In this document: positions 1 through 64,000 of the stretch, one piece after another
Position numbering within the stretch: the first letter of the stretch is position 1
How the letters are laid out: each line of letters opens with the position of its first letter
NCBI GenBank assembly: GCA_001664505.1
Contig: CP011806.1
Span: forward strand, 389,067 to 453,066
Source of the DNA: Acidobacteria bacterium Mor1
GTDB lineage: Bacteria; Acidobacteriota; Polarisedimenticolia; Polarisedimenticolales; Polarisedimenticolaceae
Direction of reading: 5' to 3'
DNA: 64,000 nt
Made by a program: the position numbers and the translations under genes
The notes under the pieces: model-generated
Database searches by the model: none
Told to the model about the DNA's origin: nothing
Seen by the model: only the letters and a program-made list of their open reading frames with translations

Positions 1-522
1 TCGGGTCGCGGCACGGTGGTGACCGGCCGTATCGAGCAGGGCATCGTGAAGGTCGGCGAAGAGATCGAGATCGTCGGTATCCGCGACACGGTGAAGAAGG
101 TCGTGACCGGCGTCGAGATGTTCAAGAAGCTTCTGGACGAAGGCCAGGCTGGCGACAACGTGGGCATCCTGCTTCGCGGTACGGACCGCAAGGACGTCGA
201 GCGTGGCCAGGTTCTGGCGAAGCCCGGTTCGATCACGCCTCACACGAAGTTCAAGGGTGAGGTTTACGTGCTGACGAAGGACGAAGGTGGCCGCCACACT
301 CCGTTCTTCACGGGCTACCGTCCGCAGTTCTATTTCCGCACCACGGACGTGACCGGTGTCGCGACGCTTCCGGACGGTGTGGAGATGGTGATGCCGGGCG
401 ACAACGTGACGATCAACGTCGAGCTGATCACGCCGATCGCCATGGACAAGGGTCTGCGCTTCGCCATCCGCGAAGGCGGCCGCACCGTCGGCGCCGGTAC
501 GGTGACCGAGATCATCGAGTAG
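1..522 (+). CDS. tuf: Elongation factor Tu, C-terminal part (5' end outside window)
   Basis: The last 173 residues of EF-Tu are present, open at the left edge; the frame reads [14 protein letters not shown] from base 1. They cover the beta-barrel domains 2 and 3, with [15 protein letters not shown] in domain 3, and end at TAG 520-522. The GTPase domain lies outside. EF-Tu carries aminoacyl-tRNA to the ribosomal A site. A tuf gene directly before rpsJ is the usual end of the str operon, so this gene probably leads straight into the S10 block; the 30-base gap to rpsJ has no terminator. Confidence 0.97.
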
Positions 523-552
523 TACAGGCCCTCAGGCAGAGGAAACGCGAAG

Positions 553-879
553 ATGATGAACGAAAAGATTCGGATCCGCCTCAAGGCGTACGACCACGCG
601 ATTCTCGATCAGTCGACGACCGAGATCGTGGATACCGCACGTCGTACCGGGGCGCGTGTCGCGGGGCCGATCCCGCTGCCGACGATCCGGAACCGCTGGA
701 CCGTTCTGCGCTCGCCCCACGTCGACAAGAAGTCGCGGGAGCAGTTCGAGATTCGTACGCACAAGCGGCTGCTGGACATCCTGCAGCCGACCCCCGAGAC
801 GGTCGATGCGCTGATGAAGCTCGATCTGCCCGCGGGTGTGGATGTTGAGATCAAGGCTTTCGGGGCACCGACGGCCTAA
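553..879 (+). CDS. rpsJ: 30S ribosomal protein S10 (uS10)
   Basis: Protein of 108 residues against about 102 in most bacteria, with typical [11 protein letters not shown] near the N terminus and THKRLLDIL in the second half. S10 sits in the 30S head and also joins NusB in antitermination. The start is ATGATG; the first ATG adds one Met. A GAGG-type ribosome site lies about a dozen bases upstream. It is the first gene of the S10 order and is followed 20 bases later by rplC. Confidence 0.97.
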
Positions 880-899
880 GTAGCTGGAGCCGAACCGTT

Positions 900-1559
900 A
901 TGGTCAAGGGAATGATTGGCCGCAAAGTCGGCATGACGCAGCTGTTCGCCGAGGACGGCACGGTGACCCCGGTCACCGTCATCGAGGCGGGCCCCTGCGT
1001 TGTCACGCAGCGCAAGACCGCTGACCGGGACGGCTATGAAGCCGCTCAGGTCGGCCTGGTCGATGCCAAAGCGGCGAAGCGCGCGAACAAGCCGATGAAG
1101 GGGCATCACGAAAAGGCGGGGGTTCCGCCGACGCGAGTTTGCCGTGAGTTCGACGTCACCGACGGATCCGAGGCCAAGGCCGGCGATCCGGTGGCGATCG
1201 ACATGTTCGACGGCCTGGACAAGATCGACGTGGTCGCCACCTCGAAGGGTAAGGGCTTTCAGGGCGTCATGCGGCGTCACGGGTTCGGGGGTGGCCGCGC
1301 CACTCACGGCTCGATGTTCCACCGCGCCCCGGGTTCGATCGGGCAGTCCGCCTTCCCGTCGAAGGTCATGAAGGGCATGCGCGGCCCCGGCCAGATGGGC
1401 AACAAGCGGGTCACCGTCAAGAACGTGAAGATCGTCCGGGTCGACACCGAGAAGAGCCTCTTGCTGGTCAAGGGTTCGATTCCGGGATCGCCGGGCACGA
1501 CGCTGATGCTCCGCTGCCGCCAGGGTGAGAACCCGGCGCAGCCGGCCGCGGCCGAGTAA
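900..1559 (+). CDS. rplC: 50S ribosomal protein L3 (uL3)
   Basis: Protein of 219 residues, normal length. The N terminus [16 protein letters not shown] and the loop [13 protein letters not shown] are diagnostic of L3, which nucleates 23S rRNA assembly near the peptidyl transferase centre. The Gln-containing segment [11 protein letters not shown] is present. Second gene of the S10 order; 14 bases separate it from rplD. Confidence 0.97.
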
Positions 1560-1573
1560 GGAAGGGCAGGACG

Positions 1574-2203
1574 ATGGCGGAACTTAGCGTTCGCAACTGG
1601 TCGAACAAGGAGCTGCGGCAGCTCGACCTCGACGACAAGGTGTTCGATTACCCCTACAAGGAACACCTGATCTACGAGGCGGTCTGCGCGCACCTGGCGG
1701 CGGCCCGTGCGGGAACCCACAAGACGAAGAACCGCAAGGAAGTCTCCGGTGGTACCCGGAAGCTGTGGCGGCAGAAGGGTACCGGCCGCGCCCGCGTCGG
1801 CGACAACCGCTCGCCGCTGTGGCGGCACGGTGGAACGGTTCACGGCCCCCAGCCCCGGGACTACAGCTGGAACTTCCCCAAGAAGATGCGCCGCAACGCG
1901 ATCCGTTCGGCTCTGGCCCAGAAGCTTCGCGAAGGCAAGCTGATGTGCCTCGAGTCGCTGGAGCGCCAGAGCCCCAAGTCCAAGGAGCTCGATTCCGAGC
2001 TGCAGAAGGGGCTGGGCCTGGCCGGGCGCACGCTGCTGATCCCGGTCGACGCCGAGCAGAACCTCGAGCTCGCGGCCCGCAACAACCCGAGACTGTCGGT
2101 CGTGCGCGCCATGGGCGTCAGCGTGGTCGATCTGCTCAACCACGAAACCATCGTGGCCTCGGAGGGGGCGCTGCAGCGGCTCCAGGAGGTACTCGCGCCG
2201 TGA
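1574..2203 (+). CDS. rplD: 50S ribosomal protein L4 (uL4)
   Basis: Protein of 209 residues with the L4 loop motif [12 protein letters not shown]-like (here [16 protein letters not shown]), which lines the peptide exit tunnel. In enterobacteria L4 represses its own operon, but I see no way to judge that here. Its TGA stop overlaps the GTG start of rplW, so the two are probably translationally coupled. Confidence 0.97.
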
Positions 2204-2493
2204 AGAACGTCTACCAGACCGTACGGCAGCCGGTGCTGACCGAGAAGTCGACCATCCTCCGCGAGGAGACCGGGGTCTACTGCTTCAAGGCGCACCTCAA
2301 CGCCAACAAGATCGAGATCGCCCGCGCCGTCGAGGAACTCTTCGACGTCAAGGTCGCCGATGTGCGCACCTGCAAGGTGCGCGGCAAGAACAAGCGCATG
2401 GGCCGCTTCCTCGGGAAGCGCCCGAACTGGAAGAAGGCCTGGGTCCGGCTCGCCCCCGGCTCCAAAGAAATCGACCTCTTCGAGACCAACTGA
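2200..2493 (+). CDS. rplW: 50S ribosomal protein L23 (uL23)
   Basis: Protein of 97 residues starting at GTG 2200, which overlaps the rplD stop as GTGA. The start gives [17 protein letters not shown], the expected L23 N terminus; a longer reading of this frame extends upstream into rplD and is not real. Conserved [15 protein letters not shown] lies mid-protein. L23 sits at the tunnel exit and docks trigger factor and SRP. Confidence 0.96.
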
Positions 2494-2507
2494 GGAGCGG
2501 GGGAGTC

Positions 2508-3335
2508 ATGGCCGTCAAGAAGTACAAGCCGACAAGTCCGGGCCGTCGTTTCATGACGAGTCTGGTCCGCGTCGAGACCAGTAAGAACGAACCGCACAAG
2601 CCGCTGACCTCCGGTATCAAGAAGCACGCCGGACGTAACAACAAGGGGCAGATCGCCGTTCGTCACCGGGGTGGCGGTCACAAGCGCCGCTACCGTCTGA
2701 TCGACTTCCGCCGGGACAAGCGGGACATTCCGGCCAAGGTGGAGACGATCGAATACGATCCGAACCGCTCGGCCAACATCGCCCTGGTTTGCTACGCCGA
2801 CGGTGAGCGCCGCTACATCCTGGCGCCTCACAACCTGCAGATCGGATCCAAGATCCTGGCCTCCGAGACCGCGGACATCCTGCCGGGCAACTGCTTGCCG
2901 CTGCGGGTGGTGCCTCTCGGTACCGCGCTCCACAACATCGAACTCAAGGTCAACGGCGGCGGCCAGATGGTCCGTTCGGCCGGGACCTCGGCGCAGCTCC
3001 TCGCTCGCGAGGGATCCCACGCCACCCTGCGCATGCCGTCGGGCGAGATCCGCAAGGTGCACATCGAGTGCTGGGCCACCGTCGGTCAGGTCAGCAACCT
3101 CGAGCATGAAAACGAGAACATCGGTAAGGCCGGCCGCAACCGCTGGAAGGGCTGGCGCCCGACCGTCCGCGGTGTGGTCATGAACCCGGTCGACCACCCC
3201 CACGGTGGTGGTGAAGGCCGCACCTCCGGCGGCCGCCATCCGGTCAGCCCCTGGGGTGTCCCGACCAAGGGTAAGAAGACTCGCAAGAACCCGCGCACGG
3301 ACCGCCTGATCGTTCGTCGCCGTGGCAAGAAGTAG
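2508..3335 (+). CDS. rplB: 50S ribosomal protein L2 (uL2)
   Basis: Protein of 275 residues, normal length. The C-terminal [14 protein letters not shown] carries the conserved His region near the peptidyl transferase centre, followed by [13 protein letters not shown]. The ATG is preceded by GGAG-type bases. It follows rplW by 14 bases and precedes rpsS by 9. Confidence 0.98.
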
Positions 3336-3344
3336 GAGACGATC

Positions 3345-3614
3345 ATGAGCCGCTCCGTAATCAAGGGCCCCTTCGTCGACCCGCACCTTCAGGCCAAGGT
3401 CGACGACATGAACAAGAAGAACGACCGCAAGGTGATCAAGACCTGGTCCCGTCGCTCGACGCTGACCCCCGAGATGGTCGGTCACACCCTCGCGGTGCAC
3501 AACGGCAAGAAGATGATCCCGGTGTTCATCACCGAGAACATGGTCGGCCACAAGCTCGGCGAGTTCGCGCCGACCCGCCTGTTCCGCGGCCACGCCGCCG
3601 ACAAGAAGCGATAG
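3345..3614 (+). CDS. rpsS: 30S ribosomal protein S19 (uS19)
   Basis: Protein of 89 residues with the standard N terminus [15 protein letters not shown] and the conserved [21 protein letters not shown]19 lies in the 30S head and pairs with S13. Tight spacing to rplB and rplV. Confidence 0.97.
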
Positions 3615-3624
3615 GGGTAGCGAG

Positions 3625-3978
3625 ATGGTCTCGACAGCGAAACTGCGCCACCTGCGCGGATCCGCCCAGAAGGTTCGCCTCGTGGTCGATCAGATCCGAG
3701 GGAAGAACGCGGCGGAAGCGATCTCGATCCTCCACTACTCGCCGCGTCGTTGCGGCAAGGACCTGGAGAAGCTCTTGAAGTCCGCCGTGGCCAACGCCCA
3801 GGACAAGGACCCCCAGCTCGACGTCGACGAGCTGATCGTGGCCAAGGCCACGGTCGACGGCGGTCCGACGATGAAGCGGATCCAGCACCGTGCCATGGGC
3901 CGGGTGTTCCAGATCCTCAAGCGCACCTGTCACGTAACGATCGGCCTGGATCTGCCCGCCCGCTCGGGCCGCAGCTAG
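3625..3978 (+). CDS. rplV: 50S ribosomal protein L22 (uL22)
   Basis: Protein of 117 residues. [13 protein letters not shown] near the N terminus and the C-terminal hairpin region RIQHRAMGR, which reaches into the exit tunnel, identify L22. The protein ends shortly after the hairpin, as usual. It is followed by rpsC after 15 bases. Confidence 0.97.
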
Positions 3979-3993
3979 GACGGAGGAGTAGTC

Positions 3994-4647
3994 GTGGGTC
4001 AAAAGGTCCATCCATACGGGTTCCGCGTCGGCATCAACAAGACCTGGCGGTCGCGTTGGTACGCCGAGAAGAAGTACGCGGAGCTGCTCCACGAAGATCT
4101 CAAGCTGCGCCGTGACCTGAAGAAGCGTCTCGGTCACGCCGGTGTCGCCGACATCCAGATCGAGCGTGCGGCGAACAAGCTGAAGGTCAACATCCTGACC
4201 TCGCGGCCGGGCATCATCATCGGCCGCAAGGGTGTCGAGGTGGACCGGCTCAAGGAGCAGATCCACAAGCGCACCCAGCGCGACGTGTTCATCAACATTC
4301 TCGAGATCGACAAGCCGGAAATCGACGCCCAGTTGGTGTCCGAGTCGATCGCGATGCAGCTCGAAAAGCGCGTCGCTTTCCGCCGGGCCATGCGCCGCGC
4401 GGTCGAATCCGCCCAGCGCTTCGGCGCCCGGGGAATTCGCGTGCGTGTCGGCGGTCGTCTCGGCGGTGCCGAGATCGCCCGTGCCGAGTGGTATCTCGAG
4501 GGCCGGCTGCCGCTGCACACGCTGCGCGCCGACATCGATTACGGCTTTGCCGAGGCGAAGACCACCTACGGAATCATCGGAGTGAAGGTCTGGATCTACC
4601 GCGGCGAGGCCCGTGGTCTGAACCGGCCGGAGGAGTCGCGGCGCTAA
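3994..4647 (+). CDS. rpsC: 30S ribosomal protein S3 (uS3)
   Basis: Protein of 217 residues from a GTG start preceded by GGAGGAG. The N terminus [14 protein letters not shown] is typical. A KH domain is shown by [16 protein letters not shown] (about residues 70-90). S3 lines the mRNA entry channel. The C terminus is of normal length. Confidence 0.97.
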
Positions 4648-4676
4648 CCGCCGCGACGCGCAAGGAGTAACCGACC

Positions 4677-5090
<414 letters not shown>

Positions 5091-5092
5091 GT

Positions 5093-5308
5093 ATGGCACA
5101 GGATCTGGCCAAGCTGCGTGAGTTGGGTGCCGAGGAACTGGCCAAGGAAGAGCTGACCCTGCGGGAAGAGATCTGGAAGCTGCGGCTCCAGGCCTCGACC
5201 GGCCAGTTGATGGGTCCCCAGCGCGTGCGTGCGGCTCGCAAGGAGTTGGCCCGGGTGCTGACCGTGGCCCGGGAAAAGCAGATCGCCGCCCGCGGCGCCA
5301 AGAGCTAA
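5093..5308 (+). CDS. rpmC: 50S ribosomal protein L29 (uL29)
   Basis: Protein of 71 residues, largely alpha-helical and charged, with the L29 pattern LREEIWKLRLQASTGQL. It starts 2 bases after the rplP stop, so translation is likely coupled. L29 contacts L23 at the tunnel exit. Confidence 0.94.
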   Translation: MAQDLAKLRELGAEELAKEELTLREEIWKLRLQASTGQLMGPQRVRAARKELARVLTVAREKQIAARGAKS

Positions 5309-5318
5309 CGGAGAAGCG

Positions 5319-5591
5319 ATGTCGGAAGTCAGACGGAAGGTGACGCGCGTCGGGATCGTGACCTCGGACAAGATGGACAAGTCCGTCACGGTCAACGTCG
5401 AGCGCATGATGATGCACAAGCTCTACAAGCGCTTCGTGCGTCGTTCTAAGAAATTCATGGCTCACGACGAGGAGAATCGCTGCAAGATCGGCGATACCGT
5501 CGAGATCGTCGAGAGCCGTCCGCTTTCCTCGCGCAAGCGCTGGCGGGTGCGCCGCATCCTGCGTACCGCTGCGGTTGTGAAACGGGACTGA
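5319..5591 (+). CDS. rpsQ: 30S ribosomal protein S17 (uS17)
   Basis: Protein of 90 residues with an OB-fold pattern: GIVTSDKMDKSVTVNVE and IGDTVEIVESRPLSSRKRW. It is the last gene of the classical S10 order. The 48 bases after its stop contain a terminator-like hairpin before rplN. Confidence 0.96.
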   Translation: MSEVRRKVTRVGIVTSDKMDKSVTVNVERMMMHKLYKRFVRRSKKFMAHDEENRCKIGDTVEIVESRPLSSRKRWRVRRILRTAAVVKRD

Positions 5592-5599
5592 CTTGGCTC

Positions 5600-5621
5600 A
5601 CGGGGGCCAGCTCCCGTTTTT
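5600..5621 (+). terminator. Terminator-like hairpin at the S10/spc boundary
   Basis: ACGGGGG (5600-5606) pairs with CTCCCGT (5611-5617), with one G-T wobble and loop CCAG, followed directly by a T run (5617-5621). It lies between rpsQ and rplN, where the S10 and spc operons are separate transcription units in enterobacteria. No promoter of usable quality is visible in the 18 bases between it and rplN, so it may attenuate rather than end transcription. Confidence 0.6.
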
Positions 5622-5639
5622 AGTTGAAGGAGTGCGGCG

Positions 5640-6008
5640 ATGATTCAGATGCAGTCGATGCTCACGGTAGCGGACAACTCCGGGGCGAAGCGCATCTTCT
5701 GTATCCAGCTGAGGGGCGGCTCGAAGGGCAAATATGCCGGCGTGGGTGACGTGATCACCGCGTCGGTCAAGGAAGCGTCCCCCGACGGAAAGGTCAAGAA
5801 GGGCCAGGTGGTCAAGGCGGTCATCGTCCGGACCAAGGCCCCGCAGCGGCGGCGTGACGGCTCCTACATCCGCTTCGACGAGAACGCGGCGGTGCTGATC
5901 AACGACGCCAAGGAGCCGGTCGGAACCCGCGTGTTCGGTCCGGTGGCCCGTGAACTGCGGGACAAGGAATTCATGAAGATCGTTTCGCTGGCGCCCGAGG
6001 TGCTCTGA
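5640..6008 (+). CDS. rplN: 50S ribosomal protein L14 (uL14)
   Basis: Protein of 122 residues with the standard N terminus [19 protein letters not shown] strong GAAGGAG ribosome site lies 9 bases upstream. First gene of the spc order. L14 forms part of the intersubunit bridge and binds L19. Confidence 0.97.
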
Positions 6009-6039
6009 GGCCCTGGCGGCCTGCGAACGGAGAAAGACG

Positions 6040-6378
6040 ATGCCGAAGTGCAACGTACACAAGGATGACATGGTGGTGGTGATCTCCGGCAAGGACCGGG
6101 ATCGCACCGAGCCCAAACGTGTCCTGCGGGTCTATCCGAAGACCGAGCGGGTGTTGGTCGAAGGGGTCAACGTGATCAAGCGTCACACCCGTCCCAACCC
6201 GCAGCAGAACATCAAGGGCGGAATCGTCGAGCGTGAGTCTCCGATTCACATGTCCAACGTCATGGTTGTCGATCCCGAGACCGGGCGGCCCACCCGGGTC
6301 GGCCGCAAGCGTCTCGAGGATGGTCGCTGGGTTCGCGTGGCCAAACAGAGCGGCGCGGTCCTCGACAAGAAGAAGTGA
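6040..6378 (+). CDS. rplX: 50S ribosomal protein L24 (uL24)
   Basis: Protein of 112 residues with an N-terminal KOW motif ([13 protein letters not shown]) and [15 protein letters not shown]24 is an early assembly factor for 23S rRNA. Residue 4 is a Cys in MPKCNVHK, unremarkable. It is followed 7 bases later by rplE. Confidence 0.96.
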
Positions 6379-6385
6379 GGACGAG

Positions 6386-6928
6386 ATGAGCAGGCTGGCT
6401 GAAAAGTACAAGCAGGACGTGGCACCCGCGCTTCACAAGAAGTTCGAGTACTCGTCGGTGATGGCCATCCCGAAGGTCACCAAGGTCGTGGTCAACATGG
6501 GCATGGGCGAGGCGATCGCAGATTCCAAGCTGCTCGACCAGGCGGTCGAGGAGTTGGCGACGATCACCGGCCAGCGCCCGGCGGTGACCACCGCCCGGAA
6601 GTCGATCGCGAACTTCAAGCTGCGCGCCGGAATGAAGATCGGTTGCCGGGTCACCCTGCGGGGCGTGCGGATGTACGAGTTCCTCGACCGCCTGATCTCG
6701 TTCGCGCTTCCCCGGGTTCGCGACTTCCGCGGCGTGTCCGCCAAGGCCTTCGACGGCCGCGGCAACTACACCCTCGGTGTTCGCGATCAGTTGATCTTTC
6801 CCGAGATCAACTTCGCCAAGGTCCAGAAGGTCAAGGGCATGAACGTCTGTATCGCGACCAACGCCCAGACCGACGAGGAAGCCCGCTTCCTCCTGGCAGA
6901 ACTCGGGATGCCCTTCCGGAAGAACTGA
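6386..6928 (+). CDS. rplE: 50S ribosomal protein L5 (uL5)
   Basis: Protein of 180 residues from ATG 6386 ([20 protein letters not shown]). The open frame extends further upstream into rplX, but this start matches the family and has GAGGACGAG before it. L5 binds 5S rRNA. Conserved [12 protein letters not shown] is present. In most bacteria rpsN follows here; in this genome rpsH begins 16 bases later instead. Confidence 0.97.
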
Positions 6929-6944
6929 CGGAGCAGAGCAGAAC

Positions 6945-7343
6945 ATGAGCATGACGGATCCCATTGCCGATTTGCTGACCCGCATCCGCAACGCGCAGAC
7001 CGCGAAGCACAAGGCCCTTCGTGTGCCGAAGAGCAAGATGAAGGAGTCGATCGTCAAGATCCTCCGCGACGAGGGCTACATCCAGGGCTACTCGGTCGAG
7101 GACGATGACCGCCAGGGCATCATCAACGTCGAGTTGAAGTACGGGCCCGGCGGTCAACACACGATCACGGGTCTGGAGCGTGTCAGCAAGCCCGGTCGCC
7201 GGGTCTACTGCGGAAAAGACGAAATCCCGCGCGTGCTGGGAGGCCTGGGGGTGACGATCCTCTCGACCTCTCGCGGCGTGATGACCGGCCAGGCCTGTCG
7301 CCAGAGTGGAATCGGCGGCGAAGTGCTGGTCAACATCTGGTAG
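6945..7343 (+). CDS. rpsH: 30S ribosomal protein S8 (uS8)
   Basis: Protein of 132 residues with MSMTDPIADLLTRIRNA at the start and STSRGVMTGQACRQSGIGGE at the C terminus. A second in-frame ATG at 6951 would give MTDPIADLL and is equally plausible. S8 binds the central domain of 16S rRNA and represses spc genes in E. coli. It follows rplE directly, with no rpsN between. Confidence 0.97.
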   Translation: MSMTDPIADLLTRIRNAQTAKHKALRVPKSKMKESIVKILRDEGYIQGYSVEDDDRQGIINVELKYGPGGQHTITGLERVSKPGRRVYCGKDEIPRVLGGLGVTILSTSRGVMTGQACRQSGIGGEVLVNIW

Positions 7344-7356
7344 GCGGGGAGGAACC

Positions 7357-7896
7357 ATGTCGCGCATCGGAAAACAGCCCGTCACCATCGCCTCCGGCGT
7401 GCAGGTGACGCTGGCCGACGGCAAGATCACCGTCAAGGGCCCCAACGGGACTCTCGAACAGGCGATCCCGGACGGCATGACCGTCTCCCAGGAAGACGGC
7501 GCGGTGATCATCAAGCGCCGCGACGACAGCAAATCGCAGAAGGCGCTCCACGGTCTGACCCGCGCTCTGATCCAGAACGCGGTCACCGGCGTCACCGCCG
7601 GTTTCAAGAAGGACCTGGAGATCCACGGTGTGGGATACCGCGCCGACGTCAAGGGCAAGAACGTCGTGTTCGCGCTGGGCTACAGCCATCCGATCGAGTT
7701 CCCGATCCCGGAAGGCATCAAGGTGGCCATTGACAAGAACACCCTGATCACCGTGACCGGCGCCGATCGCCAGCAGGTCGGTCAGGTCGCCGCGGAGATG
7801 CGGGCCCTGCGTCCGCCGGATGTCTACAAGCTGAAGGGTGTGCGCTACGCCGACGAGCAGCTGCGCAAGAAAGCCGGCAAGAGCGGCGCGCAGTAG
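7357..7896 (+). CDS. rplF: 50S ribosomal protein L6 (uL6)
   Basis: Protein of 179 residues from ATG 7357 ([15 protein letters not shown]), with GGGGAGGAA just upstream. Two L6 repeats are present; the C-terminal repeat ends [16 protein letters not shown]6 lies near the sarcin-ricin loop. Confidence 0.97.
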
Positions 7897-7916
7897 CGCC
7901 GGGCACAGAGGAAGTC

Positions 7917-8270
7917 ATGGATCCAGCAATCAGACAGCGTATTCAGTACCGGATTCGCAAGAAGGTGCGGGGCACCGCGGCCCGGCCGCGTCTGGCGGTC
8001 TACCGCAGCTCGAAGCACATCTACGCCCAGGCGATCGACGACGATCTCGGCAAGACCATCGCCGCCTGCTGCTCCAGGGATTCGGACATGCGCGCCAAGT
8101 CCCAGAACGGCGGCAACATCGATGCGGCCAAGGCCGTCGGTGGGCGCATTGCCGAAAAGCTCAAGGAAGCCGGGATCGAATCCATCGTGTTCGATCGTGG
8201 CGGGTTTCTGTACCACGGGCGTATCAAGGCGCTCGCCGATGCCGTCCGCGAAGGCGGTTTGAAGTTCTAG
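7917..8270 (+). CDS. rplR: 50S ribosomal protein L18 (uL18)
   Basis: Protein of 117 residues. [20 protein letters not shown] and the C-terminal [20 protein letters not shown] identify L18, a 5S rRNA binder. AGGAAG lies about 6 bases upstream of ATG. Confidence 0.97.
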
Positions 8271-8284
8271 GCGGGAGGTAGTCA

Positions 8285-8788
8285 GTGAGACAGGAACAGA
8301 GTGATCTGAGGGAACAGGTCGTCAATATCAACCGCGTCACCAAGGTGGTGAAGGGGGGTAAGAACTTCTCCTTCGCAGCGCTGGTCGTGGTTGGCGACGG
8401 CAAGGGCAAGGTCGGCTTCGGCATGGGCAAGGCCCGCGAAGTTCCGGCGGCGATCTCCAAGGGGGTCGACCAGGCCAAGCGGAACATGGTGCGCGTGCCG
8501 ATGCTGGGCTCGACGATCCCGCATCCGATCATCGGCCGTCACGGCGCGGGCAGCGTGCTGATGAAGCCCGCCTCCGAGGGTACCGGCGTGATCGCCGGCG
8601 GTGCGGTCCGCGCGATCATGGAGTCGGCAGGCATCCAGGACATTCTCTGCAAGTCCCTCGGTTCCTCGAACCACTACAACGTGCTGCGCGCCACCATGCA
8701 GGGCCTGACCAGCCTCAAGAGCCCCAAGCAGATCGCTCGCACCCGCGGCAAGGAGCTCGAGGAAATCCAGCAGGAGATGGCGCAATGA
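8285..8788 (+). CDS. rpsE: 30S ribosomal protein S5 (uS5)
   Basis: Protein of 167 residues from GTG 8285, with GGGAGG upstream. The N-terminal dsRBD-like part reads [18 protein letters not shown], then [15 protein letters not shown]5 is a fidelity protein near the decoding site. Its stop overlaps the rpmD start as ATGA. Confidence 0.97.
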
Positions 8789-8988
8789 GCGACGCCGGCG
8801 ACAAGAAGATCCGGGTCCGCCAGATCAAGAGCGGGATCGGTTTCAGCGAAAATCAGAAGCGCACCTTGCGCGCGCTCGGTCTGACCAAGATCGGCCGTGA
8901 GGTGGTTCACCCGGACAACCCGCAGGTGCGCGGGATGGTCCAGACCGTCACGCACCTCGTCGAGGTGACCGAAGACGCTCAGGCCTGA
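8785..8988 (+). CDS. rpmD: 50S ribosomal protein L30 (uL30)
   Basis: Protein of 67 residues. [20 protein letters not shown] and [20 protein letters not shown] match L30, which is absent from some phyla but present here. It overlaps rpsE by four bases (ATGA), so it is probably translated by re-initiation. Confidence 0.95.
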
Positions 8989-9006
8989 GCCGCGAGGAAC
9001 TAAGTG

Positions 9007-9495
9007 ATGAGTGACCAGAGCGAACAGCAAGCCCAGCCTGAAGGCGGAATGGGGCTGCACAACCTGCGGCCTGCCGCGGGTTCGCGCCGCAACCGCAAGC
9101 GGGTCGGCCGTGGTCCGGGCTCCGGCCTGGGCAAGACCGCGGGACGCGGACACAAGGGTGCCAAGTCGCGCAGCGGCTACTCGGCGAAGCGTGGCTTCGA
9201 GGGTGGCCAGATGCCGCTGCACCGGCGTCTTCCCAAGCGGGGATTCGTCAACATCTTCCGCAAGGAATTCCGCACCGTAAACATCGACCGGCTGAACGGG
9301 TTCGAGGCCGGGTCCGAAGTGACCCCCGAGACCCTGCTGGCCGCCGGACTCGTCCGGAAGGGCAAGCAGGACATCAAGATCCTGGGGAACGGCGAACTGA
9401 AGGTCTCGCTCAACGTGAAGGCCCACAAGTTCACCGGCGCCGCCGCCAAGAAGATCGAAGCGGCCGGCGGCAAGGCCGAAGTCCTCGGTAAGTAG
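9007..9495 (+). CDS. rplO: 50S ribosomal protein L15 (uL15)
   Basis: Protein of 162 residues from ATG 9007. The conserved L15 body starts at [18 protein letters not shown], about 14 residues further in, so there is a short Gln/Glu-rich N-terminal extension. GTG 9004 in frame would add one residue, and ATG 9049 would remove the extension; GAGG at 8994-8997 favours 9004/9007. [15 protein letters not shown] and [18 protein letters not shown] are conserved. Confidence 0.94.
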
Positions 9496-9524
9496 CCGAA
9501 CGATTCGCGGGAGATCCTTAGACC

Positions 9525-10916
9525 ATGATGGACGCGTTCAAGAACATTTGGAGCATCCCGGAGCTGCGGCGCCGGATTCTCTACACGTTCGGGATGCTCG
9601 GGGTGTACCGGATCGGAAGTCACATTCCGACCCCGGGGATCGACAAGGACGCCCTGCGCACGATGTTCGAGCAGAATGCGGGCAGCATTCTCGGCTTCGT
9701 CGATCTGTTCTCGGGGGGCAACTTCGCCAACCTGACGATCTTCGCCCTCGGCATCATGCCCTACATCACCGCGTCGATCATCTTGCAGCTACTGACGGTG
9801 GTGTGGCCTTATCTCGAGAAGCTCAGCAAGGAAGGCGAGGCCGGGCGCAAGAAGATCACCCAGTACACCCGCTACGGGACGGTGGTCCTTTCGGTCGTCC
9901 AGGGCTTCGGTATCGCGCTCCTGCTGGAGAGCATGAGTTCCGGCACCGCCGGCCAGATCGTGCTGAACCCGGGCTGGTCCTTCCGCCTGATGACCGTCCT
10001 GACCCTCACCACCGGAACCGCCTTCCTGATGTGGCTCGGTGAGCAGATCTCCGAACGGGGCATCGGCAACGGTATTTCGCTGATCATCTACGCCGGCATC
10101 GTCGTCGGACTGCCGGGCGCGATCATCAGCACCGTCCAGGATCTCAAGAGCGGCACGCTCAACGCCATCCAGGTGCTGCTGCTGATCATTCTGATGGTCG
10201 CGGTCATCGCCGCCATCGTGTTCGTCGAGCGGGCTCAGCGCCGCATCCCGATCCAGTACGCCCGCCGGGTGGTTGGGCGCCGGGTCTACGGCGGCTCCTC
10301 GACCTACATGCCCCTGCGGGTGAACAGCGCCGGCGTCATCCCGGTGATCTTCGCCTCCTCGGTGCTGGCGATTCCGAGCACCCTGGGGACGATTCCGGCC
10401 CTGGCCAACGTCGGCTGGATCCAGGAGATCCTGCGGCAGATCGACTACTCGGCGCCCCTGTACGCGCTGCTCTACTTCGCGGCGATCGTCTTCTTCTGCT
10501 TCTTCTACGTGTCCATCATCTTCAACCCGATGGACCAGGCAGACAACATGAAGAAGTACGGTGGCTTCATCCCGGGGATCCGCCCGGGCAAGCGCACCGC
10601 CGAGTACATTGACCAGATTCTTACTCGCCTTACTTTCGCCGGGTCGGTCTACCTGGGTCTGATCAGCATCCTGCCGATGTTCCTGATCAGCGGGTTCCGG
10701 GTGCAGTTGCTGCCCGGCGTGGGCCCGTACCTCGACCGGATCCTGCCCGATTTCATCACCACGGGTCTGGGCGTGAAGTTCTTCTTCGGCGGAACTTCGC
10801 TGCTCATCGTCGTCGGCGTTGCCATGGACACGGTCCAGCAGATCGAGTCCCAGCTGATCATGCGCCACTACGAAGGCTTCATGAAGGGCACCCGGATCAA
10901 GGGACGGCGGGGCTAG
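9525..10916 (+). CDS. secY: Protein translocase subunit SecY
   Basis: Integral membrane protein of 463 residues with the usual ten hydrophobic helices. It forms the inner-membrane Sec channel with SecE and SecG. The N terminus FKNIWSIPELRRRILYTFGM and ISERGIGNGISLIIYAGIV, a conserved loop, are present, as is DNMKKYGGFIPGIRPGKRT near the C-terminal cytoplasmic loop. It is the last gene of the spc order; 48 bases lead to adk. Confidence 0.98.
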   Translation: MMDAFKNIWSIPELRRRILYTFGMLGVYRIGSHIPTPGIDKDALRTMFEQNAGSILGFVDLFSGGNFANLTIFALGIMPYITASIILQLLTVVWPYLEKLSKEGEAGRKKITQYTRYGTVVLSVVQGFGIALLLESMSSGTAGQIVLNPGWSFRLMTVLTLTTGTAFLMWLGEQISERGIGNGISLIIYAGIVVGLPGAIISTVQDLKSGTLNAIQVLLLIILMVAVIAAIVFVERAQRRIPIQYARRVVGRRVYGGSSTYMPLRVNSAGVIPVIFASSVLAIPSTLGTIPALANVGWIQEILRQIDYSAPLYALLYFAAIVFFCFFYVSIIFNPMDQADNMKKYGGFIPGIRPGKRTAEYIDQILTRLTFAGSVYLGLISILPMFLISGFRVQLLPGVGPYLDRILPDFITTGLGVKFFFGGTSLLIVVGVAMDTVQQIESQLIMRHYEGFMKGTRIKGRRG

Positions 10917-10940
10917 CCTGATGGCGGAACGGCGCAACTC

Positions 10941-10949
10941 TGCTATCAT
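10941..10949 (+). promoter_or_regulatory. Extended -10 promoter before adk
   Basis: TGCTATCAT is a TGn-type extended -10 element in the secY-adk gap. It would start transcription about 9 bases before the adk GTG. No convincing -35 is visible. If real, it adds an internal promoter for adk, map, infA and the alpha-operon ribosomal genes. Confidence 0.4.
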
Positions 10950-10964
10950 GAGGGCTTTACGCCC

Positions 10965-11612
10965 GTGAGGCTGGTGTTTATCGGCCCCCCGGGAGTGGGA
11001 AAGGGGACCCAGGCAGTTCGCCTGACCGACTCGCTGCGCGTGCCGCACGTCTCCACCGGGGACATCCTGCGGCAGGGCATGCGCGAAGGCACCGCGGTTG
11101 GCCGCAAGGCTCGCGAGTTCGTGGATGCCGGAAAACTGGTCCCCGACGAGGTAATGGGCGATCTGATCGCCGAGCGGCTGGCCAAGCCCGACGCCCGCGA
11201 CGGCTTCGTGCTCGACGGCTTCCCGCGCACGGTGGCTCAGATCTCGATCCTCGACGATGTCTTGGGCCGGTTGGGGGTCGTCCTCGACCGGGTGTTCGTG
11301 CTCGTGGCGCCGGAGCAGGAAATCGTGCGGCGCCTGGGTGGACGGCGTGTCTGCCCGCAGAACGGTGAGGTCTACCACGTCGAGAGCCACCCGCCGAAGT
11401 CGCCGGGCGTTTGCGACTCCTGCGGTACGGCCTTGATCCAGCGTCCCGACGATGCCGAAGAGGTGATCCGGGAGCGGCTGGGGGTCTACGCCGAGCTTAC
11501 GGAGCCGGTCGCTTCGGCCTACGCCGAGCGCGGACTCTTGGTGGAAATCGACGGCACGGGGGATCCCGATGCCGTCTTTGAACGTTTGCAACAAGGACTG
11601 GAAGAAGTTTGA
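10965..11612 (+). CDS. adk: Adenylate kinase
   Basis: Protein of 215 residues from a GTG start; it interconverts AMP + ATP and 2 ADP in the cytoplasm. GPPGVGKGTQ (residues 7-16) is the P-loop and DGFPRT the NMP-binding signature. It has the long LID domain. At the four LID zinc positions it has C130, N133, C150 and C153, where Bacillus has C130, C133, C150 and D153, so the site is a mixed variant. Its TGA stop overlaps the TTG start of map. Confidence 0.97.
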   Translation: MRLVFIGPPGVGKGTQAVRLTDSLRVPHVSTGDILRQGMREGTAVGRKAREFVDAGKLVPDEVMGDLIAERLAKPDARDGFVLDGFPRTVAQISILDDVLGRLGVVLDRVFVLVAPEQEIVRRLGGRRVCPQNGEVYHVESHPPKSPGVCDSCGTALIQRPDDAEEVIRERLGVYAELTEPVASAYAERGLLVEIDGTGDPDAVFERLQQGLEEV

Positions 11613-12400
11613 GCCTGGTACTGAAATCGTCTGCCGAGATCGACATCATGCAGCAGGCGAACCGCATCATCTGGGATGTCCTCGAAGAGGTCGAGCGCAA
11701 GCTCGAACCGGGGATGACCACGATGGACGTGGATCGCATGGCCGAAGACATGATCCGCTCGGCAGGGGCCAAGGCGGCCTTCAAGGGCTACCCGCACCCG
11801 GGGGACGGCAGTCCCTTCCCCGGAACGGTGTGCGTCTCGCTCAACGACGAGATCGTCCACGGCGTGCCCTCGGAAAAGACCGTGTTGAGCGAGGGGGACA
11901 TCCTCTCGGTCGATTGCGGTGTCGTCTACAAGGGCTACTACGGCGATTCGGCTCGGACCTTCCCCGTCGGCGACATCTCCGAGGAGAGCCGCCGGCTGCT
12001 CGACGTGACCCGGGAATCCCTGAAGAAGGGGATCGCCCAGGCCAAGGTCGGGAACCGGGTGTCCGACATCGGCCACGCGGTGCAGACCCACGTCGAGGGG
12101 CACGGCTTCTCGGTCGTGCGTGAGTTCGTCGGGCACGGGATCGGAGCGCGGCTCCACGAAGATCCCCAGGTGCCCAACTTCGGAGCTCCCGGCCGCCGCG
12201 AGCGGCTCCAGGCCGGGATGGTGTTGGCCATCGAGCCGATGGTCAACGCGGGTGGCCCCGACGTGCTGCTGAGCGCGTCGGATGGCTGGACCGCCCGAAC
12301 GCGGGACGGAAGCCGTTCCGCTCATTTCGAGATGTGTGTTGCCGTTACCGAGGACGGTCCCAGGATTCTGGGTCAACTCTCGGGCAGCAACGGAGGATAG
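11609..12400 (+). CDS. map: Methionine aminopeptidase, type I
   Basis: Protein of 263 residues that removes the initiator Met from nascent chains. Metal ligands are visible: D102 (VDCGVVYKG), D113 (YGDSARTF), His in FVGHGIG, and Glu residues in AIEPMVNAG and [11 protein letters not shown]. The start is TTG 11609 overlapping the adk stop as TTGA, with GGAAGAAG just upstream. No SH3 or zinc-finger extension is present. Confidence 0.96.
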
Positions 12401-12407
12401 AGAACGT

Positions 12408-12626
12408 ATGGCGAAAGAAGAGGCCATTCAGGTCGAGGCTACGGTGGTCGAGCCGCTGCCCAATGCGATGTTCCGGGTGGAGCTCGAGAACGAACACCGG
12501 GTCCTGGCCCATATCTCCGGCAAGATGCGGAAGCATTTCATCCGTATCCTGCCCGGCGACAAGGTGCTGGTCGAACTCTCTCCGTACGATCTGACTCGCG
12601 GTCGGATTGTGTACCGCTACAAGTAG
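12408..12626 (+). CDS. infA: Translation initiation factor IF-1
   Basis: Protein of 72 residues ([20 protein letters not shown]), an S1-like OB fold with [20 protein letters not shown]. The start is ATG 12408; the frame is open upstream inside map but this start gives the exact family length, with GGAGG upstream. IF-1 binds the 30S A site during initiation. Confidence 0.97.
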
Positions 12627-12641
12627 TTCAGGGGACGTGTC

Positions 12642-12755
12642 ATGAAGGTGCGGGCATCCGTCAAGAAAATGTGTGATAAGTGCAAGGTCATCCGGCGCAA
12701 GGGGATCGTGCGCGTTATCTGCGAGAACCCGAAGCACAAGCAGCGTCAGGGCTGA
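12642..12755 (+). CDS. rpmJ: 50S ribosomal protein L36 (bL36), zinc form
   Basis: Short gene of 37 residues, [15 protein letters not shown] at the start and [12 protein letters not shown] at the end. C11, C14, C27 and H32 form the zinc ribbon, so this is the zinc-binding version. It sits between infA and rpsM, its usual place. Confidence 0.96.
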
Positions 12756-12804
12756 GCGCCCCGTATTCAGGGAAAGCCGGCCGCTGCCGGCGGAGGGATG
12801 AGTC

Positions 12805-13182
12805 GTGGCTCGAATTTCCGGTGTGGATTTGCCGCCCAACAAGCGGGTGGAAATCGGACTGACCTACATCTTCGGTATCGGGCGTGCCCGTGCGGTCGAC
12901 ATCCTGGAGAAGGCCAAGGTCGATCGGGCCATCCGCGTGCGGGATATGTCCGACGACGAGGTGCTGCGCATCACCCGGGTGATCAACCAGGAAGGGCGGG
13001 TCGAGGGTGACCTGCGCAAGGCGATCGCCCTGGACATCAAGCGCCTGATTGAGAACGGCTCGTACCGCGGAATGCGGCACCGCCGCAACCTGCCGTGCCG
13101 CGGACAGCGCACGAACACCAACGCGCGCACCCGCCGTGGCCCTCGCCGGGCGATCGCGGGCAAGAAGAAGGCGACACGCTAA
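12805..13182 (+). CDS. rpsM: 30S ribosomal protein S13 (uS13)
   Basis: Protein of 125 residues from a GTG start with GGAGGGATGA upstream. [20 protein letters not shown] and the basic tail [17 protein letters not shown] are typical. First ribosomal gene of the alpha order. Confidence 0.97.
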
Positions 13183-13197
13183 GGAGCTCTGGGAACC

Positions 13198-13596
13198 ATG
13201 GCAAAGGCGCAAAAAGGGGCCAAGAAACCGGCCCGTCGTGAACGCAAGAACGTCCCTCACGGGGTGGCTCACGTTCACGCAACGTTCAACAACACCATCG
13301 TGACCATCTCGGATCCGACCGGGGACACCGTTTGCTGGGCGTCCGCCGGGGGTCAGGGATTCAAGGGTTCGCGTAAGGGCACGCCCTTTGCCGCCCAGAC
13401 CGCGGCCCAGGTGGCCGGCCGCGCCGCTCGCGAAAACGGAGTGCGCTCCGTCGACGTGCGGGTCAAGGGCCCCGGCGGCGGCCGTGAATCGGCGGTTCGT
13501 GCGCTGAAGGCCTGTGGTATCGACGTCAAGTCGATCCGCGACGTCACCCCCATTCCGCATAACGGTTGCCGTCCGCCCAAGCGGCGGCGCGTCTGA
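13198..13596 (+). CDS. rpsK: 30S ribosomal protein S11 (uS11)
   Basis: Protein of 132 residues. [20 protein letters not shown] and the C-terminal [18 protein letters not shown] identify S11, part of the 30S platform. The N terminus is Lys-rich. Confidence 0.97.
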
Positions 13597-13618
13597 TTGA
13601 GCGCAGGAGACTCGGAGC

Positions 13619-14245
13619 ATGGCTAGACACGCAGGGGCCGTATGCAGGCTCTGTCGTCGCGAAGGCATGAAGCTGTTCCTCAAGGGGGATCGTTGCTTCA
13701 AGGAAAAGTGCGCGTTCGAGCGTCGCGGGTATGCGCCCGGTCAGCACGGACGTCGTCGCCAGAAGATTCAGGGCTACGGCATTCAGCTTCGTGAGAAGCA
13801 GAAGGTCAAGCGGATGTACGGCGTATTCGAGCGCCAGTTCCGCAACTACTTCGCCAAGGCCGCGTCGAGCAAGGGCATCACGGGTGAGAACCTCCTCCGT
13901 CTGCTCGAGCTGCGCATGGATAACGTGGTCTACCGGCTCGGCTTCGCCTCTTCCCGGGCGATGGCGCGGCAGCTGGTGGCTCACGGCCACTTCCAGGTGA
14001 ACGGTCGCCGGCTCGATATCCCGTCGGCTTCGCTGAAGCCCGGAACCGAGATCACCCTCAGCGAGGCCAGCCGCAAGAACGAGGAGATCCAGGTCTGCCT
14101 CGACACCGCTCAGGGCCGGGGCATCCCCCCGTGGCTCGAGCTGGACCAGGCGGCCTTCAAGGGCACGGTCAAGGCGCTCCCCACTCGTGAGGACGTGACC
14201 ATGCCGATCCAGGAACAGTTGATCGTCGAGCTTTACTCGAAGTAA
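13619..14245 (+). CDS. rpsD: 30S ribosomal protein S4 (uS4), zinc form
   Basis: Protein of 208 residues. C9, C12, C26 and C31 at the N terminus form a zinc-binding site, so this is the C+ form of S4. The S4 RNA-binding domain follows ([20 protein letters not shown]). It nucleates 30S assembly. It lies between rpsK and rpoA as in most bacteria. Confidence 0.97.
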
Positions 14246-14259
14246 TCAGGAGGGTCTGG

Positions 14260-15243
<984 letters not shown>

Positions 15244-15302
15244 GCCTCGGGCTCGGGGGGTGATTCGACGGGGGCCGGGGGACCGGTTCCGAGGATAAAT
15301 CG

Positions 15303-15728
15303 ATGAGACACCGCGTACAGGGAAGAAAGCTCGGACGTACCTCCGAGCACCGCAAGGCGCTGCTGCGCAACCTTTCGAACGAGCTGTTCGACAAGGAGCG
15401 TATCTGCACGACCCTGCACAAGGCGAAGGAGCTCCGCCCCTACGCCGAGAAACTGGTCACCATGGCCAAGCGGGAAACGCTTCACGCGCGCCGGCTGGTG
15501 CTTCGTGAGATCCACAACCGCGACACGGTGGCCAAGCTGTTCGACACCCTGTCCGCGCGCTACGCGCAGCGGCCCGGGGGGTACACCCGCATCATCAAGC
15601 TCGGACCCCGCCGGGGGGACAACGCCGAGATGGCGCTGATCGAGTTGGTCGATGCCGAGATCGCCAGCGCCGGCGAGGCCGACGCCGAGGAGCAGGGCAA
15701 GGATGCGTCGTCGTCCAAGGACGCCTGA
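15303..15728 (+). CDS. rplQ: 50S ribosomal protein L17 (bL17)
   Basis: Protein of 141 residues: [20 protein letters not shown] at the start and [20 protein letters not shown] near residue 95, then a short Ala/Asp-rich acidic tail. It is the last gene of the ribosomal block and is followed by a strong terminator. Confidence 0.97.
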
Positions 15729-15765
15729 CGATTGGCGGATTCATTGTCCAACCGAATGATTTTGA

Positions 15766-15797
15766 ACAGGAGCCTGTTTCAGGCTCCTGTTTTTTTT
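15766..15797 (+). terminator. Intrinsic terminator of the ribosomal block
   Basis: ACAGGAGCCT (15766-15775) and AGGCTCCTGT (15781-15790) form a perfect 10-bp stem with a GTTTC loop, followed by a run of T to 15797. It closes the S10-spc-alpha block after rplQ. Confidence 0.93.
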
Positions 15798-15810
15798 GAA
15801 GGCAGCATGT

Positions 15811-15848
15811 GTAGGCAAGAAGCCTGCTTCGGGTAGGCAGCAGCCTGC
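15811..15848. repeat. Tandem pair of short hairpin units before carB
   Basis: GTAGGCAAGAAGCCTGC (15811-15827) is followed five bases later by GTAGGCAGCAGCCTGC (15833-15848). Each unit contains AGGC...GCCT and can fold on itself. They lie between the rplQ terminator and the carB start, in the probable carB leader. Function is unknown. Confidence 0.5.
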
Positions 15849-15875
15849 GGGACTCACTACGACGGGGGAGAGGGA

Positions 15876-18800
15876 GTGCCCAAGCGCACCGATATCCACA
15901 GGATCTTGATTGTCGGGTCCGGACCGATCGTGATCGGCCAGGCCTGCGAGTTCGACTATTCCGGTAGCCAGGCCTGCAAGGCGCTCCGCGAGGAGGGCTA
16001 CGAGGTGGTGTTGGTCAACTCCAACCCGGCCACCATCATGACCGACCCGGCGCTGGCCGATCGCACCTACGTGGAGCCGCTGACTCCCGAGGTGGTCGAG
16101 CAGATCATTCGCCGCGAGCAGCCCGACGCGATTCTTCCCACGGTGGGTGGTCAGACCGCCCTCAACCTGGTGATGGCGCTGGGCGAGCGGGGCACCATCG
16201 CGGATACCGGCGTGGAGCTGATCGGCGCCAAGCTGTCGGCGATCCGGATGGCCGAGGACCGGCAAGAGTTCAAGAACGCGATGACGCGGATCGGCCTCGA
16301 TACCCCTCGCAGCGCCGTGGTCCATACCCTGGCCGAGGCTCGCGAGCACCTGACCGAGCTGGGCTTCCCGGTGATCATCCGCCCCTCCTTCACCCTGGGG
16401 GGCAGCGGCGGCGGAACCGCGTACAACATCGACGAGTTCGAGGAGATCGTACAGAGCGGGCTGGACCAGAGCCCGACCACCGAGGTGCTGATCGAGGAAT
16501 CGGTGCTCGGCTGGAAGGAGTACGAACTCGAGTTGATGCGGGATCTCAACGACAACGTCGTCGTGATCTGCTCGATCGAGAACTTCGACGCCATGGGGGT
16601 GCACACCGGAGACTCGATCACCGTGGCGCCGGCCCAGACCCTGACCGACAAGGAATACCAGGCGATGCGGGACGCCGCGATCCAGGTGATCCGCACCATC
16701 GGGGTCGAGACCGGGGGATCGAACATCCAGTTCGCCGTCGATCCGAAGACCGGCCGTATGGTCGTGATCGAGATGAACCCGCGGGTCTCCCGCTCGTCGG
16801 CGCTGGCTTCCAAGGCCACCGGGTTCCCCATCGCCAAGATCGCCGCCAAGCTCGCGGTGGGCTACACCCTGGATGAGATCCCCAACGACATCACCGGCAC
16901 GACCCCCTCATCCTTCGAGCCGGTGTTGGACTACGTGGTGGTCAAGGCGCCTCGCTGGGCCTTCGAGAAATTCCCCGGCGCCAGCCCGGTCCTCGGCACC
17001 CAGATGAAGTCGGTGGGCGAGGCGATGTCCATGGGCCGCAATTTCAAGGAAGCGCTGCAGAAGAGCCTGCGCTCCCTCGAGATCGGCCGCGCCGGCCTCG
17101 GCGCCGACGGCAAGGACCAGTTCGACGAGACCCGGCTGCGGGAGAAGCTGATTCAGCCGACTCCGGAACGGATCTTCTGGATCCGCTACGCGATCCAGTG
17201 CGGCATGCGGGTCGACAGCATCGCGTCGATCACCGGCGTCGACCCCTGGTTCCTGCGCCAGATCGAGGAACTGGTCGACCTCGAAGGCCGTCTGCGTTCC
17301 TTCAGCTTCGCGGCGCTGCCCGAGTCGCTGCTGCGGCGGGCCAAGCGCTGGGGCTTCTCCGACATTCAGCTGGCCCATCTGCTCGACGTCAGCGAATCCG
17401 ACGTGCGGGAGCGCCGCAAGGAGCTCGGCATCGTGCCGGTGTACAAGCGGGTCGATACCTGCGCCGCCGAGTTCGAGGCGCTGACCCCTTATCTCTACTC
17501 GACCTACGAGGAAGAGGACGAGGCAGAGCCCACCGACCGCAAGAAGGTAATGATCCTCGGCGGTGGGCCCAACCGTATCGGACAGGGGATCGAGTTCGAC
17601 TATTGCTGTTGCCATGCGTCCTTCGCCCTGAGCGACGAGGGGATCGAGACGATCATGGTCAACTGCAACCCGGAGACGGTGTCTACCGACTACGACACCT
17701 CCGACCGGCTGTACTTCGAGCCGCTGACCCTCGAGGACGTGCTGCGCATCGTCGAGCACGAGAAGCCCGAGGGAGTGATCGTGCAGTTCGGCGGACAGAC
17801 CCCGCTGGGCCTGGCGATTCCGCTCCAGGAGCAGGGCGTCAAGATTCTCGGCACCTCGCCGGACTCCATCGACCTGGCCGAGGACCGCAACCGCTTCGGT
17901 GAGTTGTTGCGCAAGCTCGAGATTCCGGCGCCGGAATGGGGCACCGCCCGTTCCCTGGACGAGGCGCGGGAGGCGTGCAAGAGGATCGGGTACCCGGTCC
18001 TGGTGCGCCCCTCCTATGTGCTCGGCGGCCGGGCGATGTTCATCACCTACAGCGAGGATGAACTTGCCGACACCATGCGCAAGGCGGTGGAGGCGTCGCC
18101 GGAGCATCCGGTGCTGCTGGACCGCTTCCTCGAGGACGCGTTCGAGGTGGACGTCGATGCCCTGTGCGACGGCGAGGACGTGGTGGTCGCCGGCATCATG
18201 CAGCACATCGAGGAGGCCGGGGTCCACTCCGGCGACTCCGCCTGCGTGCTGCCGCCCTACCACCCGGTGGTGCGGGACAAGCTGGATCTGATCCGTGAGT
18301 ACAGCCGCAAGCTGGCCCTGGCCCTCGGCGTCCGCGGCCTGATGAACGTGCAGTTCGCCATTCGCGACGACGTGCTCTACGTACTCGAGGTCAACCCGCG
18401 GGCCAGCCGCACCGTCCCCTTCGTGGCCAAGGCGACCGGCGTACCCCTGGCGGGCATCGCAGCGCGCCTGATGGTGGGCAAGACCCTCAAGGAACTCGGC
18501 CTGACCGAGGAGCCGCCGCTCAACGGGTGTTTCGTCAAGGAGGCGGTCTTCCCCTTCATCAAGTTCGCCGGGGTGGACCCGGTGCTCAGCCCGGAGATGC
18601 GCTCCACCGGCGAGGTGATGGGGGTGGCCCAGGACTTCGGCATGGCCTTCGGCAAGGCGCAGATGGCGGCGGGTTCGAGTCTTCCGGCCCACGGTTCCGC
18701 CTTCATCTCGGTCAACGCCAACGACCGGGAGAACGCGGTCCCGATCGCCCGGGGGCTCGCAGCCTTCGGCTTCACCCTTGTGGCGACCCGCGGCACCGCC

Positions 18801-19118
18801 GAGGCGCTGGAAGAGCACGGGATCTCCAGCCGGATCGTGCACAAGATCAGTGAGGGGCGGCCCAACGTCGTCGACCTGATCAAGAACGGCGAGATCCAGT
18901 TGATCATCAATACCCCGTTCGGCGGCGATTCCTACGCCGACGAGAGGGAGATGCGCAGAGCGGCAACCCTGCGCGGGGTGCCGTTGATCACGACCCTCTC
19001 GGGGGCCCACGCCGCGGTGGAAGCGCTGCGGGCGATGCAGAGCGGCCGGCTCGAGGTCCGCTCCCTCCAGGAGATCTACGAGGGAGTGCCCCTCAGCGAG
19101 GAGCAGGCGGGCGGGTAG
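15876..19118 (+). CDS. carB: Carbamoyl-phosphate synthase large subunit
   Basis: Protein of 1080 residues (family about 1073), making carbamoyl phosphate for pyrimidines and arginine from glutamine-derived ammonia, bicarbonate and 2 ATP. Two ATP-grasp halves are visible: [20 protein letters not shown] at the start of the first and [20 protein letters not shown] at the start of the second (about residue 563). An oligomerisation domain lies between, and the C-terminal 140 residues form the MGS-like allosteric domain. Start GTG with GGGGGAGAGGG upstream. carA is not in this window; pyrF and pyrD lie far away at the right edge. Confidence 0.97.
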
Positions 19119-19131
19119 CCGGCAGGGGAGG

Positions 19132-19617
19132 CTAGTCGCTTCCCCGCAGCTTCTTGATCATCTCCCGGGTCGCGTGGTTCTTCGGGTCGCCGACGATGGC
19201 GACCCGTATGCCCAGAGTGCGGGCCAGGGCGGCCTCGGGCAGGGTCTCCACGGTGTAGTCGGTACCCTTGCAGTGAACATCGGGCCGTAGGCTGCGCAGG
19301 AGCGGCTCCACATCCAGCTCCTCGAACACGGTGACGTAGTCGACGCAGGCGAACCCGGCCAGCAGCTCCGCCCGTTCGTGGTCCGGCACGATCGGCCGGT
19401 CCGGTCCCTTGAGCGCCCGGGCGGAGGCGTCTGCGTTGACCGCCACCACCAGGCGGTCCGCCTCGGCGCAGGCACCCAGCAGGTAGCGCAGGTGGCCGAC
19501 GTGAAGCAGATCGAACAGGCCGTTGGCCAGGGCCACCGTGCGGCCCTCGGCGCGATCGGCCTCGAGCCGGTCGATCAGCCGGGGCCGCTCGAGGATCTTT
19601 TCTTCGGGCAGGATCAT
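19132..19617 (-). CDS. rfaE2: Heptose 1-phosphate adenylyltransferase-like nucleotidyltransferase
   Basis: Protein of 161 residues of the cytidylyltransferase-like superfamily, with NGLFDLLHVGHLRYL containing the HxGH motif and a C-terminal KNHATREMIKKLRG segment. It resembles the C-terminal half of E. coli HldE, which makes ADP-heptose for the LPS inner core. Here it is a separate gene whose ATG overlaps the stop of the kinase gene (ATGA). Last gene of the LPS operon; it ends 13 bases from carB, converging on it. A glycerol-phosphate cytidylyltransferase is a less likely alternative, given the kinase partner. Confidence 0.87.
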   Translation of the reverse strand: MILPEEKILERPRLIDRLEADRAEGRTVALANGLFDLLHVGHLRYLLGACAEADRLVVAVNADASARALKGPDRPIVPDHERAELLAGFACVDYVTVFEELDVEPLLRSLRPDVHCKGTDYTVETLPEAALARTLGIRVAIVGDPKNHATREMIKKLRGSD

Positions 19618-20624
19618 GGTTGCTCCTCGAGCAGGGCCTGACGAATCTCGCCGGCGGAGATCGTGGCGGTGCCCGCCTTCATCACGACCAACCCCGCCGC
19701 GATGTTGGCCAGGGCCGCGGCCTCGGAGAAGCTACCTCCAGCCGCCCGCGCCAACGAGAACACGGCGGTGACTGTGTCTCCGGCGCCGGTCACGTCGGCG
19801 ACCTCGTCGGAGCCGAAGGCGGGAATGGTCAACGGTTTTTTGCGGGGTTCGAACAGGCACATGCCCTTGGCACCCCGGGTCATCAACACCGCGCCGTGTC
19901 CCGAGCGCCGCAACATGCGGGCTCCCGCGCGACGAACCGACTCGTCGTCGTGAAGCGGGCCGGAGCCGACGGCGATCTCGACCTCCTCCTGATTGGGCGT
20001 GCAGGCGGCGCCGCCGGGGTAGTCCAGGATGCGTCCGCGGGAATCGACGGTCAGCTGCAGGCCGTGCTTTCCCAGGGCGCCCACGATTTCGGGGGTCGCC
20101 GAGCCGTAGCCGTAGTCGGCGACCACAAGGCCGTCGGCGCGGGCTGCGACCTTCTCCAGCTTGCGGACGATTCGCTGCTGGAGGGCAGGGGAGAAGCTGC
20201 GGCCGGGTTCGCCCCGATCGAGGCGCACGATCTGTTGCCGGCGGGTGTGGATGCCCCCGGCGAGGATCCGGCTCTTGGCCGGGGTCACGTAGCTGCGCTC
20301 GCGCAGGATCGAACTGGTCGACACGCCGAGTTCGGCAAGGGCGGCGATCAGACGGTCCCCCGATGCGTCCCGGCCGACGACACCGACAGGGCGTGGGTCC
20401 GCGCCCAGCGCGCGCAGGTTTGCCACGGTGTTGCCGCCGCCGCCGGGAACCACCGTGGTTCCCCGGTAGTCCAGGATCAACACCGGCGCTTCCCGGGAGA
20501 CCCGGGCGATATCCCCCTGGACGAACTCATCGACGACGAAGTCGCCGAGCACCGCCAGGCGGCGGCCGTCGAAGCCGTCAACCAGACGAAGCAGGGCATC
20601 AAGTTGCAGAACCGTTCCGCTCAA
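19614..20624 (-). CDS. rfaE1: Heptose 7-phosphate kinase-like PfkB-family sugar kinase
   Basis: Protein of 336 residues, PfkB/ribokinase fold. PGGGGNTVANLRALGA is the N-terminal PfkB signature and DVTGAGDTVTAVFSLA carries the catalytic Asp of the C-terminal GAGD motif. It resembles the kinase half of HldE. The start TTG 20624 overlaps the stop of the upstream acyltransferase as TTGA and has GAGGAG 5 bases before it; the frame is open 19 codons further upstream but that region lies inside the neighbour. It precedes the nucleotidyltransferase with an ATGA overlap. Confidence 0.87.
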   Translation of the reverse strand: MSGTVLQLDALLRLVDGFDGRRLAVLGDFVVDEFVQGDIARVSREAPVLILDYRGTTVVPGGGGNTVANLRALGADPRPVGVVGRDASGDRLIAALAELGVSTSSILRERSYVTPAKSRILAGGIHTRRQQIVRLDRGEPGRSFSPALQQRIVRKLEKVAARADGLVVADYGYGSATPEIVGALGKHGLQLTVDSRGRILDYPGGAACTPNQEEVEIAVGSGPLHDDESVRRAGARMLRRSGHGAVLMTRGAKGMCLFEPRKKPLTIPAFGSDEVADVTGAGDTVTAVFSLARAAGGSFSEAAALANIAAGLVVMKAGTATISAGEIRQALLEEQP

Positions 20625-21538
20625 GAGTTCTCCTCTGCGCCCTTGGCCGGGGGCTCGGTCTTCCAGCGGCGATGCATCCACAGCCAGTGGGAGGGCTGCC
20701 TGCGGATCCAGCCCTCCAGGATTGCCGTACAGCGAGCGGTCAAACGCACCACGTCTTCCTTGCGGTCTTCGCTTCGCTCGAACTCGACCGGAGCCTCGTA
20801 GCGAATACGGTAGCGGTCTCCATCGGGCTCGCAGGCCATCGGGACCACCGCCGCCCCGGTGCGGATGGCCAGCAACGCCAGGCTCGGAGTGGTCGATGCG
20901 GGCCGCCCGAAGAAGGGCACGAACACGCCGTCACCCCGGGCATCTTGGTCGATCAGGATGCCGATCGCGTTTCCCTGCCGAAGCTCCCGCATCATCTCAC
21001 GGGCGGCGTTCCGCTTGTAGATCACCGAAGAGCCCGAGAGGCCCCGGATGCGGGACAGCAGCGGTTCCAGCAGCGGGTTGTCCAGCGGGCGGGCCACCAC
21101 CGAGAGGGGAATGCCGTCGAAGTGGAACCCGTGAGTCAGCGCCAGCAGTTCCCAGTGGCCGAAGTGACCGGAGAACAGCAGGACCCCCTTTCCCCGGGCG
21201 TGGGCCTCGCGCACGTGCTCGGCGCCCTCGACCACGATGTGCCGGCGGCGGAAGGCCTCGTTGCCGAACTTCTCCAGGGCCAAAATGCCGAGGGTCACGT
21301 TGCTGAAGTGCCGCCAGCAGGCCTTGACCAGGTCCCGGGCTTCGGTCTCGGGGAGGGTCTCGCCGAACGCCTGGTTCAGGTTGTCCAGGGCGATCCGGCG
21401 GTGGCGCCCGTCGAGACGGTACATCGCCGAGCCCAGGATGTTGCCGAACACGCGAAGGGCGCCGGCGGGCAGGGTGCGGGCTACCGCGACCGCGCTCCAG
21501 TAGGCGGCGATCTCGACCCGGGCGCGGATCGGATTCAT
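20621..21538 (-). CDS. lpxL: Lipid A biosynthesis acyltransferase (LpxL/HtrB type)
   Basis: Protein of 305 residues, LABLAT family, adding a secondary acyl chain to Kdo-lipid IVA at the inner membrane. LFSGHFGHWELLAL carries the catalytic His-x4-Glu motif (about residue 120), and GILIDQDARGDGVFVPFFGR is the second conserved block. An N-terminal hydrophobic stretch around residues 8-30 fits membrane attachment. Start ATG 21538 overlaps the lpxK stop as ATGA; the open frame continues 100 codons upstream inside lpxK and is not used. The exact acyl specificity cannot be told. Confidence 0.9.
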   Translation of the reverse strand: MNPIRARVEIAAYWSAVAVARTLPAGALRVFGNILGSAMYRLDGRHRRIALDNLNQAFGETLPETEARDLVKACWRHFSNVTLGILALEKFGNEAFRRRHIVVEGAEHVREAHARGKGVLLFSGHFGHWELLALTHGFHFDGIPLSVVARPLDNPLLEPLLSRIRGLSGSSVIYKRNAAREMMRELRQGNAIGILIDQDARGDGVFVPFFGRPASTTPSLALLAIRTGAAVVPMACEPDGDRYRIRYEAPVEFERSEDRKEDVVRLTARCTAILEGWIRRQPSHWLWMHRRWKTEPPAKGAEENS

Positions 21539-22539
21539 CGGGGCGCCCCCATGGAACGTTCCAGGGCGCGACGCAGCGGCGTGTCGTCTTCGAAGGCGAT
21601 CTCGATCCGAAGCGCCAGAGGTTGGCCTTCGGGGAACAGGCCCATCGCTTTCGTCATCCGCGCCCGGTCCTTTTCGGTAGTGATCGCCGGCACGTCGAGC
21701 TCCCGGCAGCTCCGGGCCAGTGCTTCGAGCTCGGCGTCCCGATAGGCATGATGGTCGGGGTAGTCGTGAAACGAAACCAGGTCGACACCCGCCTGCTCGA
21801 GGCTCCGGCGAAATGCCGCCGGTTGGGCGATGCCGCAAAAGGCAAGTGCCCGGGCGGGCGCTTCGACCTCACGTCCGGCGGCGTCGACCAGTCCGGCGGA
21901 ACGATGCCGGGAGGTCAGGCAGGGGACTCCCGGAGCCAGCGTCGCGATCCGGGAGAGCAACCCCGGCGACGGCGCCTGTTCGCTTCGGGTCAAGACGATG
22001 ACTCCGGCCCGGGACAGGCCCTCGGGAGGTTCCCGCAGGGTGCCCGCAGGCAGCACGCGGCCGTTGCCGAAGGGCTTGTTCGCGTCCAGGAGCACGATAT
22101 CCAGGTCCCGGCCCAGCCGGCGATGCTGAAACCCGTCATCCAGCACGATGCCGTCGGCTCCCGCGGCGATCGCTTCCCGCGCGCCGGCGATGCGGTCGGA
22201 GCCGACGACCACCGGGACGCCCGGAAGCATCCGGGCCAACATGTAGGGTTCGTCGCCGGCGATCTCGGCGGTGCTGTGGATGCCCTCAGCGTCGGAAACC
22301 CGCAGCGGCCCTTTTCCTGCCTTACCCCGGTACCCGCGGCTGACCACCGCCGGCCGGTGGCCGCGTTCGGCCAAGAGCCTGACGATCCAGCAGACCATCG
22401 GCGTCTTGCCGGTGCCGCCGACCGATAGATTGCCGACGCTCAACACCGGGACACCGACCCGGGTCACCCGCTCGGGCCGGTCGTAGCGGCGATTGCGCCA
22501 GCGCATGAGACCGGCGTAGGTCCAGGAGAGCAGGCTCAA
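21535..22539 (-). CDS. lpxK: Tetraacyldisaccharide 4'-kinase
   Basis: Protein of 334 residues that phosphorylates the 4' position of the lipid A disaccharide. NLSVGGTGKTPMV is the P-loop and GIVLDDGFQHRRLGRDLDIV the DDGFQH motif typical of LpxK. Start TTG 22539 overlaps the waaA stop as TTGA, with GAGGG just upstream; it gives LSLLSWTYAGLMRWRN, the usual membrane-associated N terminus. Confidence 0.94.
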   Translation of the reverse strand: MSLLSWTYAGLMRWRNRRYDRPERVTRVGVPVLSVGNLSVGGTGKTPMVCWIVRLLAERGHRPAVVSRGYRGKAGKGPLRVSDAEGIHSTAEIAGDEPYMLARMLPGVPVVVGSDRIAGAREAIAAGADGIVLDDGFQHRRLGRDLDIVLLDANKPFGNGRVLPAGTLREPPEGLSRAGVIVLTRSEQAPSPGLLSRIATLAPGVPCLTSRHRSAGLVDAAGREVEAPARALAFCGIAQPAAFRRSLEQAGVDLVSFHDYPDHHAYRDAELEALARSCRELDVPAITTEKDRARMTKAMGLFPEGQPLALRIEIAFEDDTPLRRALERSMGAPR

Positions 22540-23795
22540 TGAACCCTCGCCGAGAGAATGGCAGCGCGCACCAGCTGTACGCTGCGCTCCAGGGCGCCCT
22601 GTTCCCGTTCGATGCACGCCCGGGCGGCGCGAAGCTGCTCCTCACCACGTGCGGGGTCGTCGAGAATGGCCAGCCACTCTTCGGCCAGCCTCGCGGAGTC
22701 GGCGATGCGGCATCCTGCCCCGGCCTCGATCAGCGTCGCGGCCAGTTGCTCGAAGTGCATGGTATGGGGGCCGAACTGGACCGGAGTGCCCACGACCAGG
22801 GGCTCCAACAGGTTGTGTCCGCCGACCGGCACCAGGCTTCCTCCGACGAACGCGGCGTGTCCCAGGGCGTAGAGCCGGCCGAGCTCTCCCAGGGTGTCGA
22901 CCAGCAGCAGGTCTGCGTCGCCGACGGCCTGACCGCTGGAGCGGGTGCAGCAGCGCAGACCCCGGTCCCGGCAGATGCCGGCGACCTCGGCAGCCCGTTC
23001 CACATGCCGCGGCGCCAGGACCAGCAGCGCCGTGGGATAGCGCTCCCGCACCGCGGCGAAGGCATCCAGGATCTGGGGCTCTTCGCCGATTCCGGTGGAC
23101 CCGGCGACCAACACAGGGCGTTGGTCATCGATGGCCAACTCGCGGCGCAGTGCGCCGGCGTCGACACGGGGCACCGGAAGGTCGTACTTGATGTTGCCGG
23201 TCACCGTCACGACTGAAGCGGGAACGCCCAGTTCGTGAAACCGGTCGGCGTCGGCGGTCGAGGCGGCGCCTACGAAGCGAAGGCCGCCGAGCAACGGCCG
23301 GTAGAGCGAGGCGAAGCGGCGGTAGCGGGACATCTTTTCCGGGGCCAGCCGCCCGTTGACGACGCCTACGGGAAGGCCGCGCGCCAACGACTCGGACAGG
23401 AGGTTGGGCCAGAGCTCGGTTTCGACCAGCACCAGGCAGGCGGGCCGTAGTGCGTCGATCAACTTGCCCGGGAGGCCGGGGAAGTCGAGGGGCAGAAAGA
23501 AGGCGTCCTCGATCCCGTCCCGCGGCAACTGTGAACGTCCGGTGCGGGTGGTGGCGGAGACCACCAGCGGCGGAGGGGGATCACCCGCGGCCAGGCGGGC
23601 GGCCAGACTGCCGACGATTCGGGCCTCACCCACCGAGGCTCCATGGAGCCAGACCGCCCCTGAGCGCCCCTCGGGAAGGTGCCGCACCAGGCGCTGGGCC
23701 ACCTCTTCCCGCCGGGCTTCGTCCCCCGGGAGCAGGGCCCACATGGCCGCCGCTGCCCGGGCGGGCCACAGCGCGGCGTTATATAGGTGCAGCAT
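22536..23795 (-). CDS. waaA: 3-deoxy-D-manno-octulosonic acid transferase (Kdo transferase)
   Basis: Protein of 419 residues, GT30 family, transferring Kdo from CMP-Kdo to lipid IVA. HGASVGEAR contains the conserved catalytic Glu (about residue 57), and the C-terminal half has GGSLVPVGGHNLLEP, the nucleotide-sugar binding signature. The N terminus is hydrophobic. Start ATG 23795; an in-frame GTG precedes it directly. First gene of the five-gene LPS operon. Confidence 0.95.
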   Translation of the reverse strand: MLHLYNAALWPARAAAAMWALLPGDEARREEVAQRLVRHLPEGRSGAVWLHGASVGEARIVGSLAARLAAGDPPPPLVVSATTRTGRSQLPRDGIEDAFFLPLDFPGLPGKLIDALRPACLVLVETELWPNLLSESLARGLPVGVVNGRLAPEKMSRYRRFASLYRPLLGGLRFVGAASTADADRFHELGVPASVVTVTGNIKYDLPVPRVDAGALRRELAIDDQRPVLVAGSTGIGEEPQILDAFAAVRERYPTALLVLAPRHVERAAEVAGICRDRGLRCCTRSSGQAVGDADLLLVDTLGELGRLYALGHAAFVGGSLVPVGGHNLLEPLVVGTPVQFGPHTMHFEQLAATLIEAGAGCRIADSARLAEEWLAILDDPARGEEQLRAARACIEREQGALERSVQLVRAAILSARVH

Positions 23796-23868
23796 CACGG
23801 GGGTGAGAGGGCGCTCCGTTGGCTCGATTCGCGGTCGGGAGATCGGGCTCCGATCCCCACAAGTCCTT

Positions 23869-23874
23869 AGTATA
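23869..23874 (-). promoter_or_regulatory. Candidate -10 box for the LPS operon
   Basis: On the minus strand TATACT lies about 73 bases upstream of the waaA ATG. No good -35 is visible at 16-18 bases. It is the best candidate in the 220-base gap between waaA and the divergent HD-GYP gene. Confidence 0.3.
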
Positions 23875-24017
23875 GCGCAACTTCAGGCCGGTTCGGGGTG
23901 CCCGGAAGGAGTCCTCCCAGGGTTTGCGCGGGGCCCCGCCCGGGCCCATATTCGCACTCAGGTCCGGCTTTTCCGGATCCTTGCGGCAAGCTCTCTGATG
24001 GCGGAGCCCAGCGTCTC

Positions 24018-25823
24018 GTGACCGATCGCAACACCGGCGCCCCTGCTGCGGGCGCGAAACCATCCGGTGGGTCCCGGCCGATCCGCCGTGGGCGCATCGT
24101 CCTGTCCATGGCGGCGATGCTCGCCGTGGTGGGGCTCGCCCCGCTGGCCGCCGCCGCCTGGAAGTTGATCGACATCAACCGGGAGGCGCTGACCACCTCG
24201 CAGCAGGAGTATCAGCTGCTGCTGGCTCGATCGGTCTCCCGGGAGATCGATATTCACCTCGACGGGATCATCGCCCAGCAACATCAGCTGGCCCAGGCTC
24301 TCGGCGCCGCCTTCGGCAGGCGCTCGCGGATCGAAGGGTCACGGATCCGCCGAGTCCTCGAGGAAGGAACCGACGAGCGCATGCGCTACGTGCGGTTCAC
24401 CGACCTGCGGGAGCGCAGCACCGAGGTCGGCGGCTTCGGCGTGCCCCCCGAGGCCGAGGAGTTGTTCGAGACCGCGCTGCGTTACGGAGCGGAGCTCGTC
24501 GAGCAGAGTCCCGGGCGCGCCCCGCAACCCCGGCTCAACACCCCCTTCGAGACCTCCAGCGAACCCCGCCGCACGGTGCTGGTCGCCATCTCGCCGGTGG
24601 TCTCCCACGACAAGTTCCGCGGCGTGATCACCACGGTGATCGATTTCGAGGATATCTGGAACCAGGTCGCGGCCCGGCGCTCGGCCCACACCCTGTTCGC
24701 GTTGGATACCAACGGCATCCCCTTCGCCAGCACGAACCTGCAACAGGTGCGGCCGGGGGAGAGTCCCCTGGAGGGCTCTCCGCTGGTGCAGGCATTCCTG
24801 CAGAGCCGGGACGCCCGCACGATCCCCTTCGATCTGCAGAACGCCGGCGCGACTGAGAGTTTCATCGGTTCGTTCACCACCACCGAACGCGGTTGGGGCA
24901 TCTTCGTCCAGGCGCGCCAGGAGCAGATCTACCATCCCGTGGCCAACATGATCGAGAGCACCCTGACATGGTCGCTGGCCGCGGTCGCCATGGCGCTGTT
25001 CGCCGCGCTGTTCTTCGCCAAGACGCTGTCGAGCCCGATCAACCGGCTCGCCGCCGCCTCGCGGGCCTTCGCCGCCGGTGACTTCACCTCCCGGGCGATC
25101 GTGCACTCCAACAACGAGATCGGAGAGCTGGCCGAGAACTTCAACACCATGGCCTCGCGCCTCGAGAGCTACATCCGCAAGTTGCGCCGGGCCGCCGAGG
25201 AGAACAACGAGCTGTTCCTCGGCACCATCCGCGCGTTGGCCCAGGCGATCGATGCCAAGGATCCCTACACCCGGGGTCACTCGGTGCGGGTCAACAAGTA
25301 CTCGGTCCTGCTGGCCCGGCGGTTGGGCCTGAGCGAGTCGGAGATCCAGGAGATTCACGTCTCCTCGCTGCTGCACGACGTGGGCAAGATCGGGATCGAC
25401 GATTCGATCCTCAAGAAACCGGGTGTGTTGACCCCCGAAGAGTTCGCGGTGATGAAGACCCACCCGGTGCTCGGCGCCAACATCATGGAGCCGATCAAGA
25501 AGATGAAGCGCATCCTTCCGGGGCTGCGCTATCACCACGAGCGTTGCAACGGCAGCGGCTATCCCGACGGTCTGAAGGGGGAGGAGATCCCGCTGATGGC
25601 CCGGATCATCGCCGTCGCCGACACCTTCGACGCGATGACCACCAAGCGCCCCTACCAGGAGGCGATGACCTTCGAGGCCGCCGTCGCGCGGATCAACTCG
25701 CTGAAGTCCATCGCGCTGGATGACCGGGTCGTCGAGGCGTTCAACCGCGCCTACAGTGACGGTGAGATCGTCCCCGAGGAGGACGACGCCGCCTCGAGCA
25801 GCGACCGGATCGCCGCTATCTGA
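24018..25823 (+). CDS. Membrane sensor HD-GYP phosphodiesterase (c-di-GMP)
   Basis: Protein of 601 residues. A first membrane helix (about 28-50) and a second (about 314-336) bracket a periplasmic sensor region resembling a Cache domain. A HAMP segment follows (PINRLAAASRAFAAGDF), then an HD-GYP domain with H453-D454 (LLHDVGKIGIDDSIL) and G514-Y515-P516 (GSGYPDGLKGEEIP). Such enzymes usually hydrolyse c-di-GMP. I chose GTG 24018 (MTDRNTGAP) because the upstream codons look non-coding; a weak GGAG lies 11 bases before. Its stop overlaps the 3' end of the opposite HEAT gene by 8 bases. Confidence 0.9.
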   Translation: MTDRNTGAPAAGAKPSGGSRPIRRGRIVLSMAAMLAVVGLAPLAAAAWKLIDINREALTTSQQEYQLLLARSVSREIDIHLDGIIAQQHQLAQALGAAFGRRSRIEGSRIRRVLEEGTDERMRYVRFTDLRERSTEVGGFGVPPEAEELFETALRYGAELVEQSPGRAPQPRLNTPFETSSEPRRTVLVAISPVVSHDKFRGVITTVIDFEDIWNQVAARRSAHTLFALDTNGIPFASTNLQQVRPGESPLEGSPLVQAFLQSRDARTIPFDLQNAGATESFIGSFTTTERGWGIFVQARQEQIYHPVANMIESTLTWSLAAVAMALFAALFFAKTLSSPINRLAAASRAFAAGDFTSRAIVHSNNEIGELAENFNTMASRLESYIRKLRRAAEENNELFLGTIRALAQAIDAKDPYTRGHSVRVNKYSVLLARRLGLSESEIQEIHVSSLLHDVGKIGIDDSILKKPGVLTPEEFAVMKTHPVLGANIMEPIKKMKRILPGLRYHHERCNGSGYPDGLKGEEIPLMARIIAVADTFDAMTTKRPYQEAMTFEAAVARINSLKSIALDDRVVEAFNRAYSDGEIVPEEDDAASSSDRIAAI

Positions 25824-27825
25824 CCTGGAACCGGATCCAGGCCGACAGTTCCTCGGGGGATCCGTCGATCTCGTCGAGATCCAACCCCCGCTCCAGCCGC
25901 CGGATCGCCCAGTCGATGCGTTCCTGCTCCACGCCGTTGTAGGAACGGGGCTGTCCCATCCGCGGCCCGCGCAGCTCGCGCAGCAGCGGTAGCGCTTTCT
26001 TGCCGCGCTGGACGGCGAGGTACAGCAAAGCGGTGGCGTCGCGCCCCCGGGTGCGGCGGGCCGCCCCTTCCAGCGACGCTTCCATCTTCTTGCCGCCGAT
26101 GCGCCGGGCCAGCCAGTTCGCGGCATCCCGGGTGGCGAGTTTCGACTCCCGGTCATACGCCGGGTCGTCGATCACCCGCCGGGCGAGCTCTGCGGCATTC
26201 GCGGCGGGACCGCGGGCGGCCCAGGTCAACACGTGGGTCTGCAGTTCCGGGTCCAGGGAGTCGAAAGCCTTGGCGAGATGGGCGAAGGATGCGGTGCTGT
26301 CGATCTCGATCAGGCGCTCCAGCGCCAGACGGTGCATCGCCGGGTTCTCGTTACCGATCATGGAGGCCCAGGCGTCGGCGTCGTCGCCACGCTCGGCAAT
26401 CTGTTTCAACTGCGCTGCCGTGTCCCGCAGCCGGATCTGGATCGCGGCGTCAGGCATGGTCTCGGCGGCCTGGAGCAGGTCGTCGGCGGGAGCGGAGTAG
26501 CGCAAGGTGACCAGCGCGTCGCTGAGGAAACGGATCCGTTCGATGGACGCACCGTCGGGGCGGAAGTTCGGCACGTCCTCCTGGATCAACATCGAGGCCA
26601 GACGGGGAGCGAGACGGGGATCCCGCTTGTCGAGCAGGGTGGCCATGACCCGTTGTGCGGTACCCCAGTGGGGATGGCGCAGCATGCCCAGGAGCGTGTC
26701 CGCCGCGCTCGGGTGACCGAGGGCGAACAGGCCGTCGATGGAATCGATGCGCACCGCCCAACCCGGATCGTTGAGGCCGAGACGTACCAGGTTGATGCCC
26801 TTGTCGCCGACGCTGACGGCCCCGCGGACCACCGAGGCGCGCTCCAGGGGTTCCGCGCGCTGCATGCCCGAACGAAGCAGGGGAAGGGCCCGTTCGCCGA
26901 GGGTGTCGGCGACCAGCGGGTAGATGTAGACCCGGATCTGGGGATCTTCCATGGTCTCGAGCAGGCCCAGCAGTGCGGTCTCCGCCTTGGAGTCCAGCTT
27001 GCCCGGGTCGATCGCGTCGAGGGCACGGGCCGCCAACAGCCGGGCGCGGGGGAGCGGGTCTCCCATCGCCTCGATCAGCACGGCGGCATCCTCGGGTTTG
27101 CCCAGGGCGCCCATGGCTTCGAGGGCGGCACCCCGCACCAGCAGATTCTCTTCGTCGAGCAGTCCGAGCACCGCCTTGCGCCCGGCAGGGGCCCCGACAC
27201 GGGCCAACGCCTTGATCACCTGAACGCGCCGGTCGCTGAGCTCTTCCTCTTGCTTGTAGCGCTCGAGTTGGTCGAGCAGGAGCGGCACGCTCTTGTCGCC
27301 CAGCACCACGGCGGCCATCTCGAGTCCCGACAGTCCGCGGCCGAACTCGATGTGGGCCGACTTCAGCCGGTAGGCGTCCATCAGGTCCAGGCCGTCGGTG
27401 TGTCCCATCAGAGCGAGACAGAAACCGGCCCAGGCGATGCGGGTCATCGGGATCTTGCCCGACTCCTGATTGGCCGACTCGACGGCGATGCGCAGCGCAT
27501 CGGAGACCGGTTCACCGCCGATGTGCGCGGCGGCCAACGACGCCAGAAAGAAACGGCTCGGGTCCGGGGTCTCGATCTCGGGAACCAGGAAGTCGACCAC
27601 CGGCTCGCCCAGGGCGATCAGCTCCTCGAGGGACTGGTCGAAGCGGTCCTGATATTCGACGGGAGTGGATGCTTCCCCCAGCGCGTCGAACGCCTGGAGC
27701 ACCGCCGTGCGCAGGCGCTCCTGTTCGACCAGCTCCTCGGGGGTCGGCCCCTGAGCGGCGGCGGGCAGCGGGGTGACTAGAGCGGCGAGGACCAGGGCGG
27801 CCGGGATCAGAGCGGTCCGGAACAT
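25816..27825 (-). CDS. Exported HEAT-repeat protein
   Basis: Protein of 669 residues with a clear signal peptide (FRTALIPAALVLAALVTP, cleavage near AAAQG at about residue 25). The rest is a chain of helical repeats of about 30-40 residues of the HEAT/PBS-lyase type, for example RGAALEAMGALGKPEDAAVL. These usually form protein-binding solenoids. No catalytic motif is seen. GAGGAG precedes the ATG. It converges on the HD-GYP gene with an 8-base overlap and diverges from a second HEAT gene. Function unknown. Confidence 0.8.
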   Translation of the reverse strand: MFRTALIPAALVLAALVTPLPAAAQGPTPEELVEQERLRTAVLQAFDALGEASTPVEYQDRFDQSLEELIALGEPVVDFLVPEIETPDPSRFFLASLAAAHIGGEPVSDALRIAVESANQESGKIPMTRIAWAGFCLALMGHTDGLDLMDAYRLKSAHIEFGRGLSGLEMAAVVLGDKSVPLLLDQLERYKQEEELSDRRVQVIKALARVGAPAGRKAVLGLLDEENLLVRGAALEAMGALGKPEDAAVLIEAMGDPLPRARLLAARALDAIDPGKLDSKAETALLGLLETMEDPQIRVYIYPLVADTLGERALPLLRSGMQRAEPLERASVVRGAVSVGDKGINLVRLGLNDPGWAVRIDSIDGLFALGHPSAADTLLGMLRHPHWGTAQRVMATLLDKRDPRLAPRLASMLIQEDVPNFRPDGASIERIRFLSDALVTLRYSAPADDLLQAAETMPDAAIQIRLRDTAAQLKQIAERGDDADAWASMIGNENPAMHRLALERLIEIDSTASFAHLAKAFDSLDPELQTHVLTWAARGPAANAAELARRVIDDPAYDRESKLATRDAANWLARRIGGKKMEASLEGAARRTRGRDATALLYLAVQRGKKALPLLRELRGPRMGQPRSYNGVEQERIDWAIRRLERGLDLDEIDGSPEELSAWIRFQVR

Positions 27826-27860
27826 CTACAGGAACTCCTCGGAAGTCGGTGCAAACAGGA

Positions 27861-27866
27861 ACTATA
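27861..27866 (-). promoter_or_regulatory. Candidate -10 box of the minus-strand HEAT gene
   Basis: Minus-strand TATAGT lies 35 bases upstream of the start codon at 27825. A poor -35 (TCGCCG) sits 17 bases further. Proposed mainly from position. Confidence 0.3.
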
Positions 27867-27947
27867 CCGTCTGTTTCGCTTCCCGGCGAAAGGGGAGGCC
27901 CGGGACCGCGGGCGGGTGGTCCGCGGCTGCCGCGAAACCCCGGGGAT

Positions 27948-27956
27948 TGCTATACT
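27948..27956 (+). promoter_or_regulatory. Extended -10 promoter of the plus-strand HEAT gene
   Basis: TGCTATACT is an extended -10 element 33 bases before ATG 27990. The -35 region is weak, as often with extended -10 promoters. The same nonamer occurs before mutS on the minus strand. Confidence 0.5.
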
Positions 27957-27989
27957 TCCCCTCCATTTCAGTCAATCCGGGAGATTGCG

Positions 27990-29204
27990 ATGAAGTTCAA
28001 GGCCGTTTGTTTGTGTGCTCTTTCGTTGACCCTGGGAATGATGCTGGCCTGCGCCGGCGGCGACCCGGTGGCAAGCAAGGCGGAATCGGCCTGGCGGGCG
28101 ACCCTGGACAAGGACCCGGATAACGCCGGCAAGTACACGATGCAGGTCGCCTCGGGCTCCAGCGCTCCGTTGGCCCGGCAGCTGATGATCGAGGGGCTGG
28201 ACGCGCCCAAGTACAAGGCGGCCCTCGGCGCCGCCGAGGCGATCGCCAAGGATCCCTTCCCGGAGGCCCAGGCCAAGCTCAAGGAGATGTTCGACACCAA
28301 GGCGGGTGCGATCCAGGTGCAGTCCGCGGTGGCGCTCAACAAGCTCGGGGACGCCGAGGCCGGCGAGTGGCTCAAGGGCAAGCTCGGCGAGTTGATCGGA
28401 ACGACCCGGGTCGACGTGCTGGTCTTCCTCGGCAAGCAGGACCGCGAAGCGGTGACCCCGACCCTCGAGGCGATGATGGCCTCGAAGGAGCAGCAGGACC
28501 AGGACGAGGCCTACCAGGCGTTGGGCCAGATCCAGCAGGACTGGTCCAAGGAGCGTCTGCTCAAGGCGCTCGACACCGAGCGGGGTGAGAATCGCAAGTT
28601 CGCCGTGGCTGCGCTGGGCAAGAGCGGCGATCCGGAAGTGGCCAAGAAGATCCAGAAGTTCGTCAACACCCGCGGTCTGGTCTTCTCGACCCTCGAAGCG
28701 TTGGGTGAACTCGGGAACCCCGATTCCAGCGACGCCGTCGAGTCGATGATGGACAACGCCTACTCGGCGGTCCGTGCCCGGGCGGCGGCTGCGCTGTGGA
28801 AGTTGGGGACTCTCGAGAACCCGGCGGAAGCGATGCAGGGCATCATCGATCCGGAAGACGCCGAATCACGGATCGAGGTCGCCGAGCAGTTGGCGTCGAT
28901 CGACGACCCGGCCGCCCTGGCCATGCTCGAGACCCTGGCCGGCGATGAGGACTCCACCGTGCGTCAGGCCGCGGTCTACTCCCTGGCCGAGCGTTCCGAA
29001 GACGCCGTGCTGCCGGTGCTGGCCAAGATGGTCGAGGACAAGGCGTACACCGTCTCGACGGTGGCGATGCGGGAACTCGGGCAGCGTGGAGACGCCGCGG
29101 CGATCGATGCGTTGGCGCCGCTGCTGGACAGCGGCAACCAGTACGTGGTCATCTCGGCGGCCAACGCGATCCTGGAGTTGAAGGAACGTCACTCCGGCGC
29201 TTGA
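27990..29204 (+). CDS. HEAT-repeat exported protein, possible lipoprotein
   Basis: Protein of 404 residues from ATG 27990 (MKFKAVCLCALSLTLGMMLA), with GGGAGA 5-8 bases upstream; the open frame runs further upstream but without coding character. A hydrophobic leader ends at MLAC (C21), close to a lipobox but with Met at -3 instead of Leu, so lipidation is uncertain. The mature part is HEAT-like repeats such as AAIDALAPLLDSGNQYVVIS. It is divergent from the other HEAT protein and may work with it. Function unknown. Confidence 0.78.
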   Translation: MKFKAVCLCALSLTLGMMLACAGGDPVASKAESAWRATLDKDPDNAGKYTMQVASGSSAPLARQLMIEGLDAPKYKAALGAAEAIAKDPFPEAQAKLKEMFDTKAGAIQVQSAVALNKLGDAEAGEWLKGKLGELIGTTRVDVLVFLGKQDREAVTPTLEAMMASKEQQDQDEAYQALGQIQQDWSKERLLKALDTERGENRKFAVAALGKSGDPEVAKKIQKFVNTRGLVFSTLEALGELGNPDSSDAVESMMDNAYSAVRARAAAALWKLGTLENPAEAMQGIIDPEDAESRIEVAEQLASIDDPAALAMLETLAGDEDSTVRQAAVYSLAERSEDAVLPVLAKMVEDKAYTVSTVAMRELGQRGDAAAIDALAPLLDSGNQYVVISAANAILELKERHSGA

Positions 29205-29229
29205 CTTTCGCAGGCCTTTCGCCTAGCCT
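29201..29229 (+). promoter_or_regulatory. lexA promoter with candidate SOS operator
   Basis: TTGACT (29201-29206), a 17-base spacer and TAGCCT (29224-29229). The -35 overlaps the stop codon of the HEAT gene. GCTTGAC (29199-29205) and CTTTCGCCTA (29216-29225) recur exactly in the recA promoter with one base different spacing, which suggests a common regulator, most simply LexA. Confidence 0.6.
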
Positions 29230-29264
29230 TGCCCCCGTCCTTGGACCTGGTGGGAGGAGACGAG

Positions 29265-29870
29265 ATGGCTCTGACGCGGCGGCAACGGGAAGTGCTCGAC
29301 GTCATTCGCGACTTCATCGCGCGCAACGGCTATTCGCCCAGTCTCGAAGAGATCGGGGGGGAGCTGAATCTGTCGTCGGTGGCCACGGTGCACAAGCACG
29401 TCAGCCACCTGGTCGAGAAGGGCTACGTCCGCCGCGGGTGGAACCAGAACCGCTCCATCGAGCTGGTCGATTCCGCCGACGGGGGCGGTGTCGTGCAGTT
29501 GCCGCTGGTGGGCACCATCGCTGCCGGGCGTCCGCTCGAAGCGGTGACCGTCTCCGAGGCCATCACCGTCGCATCGGACATGGTCCGGGGGCAGGGCGCG
29601 GTCTACGCCTTGCGGGTCCAGGGTGACTCGATGGTCGATGAGCAGATTCGCGACGGCGACTACGTCATCATCTCCGAGCGCAAGACCGCTCGCGACGGCG
29701 AGACCGTCGTCGCGTTGATCGATCCCGGCGACGCCACGCTGAAGAAGTTCTATCGCGAGGGGGCCACCGTACGTCTGCAGCCCGCCCACCCGCGGATGGA
29801 TCCGATCCTGGTGCCCGCCGACCGGGTGCAGGTGCGGGGTGTCGTCGTCGGTGTCATCCGGCGGTACTGA
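29265..29870 (+). CDS. lexA: SOS repressor LexA
   Basis: Protein of 201 residues. The N-terminal winged helix has LTRRQREVLDVIRDFIARNG and SLEEIGGELNLSS; the self-cleavage domain has the A87-G88 bond (IAAGRP), S122 (GDSMVDEQIRDGDYV) and K160 (ATLKKFY). RecA filaments trigger its autocleavage. Start ATG 29265 has GGGAGGAGACGAG upstream. pabB starts inside its last 32 bases. Confidence 0.95.
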   Translation: MALTRRQREVLDVIRDFIARNGYSPSLEEIGGELNLSSVATVHKHVSHLVEKGYVRRGWNQNRSIELVDSADGGGVVQLPLVGTIAAGRPLEAVTVSEAITVASDMVRGQGAVYALRVQGDSMVDEQIRDGDYVIISERKTARDGETVVALIDPGDATLKKFYREGATVRLQPAHPRMDPILVPADRVQVRGVVVGVIRRY

Positions 29871-31170
29871 GATCTCCGCCGCGGCTGCCGAGCAGCTCTG
29901 CGCCGCCTGGCGGCGAGAGCACCCGGTCTCCCTGTTCCTCGACGGCCGGGGTACCTTTCCCTCCGACGGCTGGGGCGCGCCTCTCGTTGCCTTCCGTCCC
30001 CGTGTTGCGCTGCTTGGAGGCCCGGGCTCCGAAGACGCCCTGAACACCCTGGATCGCTTGGTTGCGCGCCGCCGCGGCAACACCGGCAGCGGCACAGGCG
30101 TGCTGGCGCTCCTGGGCTACGGTTTGCTCGACCCGACCGATCGCAGCCGGGCCCTGGCCGGCATGCCCGACATCCTGTTGATCGCCGTCGATGCCTCGGT
30201 GCGTTTCGGGCCCGGAGGCCTCGAGGTCTACGGTGACCGGGGTATCGATCCCAGGAGATCGCCGGCCTTCCGCCGCTGGTCCCGGTCCGGCGAAACCGCC
30301 GGGGCGCCTGCCGGCGCTCCGGCTCCGTTGGATGCGCCCCGCACCAGCCTGCCTCGGGCGGCCTACCTGGCCGGGGTCGAGCGGGTGCGTGAACACATCC
30401 GGGCAGGGGATGTCTACCAGGTCAATCTGTGCCAGCAGTTCCGCTGCCGGCCCCGAGTCGAACCCTTCGAGGCCTACCGGGCGCTGGTGGCGGATACCCC
30501 CGCGCCCTACTCGTCGTACCTGGAGATCCCCGGCCTGGCCCTGGCGTCCGCTTCACCGGAGATGTTCCTCGAGGTCGATGCCGACGGCAGCGTCGAGACT
30601 CGCCCGATCAAGGGGACCCGGCCTCGGGGAACGACCCCCGAGGAAGACCGCCGCCAGGCCCGGGAGTTGCTGGATTCGGCCAAGGACCGGGCCGAGCTGA
30701 CCATGATCGTCGACCTGGAGCGCAACGATCTGGGCCGGGTTTGCCGCATCGGATCGATCGAAGTGCCAGAGCGGGCTGGATTGGAGAGCTATTCCGCCGT
30801 ACACCATCTGGTGGCCCGGGTGCGAGGCCGGCTCGAACCGGGCACTCGACCGTCGGACCTGCTGCGCGCCACGTTCCCCGGGGGATCGATCACCGGGGCG
30901 CCGAAGCGCCGGACCCTCGAGGTCATTCGCGGTCTGGAGCCGGTCGAGCGCAACTTCTTTACCGGATCGTTGTGCTGGTTCGGGGATGACGGCTCGATGC
31001 GTTCGAGCATTCTGATCCGCAGCATCGTGTTCGATCGGCACGCCGCATATGTGGGCGCCGGAGGCGGAGTCGTTCTCGATTCCGACCCCGAGGCCGAGTG
31101 GCGGGAGTCGAACCACAAGGCCCGTGCGCTGACACGGGCCCTGGGATTCGCTCCCGAGGAGGCTGACTGA
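29839..31170 (+). CDS. pabB: Aminodeoxychorismate synthase component I
   Basis: Protein of 443 residues, chorismate-binding family. ETRPIKGTRPRG, DLERNDLGRVCRIGS and FPGGSITGAPKRRTLEVIRG are conserved PabB/TrpE blocks; the adjacent pabC favours the p-aminobenzoate branch of folate synthesis over anthranilate. The start is uncertain: GTG 29839 overlaps lexA by 32 bases, and GTG 29854 is an alternative. pabA is not in the window. It ends one base before the pabC start. Confidence 0.9.
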   Translation: MSSSVSSGGTEISAAAAEQLCAAWRREHPVSLFLDGRGTFPSDGWGAPLVAFRPRVALLGGPGSEDALNTLDRLVARRRGNTGSGTGVLALLGYGLLDPTDRSRALAGMPDILLIAVDASVRFGPGGLEVYGDRGIDPRRSPAFRRWSRSGETAGAPAGAPAPLDAPRTSLPRAAYLAGVERVREHIRAGDVYQVNLCQQFRCRPRVEPFEAYRALVADTPAPYSSYLEIPGLALASASPEMFLEVDADGSVETRPIKGTRPRGTTPEEDRRQARELLDSAKDRAELTMIVDLERNDLGRVCRIGSIEVPERAGLESYSAVHHLVARVRGRLEPGTRPSDLLRATFPGGSITGAPKRRTLEVIRGLEPVERNFFTGSLCWFGDDGSMRSSILIRSIVFDRHAAYVGAGGGVVLDSDPEAEWRESNHKARALTRALGFAPEEAD

Positions 31171-31171
31171 G

Positions 31172-32035
31172 GTGTACGCCCCGGGACCCCAGGACCGGGT
31201 TTGGTTCAACGGCCGCTGGATGCTGGGCGCCGAGGCGCGCCTGCCCCTGGCCGATCCCGGCCTGCTGGCCGGGTACGGCCTGTTCGAGACCCTGGCCATC
31301 GAGGAGGATCTGGTCCTCGACGTCGACGAGCACCTGGTGCGGCTGCGGCGGAGCGCCGAGGCCCTCGGCATCGCCCTGCCCGGGCTGGAGCTTCTGAGCC
31401 GGGTCGCCTGGATGATGCCCTCGGCGCTGGCAGTGCGTCAGGGCTGGGTCAAGATCCTGGTCACCCGCGGCCGCAACTGCGTCATGTTCGGGGGCCAGCG
31501 TCCGGCCGCCGCGCCTCAGCCGGCCCACGCCGTGCTGTTGCCCTGGCGGCGGGACTCCAGCGATCCGCTGGTCAACCACAAGACCCTGAACTACGCCGGC
31601 TCGATCATGGGGCTGGAGCACGCCCGTGCCCAGGGAGCCGACGAGGGGATCTGGCGCAACCAGCGGGGGCACCTGACCGAGGCCTGCACCGCCAACCTGT
31701 TCGTGCTGCGCCACCGGCGGCTCTATACCGCCTCGGCCCGGGACGGAATCCTCCCCGGGGTCACCCGGGGCAAGGTCCTCCAGGCGGCCCGGGCAGCCGG
31801 GCTGGCCGTCCACGAGGGAAAACTGCGCCTGGAGCGGCTTCAGCGGGCCGATGAGGCCTTCCTCAGCTCCAGTTTGCAGGGGGTCCGGCCGCTCATTAAG
31901 TTCCAGAGAGGCGCGATCGGAAGCGGGTCGCCCGGTCCCTGGACCCGGCGGCTCGCAGAGGAAGTGGCCCGCCTGCGCATGGAGCAGGCCCGGGCCGCGC
32001 GGCCCGGCCCCGCGGAGGCGGCCGGAGCCCGCTGA
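31172..32035 (+). CDS. pabC: Aminodeoxychorismate lyase / class IV aminotransferase
   Basis: Protein of 287 residues, fold-type IV PLP enzyme. The PLP Lys lies in VNHKTLNYAGSIMG (about residue 136), and EACTANLFVLRHRRLYT and ILPGVTRGKVL are conserved. Behind pabB it most likely releases p-aminobenzoate and pyruvate from aminodeoxychorismate; a branched-chain or D-amino-acid aminotransferase cannot be fully excluded. GTG start. The last 20 residues are Ala/Arg-rich and unconserved in look. Confidence 0.88.
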   Translation: MYAPGPQDRVWFNGRWMLGAEARLPLADPGLLAGYGLFETLAIEEDLVLDVDEHLVRLRRSAEALGIALPGLELLSRVAWMMPSALAVRQGWVKILVTRGRNCVMFGGQRPAAAPQPAHAVLLPWRRDSSDPLVNHKTLNYAGSIMGLEHARAQGADEGIWRNQRGHLTEACTANLFVLRHRRLYTASARDGILPGVTRGKVLQAARAAGLAVHEGKLRLERLQRADEAFLSSSLQGVRPLIKFQRGAIGSGSPGPWTRRLAEEVARLRMEQARAARPGPAEAAGAR

Positions 32036-32063
32036 CTCACGCGCCGCCTGGTGGAGGCGAGCG

Positions 32064-32792
32064 ATGACGGGGCGAGGCCTAGGGCCCGGGGGCGTGGGTT
32101 CCGGCGATATCCCGTGGTGTGACATCTGCTGCACCCGGCACGGGGGCGGCCGCCGCGCCTGTCCGGGAGAGCTGGTGGCTACCGGCCCTGAGCGACACGG
32201 CTGGCGGGTCAACATCGAGACTCCGGCCGGTGTCGAGGCGATCGGCGTGCTGGTCGCCGAGGCCGGCGATGTGTGGCGCGCCCGGATCCTGACCTATCCC
32301 AAGGTGCTCTGGGTCGTTCCCGGCGGTAGCGGCACGATCAAGTTCGTCGGCCGCACTCCCCGGGAAGCCGAGGAGCAGGCCATCGAGTTCATTCGGGAAC
32401 ACTGCCGCGAGCGAGACTACAGCTTCCGCGACGAGCTGGCGCTGGTCGAGCCCGAGGCCCTGCCCGACAGCGGACCGATTCGCCGGCCCCAGGGCGACCC
32501 GGCCCAGCGCAAGGTGCGCTTCCTGCCGGTGCGCTTCGGTGTGGCCCGGCCGACCGAGACCGGCGGCACCGGCAATCTCTCGGAGACCGGCATCTTCATC
32601 ATCACCGACGCCCCGGTGGACGAGGGGCAGTGGGTCGAGATGGAGCTGGAGCTCGAACGGGAGCACGTCGACCTGCGAGGCTTCGTCCGCTGGTCGCGAG
32701 CCGACCACCACGCGGGCCGCGCGCCGGGCATGGGCGTGCAGCTGGAACAACCTTCGGGGCGCTACCTGCGCTACGTCCGCACGCTTCCCTGA
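32064..32792 (+). CDS. PilZ-domain protein with Cys-rich N terminus
   Basis: Protein of 242 residues from ATG 32064, with GGTGGAGG upstream. Near the N terminus is WCDICCTRHGGGRRAC (C-x2-C-C...H...C), which could bind a metal. The C-terminal 100 residues look like PilZ: an Arg-rich entry (QRKVRFLPVRFG), GNLSETGIFIITDAPV in place of the D/NxSxxG motif, and APGMGVQLEQPSG. PilZ domains usually sense c-di-GMP, and an HD-GYP gene lies 6 kb away. Its 3' end overlaps the opposite gene by 22 bases. Confidence 0.8.
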   Translation: MTGRGLGPGGVGSGDIPWCDICCTRHGGGRRACPGELVATGPERHGWRVNIETPAGVEAIGVLVAEAGDVWRARILTYPKVLWVVPGGSGTIKFVGRTPREAEEQAIEFIREHCRERDYSFRDELALVEPEALPDSGPIRRPQGDPAQRKVRFLPVRFGVARPTETGGTGNLSETGIFIITDAPVDEGQWVEMELELEREHVDLRGFVRWSRADHHAGRAPGMGVQLEQPSGRYLRYVRTLP

Positions 32793-33295
32793 CTACCCGG
32801 CGACCCCTGGTTCGATCCCGCGCGAAACGACCACAGGTGGACCCCGAGGGCCGCGATCAGCAGCAGGCTGAGGGCGGCGAACAGAGGGCTCCGGGCGATG
32901 CGTAGCAGGTAGGCCTGGGCGAAGGCCAACCACAGAATCACCAACACCCCGAAGGTCGTGGGCCGCTTGTACAGATCGTCCCGGGCGTACAGGTACATCA
33001 GCGAGCCGTAGAACGCGGTGGCGGTGACCAGCACGGGAACCCAGCCACCTCGGGCGTGGATGTTGGCCCCCTGGGTGACCCTGGCCAGGGTCAGCACACA
33101 GCAGAAGTGAATCGTGTGGGCCAGGGTGAAGAGCCCGAGGGTTCCACGGATGCGCCGGCGCACATCGAAGTTGCCCGGCCGCAGGTAGGCCAGGCCCCTC
33201 AGGATCAGGTGCAGCGCGAACAGCGTCGCCGAGATCCGGGCGGTGACCCGGGTCGCCAGGGCCACGGTCGGTTCATCCCACATGTCCGGGAGCAT
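32771..33295 (-). CDS. Small multi-pass membrane protein, unknown function
   Basis: Protein of 174 residues with four or five hydrophobic segments, among them ATLFALHLILRGLAYL, LVTATAFYGSLMYLYA and LFAALSLLLIAALGVHLW. TLAHTIHFCC holds two His residues inside a helix, which could suggest haem, but that is speculation. It converges on the PilZ gene with a 22-base overlap. I do not recognise the family. Confidence 0.6.
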   Translation of the reverse strand: MLPDMWDEPTVALATRVTARISATLFALHLILRGLAYLRPGNFDVRRRIRGTLGLFTLAHTIHFCCVLTLARVTQGANIHARGGWVPVLVTATAFYGSLMYLYARDDLYKRPTTFGVLVILWLAFAQAYLLRIARSPLFAALSLLLIAALGVHLWSFRAGSNQGSPGSQGSVRT

Positions 33296-33387
33296 ACGTC
33301 ACCGGTGATGCCGCAGGCGCACCGTCCGGGGGAGATGTGTCGGGAGCGGAGCGGCTGAGCGGGCTCCGGAGCCGGGAGGGGAGGGAA

Positions 33388-33416
33388 AGACCGGGGCCGC
33401 CGAGCAGCCCCGGTCT
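33388..33416 (-). terminator. Hairpin after the DsbA-like gene
   Basis: AGACCGGGGC (33388-33397) and GCCCCGGTCT (33407-33416) form a perfect 10-bp stem with a 9-base loop, 15 bases past the stop of the minus-strand gene. On the minus strand it is followed by CTTTCCC, a weak pyrimidine tail. Confidence 0.6.
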
Positions 33417-33430
33417 GATCGATCGCGTGG

Positions 33431-34390
33431 TTACTGGGCGGAGGCCTTGGCTTCTTCGATCAGCGGCTCGAAAGCGGCGAGCGGCTGGGCGCCGTTCAGG
33501 AACTGGCCGTTGACGAAGAACCCGGGGGTTCCGCTGACACCCATCTTCTGGCCGGCGGCCATCTGATCGTCGACCACCTTGGAGGCGGCCTTGTAGGCCT
33601 CGGAGGTGGTGTCCTCGGCGCAGGTGGCCCAGGCGGTCATGTCGATGCCGCTGCCGGCGAGGTACTCGCGGCTCTTGGGCAGCACGTTCTTGGTGTCCAG
33701 GTTTTTCTGATCCTTGAAGTAGGCGTCATGCAGGGTCCAGAAGGCTTCGTTGTCCTGCAGGCCCGCGCAGTGGGAGGCGATCGACGCCGGCTTGGCCCAG
33801 GGGTGGAAGCCCAGCGGGAAGTGCTGGAAGACGAACTTCACGTCGTTGGGATACTTCTCCAGGATCTGCTCGACGGTGTCCGCACCCCGGGCGCAGTAGG
33901 GGCACTGGAAGTCGGAGTATTCGATGATGGTCACCGGCGCGTCGGGGTTTCCGCGGTAGGGCAGGCCGGCGATCATGGTCTCGATCTCCTTGGCCCGGTT
34001 GGCCAGCTCCTGGCGGGCGGCCTCTTCCATCGCGGCGAGTTCGGCCTGGACCTCTTCGACGCTCTTACTGACGTCGAGGACCTCGTTACCGATCAGGTAC
34101 ATCTTGGTGTCGTCGTGGGTGATCAGGAACTTCTGCTCCTGGCGGCCGCCGACGACGAAGATGCCTTCATCGAGCCCGGAGTAGGGGGAGGCTTCCAGGG
34201 ACTTCATGGTGATCCCGGCCTCGCGAAGCTGCTCGTACTTCAGCTTGAGGTTCTCGAGAATCTTGACCTTGCGGGCTTCGATATCCGCTTCCGAGGCGGC
34301 CGTGGCGTGGCCGGTGCCCTCGCTCGTGCTGACCTGAACCAGGATAACCACGAGCACAATGGCGGCGGCGAGGAAGAGTAGCTTGCGCAT
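33431..34390 (-). CDS. DsbA/DsbC-like periplasmic thiol oxidoreductase
   Basis: Protein of 319 residues with an N-terminal signal anchor (RKLLFLAAAIVLVVILVQV). Residues about 45-145 resemble the DsbC-type N-terminal region (QKFLITHDDTKMYLI), then a helical linker. The thioredoxin domain has CPYC (about residue 162, in FQCPYCARG) and the cis-Pro loop GVSGTPGFFVNG. It probably forms or shuffles disulphides in exported proteins. Start ATG 34390 has GGAG 9 bases upstream; an ATG five codons earlier overlaps that site. A weak TGGTAGAAA element lies 35-43 bases upstream, with a CCGCC-TATC-GGCGG hairpin (34410-34423) in the leader. Confidence 0.88.
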   Translation of the reverse strand: MRKLLFLAAAIVLVVILVQVSTSEGTGHATAASEADIEARKVKILENLKLKYEQLREAGITMKSLEASPYSGLDEGIFVVGGRQEQKFLITHDDTKMYLIGNEVLDVSKSVEEVQAELAAMEEAARQELANRAKEIETMIAGLPYRGNPDAPVTIIEYSDFQCPYCARGADTVEQILEKYPNDVKFVFQHFPLGFHPWAKPASIASHCAGLQDNEAFWTLHDAYFKDQKNLDTKNVLPKSREYLAGSGIDMTAWATCAEDTTSEAYKAASKVVDDQMAAGQKMGVSGTPGFFVNGQFLNGAQPLAAFEPLIEEAKASAQ

Positions 34391-34502
34391 GACGGGGAAC
34401 TCCATTCAGCCGCCGATAGGCGGATTTCTACCAGTAGTACCGAAAAAGGCTAGCACGGGAGGGGGATCGGGGCACGTCTCGGCCCTGGGACGGTTTCGGG
34501 GT

Positions 34503-34578
34503 TGGTGCCTCGAGGCGGAGTCGAACCACCGACGCATGGATTTTCAATCCATCGCTCTACCAACTGAGCTACCGAGGC
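34503..34578 (-). tRNA. tRNA-Phe (anticodon GAA)
   Basis: The minus strand folds as a 76-base tRNA with encoded CCA. The acceptor GCCTCGG pairs with TCGAGGC (one G-T), the D arm has GCTCAGTTGGTAGAGC, the anticodon loop ATTGAAAAT shows GAA, and the T arm contains GGTTCGACTCC. It lies between recA and the DsbA-like gene. Confidence 0.97.
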
Positions 34579-34598
34579 AACCCCTGAAACGACCGTGG

Positions 34599-34628
34599 AT
34601 TCTGGCACACGGGCCCGCGAACCGTCAA
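34599..34628 (-). promoter_or_regulatory. tRNA-Phe promoter
   Basis: Minus strand: TTGACG (34623-34628), 18-base spacer, CAGAAT (34599-34604). A start about 7 bases later would lie some 12 bases before the mature tRNA 5' end. It sits in the gap after recA. Confidence 0.55.
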
Positions 34629-34703
34629 GAAAACCGGAGTTTTTGGGGGAGATCGGAGGGAGGCGGCCCGGCCCCGGGCGGAAAGCCCGGAGCCGGGAGC
34701 CGA

Positions 34704-35849
<1,146 letters not shown>

Positions 35850-35913
35850 GCTCTTGGATTCTCCTGGGAGGCCGGGATGTGAGGTGCTCCGGGAAATCGG
35901 AGCGAGGACGCGT

Positions 35914-35945
35914 AGATTAGGCGAAAGACGCGCAACATGTCAAGC
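35914..35945 (-). promoter_or_regulatory. recA promoter with candidate SOS operator
   Basis: Minus strand: TTGACA (35938-35943), 18-base spacer, TAATCT (35914-35919), about 65 bases before the recA ATG. GCTTGAC (35939-35945) and CTTTCGCCTA (35918-35927) repeat the lexA promoter exactly. The -35 also forms an inverted repeat with the -35 of the divergent lytic transglycosylase gene. Confidence 0.7.
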
Positions 35946-35956
35946 ACTTCGCGCGT

Positions 35957-35986
35957 TTGACAGTCTGGAATTCTCCCTCTTATATT
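35957..35986 (+). promoter_or_regulatory. Promoter of the LysM lytic transglycosylase gene
   Basis: TTGACA (35957-35962), an 18-base spacer and TATATT (35981-35986), close to the sigma-70 consensus. Transcription would start about 40 bases before ATG 36032. It is divergent to the recA promoter, with the two -35 boxes 13 bases apart. Confidence 0.75.
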
Positions 35987-36031
35987 CGACCGTCGAAAGA
36001 GGTCGGGAGGGGCCTCGCTACCGGGGGTTAC

Positions 36032-38188
36032 ATGTTGTCGCGTTCGCCGCTTTTTTGCCTGTTACTGCTCGCCCTGCTGGTGTTGAGCGTCGCGGGGTGT
36101 TCCCAGCGAACGCCACCGGTCTCGGCGCCTCCGGCGCCTGAGCCGACCGACGAGGCGCCGGATTCGGCCGCGGCTGCGGCAGACCCCGAAGCGGCCGGCG
36201 AGAACCCCGGCGGCATCGTCACCGAGCCCGCCGAGGAGTGGACCCTGCCGCCGCTGCCCGGTCCCGAGGGCCGCTACGGTGACGAGCAGTTTCCCGGCCC
36301 CGAGGACCCGGCTCCCGGCGAGGAGCTGACCGAGTCCCCCCACGACGATCTGGACAAGCCCGCCCCCGAGATCTCCGCCGAAGAGGCCGAGGCCGAGCGG
36401 GCGCTGGTGGCCAAGTCCGAGCCGACCTTCGACGTGCCCATCGAGGTCAACGACCGGGTGCTGGCCTACGTCGAGCTCTATTCCAAGCGGATCCCGTCCC
36501 GCTGGGTCCACGGGCTCAAGCGGTCCGGCCGCTACATGGAGATGTTCCGGGAGATCTTCGCCGAGGAGGGGGTTCCCCAGGATCTGGTCTACCTGGCCCA
36601 CGTGGAGAGCGCCTACAAGACCACCGCCTATTCCCGCGCCCGGGCCAAGGGGGTGTTCCAGTTCATCGCGGCCACGGGCAAGCGCTACGGACTGCGGGTC
36701 GACTACTGGGTCGATGAACGTTCGGACCCCGAGAAATCCTGCCGCGCTTCCGCGCGCTACCTGAAGGACCTCTACGACGAGTTCGGCGACTGGTACCTGG
36801 CCCTGGCCGGCTACAACGCCGGTGAAGGCAAGATCCGCCGGGCGATTCGCAAGACCGGCAAGAAGGACTTCTGGGCCATCGCCAAGACCCGCTACATCCG
36901 TCGCGAGACCAAGAACTACGTGCCGGCGATCCTGGCGACGATCCTGATCTCCAAGGATCCCGCCAAGTACGGCTTCGAGTTCGAGTACGACGACAAGATC
37001 ACCTACGAGACCGTGCAGGTCGACGGGGCCGCCGACTTCCGGGTGCTGGCCGAGAGCGCCGGCACCGACGTGGCCACGATCAAGCTGTTGAACCCGGCCT
37101 TGCGTCGCCAGCAGACGCCGCCGCTGGTCAAGAGTGACGTGCGGGTTCCGGTGGGGACCGGCCAGCAGATGCTCGTGGCCCTGGCGGAGATTCCCAAGGA
37201 CAAGCGGGTGACCTTCCAGCGGCACTACGTGCGCAAGGGAGAGTCCCTCTCGACCATCGCCCGGGCCTACGGCGTGTCGGTCTACTCGATCCAGCAGGCC
37301 AACGGCATGGGCCGCCGCACGATGATCCGAGCCGGCAAGACCCTCAAGATTCCCTCGGCCTCGGGACCGGCGCTGCCGGCGATCGCCGGCGCCGACGGCA
37401 CGGTGACCTACCGGGTGCGCCGGGGTGATTCCCTCTCGCGGATCGCCTCCCGCTTCGGCACGAGCTCCCGTTCCATCGCCAACCAGAACCGCATGTCGAT
37501 CCACGACGTGTTGAGCGTCGGTCAGAAGTTGACCTTCGTTCCCGGCCCCGGTTACGTCGCCCGGGCCAAGCCCAAGGCTCAGCCGCGGACGCCGATTCCT
37601 GCGGGCCAGAGCGTGACCCATCGGGTGGTCGGCGGCGACACCCTGTGGGACCTGGCCAAGCGCTACGGCACCACCGCCGGCGCCATCGCCCGGGCCAACG
37701 GGATCTCCACCCGCTCGACCCTGAAGCTGGGTCAGAAGCTGACCGTGCCCTCGAGCGGCGGAAGCAACTCGGGCGTGCAAACGGCGGTTGCCCGCAATAG
37801 CGCCGCGCCCTCGGCTCCGGTGTCGTCCGCCTCGGAAGGAACCGTCGGCTACACGGTGCGCAACGGCGACAACCTGTGGGTCATCGCCCAGCGGTTCAAC
37901 ACCACGCCGGCGGCGATTGCCGAGGCCAGCGGGATCAGCACCCGCAAGACCCTGCGTATCGGTGACCGCCTCAAGGTGGTTCCCGGCGCCCGCAGTCGCA
38001 GCGCGGCGCGAGAGGCGATGGATACGGTGCCCGGCGACGGGCCGCTGACCCACCGGGTGCAGCGGGGCGATACCCTCTGGGAGATCGCCAGCATGTACCG
38101 CACTTCCATCGACGATCTCTGCACCCTCAACGGCATCAACCGCAACGCCACGTTGCGGCCGGGTACGCGACTGACCGTTCGCCGCTGA
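36032..38188 (+). CDS. MltD-like lytic transglycosylase lipoprotein with five LysM repeats
   Basis: Protein of 718 residues. A lipoprotein signal ends at VAGC (C23). A Pro/Glu-rich linker follows to about residue 130, then an SLT domain with the catalytic Glu in YLAHVESAYK (about residue 192) and LALAGYNAGEGKIRRAI. Five LysM repeats run from about residue 397 to the end, for example HRVQRGDTLWEIASMYRTS. It cleaves peptidoglycan glycan strands. E. coli MltD has two LysM repeats, so this C terminus is longer. Start ATG 36032 has a GGGGG run upstream; earlier in-frame codons would sit in the promoter. Confidence 0.92.
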   Translation: MLSRSPLFCLLLLALLVLSVAGCSQRTPPVSAPPAPEPTDEAPDSAAAAADPEAAGENPGGIVTEPAEEWTLPPLPGPEGRYGDEQFPGPEDPAPGEELTESPHDDLDKPAPEISAEEAEAERALVAKSEPTFDVPIEVNDRVLAYVELYSKRIPSRWVHGLKRSGRYMEMFREIFAEEGVPQDLVYLAHVESAYKTTAYSRARAKGVFQFIAATGKRYGLRVDYWVDERSDPEKSCRASARYLKDLYDEFGDWYLALAGYNAGEGKIRRAIRKTGKKDFWAIAKTRYIRRETKNYVPAILATILISKDPAKYGFEFEYDDKITYETVQVDGAADFRVLAESAGTDVATIKLLNPALRRQQTPPLVKSDVRVPVGTGQQMLVALAEIPKDKRVTFQRHYVRKGESLSTIARAYGVSVYSIQQANGMGRRTMIRAGKTLKIPSASGPALPAIAGADGTVTYRVRRGDSLSRIASRFGTSSRSIANQNRMSIHDVLSVGQKLTFVPGPGYVARAKPKAQPRTPIPAGQSVTHRVVGGDTLWDLAKRYGTTAGAIARANGISTRSTLKLGQKLTVPSSGGSNSGVQTAVARNSAAPSAPVSSASEGTVGYTVRNGDNLWVIAQRFNTTPAAIAEASGISTRKTLRIGDRLKVVPGARSRSAAREAMDTVPGDGPLTHRVQRGDTLWEIASMYRTSIDDLCTLNGINRNATLRPGTRLTVRR

Positions 38189-38252
38189 CCGCGTCCGGGT
38201 TCATCCCGGATCCCGGCAGAACCAGGGTTCCTCGGCCTCCACTGAGGAAATC

Positions 38253-39773
38253 ATGCTCGGACGGGCCACAGGCGCGGTGGTCTCCGGTGTCGGCGCAAAC
38301 CTCGTCGAGGTCGAGGTGCATCTGGGCGGCGGCCTGCCGGGAACCTCCACCGTAGGCATGCCCGACGTGGCGGTGCGTGAAGGGATCGATCGCATCCGCG
38401 CGGCGATGCAGAGCCGCAACTTCACGCTGCCGGCGCGCAAGGCGATCGTCAACCTGGCTCCCGCCGATCTGCGCAAGCGAGGCTCGGCGCTGGATCTGCC
38501 CATTGCCGCGGCGATTCTCGCGGTCTGCGAACACATGTGCCCGCTGCCCGAGGGGGAGCGGACCCTGCTGTTGGGTGAACTCGGTCTCGACGGCAGCATC
38601 CGGCCGGTGCGGGGAGTGTTGCCCATGGCCATGGCCGCCCGGGAAGCGGGGAAGACCCGGTTGATCGTGCCCCGGGAGAACGCAGACGAGGCGGCGTTGG
38701 TGCGGGGGATGACGGTGCTACCGGTCGGTGATCTCGATGACGTGGTGTGCCTGGCCGGGGGCAGGGCGGAGGTTCACCTCGCTCCCGACCCGGACCTGTT
38801 GTTGCGGCGACCGCCCGGGCAGGGGGAGGTGCCGGACCTGATCGACGTGCGCGGGCAGGCACAGGCCCGGCGTGCCCTGGAGATCGCCGCCGCCGGCGGC
38901 CACAACCTGCTGCTCTGCGGTCCTCCGGGGGCGGGCAAGACGATGATGGCTCGCCGCCTGCCCGGCATCCTCCCTCCGCTGTCGCTGGAGGAGGCGTTGG
39001 AGGTGACCCGGGTCTGGAGCACCGTTGGCCTGACCCGGGGGCTCGTGACCCGGCGCCCCTTCCGCGCCCCGCACCATGGCGCCTCCTTCGCCGCGCTGAC
39101 CGGCGGAGGAAGCATCGTGCGGCCCGGTGAGATCAGCCTGGCGACCCACGGCGTGCTGTACCTCGACGAGCTGCCGGAGTTCCGCCGGGACGCGCTGGAG
39201 GCCTTGCGCCAACCGCTGGAGGACGGCGAGATCACCGTCAGCCGCGCCCACGGTTCGGTGACCATGCCGGCGCGCTTCGCGCTCGTCGCCTCGATGAATC
39301 CGTGTCCCTGCGGACAGAGCGGCAATCGTCACCGGCCCTGCCGCTGCAGCGAGGCCGAGGTGCGCCGCTATCGGGGCCGGGTCTCGGGCCCGCTGCTCGA
39401 CCGCTTCGACCTGGTGGTCGATGTTCCCGCGGTAGATCCGGCGGAGCTCTCCGATCGGCAGCCGGGGGAGCGCTCCTCCGCCGTGCGAGGCAGGGTCGTT
39501 GCGGCACGGCAACGACAACGGCGCCGGCTGGCCGGGGCCGGTGCCGGCTGCAACGCGGAGATGACCGGCCGGACTCTCGACCAACGAGGCGCCCTGGACG
39601 ACGAGGCCCGGCGTATGCTGCGGGCAGCCGGCGAGCGGCTGCATCTGTCGGCCCGGGGGCATGACCGGGTCCGCCGGGTCGCCCGCAGCGTGGCCGATCT
39701 CGAGGGGTGCGATGAGGTCCGCCGGGAACACGTCGCCGAGGCGGTGCAGTACCGCCGCCGGGAGGGCTCGTGA
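38253..39773 (+). CDS. comM: ComM/YifB family AAA ATPase
   Basis: Protein of 506 residues, Mg-chelatase-like family; ComM is a helicase for branch migration in natural transformation in some bacteria. An N-terminal ChlI-type domain (VEVHLGGGLPGTSTVGMPD) precedes Walker A GPPGAGKTMMARRLPGILPP and Walker B VLYLDELPEF. NPCPCGQSGN and CRCSEAE carry the Cys cluster typical of the family. ATG has GAGGAAA upstream. Confidence 0.94.
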   Translation: MLGRATGAVVSGVGANLVEVEVHLGGGLPGTSTVGMPDVAVREGIDRIRAAMQSRNFTLPARKAIVNLAPADLRKRGSALDLPIAAAILAVCEHMCPLPEGERTLLLGELGLDGSIRPVRGVLPMAMAAREAGKTRLIVPRENADEAALVRGMTVLPVGDLDDVVCLAGGRAEVHLAPDPDLLLRRPPGQGEVPDLIDVRGQAQARRALEIAAAGGHNLLLCGPPGAGKTMMARRLPGILPPLSLEEALEVTRVWSTVGLTRGLVTRRPFRAPHHGASFAALTGGGSIVRPGEISLATHGVLYLDELPEFRRDALEALRQPLEDGEITVSRAHGSVTMPARFALVASMNPCPCGQSGNRHRPCRCSEAEVRRYRGRVSGPLLDRFDLVVDVPAVDPAELSDRQPGERSSAVRGRVVAARQRQRRRLAGAGAGCNAEMTGRTLDQRGALDDEARRMLRAAGERLHLSARGHDRVRRVARSVADLEGCDEVRREHVAEAVQYRRREGS

Positions 39774-39861
39774 TGAAACGGCGGCCTGGACGAAAACAGG
39801 GGAAGGATCCGTAGAGGTAGGCGTAGGGAGGGTGTGAAGGAAGACGAACAAGGAGTTTTCG

Positions 39862-40629
39862 ATGAAGCTGTTTCCGTTGTATCGCACCTCACGACCGGGC
39901 CGTCGAACCCTGGAGGCCCTTGCCGCGCTGCTGATTCTCCTGTCGCTGCTGGCGGGCTGTGGGCCCCAGTCATCGGAGAGGGATCGCTCCGGCGATCTGG
40001 AGATCCGAACGTATCCGGTTCCTGCGGAGAAGCGAATCAAGGCGCTTCAGGCGGTACGGGCCTTGATCGAGGACCATGGGGGGAACGTCACCAACCTGGA
40101 TGACAGCTCGCTCACCGTGACGGCACCTCTCATGCTGCAACAGGGGGTTGCCGAGGTCATCGCCACCGTAGCCCAGGCCGCAGGCGAGACGGCTCCCCAA
40201 CCAGGGCCGACAACGCTGAGCTACTGGGCCGTGATGGCGCGCCCCTCGACAAACGCAGGGTCGATCGACTCACTGCCGGCGCGGATTGGGCCGGCGCTGA
40301 GCGAGGTCAGCGAGGTACACGGCGGGCTGGAGTTCCGGCTGGTCGAGGAACTTCGGCTGGGCACCTACGCGGGATCGGGAGGCCAGCTTCACGGAAGTTC
40401 GCTGGTCCTCGAGCAGCGGGTCGTGACCTCGTCGGAGAAGGCGGTCATCGCCGACGTCGATCTGCGCTGGGGGACCTCCTCCAAGAACCGGCTGGCTACC
40501 CGGGTGCGACTCGAGCCCGGGTCGACGGTGGTGATGGGGCAGGCGGGCTACGCCATGAACCACCGGGCGGACTGGAAGGACAGCGACTCGATCATGCTCC
40601 TCTACCTCGTCTCGGCCGATCTCGACTGA
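39862..40629 (+). CDS. Predicted lipoprotein with a secretin-like N-domain region
   Basis: Protein of 255 residues. The signal segment ALLILLSLLAGC ends in a good lipobox (C33). The next 60 residues (DLEIRTYPVPAEKRIKALQA ... SLTVTAPLMLQQGVAEVIAT) resemble the small alpha/beta domains of secretins, but no pore domain follows. The C-terminal half is beta-rich and unrecognised. AAGGAG lies 8-9 bases before the ATG. The ECF sigma gene starts 4 bases after its stop, so they are probably one operon. Confidence 0.7.
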   Translation: MKLFPLYRTSRPGRRTLEALAALLILLSLLAGCGPQSSERDRSGDLEIRTYPVPAEKRIKALQAVRALIEDHGGNVTNLDDSSLTVTAPLMLQQGVAEVIATVAQAAGETAPQPGPTTLSYWAVMARPSTNAGSIDSLPARIGPALSEVSEVHGGLEFRLVEELRLGTYAGSGGQLHGSSLVLEQRVVTSSEKAVIADVDLRWGTSSKNRLATRVRLEPGSTVVMGQAGYAMNHRADWKDSDSIMLLYLVSADLD

Positions 40630-40632
40630 TGC

Positions 40633-41148
40633 ATGGGGGCCTGGGGCACCGAAGAGCTCGAGGCGCTGTACGCGCGACTGCAGAAGCCGCTCTACAACGT
40701 GGTCTTCCGGCTGGTCTGGAACCGGGAGGACGCCACGGAGCTGGTCCAGGAGACCTTCGTCAAGCTCTGGAACAAGCGCAGGAAGATTCGCGGCGAGACC
40801 GTCGAGGCGTTGGCGTACCGCATCGCGTTGAACCTGGCTCGCTCGTTGCTGCGCAAGCGCCGGGTGCGGAGCAGGCTCGGGTTCGGCGCCGAGGCCGATG
40901 TGGATGAGGTGGTGTTGCCCCGGGCAACCGGCGAGGACCGTGCCCTCGAAGCGGAGCGCGCGGTGGAGGTCCGGGAGGCGGTCGCCGGCTTACCCCCGGA
41001 CCTGCGGGAGGTGCTGTTGCTCACCGAGTTGAGTGAGTTGCGCTACGACCAGATCGCCGTGACCCTGGGCATTGCCGAGGGGACGGTCGGGTCCCGCCGC
41101 AGCCGGGCGTTGAAGCGGTTGCGTCTTGCCATGGGAGAAGCACCTTGA
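40633..41148 (+). CDS. ECF-family RNA polymerase sigma factor
   Basis: Protein of 171 residues with sigma region 2 (LYNVVFRLVWNREDATELVQ) and region 4 (LPPDLREVLLLTELSELRYD, then VTLGIAEGTVGSRRSRALKR). No Shine-Dalgarno precedes ATG 40633, so it may depend on translation of the lipoprotein just upstream. The next gene starts at a TTGA overlap and is probably its anti-sigma factor. Confidence 0.9.
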   Translation: MGAWGTEELEALYARLQKPLYNVVFRLVWNREDATELVQETFVKLWNKRRKIRGETVEALAYRIALNLARSLLRKRRVRSRLGFGAEADVDEVVLPRATGEDRALEAERAVEVREAVAGLPPDLREVLLLTELSELRYDQIAVTLGIAEGTVGSRRSRALKRLRLAMGEAP

Positions 41149-41615
41149 CCCGTGATCGCCTGTTCCTGGAGCTGGATCCCGAAGGGGGAGGGGTGGCCGA
41201 TCTGCGACGGCGGATCGGGCGCGCACGGGCTCGGCGGCGGCGGGGTTACGTGGTCGCCTCGCTGCTGGTGGCGTCCCTGTTGTCGACCCTCTGGTTCGGT
41301 CCGGTCCTGATCCCCGGAGGGGCAAGCCGGGCAGCGGCAATGCTCGGCGACGACCTGCTGGCGATCGAACTGGGCTATCAGGAGCCGCCGGCCGAGGCGG
41401 TCAGCGTGCGGGACGGTCTGAGACACCGGGTCGCCGTGAAGCGAATGCCCACACGGAATCCCAGGGTGGCCTACTACCTGGTCGGCAGTTTGGCTACGTC
41501 CGCGCCGGTTCCCGGGAACTCTCCGGCGACGTACCCGGATGACCCTCGCCACGATGGAGCATCGCCGGCGGAGCCACTCCCGCCGAACGGAACCCCTCGA
41601 GTACCCGCTCGGTAA
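41145..41615 (+). CDS. Single-pass membrane protein, probable anti-sigma factor
   Basis: Protein of 156 residues from TTG 41145, overlapping the sigma-factor stop as TTGA. An Arg-rich cytoplasmic N terminus (RIGRARARRRRG) is followed by one membrane helix (YVVASLLVASLLSTLWFG, about residues 35-52) and a short outer part. The call as anti-sigma factor rests on position and topology; no zinc (HxxxCxxC) motif is seen. The last 122 bases lie antisense to the 3' end of the MscS gene. Confidence 0.6.
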   Translation: MTRDRLFLELDPEGGGVADLRRRIGRARARRRRGYVVASLLVASLLSTLWFGPVLIPGGASRAAAMLGDDLLAIELGYQEPPAEAVSVRDGLRHRVAVKRMPTRNPRVAYYLVGSLATSAPVPGNSPATYPDDPRHDGASPAEPLPPNGTPRVPAR

Positions 41616-42345
41616 CGTCGGAGGCGAAGGCTTTCTCGAACTTGACGTCGAGGACGTAGGCCTTGGCCCGCAACTGCACCGCGTAGTAGCCGTCCTGGGT
41701 CACCACGCTGGTCAGCACGTTCCACGGATGCTTGAGGTGGATGTAGCGGCTGGAAGCCAGCGCCTCCTCGACGATCCGTTTGGCTGCCGGGATGTCCTGG
41801 TCGGGGCCGATCAGGAAGTCCAGCTGGATCATCATCTCCACTGCGCCGGCGTTCCCCGAGGCGACGCTGTCGGTGAGGAACTTGCTGTTGGGGATGGTGA
41901 TCTGGGTGTCGTCGAGGGTCACCAGCCGCACCGAACGCAGGCCGATGTGTTTGATCTCGCCGTAGTAGCCGTCGAAGGTCACCCGGTCGCCGACCTGGAA
42001 CGGTTTGTCGACCAGCACGATCAAGCCGGCGATGATCGACGCGACGAGATCCTTGAGCGCGAAGCCAAGGGCCACCGCGGCAGTGCCGCCCAGGGCGAAC
42101 AAAACCTCGTTGGTCAGGTGCACCACCGTGGCGACCATCGCCAGGGCGCCGACGAGGTAGATCCCGAAACGAAGGAACGAGGCGGCCTGGTTGATCGCCA
42201 GGCGGCGGTCGGCGAAGCGTTGGCCGAGCCGGTCGAGGCTGCGGGTGGTGAAGCGCGCCGCGATGACGGTCAGTACCAGGAGCAGCAGCGCGAAGGGAAT
42301 CCCCTCGGGCTTCAGAAACTGGATGATACTGGTCTGCTCTTCCAC
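41494..42345 (-). CDS. mscS: Small-conductance mechanosensitive channel, MscS family
   Basis: Protein of 283 residues, about the size of E. coli MscS. Hydrophobic helices occupy the first 110 residues; the pore helix with Ala/Gly packing is GGTAAVALGFALKDLVASII. The beta domain follows with VGDRVTFDGYYGEIKHIGLR and ITIPNSKFLTDSVASGN. It would release solutes on membrane tension. GTG start, 11 bases after the ATPase gene, so the two are likely one operon. Confidence 0.93.
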   Translation of the reverse strand: MEEQTSIIQFLKPEGIPFALLLLVLTVIAARFTTRSLDRLGQRFADRRLAINQAASFLRFGIYLVGALAMVATVVHLTNEVLFALGGTAAVALGFALKDLVASIIAGLIVLVDKPFQVGDRVTFDGYYGEIKHIGLRSVRLVTLDDTQITIPNSKFLTDSVASGNAGAVEMMIQLDFLIGPDQDIPAAKRIVEEALASSRYIHLKHPWNVLTSVVTQDGYYAVQLRAKAYVLDVKFEKAFASDVTERVLEGFRSAGVAPPAMLHRGEGHPGTSPESSREPART

Positions 42346-42356
42346 GGATCACCTCG

Positions 42357-45128
42357 TCAATCGGGGAGCAGGTTGTTGCGGGTCAGCACCCGGATGACCG
42401 CCCGGTGCCAGTAGGTCGAGAGCCGGTAGCGGCGGTCGATGCGGGTCAGCATCTTGCGGTCGCGCATCTGTTCGAGCTGGATGCGGCAAACCGCCTCGGG
42501 GTAGCGGGTGACCTTGGCCGCCTCGGCCAGGGAGAGATTCTCGTGAACCACGATTGCCGCCAGCAGGAACAGCGCCCGCTGGCCGAGTTGCAGCAGCTCG
42601 TTCTCCGACGGCTGGCGGAACAGCTTGATCCGCACCCGGTTGTCGTCGACGGGCACCAGCGACCGCAGCCAAAAGTGAAGCGCCACCCGGGGCAGGCCGC
42701 TGGAGTAGTCCCAGATCAAGCGTGAGTAGCCTTCCGCCGCTTCGACCACCCGTTCGTCGAAGGCATCCCGTTCGGCCCGCTCGGCCAGCAGCGCGTCGTA
42801 CTCCACCTGGACCCCCGAGGCCTCGGCCCGCCGCTGGATCAGCGCGCCGATCTCTTCTTCAGTCCAGGGCCGCAAGACCTCGTGGTGCCGGAAGATCATC
42901 AATTCCGGATGCACCGCGAACAGGTGTTCGCAGGCGAAGGCGGAGATGCCGCAGATCCAGAACACCTTGTCCGAGGTGCTCTCGATCAGGGAGATGAACG
43001 CCTCGATCACCTTGTAGCCGCCGACACGGGAGACGAACAGGTTCTGCATCACGTCGACCACGGCGATGCGGGGCGGTCCGTCGCGGAGAGCCTTGCTCAG
43101 CGAAGCCAGGTCCTTGCACTCGTCGTCGGGCGCCAGGTGCGGGGCCAGCAGGTTGCGCAGGGCGTGTTCGGTGTGGATGCGGCTGCGGATCGGGATGTGG
43201 ATCACCGGCAGGTCGCCGCCGTCGATCCGGTTGAGCCAGGTGGTCTTGCCGATCCCCTTGGGTCCCGACAGCAGGAAGCTTCCCCGGGTGTCGTCCTCGC
43301 GCCAGCGGGCCAGCATTTCGGAGAGTTTCTCCCGGCCGGGGAAGCGGTCGACCAGCAGTTCGGCGCTCTGGGCCGGGGCCTCGGCGGCGGCATCGACCAG
43401 GGTGGCCGGAAGGGCGTCGATGGCCACGTCGGCGTAGCCGCTGACCTCGGCCTGCTTTTCCATCCGGCGCCGGAAGATGAAGGCCAAGGCCTTGCGGGTC
43501 TGATCGAAGCTGAGAGCGAAATCACGCAGCACCACGCCGAGGCCGTGGACCGCCAGCCAGCCGAAGGCGGCGGCGACGACGAAGAAGCCGTACCAGCGGT
43601 TCCGGGTCCGCTCGACCAGCCGCGCCAGGCGACCGTCCCGCCCGGCTCCCAGGTAGGCTTCGGCGATGACCGGGCGCCAGCGCGCGATCAGGAAGAAGAA
43701 GGCGATGATGCCGATGACCCAGGCCGCCTGGACCACCTTGTGGAACAGCACGCCGCGGCCGAGCACCTCGGCCGAGAGCAGCAGCAACGCGGCCAGGGCG
43801 AAGCTGACCCGCATCACCGTGCGGATCGTGCGCAGGATCTCCCTGCGCCGGGAGGGGGCGACCGACATGTGATAGCGGCGGGTCAACCACAGAGCCAGGG
43901 CGTAGGTCAGCGCCGTGGCCAGGGCGTAGATGCCGTAGAGGAACAGAAGCCGCAGGGGCAGGTCGATCTCGGGCCGGCTCGCCAGGCCTCCGAGGGCCCA
44001 GCGCACCGCCAGCACCAGCAGCAGCACCAGCAGCGACGGCATCAGGGTTGCCGTCAACTCCGCGAGGGAGCGTAGGCGGCGGCGGCCCCGGCGGGTCGCG
44101 CCGAAGGTGTCCGCCCACTCGAGGAGCTTCTCCCGCAGGGCCTGGCGTCGCTGGCGCAGGGCCAGCAGCAGCGTCAGCACCACCAGCAGCTTGAGGGCGA
44201 TCCAGGTCAGGCGTCCGACGGCGAACAGATCGTCCAGCAGGGCGGGGATTTCACGCAGGGTACGCAGCGTGCGGTGGACCCAGGCCTCGACGCCGATGCG
44301 CAGGCGCTCGATCTCGAGGGTCAGGGCGTCGAAGCCTTCACGGCTGATGCCCAGCAGTGCTCGCCGCCGTTCCCGGGGCAGGGCTTCGATGGCCCCCTCG
44401 CGGGCCTGGTAGAGGCGGCTCATCAACCGGGCTCGAGCGTCGAGCAATTGCCAGCAGCCGTCTTCCTGGCGCCGCCGGATTTCGGTCTCGGCCTCGCGGA
44501 TCTGCTGGAGGCGCTGATCCAGTTCGGCGAGCTGGGCGTGGAAGGCCGGAGTATCCAACCCCCGGGTATCCAGCCGGGGAGCGAAGGGCGCAAGCCCCGG
44601 CACGAGCTCGGTGCGTTCCATGGCATCGGCCAGGCGGGGCTGCTCTCGTTCGAGCAAGCCGAGCAGCGCTTCGTAGATCCGGGTCGCGGAGCGGTCATCC
44701 TCCGCCCGTTGACTCAGTTCGGCGGCGCGCTCGGCGGTAGCGGTTTCCGCTTCGCGAATCGATTCGAGCTCCCGGGCGCGTTCGGCCTCGACCGCCGCCG
44801 AGAGGGTTGCCAATGCCTCGAGATGGACGTCCGCCCGTGCGATTTCCCGATCGAGAGTTTCGGCGAGGCCGCTACGGGCAGCATCTCCGGTGGGACCGGC
44901 GTCGGCGGTCGGTCGGACCTCGGCCGGGACCGGGAGCGGCTCTCCGCCGGCTTGCGACTCCTCGGACTCGGCCGGGGGTGTTCCGGTAGGGGTGCCGCCC
45001 GACGGCTCGTCGGTCGACTGGGCCGCGACGGGAAGCCACAGACAAAGGGCGAGCAACCAGAGCGGGAAGGGAACTCCTGCCCGTGGCCACCGGCACCTTT
45101 TTACTCGGTGCGTACGATCGAGACTCAC
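42357..45128 (-). CDS. Membrane-bound AAA/STAND-type ATPase with C-terminal winged helix
   Basis: Protein of 923 residues. A signal-like N terminus (VPFPLWLLALCLWLPVAAQ) is followed by a Glu-rich coiled coil (about 75-225), then several membrane helices (about 306-560, e.g. LTWIALKLLVVLTLLLALRQ and VVQAAWVIGIIAFFFLIAR). The cytoplasmic part starts VDRFPGREKLSEML, as in AAA_16/ORC-type ATPases. It has Walker A GPKGIGKTTWLNRI (about residue 621), Walker B IAVVDVMQ and SGLPRVALHFWL as a sensor-2-like Gly-x-Pro. The end looks like a winged helix. The membrane part recalls large MscS-family proteins but lacks the MscS pore; the next gene is MscS. Start GTG 45128 is my best choice; the open frame continues upstream only as antisense of the divergent gene. 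Confidence 0.75.
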   Translation of the reverse strand: MSLDRTHRVKRCRWPRAGVPFPLWLLALCLWLPVAAQSTDEPSGGTPTGTPPAESEESQAGGEPLPVPAEVRPTADAGPTGDAARSGLAETLDREIARADVHLEALATLSAAVEAERARELESIREAETATAERAAELSQRAEDDRSATRIYEALLGLLEREQPRLADAMERTELVPGLAPFAPRLDTRGLDTPAFHAQLAELDQRLQQIREAETEIRRRQEDGCWQLLDARARLMSRLYQAREGAIEALPRERRRALLGISREGFDALTLEIERLRIGVEAWVHRTLRTLREIPALLDDLFAVGRLTWIALKLLVVLTLLLALRQRRQALREKLLEWADTFGATRRGRRRLRSLAELTATLMPSLLVLLLVLAVRWALGGLASRPEIDLPLRLLFLYGIYALATALTYALALWLTRRYHMSVAPSRRREILRTIRTVMRVSFALAALLLLSAEVLGRGVLFHKVVQAAWVIGIIAFFFLIARWRPVIAEAYLGAGRDGRLARLVERTRNRWYGFFVVAAAFGWLAVHGLGVVLRDFALSFDQTRKALAFIFRRRMEKQAEVSGYADVAIDALPATLVDAAAEAPAQSAELLVDRFPGREKLSEMLARWREDDTRGSFLLSGPKGIGKTTWLNRIDGGDLPVIHIPIRSRIHTEHALRNLLAPHLAPDDECKDLASLSKALRDGPPRIAVVDVMQNLFVSRVGGYKVIEAFISLIESTSDKVFWICGISAFACEHLFAVHPELMIFRHHEVLRPWTEEEIGALIQRRAEASGVQVEYDALLAERAERDAFDERVVEAAEGYSRLIWDYSSGLPRVALHFWLRSLVPVDDNRVRIKLFRQPSENELLQLGQRALFLLAAIVVHENLSLAEAAKVTRYPEAVCRIQLEQMRDRKMLTRIDRRYRLSTYWHRAVIRVLTRNNLLPD

Positions 45129-45164
45129 GTCGCGGATCCTATCAAGAATTCGCCGCTCCGGTGC

Positions 45165-45193
45165 CTGACGACCTCCCTCGACCGACGTATACT
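45165..45193 (+). promoter_or_regulatory. Promoter giving a leaderless transcript
   Basis: CTGACG (45165-45170), a 17-base spacer and TATACT (45188-45193). The -10 ends 7 bases before ATG 45201, so transcription should begin at or next to the start codon. No ribosome site is present before this ATG. Confidence 0.65.
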
Positions 45194-45200
45194 GCCGCCC

Positions 45201-46862
45201 ATGAGTATTCCCACCCGGCAACGCCGTCCGCTGGCCATGTTGGGCCTCCTGGCTCTGGTGGTGGCTCCGGCGCTCCTGGCCCAGTCTGCCAACGAGTGTG
45301 ATCAGCCGGGGGAGACTCCGGACGTGATCGTCGGTGATCTCCACGAGACCCGCCGCTGGGGCAAGATCGGCGACATCACCGGGTTCTCGATCGGCACCTA
45401 CTCGTGCAACGTCGGCACCTGCTGGCTGAACTGGATCGACAACACCAACGAGCACCCGGTCATCGCCCAGAACATGTACCGGCTCAAGGACGGCCGCTAC
45501 GAGCACATCGGTCAGAGCTGGCTGAAGCACGGCTTCAATGCGCTGTCGTTCCAGATCTGCAATACCGGCTGCATCCCCACCGACGGCACCCATCTGGGCG
45601 TCAACTGTTCCGACCCCTATTCGTCGGCCAACAACGGCCAGCAGTTCCGGATGGGGCCCAAGTTCGAAGTCAACCCGGTCACCGGCGATTTCCCGTATCC
45701 CTACACCGGACAGAACCAGTCGGGAGATCCGATCTACAAGCGCCTGCAGGTCCACGACGACATGCTCAACCCGGCGATGAACTTCGGCGCCGAGTATTTC
45801 GTCGAAGGGCACTACATCGCGGCCGACGACGCCGCGGCCGGCAACGATCTGAATAACGCCTCCTACCGGCCGATCCAGGTGACCGGCGGGGCGGGGACGT
45901 ACAACATCTCGCTGATCGGTACGACCCAGCGGGAACAGCCGGGTATCGCCGCCTGGGGCGACAACGACACCGGCGTGACCGAATCCTTCGTCGACGTGCC
46001 CGGAGACGGCCGCTTCTACGTGTCCTCCAAGGCGACCGACCTGGGTGGCGGAATGTGGCACTACGAGTACGCGGTGCAGAACTACAACTCCGACCGAGCC
46101 GCCGGGTCCTTCGCCGTGCCGATTCCGCTGGGTGTGTCCGTATCCAACGTCGAGTTCCACGACGTCGACTATCACAGCGGCGAGCCCTACGACCCGACCG
46201 ACTGGACCCCCGGCGTGTCGTCGGTCGAGGTGCGCTGGGATACCGTCGACTTCGCCGTGAACCCCGACGCCAACGCCCTGCGCTGGGCCACGCTCTACAA
46301 CTTCCGCTTCGATGCCGATGTGGCGCCCCAGACCGGGAGCGTAACGCTGGGGATGTTCAAGCCGGGTTCCCCCGAGACGGCCGCGGTGACCGCGGTCGTG
46401 CCGACGGTCTGTAACTCCAACGGAGTCTGCGACCCCGGAGAACACTGCGCAGCCTGCAGCGCGGACTGTCCCGACAGCGGGCCCGATGACGATTCCGACC
46501 TGACCAACGTCTGCGCCGACTGTAACGATCTGGACGGGGACAACCAGGGACCGCCCGGTCCGGTGGGCACCGTCGAGTTCGTCTCGTCTTCGCGGCTGCA
46601 GTGGCAGGCGCCGGCCATGCCCAACGGCACCGGGCTGCGCTACGAGGTGCTGCGCTCTCCCGACGCGGGTAACTTCGAGGGGGCGACATGTCTGACCCCC
46701 GCTGCCGGTGACCTGTTCGTCGACGACGCGACGGCTCCGACGGCAGGGCAACGGTTGTTCTACCTGCCCCGGGCGCTGAACGACTGTCCGTCGCCCCAGG
46801 ACCGCGGCTCCCTCGGCGTCGATTCCGCCGGGGCCCCGCGCAGCGGCAGCGGCTGCCCCTGA
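45201..46862 (+). CDS. Secreted protein with Cys-rich and fibronectin-like C-terminal regions
   Basis: Protein of 553 residues. Signal peptide with AMLGLLALVVAPALLAQSA, cleavage near residue 28. The middle 370 residues are unrecognised, with Asn/Gly-rich, beta-rich sequence. A Cys-rich segment follows at about 400 (CNSNGVCDPGEHCAACSADC), then an FN3-like unit (LQWQAPAMPNGTGLRYEVLR) and a tail with ALNDCPSPQDRGSLGVDS. The many Cys residues may need the Dsb protein encoded elsewhere in the window. Probably exported beyond the inner membrane; substrate or partner unknown. Confidence 0.72.
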   Translation: MSIPTRQRRPLAMLGLLALVVAPALLAQSANECDQPGETPDVIVGDLHETRRWGKIGDITGFSIGTYSCNVGTCWLNWIDNTNEHPVIAQNMYRLKDGRYEHIGQSWLKHGFNALSFQICNTGCIPTDGTHLGVNCSDPYSSANNGQQFRMGPKFEVNPVTGDFPYPYTGQNQSGDPIYKRLQVHDDMLNPAMNFGAEYFVEGHYIAADDAAAGNDLNNASYRPIQVTGGAGTYNISLIGTTQREQPGIAAWGDNDTGVTESFVDVPGDGRFYVSSKATDLGGGMWHYEYAVQNYNSDRAAGSFAVPIPLGVSVSNVEFHDVDYHSGEPYDPTDWTPGVSSVEVRWDTVDFAVNPDANALRWATLYNFRFDADVAPQTGSVTLGMFKPGSPETAAVTAVVPTVCNSNGVCDPGEHCAACSADCPDSGPDDDSDLTNVCADCNDLDGDNQGPPGPVGTVEFVSSSRLQWQAPAMPNGTGLRYEVLRSPDAGNFEGATCLTPAAGDLFVDDATAPTAGQRLFYLPRALNDCPSPQDRGSLGVDSAGAPRSGSGCP

Positions 46863-46879
46863 GCAAGGGGGAGGCCGGG

Positions 46880-48730
46880 TTGTCCCGCTCCCGCGGCAGC
46901 TTCGATCCGCTGCACAGCGACCTCCCGGTGGTCGGCCAGGGAGCGTTGTCCGCAGTTCGGCCTTCGCGCAACAGCCGGTGGCGGGCGCTGGTGCTGCTGC
47001 TGGTCCACGGTCTGATCGCTGCGCACATCGCCCACTACTTCGCCGCCGGCCGCACCGTCTCGCCGGTGGAGCCCTCCGAGGCGATGTACACCCTGGAATT
47101 GGGGCAGCTCAACGCCGGCTTCCTGTTCCTGGTGGCGGCGCTCCTGTTGACCGCCGTCTTCGGCAGGTTCTTCTGCGGCTGGGGCTGTCATCTCGTGGCG
47201 CTCCAGGATGCCTGCGCCTGGTTGATGAAGCGGATCGGTATTCGGCCTCGTCCGTTCCGTTCCCGGCTTCTCTTGTGGGGGCCGGCGGCGTTGGCCTTTT
47301 ACATGTTCGCCTGGCCGACCCTTCGGCGCTGGTTCGAGGGGGGCTCGCTTCCGCCGCTGAGCGACCACCTGTTGACCGACGCGTTCTGGAAGACCTTCCC
47401 GGGACCGCTCTTCGCGGTGCTGACCTTCCTGGTTTGCGGGTTCGCCGCGGTCTACTTCCTCGGCGCCAAGGGCTTCTGCACCTACGGGTGTCCCTACGGT
47501 GCGCTGTTCGCCGCGGCCGACAAGGTCGCCCCCGGCCGCATCCTGGTGAGCGATGCCTGCACCCAGTGCGGACATTGCACCGCGACCTGTACCTCCAACG
47601 TGCTGGTCCACGACGAGGTGCGGCGTTTCGGACGTGTCGTCGATCCGGGCTGCATGAAGTGTCTCGATTGCGTCAGCGTCTGCCCGGAGAACGCGTTGCG
47701 GTTCGGTTTCGGGCGGCCGTCGCTCTTCGGTCCGAAGCCGGCGAAGCCGGGGCCCCGTGTCTACAACCTGAGCCTGTCCGAGGAACTGTTCGTCGCCGCG
47801 GTGGCGCTGGCCGCGACCCTGGCGTTTCGCGGCCTCTATGACGGGCCGCCCCTATTGATGGCCGTCGGGCTCGGCGGCATCACCGGGTTCGTCGCGCTGC
47901 AACTCGCTCGGTTGTCCGCGCCGGGTAGCGTGCGGCTGCAGAATCTGCGGCTGCGCAGCGGGGACCGGATGCGGCCGGCAGGTTGGTTCTTCGCGCTCTC
48001 GGGCCTGGCCTGGATCCTGTTCACGGCCCATAGCGGCTACGTGCAGGCGGAGCGGCGGCTCGGAGTCCGGGCACTGGATCGTGGTGAGATGGCGGCGGCC
48101 CGGTCCCACCTGGGACGCGCCGACCGCGCCGGACTGGTGCCGGTCCCACAGATCGACTACGGCCTGGCCCTCATCCATCGGGAGCGGGGTGAGTGGGCGG
48201 CTGCCGAGGAGCGTTTGCGCCGCGCGGTGGCCCGTGCTCCCGAGCAGGCGCCGCTTCACGACGCGTTGATCCGGACCCTGGCGGCTCAGGGCGCCGAGGG
48301 GACCCTGGCGGCCTGGGGCGAGCGTCGCCGGCGATTCGGCGGCGATGCCGCGTTGGCCTTCTCCGCCGGCACGGCGATGGCGGGCCGGGAGCGTTGGGGA
48401 GCCGCAGTTGAGCTTCTCGAGGAGGCCTGCCGGCTGGCCCCGCAACACGGGGCGGCCTGGTTCAATCTGGGCGGGGCGCTGCGACGGCAGGGAAATCCCG
48501 ACGCAGCCCTGAGGGCCCTGGAGCGGGCCCTGGAGCGTTCGCCCGATGACCTGGAAACCCTGCTCGAGCTCGGTTTCGCAGCGGAGTCCGCCGGACGGAT
48601 CGAGCGTGCGATCGAGGCGTTCGAGGGGGTGGTCCGGCTCGATCCGGACCATGCGGAAGCTCGCGCCCGCCTCGCCGGGTGGACGTCGGGAGGCCGCGGG
48701 GAGGGGGCCCAGGGAGGCGCTCCGCGTTGA
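46880..48730 (+). CDS. NapH/CcoG-like membrane polyferredoxin fused to TPR repeats
   Basis: Protein of 616 residues from TTG 46880, supported by GGGGGAGG 5-6 bases upstream. The N-terminal half has membrane helices with FFCGWGCH and FCTYGCPYG, the Cys pairs typical of NapH-type proteins, and two 4Fe-4S sites: CTQCGHCTATC (about 227) and CMKCLDCVSVCP (about 258). A further helix near residue 380 leads into TPR-like repeats (e.g. AAWFNLGGALRRQGNPDAAL). It probably moves electrons at the membrane; the TPR half may hold partner proteins. It ends where the promoter of the next gene begins. Confidence 0.82.
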   Translation: MSRSRGSFDPLHSDLPVVGQGALSAVRPSRNSRWRALVLLLVHGLIAAHIAHYFAAGRTVSPVEPSEAMYTLELGQLNAGFLFLVAALLLTAVFGRFFCGWGCHLVALQDACAWLMKRIGIRPRPFRSRLLLWGPAALAFYMFAWPTLRRWFEGGSLPPLSDHLLTDAFWKTFPGPLFAVLTFLVCGFAAVYFLGAKGFCTYGCPYGALFAAADKVAPGRILVSDACTQCGHCTATCTSNVLVHDEVRRFGRVVDPGCMKCLDCVSVCPENALRFGFGRPSLFGPKPAKPGPRVYNLSLSEELFVAAVALAATLAFRGLYDGPPLLMAVGLGGITGFVALQLARLSAPGSVRLQNLRLRSGDRMRPAGWFFALSGLAWILFTAHSGYVQAERRLGVRALDRGEMAAARSHLGRADRAGLVPVPQIDYGLALIHRERGEWAAAEERLRRAVARAPEQAPLHDALIRTLAAQGAEGTLAAWGERRRRFGGDAALAFSAGTAMAGRERWGAAVELLEEACRLAPQHGAAWFNLGGALRRQGNPDAALRALERALERSPDDLETLLELGFAAESAGRIERAIEAFEGVVRLDPDHAEARARLAGWTSGGRGEGAQGGAPR

Positions 48731-48755
48731 CTTGGGGCCGATTGCCGGATATTCT
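48727..48755 (+). promoter_or_regulatory. Promoter of the anti-sigma kinase/STAS pair
   Basis: TTGACT (48727-48732), a 17-base spacer and TATTCT (48750-48755), overlapping the stop codon of the polyferredoxin gene. The leader to ATG 48813 is about 50 bases. Confidence 0.65.
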
Positions 48756-48812
48756 CGGCCCTTTGGAGCAGGGCGTTCCGCCCCAACCGGTCCGATAGAG
48801 AGTCGGAGAGCG

Positions 48813-49262
48813 ATGGCCGCGAGCAAGACCACGTCGGTGCGCATGGTGATTCCCAGCGAGATCCGCCTGATCGATCTCGTCCATGGCGCGACGGAACAGA
48901 TGGCCCAGCTCGCCGGCATCTCCGAGGATGAGTCGCTCAATGTCGGAATGGCCGTCCGCGAGGCGGTGATCAACGCGATCAAGCACGGCAACGGAATGGA
49001 TCCGGCCCTCGAGGTCGACATCGAGTTGCGGGCCAACGGCAGCGGCATGAGCGCGATCATCTGCGACAACGGCGAGGGCTTCGATCCCGACGCCACCGCC
49101 GACCCGACCGATCCGGAGAACCTGCTGGCCACCTCGGGGCGCGGGCTCCTGATGATCCGGGCGTTTGTTGACGAAGTGAAATTCACCCGGCGCGATAGCC
49201 GTGGGATGCGGGTCGTTCTGACCAAACACGCTCCGGTCGAAGCACCGGACCAAGACCAGTAG
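48813..49262 (+). CDS. RsbW/SpoIIAB-like anti-sigma serine kinase
   Basis: Protein of 149 residues of the GHKL ATPase fold. N box AVREAVINAIKHGNG (about 49-63), G1 box CDNGEGFDP, G2 box SGRGLLMIRAFVDEV. Such kinases phosphorylate a STAS antagonist and hold a sigma factor or other output protein. Start ATG 48813 with GGAGAG upstream; the frame is open earlier inside the previous gene. The STAS gene follows 20 bases later. No sigma factor or PP2C phosphatase is adjacent. Confidence 0.88.
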   Translation: MAASKTTSVRMVIPSEIRLIDLVHGATEQMAQLAGISEDESLNVGMAVREAVINAIKHGNGMDPALEVDIELRANGSGMSAIICDNGEGFDPDATADPTDPENLLATSGRGLLMIRAFVDEVKFTRRDSRGMRVVLTKHAPVEAPDQDQ

Positions 49263-49282
49263 AAGCAGCGGAGGAACGAAAG

Positions 49283-49624
49283 ATGAAAACGGCTGTCCGT
49301 CAGATCGGTCACGTTACGGTGATGGACGTCTCGGGCAAGATCACCATCGGTGAAGGGGACGTGGTCCTGCGCAACAAGTTCATCGAGCTGCTCGAGACCG
49401 GCAACAAGCACGTCCTGCTGAACCTCGAGAAGGTTTCGTACATGGACTCGGCCGGTATCGGTGAGCTGGTGGCTTGCTACAAGCGGGCCAAGGACAAGGA
49501 CGGTACCGTCAAGCTGCTCAACCCGTCGGGCAAGGTCTACGACCTGCTGCAGCTGACCAAGCTGGAAGACGTTTTCGAGACCTACGAGGACGAGAAGGAA
49601 GCTCTGGTCTCCTTCGACAAGTAG
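49283..49624 (+). CDS. STAS-domain anti-sigma factor antagonist
   Basis: Protein of 113 residues, SpoIIAA/RsbV type. The phosphorylated Ser is S56 in YMDSAGIGELVACYKRA. It presumably binds the kinase encoded just upstream in its unphosphorylated form. GGAGGAACG precedes the ATG. A strong terminator follows. Confidence 0.92.
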   Translation: MKTAVRQIGHVTVMDVSGKITIGEGDVVLRNKFIELLETGNKHVLLNLEKVSYMDSAGIGELVACYKRAKDKDGTVKLLNPSGKVYDLLQLTKLEDVFETYEDEKEALVSFDK

Positions 49625-49647
49625 CCGTACACCGTCAAGACCATGCC

Positions 49648-49690
49648 GCGCCGCCGCGCCCGTTCACCGGGTCGGCGGCGCTTTCGTTTT
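49648..49690 (+). terminator. Intrinsic terminator after the STAS gene
   Basis: GCGCCGCCG (49648-49656) pairs with CGGCGGCGC (49673-49681), with an inner CCC/GGG extension and loop GTTCACC, followed by TTTCGTTTT (49682-49690). It ends the kinase/STAS unit before the convergent mutS gene. Confidence 0.85.
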
Positions 49691-49720
49691 GTGAGGTTCC
49701 TGCCGCGGTTTCCCGTGGAC

Positions 49721-52402
<2,682 letters not shown>

Positions 52403-52411
52403 GGGCGCCGG

Positions 52412-52420
52412 AGTATAGCA
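52412..52420 (-). promoter_or_regulatory. Extended -10 promoter of mutS
   Basis: Minus strand TGCTATACT, ending 9 bases before the mutS ATG; the leader would be only about 2-3 bases. No -35 of quality is seen, as expected for an extended -10. The same nonamer is found at 27948-27956. Confidence 0.55.
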
Positions 52421-52429
52421 CCGGGCAAA

Positions 52430-52455
52430 GCACCGGGGCGGGGCCGCCCCGGTGC
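52430..52455 (-). terminator. Hairpin between the TPR gene and mutS
   Basis: A perfect inverted repeat, GCACCGGGGCGG and its complement, around a central GG. On the minus strand it is 8 bases past the TPR-gene stop and is followed only by TTT, so termination may be partial or Rho-aided. It separates the TPR pair from the mutS promoter. Confidence 0.55.
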
Positions 52456-52462
52456 CGCGGGA

Positions 52463-53680
52463 TCAGCCTTTCAGCTTCTTGAGCATCTCCTGGTTCTCGG
52501 CGGAAAACTGGCCGTTGGGGTCGAGTTCCAGGGACTTGCGCAGGGCCGCCTCGGCCTGCTGCTTCTGAGCGTCGCCGGGGGTTCCGGCCAGCTTGCTCCG
52601 GGCGATCAGCGCGTAGGCCATCGCCGACTGGGAGCGTTTCTCGGCGCTTGCCAGCACCTCCTGGCAGACCCGCTCGACGTCGCCGTAGCTCTTCTCGTTG
52701 TAGTAGTCGATGCCCAGGTTGAGCAGCAGCCCGATACCCTCGTCGCCGAGTTCGATCGCCTCGGCCAGGGCGTCCTCGGCGGCGCTCAGGTTCTTGCGGT
52801 TCCGTTCGATGCGCGCCCGTTCGATCCAGGCCACGTCGTTGGCGTCGTCGATCTCCGTCGCCTTGCTGAACGCATCGAAGGCGGGATCTTCCTGACCGCT
52901 GTCCCGGTAGGCGTGCCCGAGGGCGGTCCACGCTCCGGCCTTCAGGGACTGGTTACTACCCTCGTCGATCTCCCGGCGCAGCCACTCGACGGCGCCGTCG
53001 AACTTGCCGGCGCCGAGGAGGGCCTGGCCCATCAACAGCGCCGCGCCGTTCATGCCCGGCTCCAGTTCGAGGGCGCGGCCGATCGAGTCTCCGGCCTTGT
53101 CGATTTCTCCGCCGCTGGCGAGGCAGAAGCCCTGCAGGTAATGCACCCGCGCCGCTTCGGGCACCGCCTCGAGGTAGGCCGCGGTCTTGGGAAGGGCCGC
53201 AGCGCAGTCACCCTTCTGCACGAGGGAGGTGATCTCCTCGACGCTGGTCGACACCTTGGACATCAGTTTGGCCCGTTCGGCGTCGTCGAGGACGACGTTG
53301 TACACGACGTCGTGCCCCGAGGCGATCTCGAGCTCCGGAGGAGCCTCGGGGTCGATTCGAAGATCCAGGTTCCAGCCCTCTTGACCGGAACGGGTCGTCG
53401 CGGTGCCCTGCACCTCGACCATGGCGAGACCTTCGGCCTCGACGAAGACCCGGTACTTGGCCGGGGGAACGAACGAGAAGCGATAGACGCCGTCGCTACC
53501 GCAGGTCACCGAGTTGGCCCGGCCGCGGGAATCCGAAGGGGCGAGCCGCACCTTGGCGCCGGCCACGGGATTCCCCGTGGCGTCGATCACCTGGCCGGCC
53601 ATCTTGGCCTGGCCGAAGGCGGAACTGAGGCTGAGAGCCAGGACACAGACGGCGACGGGCAGAATTCGTAGCATCTTCAC
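52463..53680 (-). CDS. Exported TPR protein with carboxypeptidase-regulatory-like domain
   Basis: Protein of 405 residues. Signal peptide MLRILPVAVCVLALSLSSAF, cleavage near FGQA. Residues 28-115 form a CarboxypepD_reg-like beta domain (GQVIDATGNPVAGAKVRLAP, then VPPAKYRVFVEAEG). TPR-like repeats fill the rest (e.g. RVHYLQGFCLASGGEIDKAG). Likely a periplasmic scaffold; partner unknown. Start GTG 53680 overlaps the upstream stop as GTGA with AAGGAG 7 bases before; ATG 53674 is an alternative. Confidence 0.8.
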   Translation of the reverse strand: MKMLRILPVAVCVLALSLSSAFGQAKMAGQVIDATGNPVAGAKVRLAPSDSRGRANSVTCGSDGVYRFSFVPPAKYRVFVEAEGLAMVEVQGTATTRSGQEGWNLDLRIDPEAPPELEIASGHDVVYNVVLDDAERAKLMSKVSTSVEEITSLVQKGDCAAALPKTAAYLEAVPEAARVHYLQGFCLASGGEIDKAGDSIGRALELEPGMNGAALLMGQALLGAGKFDGAVEWLRREIDEGSNQSLKAGAWTALGHAYRDSGQEDPAFDAFSKATEIDDANDVAWIERARIERNRKNLSAAEDALAEAIELGDEGIGLLLNLGIDYYNEKSYGDVERVCQEVLASAEKRSQSAMAYALIARSKLAGTPGDAQKQQAEAALRKSLELDPNGQFSAENQEMLKKLKG

Positions 53681-54852
53681 TCGTCGGCTCCTTGTTGCTT
53701 GGGCTTCATCGGGCGGGTCGCATTCTTCCTCGGAACCGGGATCTTCCAGGGGCCGCTGCGGAAGATCAACGGGGCGTAGCCGCCCTGAAAGGACGTGGCA
53801 CGAATGGGGAAGTTGCGGGCGACGTATTCGAGGGCGGCCTTGACGAAGACCCGGCGCGCCCCGTCGATCTTGTCCTGGGCCGCGGCGGCGTCGGTGAGTT
53901 CACCGGACTTGAATGCGGCCTGGGTCGACTGGACGACCTCGGCTTGATCCTTCATCAGGTCTTCCAGGTCGGTCTGGGAGAGAGAGCCCCAGGAGCGATC
54001 CTCCGGAGCCCGGTCGGCAAGTTCGGTTTCGAGGGCCATCCGCGCCAGGTTCGAGCTGTAGCGCGCGGTGTTTGCCTCCTCGGAGCTGGGGTTCAGCGCC
54101 GCGGATTGATCCCAGGTCTTCTGGGAGGACGCCATGTCGCCGAGCCGGTAGTGGGCCACGCCCAGCCGGTTGAGATCCCGTTGAGAGGCGATGCCGGCGT
54201 CATGCAGCGCGGTGTATTCGGCGGCGGCGCCCTTGTAGTCCGCCTTGCTGAAGGCGGCGCTTCCAAGGTAGCGGCGGGCCCAGGCGACGTAGGCGCGCTG
54301 CTCGGCTTCCTTGCCCGCGAACAGTTCGAGGGCCTTGCGGTACCACTGGCTGGCCTTGGCCTCCTCGGACTGGTCGGCGTAGAGCTTGGCCAGGCGGAAG
54401 GTGTCGAGGCCGGTCGCTGGTTTCGGAATCGACCCCTGCTCGACCTTGCCGGTCAGTTCGACGGCGACCCGCCGGGCCTGACCCGACTGCCGCGCGTTGC
54501 TGTAGGCGTTGGCCAGGTAGAACGGCGTCTCGTAGTCGGTCGCCGTCAGCAGTTCATCTTCGAGCACCTCGATGGCGCGGATCAGGGTGTGCCGGGCGCC
54601 GTCCTGGTCACCGGTGCGGGACTTGCTGAAGTACAGCCGGTAGAGCAGGGGACCGGTAGCCAGTCCGTCGGTATCGATGGCCTCGAGCATCTGCCGGGCC
54701 GCCGGGTAGTTGCCGGCGTCGTACTGCTCGAGAGCGTCCAGGATCCGCGGGTCGCTGACCCCCTGGGCCAGGCCGGGGGTGGCCAGGCAGGCCAGGAGCG
54801 CCAGGACCAGGCCGAGGCGCGCGGACGGAGCGAGGGAAAGGAATTTCCACAT
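53677..54852 (-). CDS. Exported TPR protein, unknown function
   Basis: Protein of 391 residues from ATG 54852 (MWKFLSLAPSARLGLVLALL). Signal peptide ends near GLAQG (about residue 30). Helical TPR-like repeats follow (e.g. SQWYRKALELFAGKEAEQRA). The C-terminal 60 residues are not TPR and include AALEYVARNFPIRATSFQGG, then a basic tail. Translationally coupled to the next TPR gene by GTGA, so the two proteins probably act together. Confidence 0.75.
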   Translation of the reverse strand: MWKFLSLAPSARLGLVLALLACLATPGLAQGVSDPRILDALEQYDAGNYPAARQMLEAIDTDGLATGPLLYRLYFSKSRTGDQDGARHTLIRAIEVLEDELLTATDYETPFYLANAYSNARQSGQARRVAVELTGKVEQGSIPKPATGLDTFRLAKLYADQSEEAKASQWYRKALELFAGKEAEQRAYVAWARRYLGSAAFSKADYKGAAAEYTALHDAGIASQRDLNRLGVAHYRLGDMASSQKTWDQSAALNPSSEEANTARYSSNLARMALETELADRAPEDRSWGSLSQTDLEDLMKDQAEVVQSTQAAFKSGELTDAAAAQDKIDGARRVFVKAALEYVARNFPIRATSFQGGYAPLIFRSGPWKIPVPRKNATRPMKPKQQGADE

Positions 54853-54979
54853 GGCGAAGGTTCCTGCGTCGGTTGGGGCGAGTGGATGACTAGAAACGGA
54901 CCTCACAAAGCTACCAGCCTCCCGCTGCGGGGCGCAACCACTGTGGGGGCAAGCGGATGCGCCGGGGCGCCGTTCAGGT

Positions 54980-54985
54980 TAGGCT
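54980..54985 (+). promoter_or_regulatory. Possible -10 box of lolA
   Basis: TAGGCT ends 6 bases before ATG 54992, which would give a leaderless mRNA; there is no clear ribosome site. The -35 region is weak, so this rests mostly on position and similarity to other start regions in the window. Confidence 0.3.
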
Positions 54986-54991
54986 CTTGCC

Positions 54992-55621
54992 ATGAGCATT
55001 CTACGCGCACTGGCCGTGCTGTTGGTGGCCCTGGCCGGGCCCTCGATCCTGGCCGAAACCGGCGACCGGGAGCTTCGCGGGCTGCAGTCCTGGCTCGACG
55101 GGACCGAACGCCTCGAAGCCCGGTTCGAGCAGGAGCTTCAATCCGGAGCGCTGGGCACCGGATTGACCGAGAGCGGTTCCCTGATCCTGGCCCGCCCCGG
55201 CCGCATGCGCTGGGACTATCTGGACCCGGAGTTCAAGGTCGCTCTGTTCGAGGGCAACCGGATGGAGCTCTACCTGGAAGAAGAGGCCCAGCTGATTCGG
55301 ACCCCGATTCCCGAGGACGGCGACCTGCTGCCATCGCTGCTGGCTGGCCGGGGCCGTCTTGCCGACCTGTTCCGCTGCGAGGGGGTCGAGCGGGCGGGAG
55401 ACTCGGTTGTCCTGAAGCTGATCCCACGCCGGGAAAGTGAGACCCTTGAAGAACTTACCGTCTCGGTCCGCCGCCGGGATTCCTCGATCCAGGCGGTCGA
55501 GGTCCGGGATGCGGCCGGGAACCTGACCGCTTACCGCTTCCTGGATTTGCGCCGCAACGGGACCCTGCCCGACGACGCATTCGCCTTCACGCCGCCCCCC
55601 GGAACCGAGATTCTGGAGTAG
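54992..55621 (+). CDS. lolA: Outer-membrane lipoprotein carrier protein LolA
   Basis: Protein of 209 residues with signal peptide (ILRALAVLLVALAGPSILA). LARPGRMRWDYLDPE and FEGNRMELYLEEEAQL are typical LolA blocks; the protein carries lipoproteins across the periplasm from LolCDE to LolB. A Lol pathway fits the lipoproteins predicted in this window. It is followed by the polyprenyl synthase gene after 160 bases. Confidence 0.88.
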   Translation: MSILRALAVLLVALAGPSILAETGDRELRGLQSWLDGTERLEARFEQELQSGALGTGLTESGSLILARPGRMRWDYLDPEFKVALFEGNRMELYLEEEAQLIRTPIPEDGDLLPSLLAGRGRLADLFRCEGVERAGDSVVLKLIPRRESETLEELTVSVRRRDSSIQAVEVRDAAGNLTAYRFLDLRRNGTLPDDAFAFTPPPGTEILE

Positions 55622-55783
55622 CGCCGAGGTCGCTGAAAACCTCATTTGCCGGGCTCAAACCGGTTTGTTAAGATCCTGATCCTGCTTCGTTTACAGGGAT
55701 CTTGCCTGGTTTCGGGCCGCCCGTTTCCACGCGACGACGAATGGTTTCGGGCCGCCGGGCGCGCACCATCGCGAAGGGATTCG

Positions 55784-56812
55784 TTGAGCACTTACAGCAG
55801 CACGGGTCGCGCCGATCGCCTGGTGCAGGCGAGCGGAATCGGGCCGGCCGATATCTTCGCCCTGATCTCCGACCGGCTCGCCCGGTGCGAGGTGCTGTTC
55901 CGCGAGAGCCTCGAGTCGCCGGTGGCCATCGTCGACGAGATCGGCACCTTCGTCGGGGAGACCGGCGGCAAGCGCGTCCGTCCCACGCTGCATCTGTTGT
56001 GCGCGAAGCTTTGCGACTACCGCGGCCCCCACGACATCGTGCTGGGCACGGTGCTCGAGTTCATTCACTCGGCCACGCTGATTCACGACGACATCATCGA
56101 CGGCGCGAGCACTCGGCGCGGCCGCCCCTCGGTCAACGAGAACTGGGGTTCCAGCATCACCGTGCTGTTCGGGGACTACCTGTTCGCCAAGGCGATGCAG
56201 ATGGCTCTGCGCGCCGGAAGCTTGGCGGTGATGGACACCCTGGCCCAGGTCACCCTGCGCATGGTCGAAGGGGAGATGATCCAGACCCGCTACGAGGGGC
56301 GCACCGATCTCTCCGAGCAGGAATACGTCGATCTGGTCGAGCGCAAGACCGCGGCGCTGTTCTCGGCTTGCGGTGAGCTCGCCGGCATCCTCGCCGGCGT
56401 CGACGAATCCAAGATGCGGGCGCTGTCCGCCTACGGGCGCAACCTGGGGATGGCCTTCCAGGTCATCGACGACCTGCTCGACTTCACCGGAGACGCCAAG
56501 CGCCTGGGCAAGCCGGCGGCCGCCGACCTGCGTGAGGGCAAGGCGACCCTTCCGGTGATCGACCTGCTGCAGACCGGTTCCTCCGAGGCCCGCACCCTGG
56601 CCCGGGCGATCGTCGACCAGGAAGGGGATGTGGACGATTCGGTCCGCCGCCTGACCGCGATGATGGCTGAAAACGGCTCCCTGCAGCGTGCCCAGGAGCG
56701 TGCCGAGCAGTACGCTGCCAATGCGGCGCTGGAGCTGGTCAACTTCCCGGACAATCCCGCTCGCCGGGCGCTCCAGAGCCTCCCCGACCTGTTGCTTTCC
56801 CGGGACCGCTAG
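55784..56812 (+). CDS. ispB: Trans-polyprenyl diphosphate synthase (long-chain, IspB-like)
   Basis: Protein of 342 residues. First Asp-rich motif LIHDDIIDGASTRRGRPSVN and second VIDDLLDFTGD bind Mg-diphosphate; the enzyme extends farnesyl diphosphate with IPP units, probably for quinone side chains. Start TTG 55784 has GAAGGGA 4 bases upstream; the frame is open earlier without similarity. Residues upstream of the first motif suggest a long product, but chain length cannot be fixed. Confidence 0.9.
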   Translation: MSTYSSTGRADRLVQASGIGPADIFALISDRLARCEVLFRESLESPVAIVDEIGTFVGETGGKRVRPTLHLLCAKLCDYRGPHDIVLGTVLEFIHSATLIHDDIIDGASTRRGRPSVNENWGSSITVLFGDYLFAKAMQMALRAGSLAVMDTLAQVTLRMVEGEMIQTRYEGRTDLSEQEYVDLVERKTAALFSACGELAGILAGVDESKMRALSAYGRNLGMAFQVIDDLLDFTGDAKRLGKPAAADLREGKATLPVIDLLQTGSSEARTLARAIVDQEGDVDDSVRRLTAMMAENGSLQRAQERAEQYAANAALELVNFPDNPARRALQSLPDLLLSRDR

Positions 56813-56837
56813 AGCGGCGCCGAAGCCCCCTTTTCCG

Positions 56838-56843
56838 TACAAT
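56838..56843 (+). promoter_or_regulatory. Candidate -10 box of the structured RNA
   Basis: TACAAT, 26 bases past the polyprenyl-synthase stop. It matches 5 of 6 consensus bases; no -35 of note. Transcription would start about 56850, just before the row of hairpins. Confidence 0.35.
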
Positions 56844-56849
56844 CGAGCG

Positions 56850-56956
56850 ACGAAGTGCCTCGCCGGAGAGGCATGCTTCCGTTGCCCGTTGGCAAGCCAC
56901 CCCACGATCGTGGGTCTCGAGGGGGCAATGCCCCATCATGTTGGGGTTTTGCTTGT
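56850..56956 (+). ncRNA. Candidate structured RNA upstream of smc
   Basis: Five hairpins in about 90 bases: TGCCTC/GAGGCA (56856-56873), TTGCC/GGCAA (56882-56895), the palindrome CCCACGATCGTGGG (56901-56914), GGGGC/GCCCC (56922-56934) and CCCCA/TGGGG (56931-56946) followed by TTTT. The last two share CCCC 56931-56934 and so exclude each other, like an antiterminator and a terminator. It could be a small RNA or a cis-acting leader. I match it to no riboswitch class I know. Confidence 0.4.
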
Positions 56957-56982
56957 TCATTGCGCCTGCCGGGTGATATAGT
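56953..56982 (+). promoter_or_regulatory. Candidate smc promoter
   Basis: TTGTTC (56953-56958), 18-base spacer, TATAGT (56977-56982), some 50 bases before ATG 57034. GCGCCTGC (56962-56969) and GCAGGCAC (56992-56999) form an inverted repeat around the -10 with one mismatch, a possible operator. Confidence 0.45.
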
Positions 56983-57033
56983 CCGCGGCACGCAGGCACC
57001 GGGTTTCGGGAAAAGCAGGGAGGTTTTGCGCCG

Positions 57034-60000
57034 ATGCTCCGTCTCGAGAGAATGGACATCAGTGGCTTCAAGTCGTTTGGAGACCGCACCAAGGTGGTGT
57101 TCCCCGACGGGATCACCGCGGTCGTCGGGCCCAACGGCTGCGGCAAGTCGAACATCGGGGACGCCCTGAACTGGGTCCTGGGCGAACAGAGCGCGAAGAT
57201 GCTCCGCGGGCAGAATATGTCCGACATCATCTTCGCCGGCACCCAGGGCCGGAAGGCTCTCGGCATGGCCGAGGTCTCGCTGCATCTGAAGGGGCTCAAC
57301 GGCGACAGCGACAAGGGGGCGGTGATCACCCGCCGGGTGTTCCGCGACGGCGACAGCGAGTACCTGCTCAACGACAAGAAATGCCGGCTGAAGGACATTC
57401 AGCAGGTGCTGCGGGATGCGCGGGTCGGCGCCAAGACCTACGCCACCATCGAACAGGGGCGGATCGACCAGATCCTGAACGCCAAGCCCAAGGACCGCCG
57501 CCAGTTGATCGAAGACGCGGCGGGCATCGCAGGCTTCAAACACAAGCGCCGGCTGGCCGAGCTGAAGCTCGAGGCGACCAACGCGAACCTGCTGCGGGTC
57601 AACGACATCATTCGCGAGGTTCAGCGCCAGATCAATTCGCTCAAGCGCCAGGCGGCCAAGGCCCGCCGCTACCAGCGCATGCGGGAAGAGCTGCGGGGCA
57701 AGCAGCGCGCCCGTTTCGGCATTCGCGCCCAGGGGCTCGACGGAGAGCTGCGCCGCCTCCGTCAGATCGAGAGCGAGGCCAAGGCGGCGGAGGCCGAGCT
57801 GGCTACGCGTCTCGCGTCTCACGAGGCGGCGGTGGTCGCCGATCGCTCGGCTCTCGACGACGCCGATCGTTCCTTCCGCGAACTGACCCAGAAGCTGCAC
57901 CAACTCGAGATCGCCATCGATCGCGAAGAGTCGGAGATCCGCCGTTGCAAGGAACGGATCGCCGAGGCCGACGAGGCGTCCGCCCGTCACGACCAGCAGG
58001 CTGAGGAACTGGCCGAGCGGCGGGGTTCGCTGGCCGAGCAGGTCAAGTCCCAGCACGAGGCGTTGGCCCGGGACGAGGAAGAGATGTCCGGAGGCGAGGC
58101 GCGGCTCGAGTCGCGGCACACCGAGGCGGCCGCCGTCGAGGAGCGGCTCAAGCAGGCTCGCGACCGGGTCGAGGCGTTGCGTAAGGAGTTGTTCACGGCG
58201 ACCCAGCATGCCGCCGAGGAGCGCAACAAACGCCGGGGTCTTCAGGAGGCCGCCGAGCGCAACCGGGCTCAGCATCAGCGAATCGTCGAGGAGCGCTCGG
58301 GCGCCCAGGACGAGAGCCAACGGCTCAACGCCGAGAGCACGCGGCTCGAAGAAGAGGCCTCCCGCTTCGCCCGTGACGTGGAACAGCTCGACCAGCTGTG
58401 CAGCGAATCGGAGCAGGGTCTGGCCGGAGCGCGTCAGCGTCAGGGAGAGCGGGTGGAGTCGCTGTCCGCCAGCCGCGAGCAAGAGAAATCCGCCGCGGCG
58501 CGCTTGCGCACTCTCGAAGACGTTTCCACCCGCTTTGCCGGAGAGTCCGACGGCGTGCGTGCGCTGCTCTCCAGAGGCGCCGAACAGGGTATTCGCACCC
58601 GCGGCGTCCTGGCCGATTTCGTCGAGGCTTCCGAGGAAATCGAAGGCGCGGCCGAGGCCTATCTGCAGCGCCTGTTGCCGGCGGTGGTGCTCGAGGATGA
58701 CGCCGACGCCGGGCGGGCGTTGGACCTGCTGCGCACCGAAGGGGCGGGGCGCACGTCGCTGCTCTGCGCCAGCCAACCGGCCGGTTGTGTTGCCGTCGGT
58801 TCGGCGGCCAACGGCAGCCTCGATCACGAACACGCGCTGCTCTCGGACAGCCGGGTTCTCGGCCGGCTGCGGGACCGGCTGACCTTCAAGAGCCAGGCCA
58901 ACGGGTTGGTGATGGACCGCATCGGCGACGCGGTGTTGGTCGACGATCTACCGGCGGCCCTGGAGCTTCATCGCAACTATCCGAAGGTCGATTTCATCAC
59001 CCGCGGTGGCGAGGTGCTCTACGCCTCGGGGCTGATCTCCGCCGGGGGCAAGCAGAACGGCGACAAGGGCCTCCTGGCCCACAAGCGCCGGACCAACGAA
59101 GCCCGTGAAGAGTTCGAAAGTGCCGCGGCCCGGGCGGTGACCCTGGCCGAGCAGGTGCGTCAGGGCCGGGACGACGTCGAACGCCTGGAGGTCGAGTTGA
59201 ACGGCCGCCGGGCCGCGCTGGAAGAAGCCCGCCGGCGCAGCGTGGAGGTCGGGCTGCGCGCCGAGCGCTCGACCGAAGACCGGGATCGCTCCATGCGGCG
59301 CTCCGAGGTCCTGGCCCAGGAACAGGAAACCCTGGAGAAGGAATCGGTGCGGCTCGAGCAGGAACTCAGCGCCTGCGAGCGGGAGGTCGCCCAGTCCGAA
59401 ACCCGCCACCAGGAACTGGAGGCGACCCTGCGCGACGCCGTCGCCGAGCACGACCGCACCGATCAGGAGTTGCGGGGTGTGCGGGAACAGGCCGCCGCCG
59501 CCATGGCCGAACTGGCTGCGGTGCGTCAGCGGTTGCAGGGCACCCGCCGGGAGACCGAGCGTCTGGACGAACTGCTGGCCGAACTCGACGGACGGATCGA
59601 AGGTGCGCGGAACGAGGCCGAGTCGGCCCGGGGGCGCGGCCGGGAGTCCCGGGAGCTTCAGCAGCAGAACGAGGCCAATCACGTCCGGCACCTCGAAGAA
59701 CGGGAACGCTCTCACAAGGAGTCGCTGGAACTTCAGCGGGTCATCGAGGAGCGGCGCCGGGATCTCGAGGAGAAGGAAAAGGGACTGGGCAACGTGAAGG
59801 GCGAACTGGAGAAGCAGCGCGCCACCGCCCGGGATGCCGAGATGGAGCGGGCCACCCTCGAGGCCGATCGTCGTCACCTGGACGATCTGTGCCGCGAGGA
59901 ACTGGGGATGAGCGCCGGTGAGGCGGTGCACGCCCTGGCCGCCGAGTTGCGGGCCGCCGATGAGGAAGAGGGGGGAGCCGCCCCTCGCGAAATCTCCGAC

Positions 60001-60738
60001 GACGAGATCCGAGCCGCCGCGGCGGGGGACCTGGCCGCTTCCGCCGGCGAGGACTCCGAAACCTGTCCCCTGGCCGGGTTCGACCTGCCCGATCTGGATC
60101 TGCTCGAGGAGGAGATCGGCGGAATCAAGGAAAAGCTCGAGAAGATGGGCCCGGTCAACATGATGGCCATCGAGGAGTTCTCCGAGCTCGACGAGCGCAA
60201 CACTTTCCTGACCGGGCAGCGGGAAGATCTCGAGACCTCGATCAACTCGCTGCGGGAGTCGATCCGCAAGATCAACCGCCAGTCTCGCGAACGGTTCCTC
60301 GAGGCCTTCGAGGCGATTCGCAAGAACTATCAGGAGATCTTCGGCCTGCTGTTCAACGGTGGCCGCGCGGACCTGCGCCTCGAGGAAGGGGAGGACGTGC
60401 TGGAGGGCGGCATCGAGATCCTTTGCCAGCCTCCCGGAAAGAAGCTCGCCGGTGTGCACCAGATGTCCGGTGGGGAAAAAGCGATGTCCGCGATCTCCCT
60501 GCTGTTCGCAATCTTCCGCTACCAGCCCTCGCCGTTCTGCCTGCTGGACGAGGTCGACGCGGCTCTCGACGATCTGAACGTCGGGCGTTTCACCCGCATG
60601 CTGCGGGAGTACGCCGCCCAGACCCAGTTCATCCTGGTAACCCACAACAAGTTGGCGATGGAATCCGCCGACCTGATGTACGGGGTCACCATGGAAGAGG
60701 CGGGCGTCTCGAAGCTGGTTTCGCTGCAGCTGAACTGA
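57034..60738 (+). CDS. smc: Chromosome segregation protein SMC
   Basis: Protein of 1234 residues. N-terminal head with Walker A VVGPNGCGKSNIGDALNWVL (about 30-49), then a long coiled coil, a hinge near residues 500-670 (GVLADFVEASEEIEGAAEAY) and a second coiled coil. The C-terminal head has signature QMSGGEKAMSAISLLFA and Walker B FCLLDEVDAALDD. It condenses and segregates chromosomes with ScpAB, which are not in the window. GGGAGG lies 11 bases before ATG. It converges on an unknown exported protein. Confidence 0.97.
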   Translation: MLRLERMDISGFKSFGDRTKVVFPDGITAVVGPNGCGKSNIGDALNWVLGEQSAKMLRGQNMSDIIFAGTQGRKALGMAEVSLHLKGLNGDSDKGAVITRRVFRDGDSEYLLNDKKCRLKDIQQVLRDARVGAKTYATIEQGRIDQILNAKPKDRRQLIEDAAGIAGFKHKRRLAELKLEATNANLLRVNDIIREVQRQINSLKRQAAKARRYQRMREELRGKQRARFGIRAQGLDGELRRLRQIESEAKAAEAELATRLASHEAAVVADRSALDDADRSFRELTQKLHQLEIAIDREESEIRRCKERIAEADEASARHDQQAEELAERRGSLAEQVKSQHEALARDEEEMSGGEARLESRHTEAAAVEERLKQARDRVEALRKELFTATQHAAEERNKRRGLQEAAERNRAQHQRIVEERSGAQDESQRLNAESTRLEEEASRFARDVEQLDQLCSESEQGLAGARQRQGERVESLSASREQEKSAAARLRTLEDVSTRFAGESDGVRALLSRGAEQGIRTRGVLADFVEASEEIEGAAEAYLQRLLPAVVLEDDADAGRALDLLRTEGAGRTSLLCASQPAGCVAVGSAANGSLDHEHALLSDSRVLGRLRDRLTFKSQANGLVMDRIGDAVLVDDLPAALELHRNYPKVDFITRGGEVLYASGLISAGGKQNGDKGLLAHKRRTNEAREEFESAAARAVTLAEQVRQGRDDVERLEVELNGRRAALEEARRRSVEVGLRAERSTEDRDRSMRRSEVLAQEQETLEKESVRLEQELSACEREVAQSETRHQELEATLRDAVAEHDRTDQELRGVREQAAAAMAELAAVRQRLQGTRRETERLDELLAELDGRIEGARNEAESARGRGRESRELQQQNEANHVRHLEERERSHKESLELQRVIEERRRDLEEKEKGLGNVKGELEKQRATARDAEMERATLEADRRHLDDLCREELGMSAGEAVHALAAELRAADEEEGGAAPREISDDEIRAAAAGDLAASAGEDSETCPLAGFDLPDLDLLEEEIGGIKEKLEKMGPVNMMAIEEFSELDERNTFLTGQREDLETSINSLRESIRKINRQSRERFLEAFEAIRKNYQEIFGLLFNGGRADLRLEEGEDVLEGGIEILCQPPGKKLAGVHQMSGGEKAMSAISLLFAIFRYQPSPFCLLDEVDAALDDLNVGRFTRMLREYAAQTQFILVTHNKLAMESADLMYGVTMEEAGVSKLVSLQLN

Positions 60739-60756
60739 CGGCGGGCTGCAGCCGGC

Positions 60757-61776
60757 CTAGTCCTTGTGGAACTCGACCCCGATCGTGTTGAGTCCCGCGC
60801 TGAACTTGCTCCAGACCGAAGCGCGCACCACGGTGCCCTCTTCACCGACCTCCACGCCTTCCAGTTGCGCGGCGGTCAGTGCGATGAACTTGCCGTTCAC
60901 CTGCACCGCCAGGCCGAGCATCAGGTCATGGGGTTCGCCGGGGCGCTTGGGATCCAGGGACGCGATCAGCTCGCCGGGTGCCTCGAGTTCGAGAAAATCG
61001 GGGAGCTTCTCGTCGCTCGCCCGCTGACGCTCCTGGGTCATGGCGGCCACCAGGCGCTGCATCAGGCTGCGCAGGTGTGGGGCGACCTCGCCCTCTTCCA
61101 GCCTGCGGGCGCCGGAGGCGAATGCCAGCATGCGGTGGCGCGGCATGGTCACGAAGTCCCGGCCCAGAGGGGAGTTGGCCCGCCACTGGTCGGGTACGTG
61201 AGTCGCCTTGGTGCAGACGAGGAAGACGCCGATATCGCCGATCGTCAGGCCGGAGGGGTCATCGGGCGAGAGGTTGTGGGCCTGGATCGTCGCCGGGTCG
61301 AGCAACACGCCGGGGTAGACCAGCCGGCGGGAGTCATCCTCCTCGGCGGTTTCCCCCTCTGCGGCGGCATCTTCCTCGGCGGCGGCGTCTTCGGTCTCGG
61401 CTTTCTTGTCCCGGCGGGGGATCAGCTTCACTCGCAGCTCGGGGCCGTCTATCGGATCGTCGTCCAGGACCGGTTCACCGGCGGCGGCCTTCTTCGCCTT
61501 CTCTATGGCGGCCTGGCGTTCCTGAAGCGCATCGATCAACTCGGCGGGTATGCCCGCGAGCCGCAGCTCCTCGACCATCTCCCGGGAGAGGTCGAGATCG
61601 ACCTCGCGGGTGCGGATCTGTTCCAGGATCGTGGCGCGGTCGGTGCCCGAGACGTGCATGCGCACCACGTCTTCCAGGGTCAGCGGTGCGGTCTCGTTCC
61701 CATGGGGCGCGAGCCACAGCGCGGCGGCGAACACACAGACCGTGAAGATCCATCCGAACCGGACGGGACGCTTCAT
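60757..61776 (-). CDS. Exported protein of unknown function with acidic linker
   Basis: Protein of 339 residues. An N-terminal hydrophobic segment (FGWIFTVCVFAAALWLAP) is either signal or anchor. Residues 30-95 are helical (LTLEDVVRMHVSGTDRATIL, then LRLAGIPAELIDALQER), a pattern common in short bacterial helical domains. An Asp/Glu/Ala-rich linker lies at about 125-150, followed by a beta-rich C-terminal part. No catalytic motif recognised. ATG overlaps the MBL gene stop (ATGA), so they share an operon. Confidence 0.65.
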   Translation of the reverse strand: MKRPVRFGWIFTVCVFAAALWLAPHGNETAPLTLEDVVRMHVSGTDRATILEQIRTREVDLDLSREMVEELRLAGIPAELIDALQERQAAIEKAKKAAAGEPVLDDDPIDGPELRVKLIPRRDKKAETEDAAAEEDAAAEGETAEEDDSRRLVYPGVLLDPATIQAHNLSPDDPSGLTIGDIGVFLVCTKATHVPDQWRANSPLGRDFVTMPRHRMLAFASGARRLEEGEVAPHLRSLMQRLVAAMTQERQRASDEKLPDFLELEAPGELIASLDPKRPGEPHDLMLGLAVQVNGKFIALTAAQLEGVEVGEEGTVVRASVWSKFSAGLNTIGVEFHKD

Positions 61777-62555
61777 CGAACCTCCGAGCCCCCCTCGTCG
61801 ATTTCCAGTCGCAAACCATCGTACGCGATGCGCACGTTTTCCGGCAGTTCCGCTTCCCCCTCGCTGTGCAGCACCTCGTGGCTCAGGTGGGTGAACCAGG
61901 TCCGCTCGGCGCCGATCACCCGGGCGGCTTCGACCGCCTGTTCGAAGTTCATGTGGGTCGGATGGGGCCGGCGGCGCAGGGCGCCGATGACCAGGTGCTC
62001 CAGTCCGTCAAGCAGCGGCAGGCTGCTCTCGGGGATCCGGCTCACGTCGGTCACGTAGGCGAAGCGGCCGATGCGGTAGCCGTAGATCGGCATCCGGCCG
62101 TGAAAGATCGGTACCGGAATCACCGTCTTGCCCCGCAGCTCGAAGGGGGTCTCCACGGGGCGGCGGTCGAGGGCGGGCTTGGTCGACTCGTTGGGCCCGG
62201 TGTCGAACACGTACCAGAAGGTCCGCCCCAGCTTGTCGAGGGTGTCGGCCGAACCGTAGGCCTCGATCGGGGCCGCCTGGCGCCAGTTGTAGATCCGCAG
62301 CTCATCGAGGCCGAGCACGTGGTCGGCGTGGGCGTGGGTGTAAAGGATCGCGTCCACCCGTTGGATCTTCTCGCGCAAGGCCTGCTGGCGCAGATCGGTG
62401 GAGGTGTCGATCAGGATGGAGGCATCCTCCCACTCGAGGAACACCGAGGGGCGCAGCCGCCGGTCTCGCGGGTCGTCGGAGGTGCAGATCGCGCAATCAC
62501 AGGTCGGAACGGGGACGCCGCTCGAGGTTCCGGTGCCGAGAAAGGTGACGCGCAT
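61773..62555 (-). CDS. MBL-fold hydrolase, PhnP-like
   Basis: Protein of 260 residues of the metallo-beta-lactamase fold. THAHADHVLGLDELR is the HxHxDH metal site (about residue 74-80). TFLGTGTSSGVPVPTCDCAI at the N terminus with Cys residues, and VTDVSRIPE and WFTHLSHEV later, match the PhnP/phosphodiesterase-like group. The substrate, likely a cyclic or phosphodiester compound, is unknown. Start ATG 62555; an ATG three codons earlier (62564) sits inside a likely -10 box. Confidence 0.85.
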   Translation of the reverse strand: MRVTFLGTGTSSGVPVPTCDCAICTSDDPRDRRLRPSVFLEWEDASILIDTSTDLRQQALREKIQRVDAILYTHAHADHVLGLDELRIYNWRQAAPIEAYGSADTLDKLGRTFWYVFDTGPNESTKPALDRRPVETPFELRGKTVIPVPIFHGRMPIYGYRIGRFAYVTDVSRIPESSLPLLDGLEHLVIGALRRRPHPTHMNFEQAVEAARVIGAERTWFTHLSHEVLHSEGEAELPENVRIAYDGLRLEIDEGGSEVR

Positions 62556-62562
62556 GGGAAAC

Positions 62563-62568
62563 ATGATA
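62563..62568 (-). promoter_or_regulatory. Candidate -10 box, leaderless MBL-hydrolase transcript
   Basis: Minus-strand TATCAT ends 7 bases before ATG 62555, so transcription would start at the start codon. The -35 region (GCGGCA, 17 bases away) is weak. It lies in the 44 bases after pyrF. Confidence 0.4.
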
Positions 62569-62599
62569 GCGGCCGGGGCACGGCATGCCGCGGCAGCGC

Positions 62600-63331
62600 C
62601 TACGCCTCGGCAAGCTCCCGGGCGATCGCCTCCGCCGCGGCGCGGGGCTCGTCAGCCCGGGTGATCGGTCGTCCGATCACCAGATGGTCGGCACCTCGAG
62701 CCACGGCGCCGGCGGGGGTGGCGACCCGGGACTGGTCGTCCAGGGCGGCACCGGCAGGGCGGATGCCGGGAACCATCAGGACGCCCTCGGGGAACACCTC
62801 GCGCACCATCTCGATCTCGAGGGCGGAGCAGACCACCCCCTGGGCTCCAGCCCGTGCGGCGGATTCTGCGAGGCGGCAGACGGCGCTCTCGCAGGGGCCG
62901 GCGAGTCCCAGGCGTTCGAGGTCGGCATCGTCGTGACTGGTAAGCACGGTGACGGCAAGGATCGCCGGCGGCTCGAGGCCTGCGGCCGCAGCACCTTCCC
63001 GGGCTCCCTCGACGGCCCGGGCGATCATCGCCTCGCCGCCCAGGGCGTGAACGGTCAGGAATCCTGCGCCCAGATGACCGAGCGCGGCGGCAGCCTTGGC
63101 CACGGTGTTGGGAATGTCGTGGAGCTTGAGGTCGACGAACAGCGGGCGGCCGGTCTCCTCCGCCATGCGGCGGACCACGGCGGGGCCGTGGGAGGAGAAC
63201 AGTTCGAGGCCGATCTTGTAGCCGCCCACCGATGGAGCCACCGCGGCCGCCAGAGCGCAGGCGCCGTCGGCGTCGGGGGTGTCCAGGGCGACGAACACAC
63301 GGCGATGGGGTTCGATATGGGGACGGCTCAA
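62600..63331 (-). CDS. pyrF: Orotidine 5'-phosphate decarboxylase
   Basis: Protein of 243 residues, TIM barrel, making UMP from OMP. FVDLKLHDIPNTV holds the catalytic Lys-Asp motif, with GIRPAG and DHLVIGRPIT as the phosphate-binding end. Start TTG 63331 overlaps the pyrD stop as TTGA, so the last two pyrimidine steps are coupled. It is of the short, monofunctional bacterial type. Confidence 0.95.
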   Translation of the reverse strand: MSRPHIEPHRRVFVALDTPDADGACALAAAVAPSVGGYKIGLELFSSHGPAVVRRMAEETGRPLFVDLKLHDIPNTVAKAAAALGHLGAGFLTVHALGGEAMIARAVEGAREGAAAAGLEPPAILAVTVLTSHDDADLERLGLAGPCESAVCRLAESAARAGAQGVVCSALEIEMVREVFPEGVLMVPGIRPAGAALDDQSRVATPAGAVARGADHLVIGRPITRADEPRAAAEAIARELAEA

Positions 63332-64000
63332 GATTCCACCTGCAGCGATCCGACCAGTTCACGCACACTCTCGAAGCCATGCTGTTCGAGGTAGTCCCGC
63401 AACTCGTTGACCAGGTCTGCGGCGGAGGTCGGCGTGACGAAGTTGGAGGTGCCGACCTGCACGGCCGAGGCGCCGGCCAGGATGAACTCCAGGGCGTCCC
63501 GCGCGCAGGTGATGCCGCCCATGCCCATCAGCGGGATCTTCACGGCGTTGTAGGTCTGCCAGGTCATGTGCACCGCCAGCGGGCGGATCGCCGGCCCCGA
63601 CAGACCGCCGGAGACCCGGTTGAGCACCGGCCGCCGGGCTTCGACGTCGATCGCCATGCCGACGAAGGTGTTGACCAGAGACAGGGCGTCGGCTCCGGCG
63701 TCCTCGGCCGCCCGGGCGGTCTCGCGAATATCGGTGACGTTGGGTGAGAGCTTGACCAGCAGGGGCAGGCCGGTTGCCTTGCGGCAGGCGGCGGTGACCG
63801 AAGCCAGCGCCCTGGGATCGTTGCCGAAGGCGATTCCACCACACTCGACGTTGGGGCAGGAGACGTTGAGCTCGATACCCGCCAGACCGGGAGCACCGTC
63901 CAGTTTCTTGCAGACCTCGACGTACTCGGCCTCGGTTTCGCCGAACACGTTGGCCAGCACCGCCATGTCGTAGTGCTCGAGCTTCGGCAGCTTCTCACTG
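63328..64000 (-). CDS. pyrD: Dihydroorotate dehydrogenase, class 1B, C-terminal part (5' end outside window)
   Basis: The last 223 residues are present; the frame runs off the right edge (SEKLPKLEHYDMAVLANVFG at the edge). IELNVSCPNVECGGIAF holds the Cys of class 1 enzymes, and NTFVGMAIDVEARRPVL, VSGGLSGPAIRP and MGMGGITCARDALEFILAGA the FMN-binding parts. Class 1B enzymes work with PyrK and NAD; pyrK is not visible but may lie upstream. Followed by pyrF at a TTGA overlap. Confidence 0.95.
   Translation of the reverse strand, partial: SEKLPKLEHYDMAVLANVFGETEAEYVEVCKKLDGAPGLAGIELNVSCPNVECGGIAFGNDPRALASVTAACRKATGLPLLVKLSPNVTDIRETARAAEDAGADALSLVNTFVGMAIDVEARRPVLNRVSGGLSGPAIRPLAVHMTWQTYNAVKIPLMGMGGITCARDALEFILAGASAVQVGTSNFVTPTSAADLVNELRDYLEQHGFESVRELVGSLQVES

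Follow-up and report, generated by a model that had tools for sequence, protein, structure and literature searches.

An ATPase–MscS Gene Pair in Acidobacteria Bacterium Mor1: A Proposed and Apparently Undescribed Channel Type Controlled by an ATP-Binding Sensor Subunit

Organization of the Gene Pair

The window analyzed here (the whole stretch of 64,000 nucleotides from the Acidobacteria bacterium Mor1) carries two adjacent genes on the reverse strand, the first encoding a 923-residue ATPase (P0001) and the second a small-conductance mechanosensitive channel (MscS) protein of 283 residues (P0002). A preliminary description of this DNA, made from the sequence alone, had placed a compact MscS gene on the same strand 11 bases after the ATPase gene; re-checking of the open reading frames returned the same coordinates, and both the gap length and a match of the second gene to PF00924 agree with that account. 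The features of the locus are listed below.

42357–45128, reverse strand: putative sensor-ATPase subunit (P0001), 923 a.a.; open reading frame with a GTG start, homologues found by profile
41494–42345, reverse strand: putative MscS pore subunit (P0002), 283 a.a.; PF00924, three transmembrane (TM) helices by hydropathy
42346–42356, reverse strand: intergenic gap of 11 nt, with a Shine-Dalgarno-like GAGGTGA for the MscS gene
40633–41148, forward strand: sigma-70 family factor gene, convergent to the pair
41145–41615, forward strand: second convergent gene

The GAGGTGA sequence lies inside the gap, five bases 5′ of the GTG start of the MscS gene, as coupled translation of the two genes would predict. 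No link to the pair was found in the convergent forward-strand genes of the window or in a divergent upstream open reading frame on the forward strand; hence, the unit in the window comprises two genes only.

Distribution and Co-Inheritance of the Pair

Given that a genome scan with the single protein returned only one relative, profile searches were adopted. Relatives of the ATPase are rare: they were found in 5 of 100 relatives, and an ATPase-only profile then identified 19 loci, spread over 17 genomes among 396 from the phylum. A C-terminal profile built from 19 members likewise returned 19 loci at E < 1e-30, followed, after a steep drop, by generic P-loop matches at about 1e-10 or weaker. 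Two members belong to a second phylum and three lie on plasmids of Caulobacter and Novosphingobium, while phage records held no match to the ATPase family.

The preliminary description had made its reading depend on how often homologues of the ATPase adjoin MscS across genomes. At each of the 23 loci where the 3′ end of the ATPase gene is intact, the gene directly 3′ of it on that strand encodes MscS (the window; L002, L007, L009, L010; L030–L043; L045, L046, L089; L140), a count that takes in the two second-phylum members and the Caulobacter and Novosphingobium plasmids. As two pairs among these loci are closely related, about 21 are independent; the chance of such adjacency is far below 1e-40, assuming a generous 10 MscS genes per 3,000 genes. 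One locus (G037) was left out of the count: N gaps interrupt both its ATPase gene and, separately, its partner-type MscS gene, as expected if the assembly had broken up a pair.

The two genes also share their distribution. Partner-type MscS genes, defined by E ≤ 1e-55, occur in 16 of the 396 genomes, all of them among the 17 with the ATPase, and in none of the other 379 (Fisher 1e-27); in the one ATPase genome without a partner-type match (G143), the MscS gene is adjacent but divergent in sequence. Distances between ATPase proteins track those between their MscS partners (r 0.91; no value this high in 5000 Mantel permutations), and the main groups agree between the two trees, although this co-inheritance could partly mean block transfer of the operon. 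Transfer also underlies the reading in which two genes for the same stress, physically unlinked, are held together in one operon. No interface evidence was obtained that would oppose it, yet the strict order, with the ATPase first in 23 of 23 loci and mostly short gaps, and the exclusive co-occurrence in 396 genomes make it highly unlikely. Adjacency and shared genomes instead support the earlier proposal that ATPase and channel act as one functional unit, and these sequence comparisons mark the pair as a two-gene system that is conserved and, it appears, has not been described. Our search of the open-access literature found no description of the pair, in line with what had been supposed at the outset, though this is weak evidence given that subscription papers were mostly outside its scope.

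The MscS Partner

Judged by its sequence, P0002 is a full MscS homologue. It matches PF00924 with 69.4 bits against a cut-off of 20.2 (E 2.9e-19), displays three predicted TM helices, a small-residue pore helix and a cytoplasmic alpha/beta part, and aligns collinearly with solved MscS/MscK proteins along nearly its full length. MscK is the best solved relative of the partner-MscS profile, and V91/F95 of P0002 align with V921/F925, which form the MscK gate (PMC9653487). Compared with 34 other MscS proteins, taken from related genomes and also from the loci themselves, however, the partners form one distinct clade (support 98/93), which among the genomes searched never occurred without the ATPase; no ATPase neighbor was seen at the solitary non-partner MscS genes checked. 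Residues conserved in the partners and not in other MscS proteins lie mostly in the cytoplasmic part, where they offer a plausible docking surface.

Domain Architecture of the ATPase

The ATPase protein can be divided into the following parts, all encoded on the reverse strand.

44889–45128, reverse strand: residues 1–80, signal-like hydrophobic stretch (17–37) and disordered linker (hydropathy; pLDDT < 50)
44235–44888, reverse strand: residues about 81–298, long helices resembling the C-terminal portion of the MscK periplasmic domain, predicted to be periplasmic (model; probable location)
43443–44234, reverse strand: residues about 299–562, six hydrophobic helices and an amphipathic helix (536–562), collinear with MscK TM1–6 (hydropathy and model; suggestive homology)
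42606–43415, reverse strand: residues about 572–841, AAA+ ATPase with Walker A, Walker B-like and GLPR segments (sequence and model)
42360–42605, reverse strand: residues about 842–923, winged helix (model; Orc1/Cdc6 alignments reach residue 919–920)

The long helices cover residues 82–298, the six hydrophobic helices sit between residues 300 and 535 by hydropathy, and the winged helix spans about 842–917. The signal, membrane helices, GPKGIGKTT motif and winged helix of the preliminary description were thus all located in P0001, the signal as the stretch at 17–37, and its view that the ATPase lacks the MscS pore held, as Pfam did not detect the MscS domain (PF00924) in the protein.

Pfam returned AAA matches to P0001, all of which were sub-threshold. 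In the AlphaFold2 model of the AAA+/winged-helix part (pLDDT 83.6), the best folds for residues 571–919 were Orc1/Cdc6, TnsC, and related AAA+ proteins (VIA Z 14–16), with the comparison to 1w5t giving Z 15.5 over residues 573–920 (rmsd 5.9, 321 aligned). By this modeling, the C-terminal part is an AAA+ ATPase of the Orc1/Cdc6–TnsC type with a winged helix. NLR structures were among the Foldseek matches of the model, and one homologue alone exceeded the nSTAND1 cut-off (28.4 vs 27.1 bits), P0001 being unmatched. STAND/NLR switch ATPases have the P-loop, the Gly-x-Pro segment (in the window's subgroup) and the winged helix in common with the window protein; they differ in that Gly-x-Pro is missing from the soluble subgroup, the sensor is N-terminal, and no repeat domain was found. 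Of the original AAA/STAND-like label, the AAA+ half is borne out by the model, and STAND is at most a possible assignment, the best folds being those of Orc1/Cdc6, TnsC, and related AAA+ proteins.

Walker A reads 622-GPKGIGKTT-630, the Walker B-like segment reads AVVDVMQ, and GLPR lies at about 811–814. Of the motifs expected in a STAND NTPase, Walker A is kept in the aligned relatives (altered in L042), as is a Walker B of the hhhD type, with the first acid present in nearly all. The Gly-x-Pro sensor segment, which had been taken as a feature of the protein, is indeed found in the window protein and in several relatives of the membrane type, but is missing from the soluble subgroup. In the window protein, the Walker B Asp is followed by Val instead of the second acid, and so ATP hydrolysis may be weak or slow, which would fit a switch more than a motor.

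The proteins of the same fold, including Orc1/Cdc6 and TnsC, act on DNA, while the P0001 ATPase comes attached to membrane sensors and has a channel as its partner. We consider it quite unlikely that the membrane-bound ATPase regulates transcription or binds DNA and shares the MscS operon by chance; the C-terminal winged helix, the Orc1/Cdc6-like fold and weak HTH matches would suit such a role, but in this ATPase group the winged helix often has a structural role, and co-inheritance with one MscS clade together with exclusive pairing exceeds mere operon membership.

A Membrane Half Resembling MscK

When residues 81–571 were folded alone, Escherichia coli MscK (7ux1 and 7uw5) ranked first and second among 350,542 PDB chains, with Foldseek E values of 0.04 and 0.11 and a collinear match over MscK 286–697, the part preceding the pore. 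The corresponding VIA Z values were 10.1 and 9.8 (about 300 residues aligned, rmsd 9–10), although these are helical folds for which Z alone is no proof. With hhalign, the profile of the membrane-type (type I) members scored 45.9 over 300 columns against the N-terminal halves of the MscK family, compared to ≤30.3 and short alignments for the reversed, shuffled, and unrelated membrane-profile controls; the reciprocal run was weak. Pfam gave no match to the membrane half, and a sequence search of the PDB yielded nothing useful. The earlier remark that this half recalls large MscS-type proteins finds suggestive backing in the MscK ranking and in a profile score that beats its controls in one direction, the reverse direction adding little.

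In MscK, TM1–6 form the outer bundle, and TM7–11 with the cytoplasmic domain form the channel core (PMC9653487). The periplasmic helical domain and TM1–6 bundle of this K+-dependent channel of E. coli (also KefA) resemble the sensor half of the window protein. However, MscK carries sensor and pore in a single chain without an ATPase, whereas the window encodes the pore as a three-TM protein of its own and has an AAA+ domain where MscK has its pore. The model-based likeness supports, without proving, the view that the window pair resembles a split MscK, with the sensor bundle and ATPase in one chain and the pore in the next gene. Hydropathy and positive-inside loops give six crossings for P0001, which would put the ATPase outside the cell unless the amphipathic helix (536–562) crosses too; this counts against the mechanism proposed below.

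Swapped N-Termini and Genomic Neighbors

Across the homologues, hydropathy and Pfam indicate a constant ATPase C-terminus behind an N-terminus that is swapped. Type I N-termini consist of long helices and then five or six hydrophobic helices, often behind a signal-like stretch (the window, L002, L007, L008, L030, Caulobacter, and Novosphingobium). Type II N-termini are a soluble helical region or coiled coil (e.g., L009, L010, and L031–L037), for which profile alignment gave no detectable kinship with either the MscK half or the window N-terminus. Type III N-termini are a 12-TM transporter and a linker, with a fused Na_H_Exchanger domain in L039, L040, and L042 (2e-17 to 2e-21) and a fused AA_permease domain in L043 (5e-48; with weak SLC12).

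This variety bears on the possibility that the ATPase serves MscS biogenesis and not gating, as a factor for assembly, unfolding, or membrane remodeling. An AAA+ fold is in keeping with such a factor, and obligate pairing would fit a chaperone equally well; nevertheless, sensor-like and transporter N-termini are unexpected in a chaperone, other MscS proteins do without one, and Walker B is atypical in the window. We therefore judge a biogenesis role unlikely.

The neighbors of the relatives include TrkH, TrkA, Na+/H+ exchangers/antiporters, a CitMHS/TrkA_C transporter, further MscS genes, and a conserved transporter with Usp domains; other relatives have housekeeping genes alongside. Transporter fusions or ion-transport neighbors are seen in only a minority of relatives, and the window pair stands alone. 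Where they occur, these fusions and neighbors point to osmotic or ionic homeostasis and so lend support, from that minority, to the osmotic role first suggested for the pair. The defense role suggested beside it, with a STAND-like ATPase sensing infection and opening MscS as a lethal pore effector, has little probability. The ATPase does fall within the broad Orc/Cdc6/STAND assemblage, its homologue above the nSTAND1 cut-off is in keeping with that role, and the distribution is patchy with some plasmid copies, but there was no significant PADLOC match (best E 0.045, in the P-loop region only) and no phage-record match, the neighbors are ion transporters or housekeeping genes, and the sensors are transporter-like or MscK-like.

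Proposed Mechanism and Significance

We propose that the pair is probably a two-gene system for ion or osmotic homeostasis, combining an MscS pore with a dedicated regulatory subunit in which a variable sensor is coupled to a constant AAA+ switch. The MscS gene would supply the pore, and its neighbor the regulatory subunit, with the sensor at the N-terminus followed by the AAA+ nucleotide switch and winged helix. Membrane tension or ionic state would move the sensor, the AAA+ ring would then shift between ATP and ADP states, and the ring, placed beside or under the cytoplasmic cage of MscS, would alter the opening threshold. In relatives, the AAA+ switch may read a Na+/H+ exchanger or an SLC12/amino-acid-permease-like transporter, such that solute uptake and release would be coordinated. 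Here we infer the contact between the subunits, ring formation, ATP dependence, gating, and its direction (opening the channel or holding it closed).

Separate nucleotide-binding subunits that tune a pore, as proposed here for the ATPase and MscS, are familiar from TrkH–TrkA/KtrAB and KATP (Kir6–SUR); in these, regulation falls to RCK or ABC proteins, and K+ channels or transporters rather than MscS supply the pore. MscS channels are a textbook case of opening by membrane tension alone or by tension plus a small ligand. We know of no MscS channel with a dedicated ATPase subunit, and the pair would be, to our knowledge, the first case in which MscS is the pore in an arrangement of this kind. 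Somewhat more tentatively, and with a little less than even confidence, the family may constitute a general bacterial module in which the MscS channel has the AAA+ switch as an obligate subunit, itself fitted with interchangeable sensors (an MscK-like bundle, a soluble coiled coil, a Na+/H+ exchanger, or an SLC12-like transporter), with opening set by nucleotide state and tension, in effect a split and ATP-switched MscK.

The pair is also present in culturable hosts, Novosphingobium pentaromativorans US6-1 and Caulobacter sp. NIBR2454. If the proposal is true, some bacteria would set the threshold of MscS according to their energy state or to how active a specific ion transporter is, and where the switch is fused to Na+/H+ exchangers or SLC12-like transporters, solute uptake would be tied directly to emergency release. 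The split-MscK layout would offer a way to part sensing from conduction in a type of channel that, in MscK, is also K+-dependent.

Genes neighboring the ATPase-MscS pair

Two other features lie near the pair in the window:
40633-41615, + strand: two genes that converge on the MscS gene, for a sigma-70 family factor and, after it, a small membrane protein
46880-48730, + strand: ferredoxin-type membrane protein (from translation only)

The small membrane protein, which had no Pfam match, looks like an anti-sigma factor, and the ferredoxin-type protein seems, from its translation, to be fused to TPR repeats.

Genome G037 is a single-contig MAG scaffolded with N gaps (L008:9897-9996 at the ATPase; L159:6739-6838 at its MscS), and the resulting order, which parts the two genes, is probably a scaffolding error.

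Ion-transport genes in relatives

At three homologous loci, a Na+/H+ exchanger is fused in one chain (1450-1506 aa) to the AAA+ switch (the constant ATPase and winged helix):
L039:6221-10741
L040:6491-10963
L042:4794-9149 (Walker A changed to GERGTGKRT)

Directly upstream of the exchanger-ATPase-MscS locus in L040 lie TrkH, TrkA, and a weakly Na+/H+ exchanger-like gene (10973-14806), apparently forming a K+ uptake and release cluster.

At two loci, the channel genes are followed by a membrane transporter that carries a pair of Usp domains:
L009:13118-15391
L037:12436-14652

Their N-termini are almost identical, and the two families are distant; the transporter part had no Pfam match.

In several lineages, and also across phyla, the pair is adjoined by an additional MscS of a clade distinct from the partner MscS (tree support 100/100):
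L002:4026-4583
L009:12202-13113
L037:10177-11256
L045:7514-8572

The partner and second-clade MscS genes appear as if they were a two-channel cluster moving as one.
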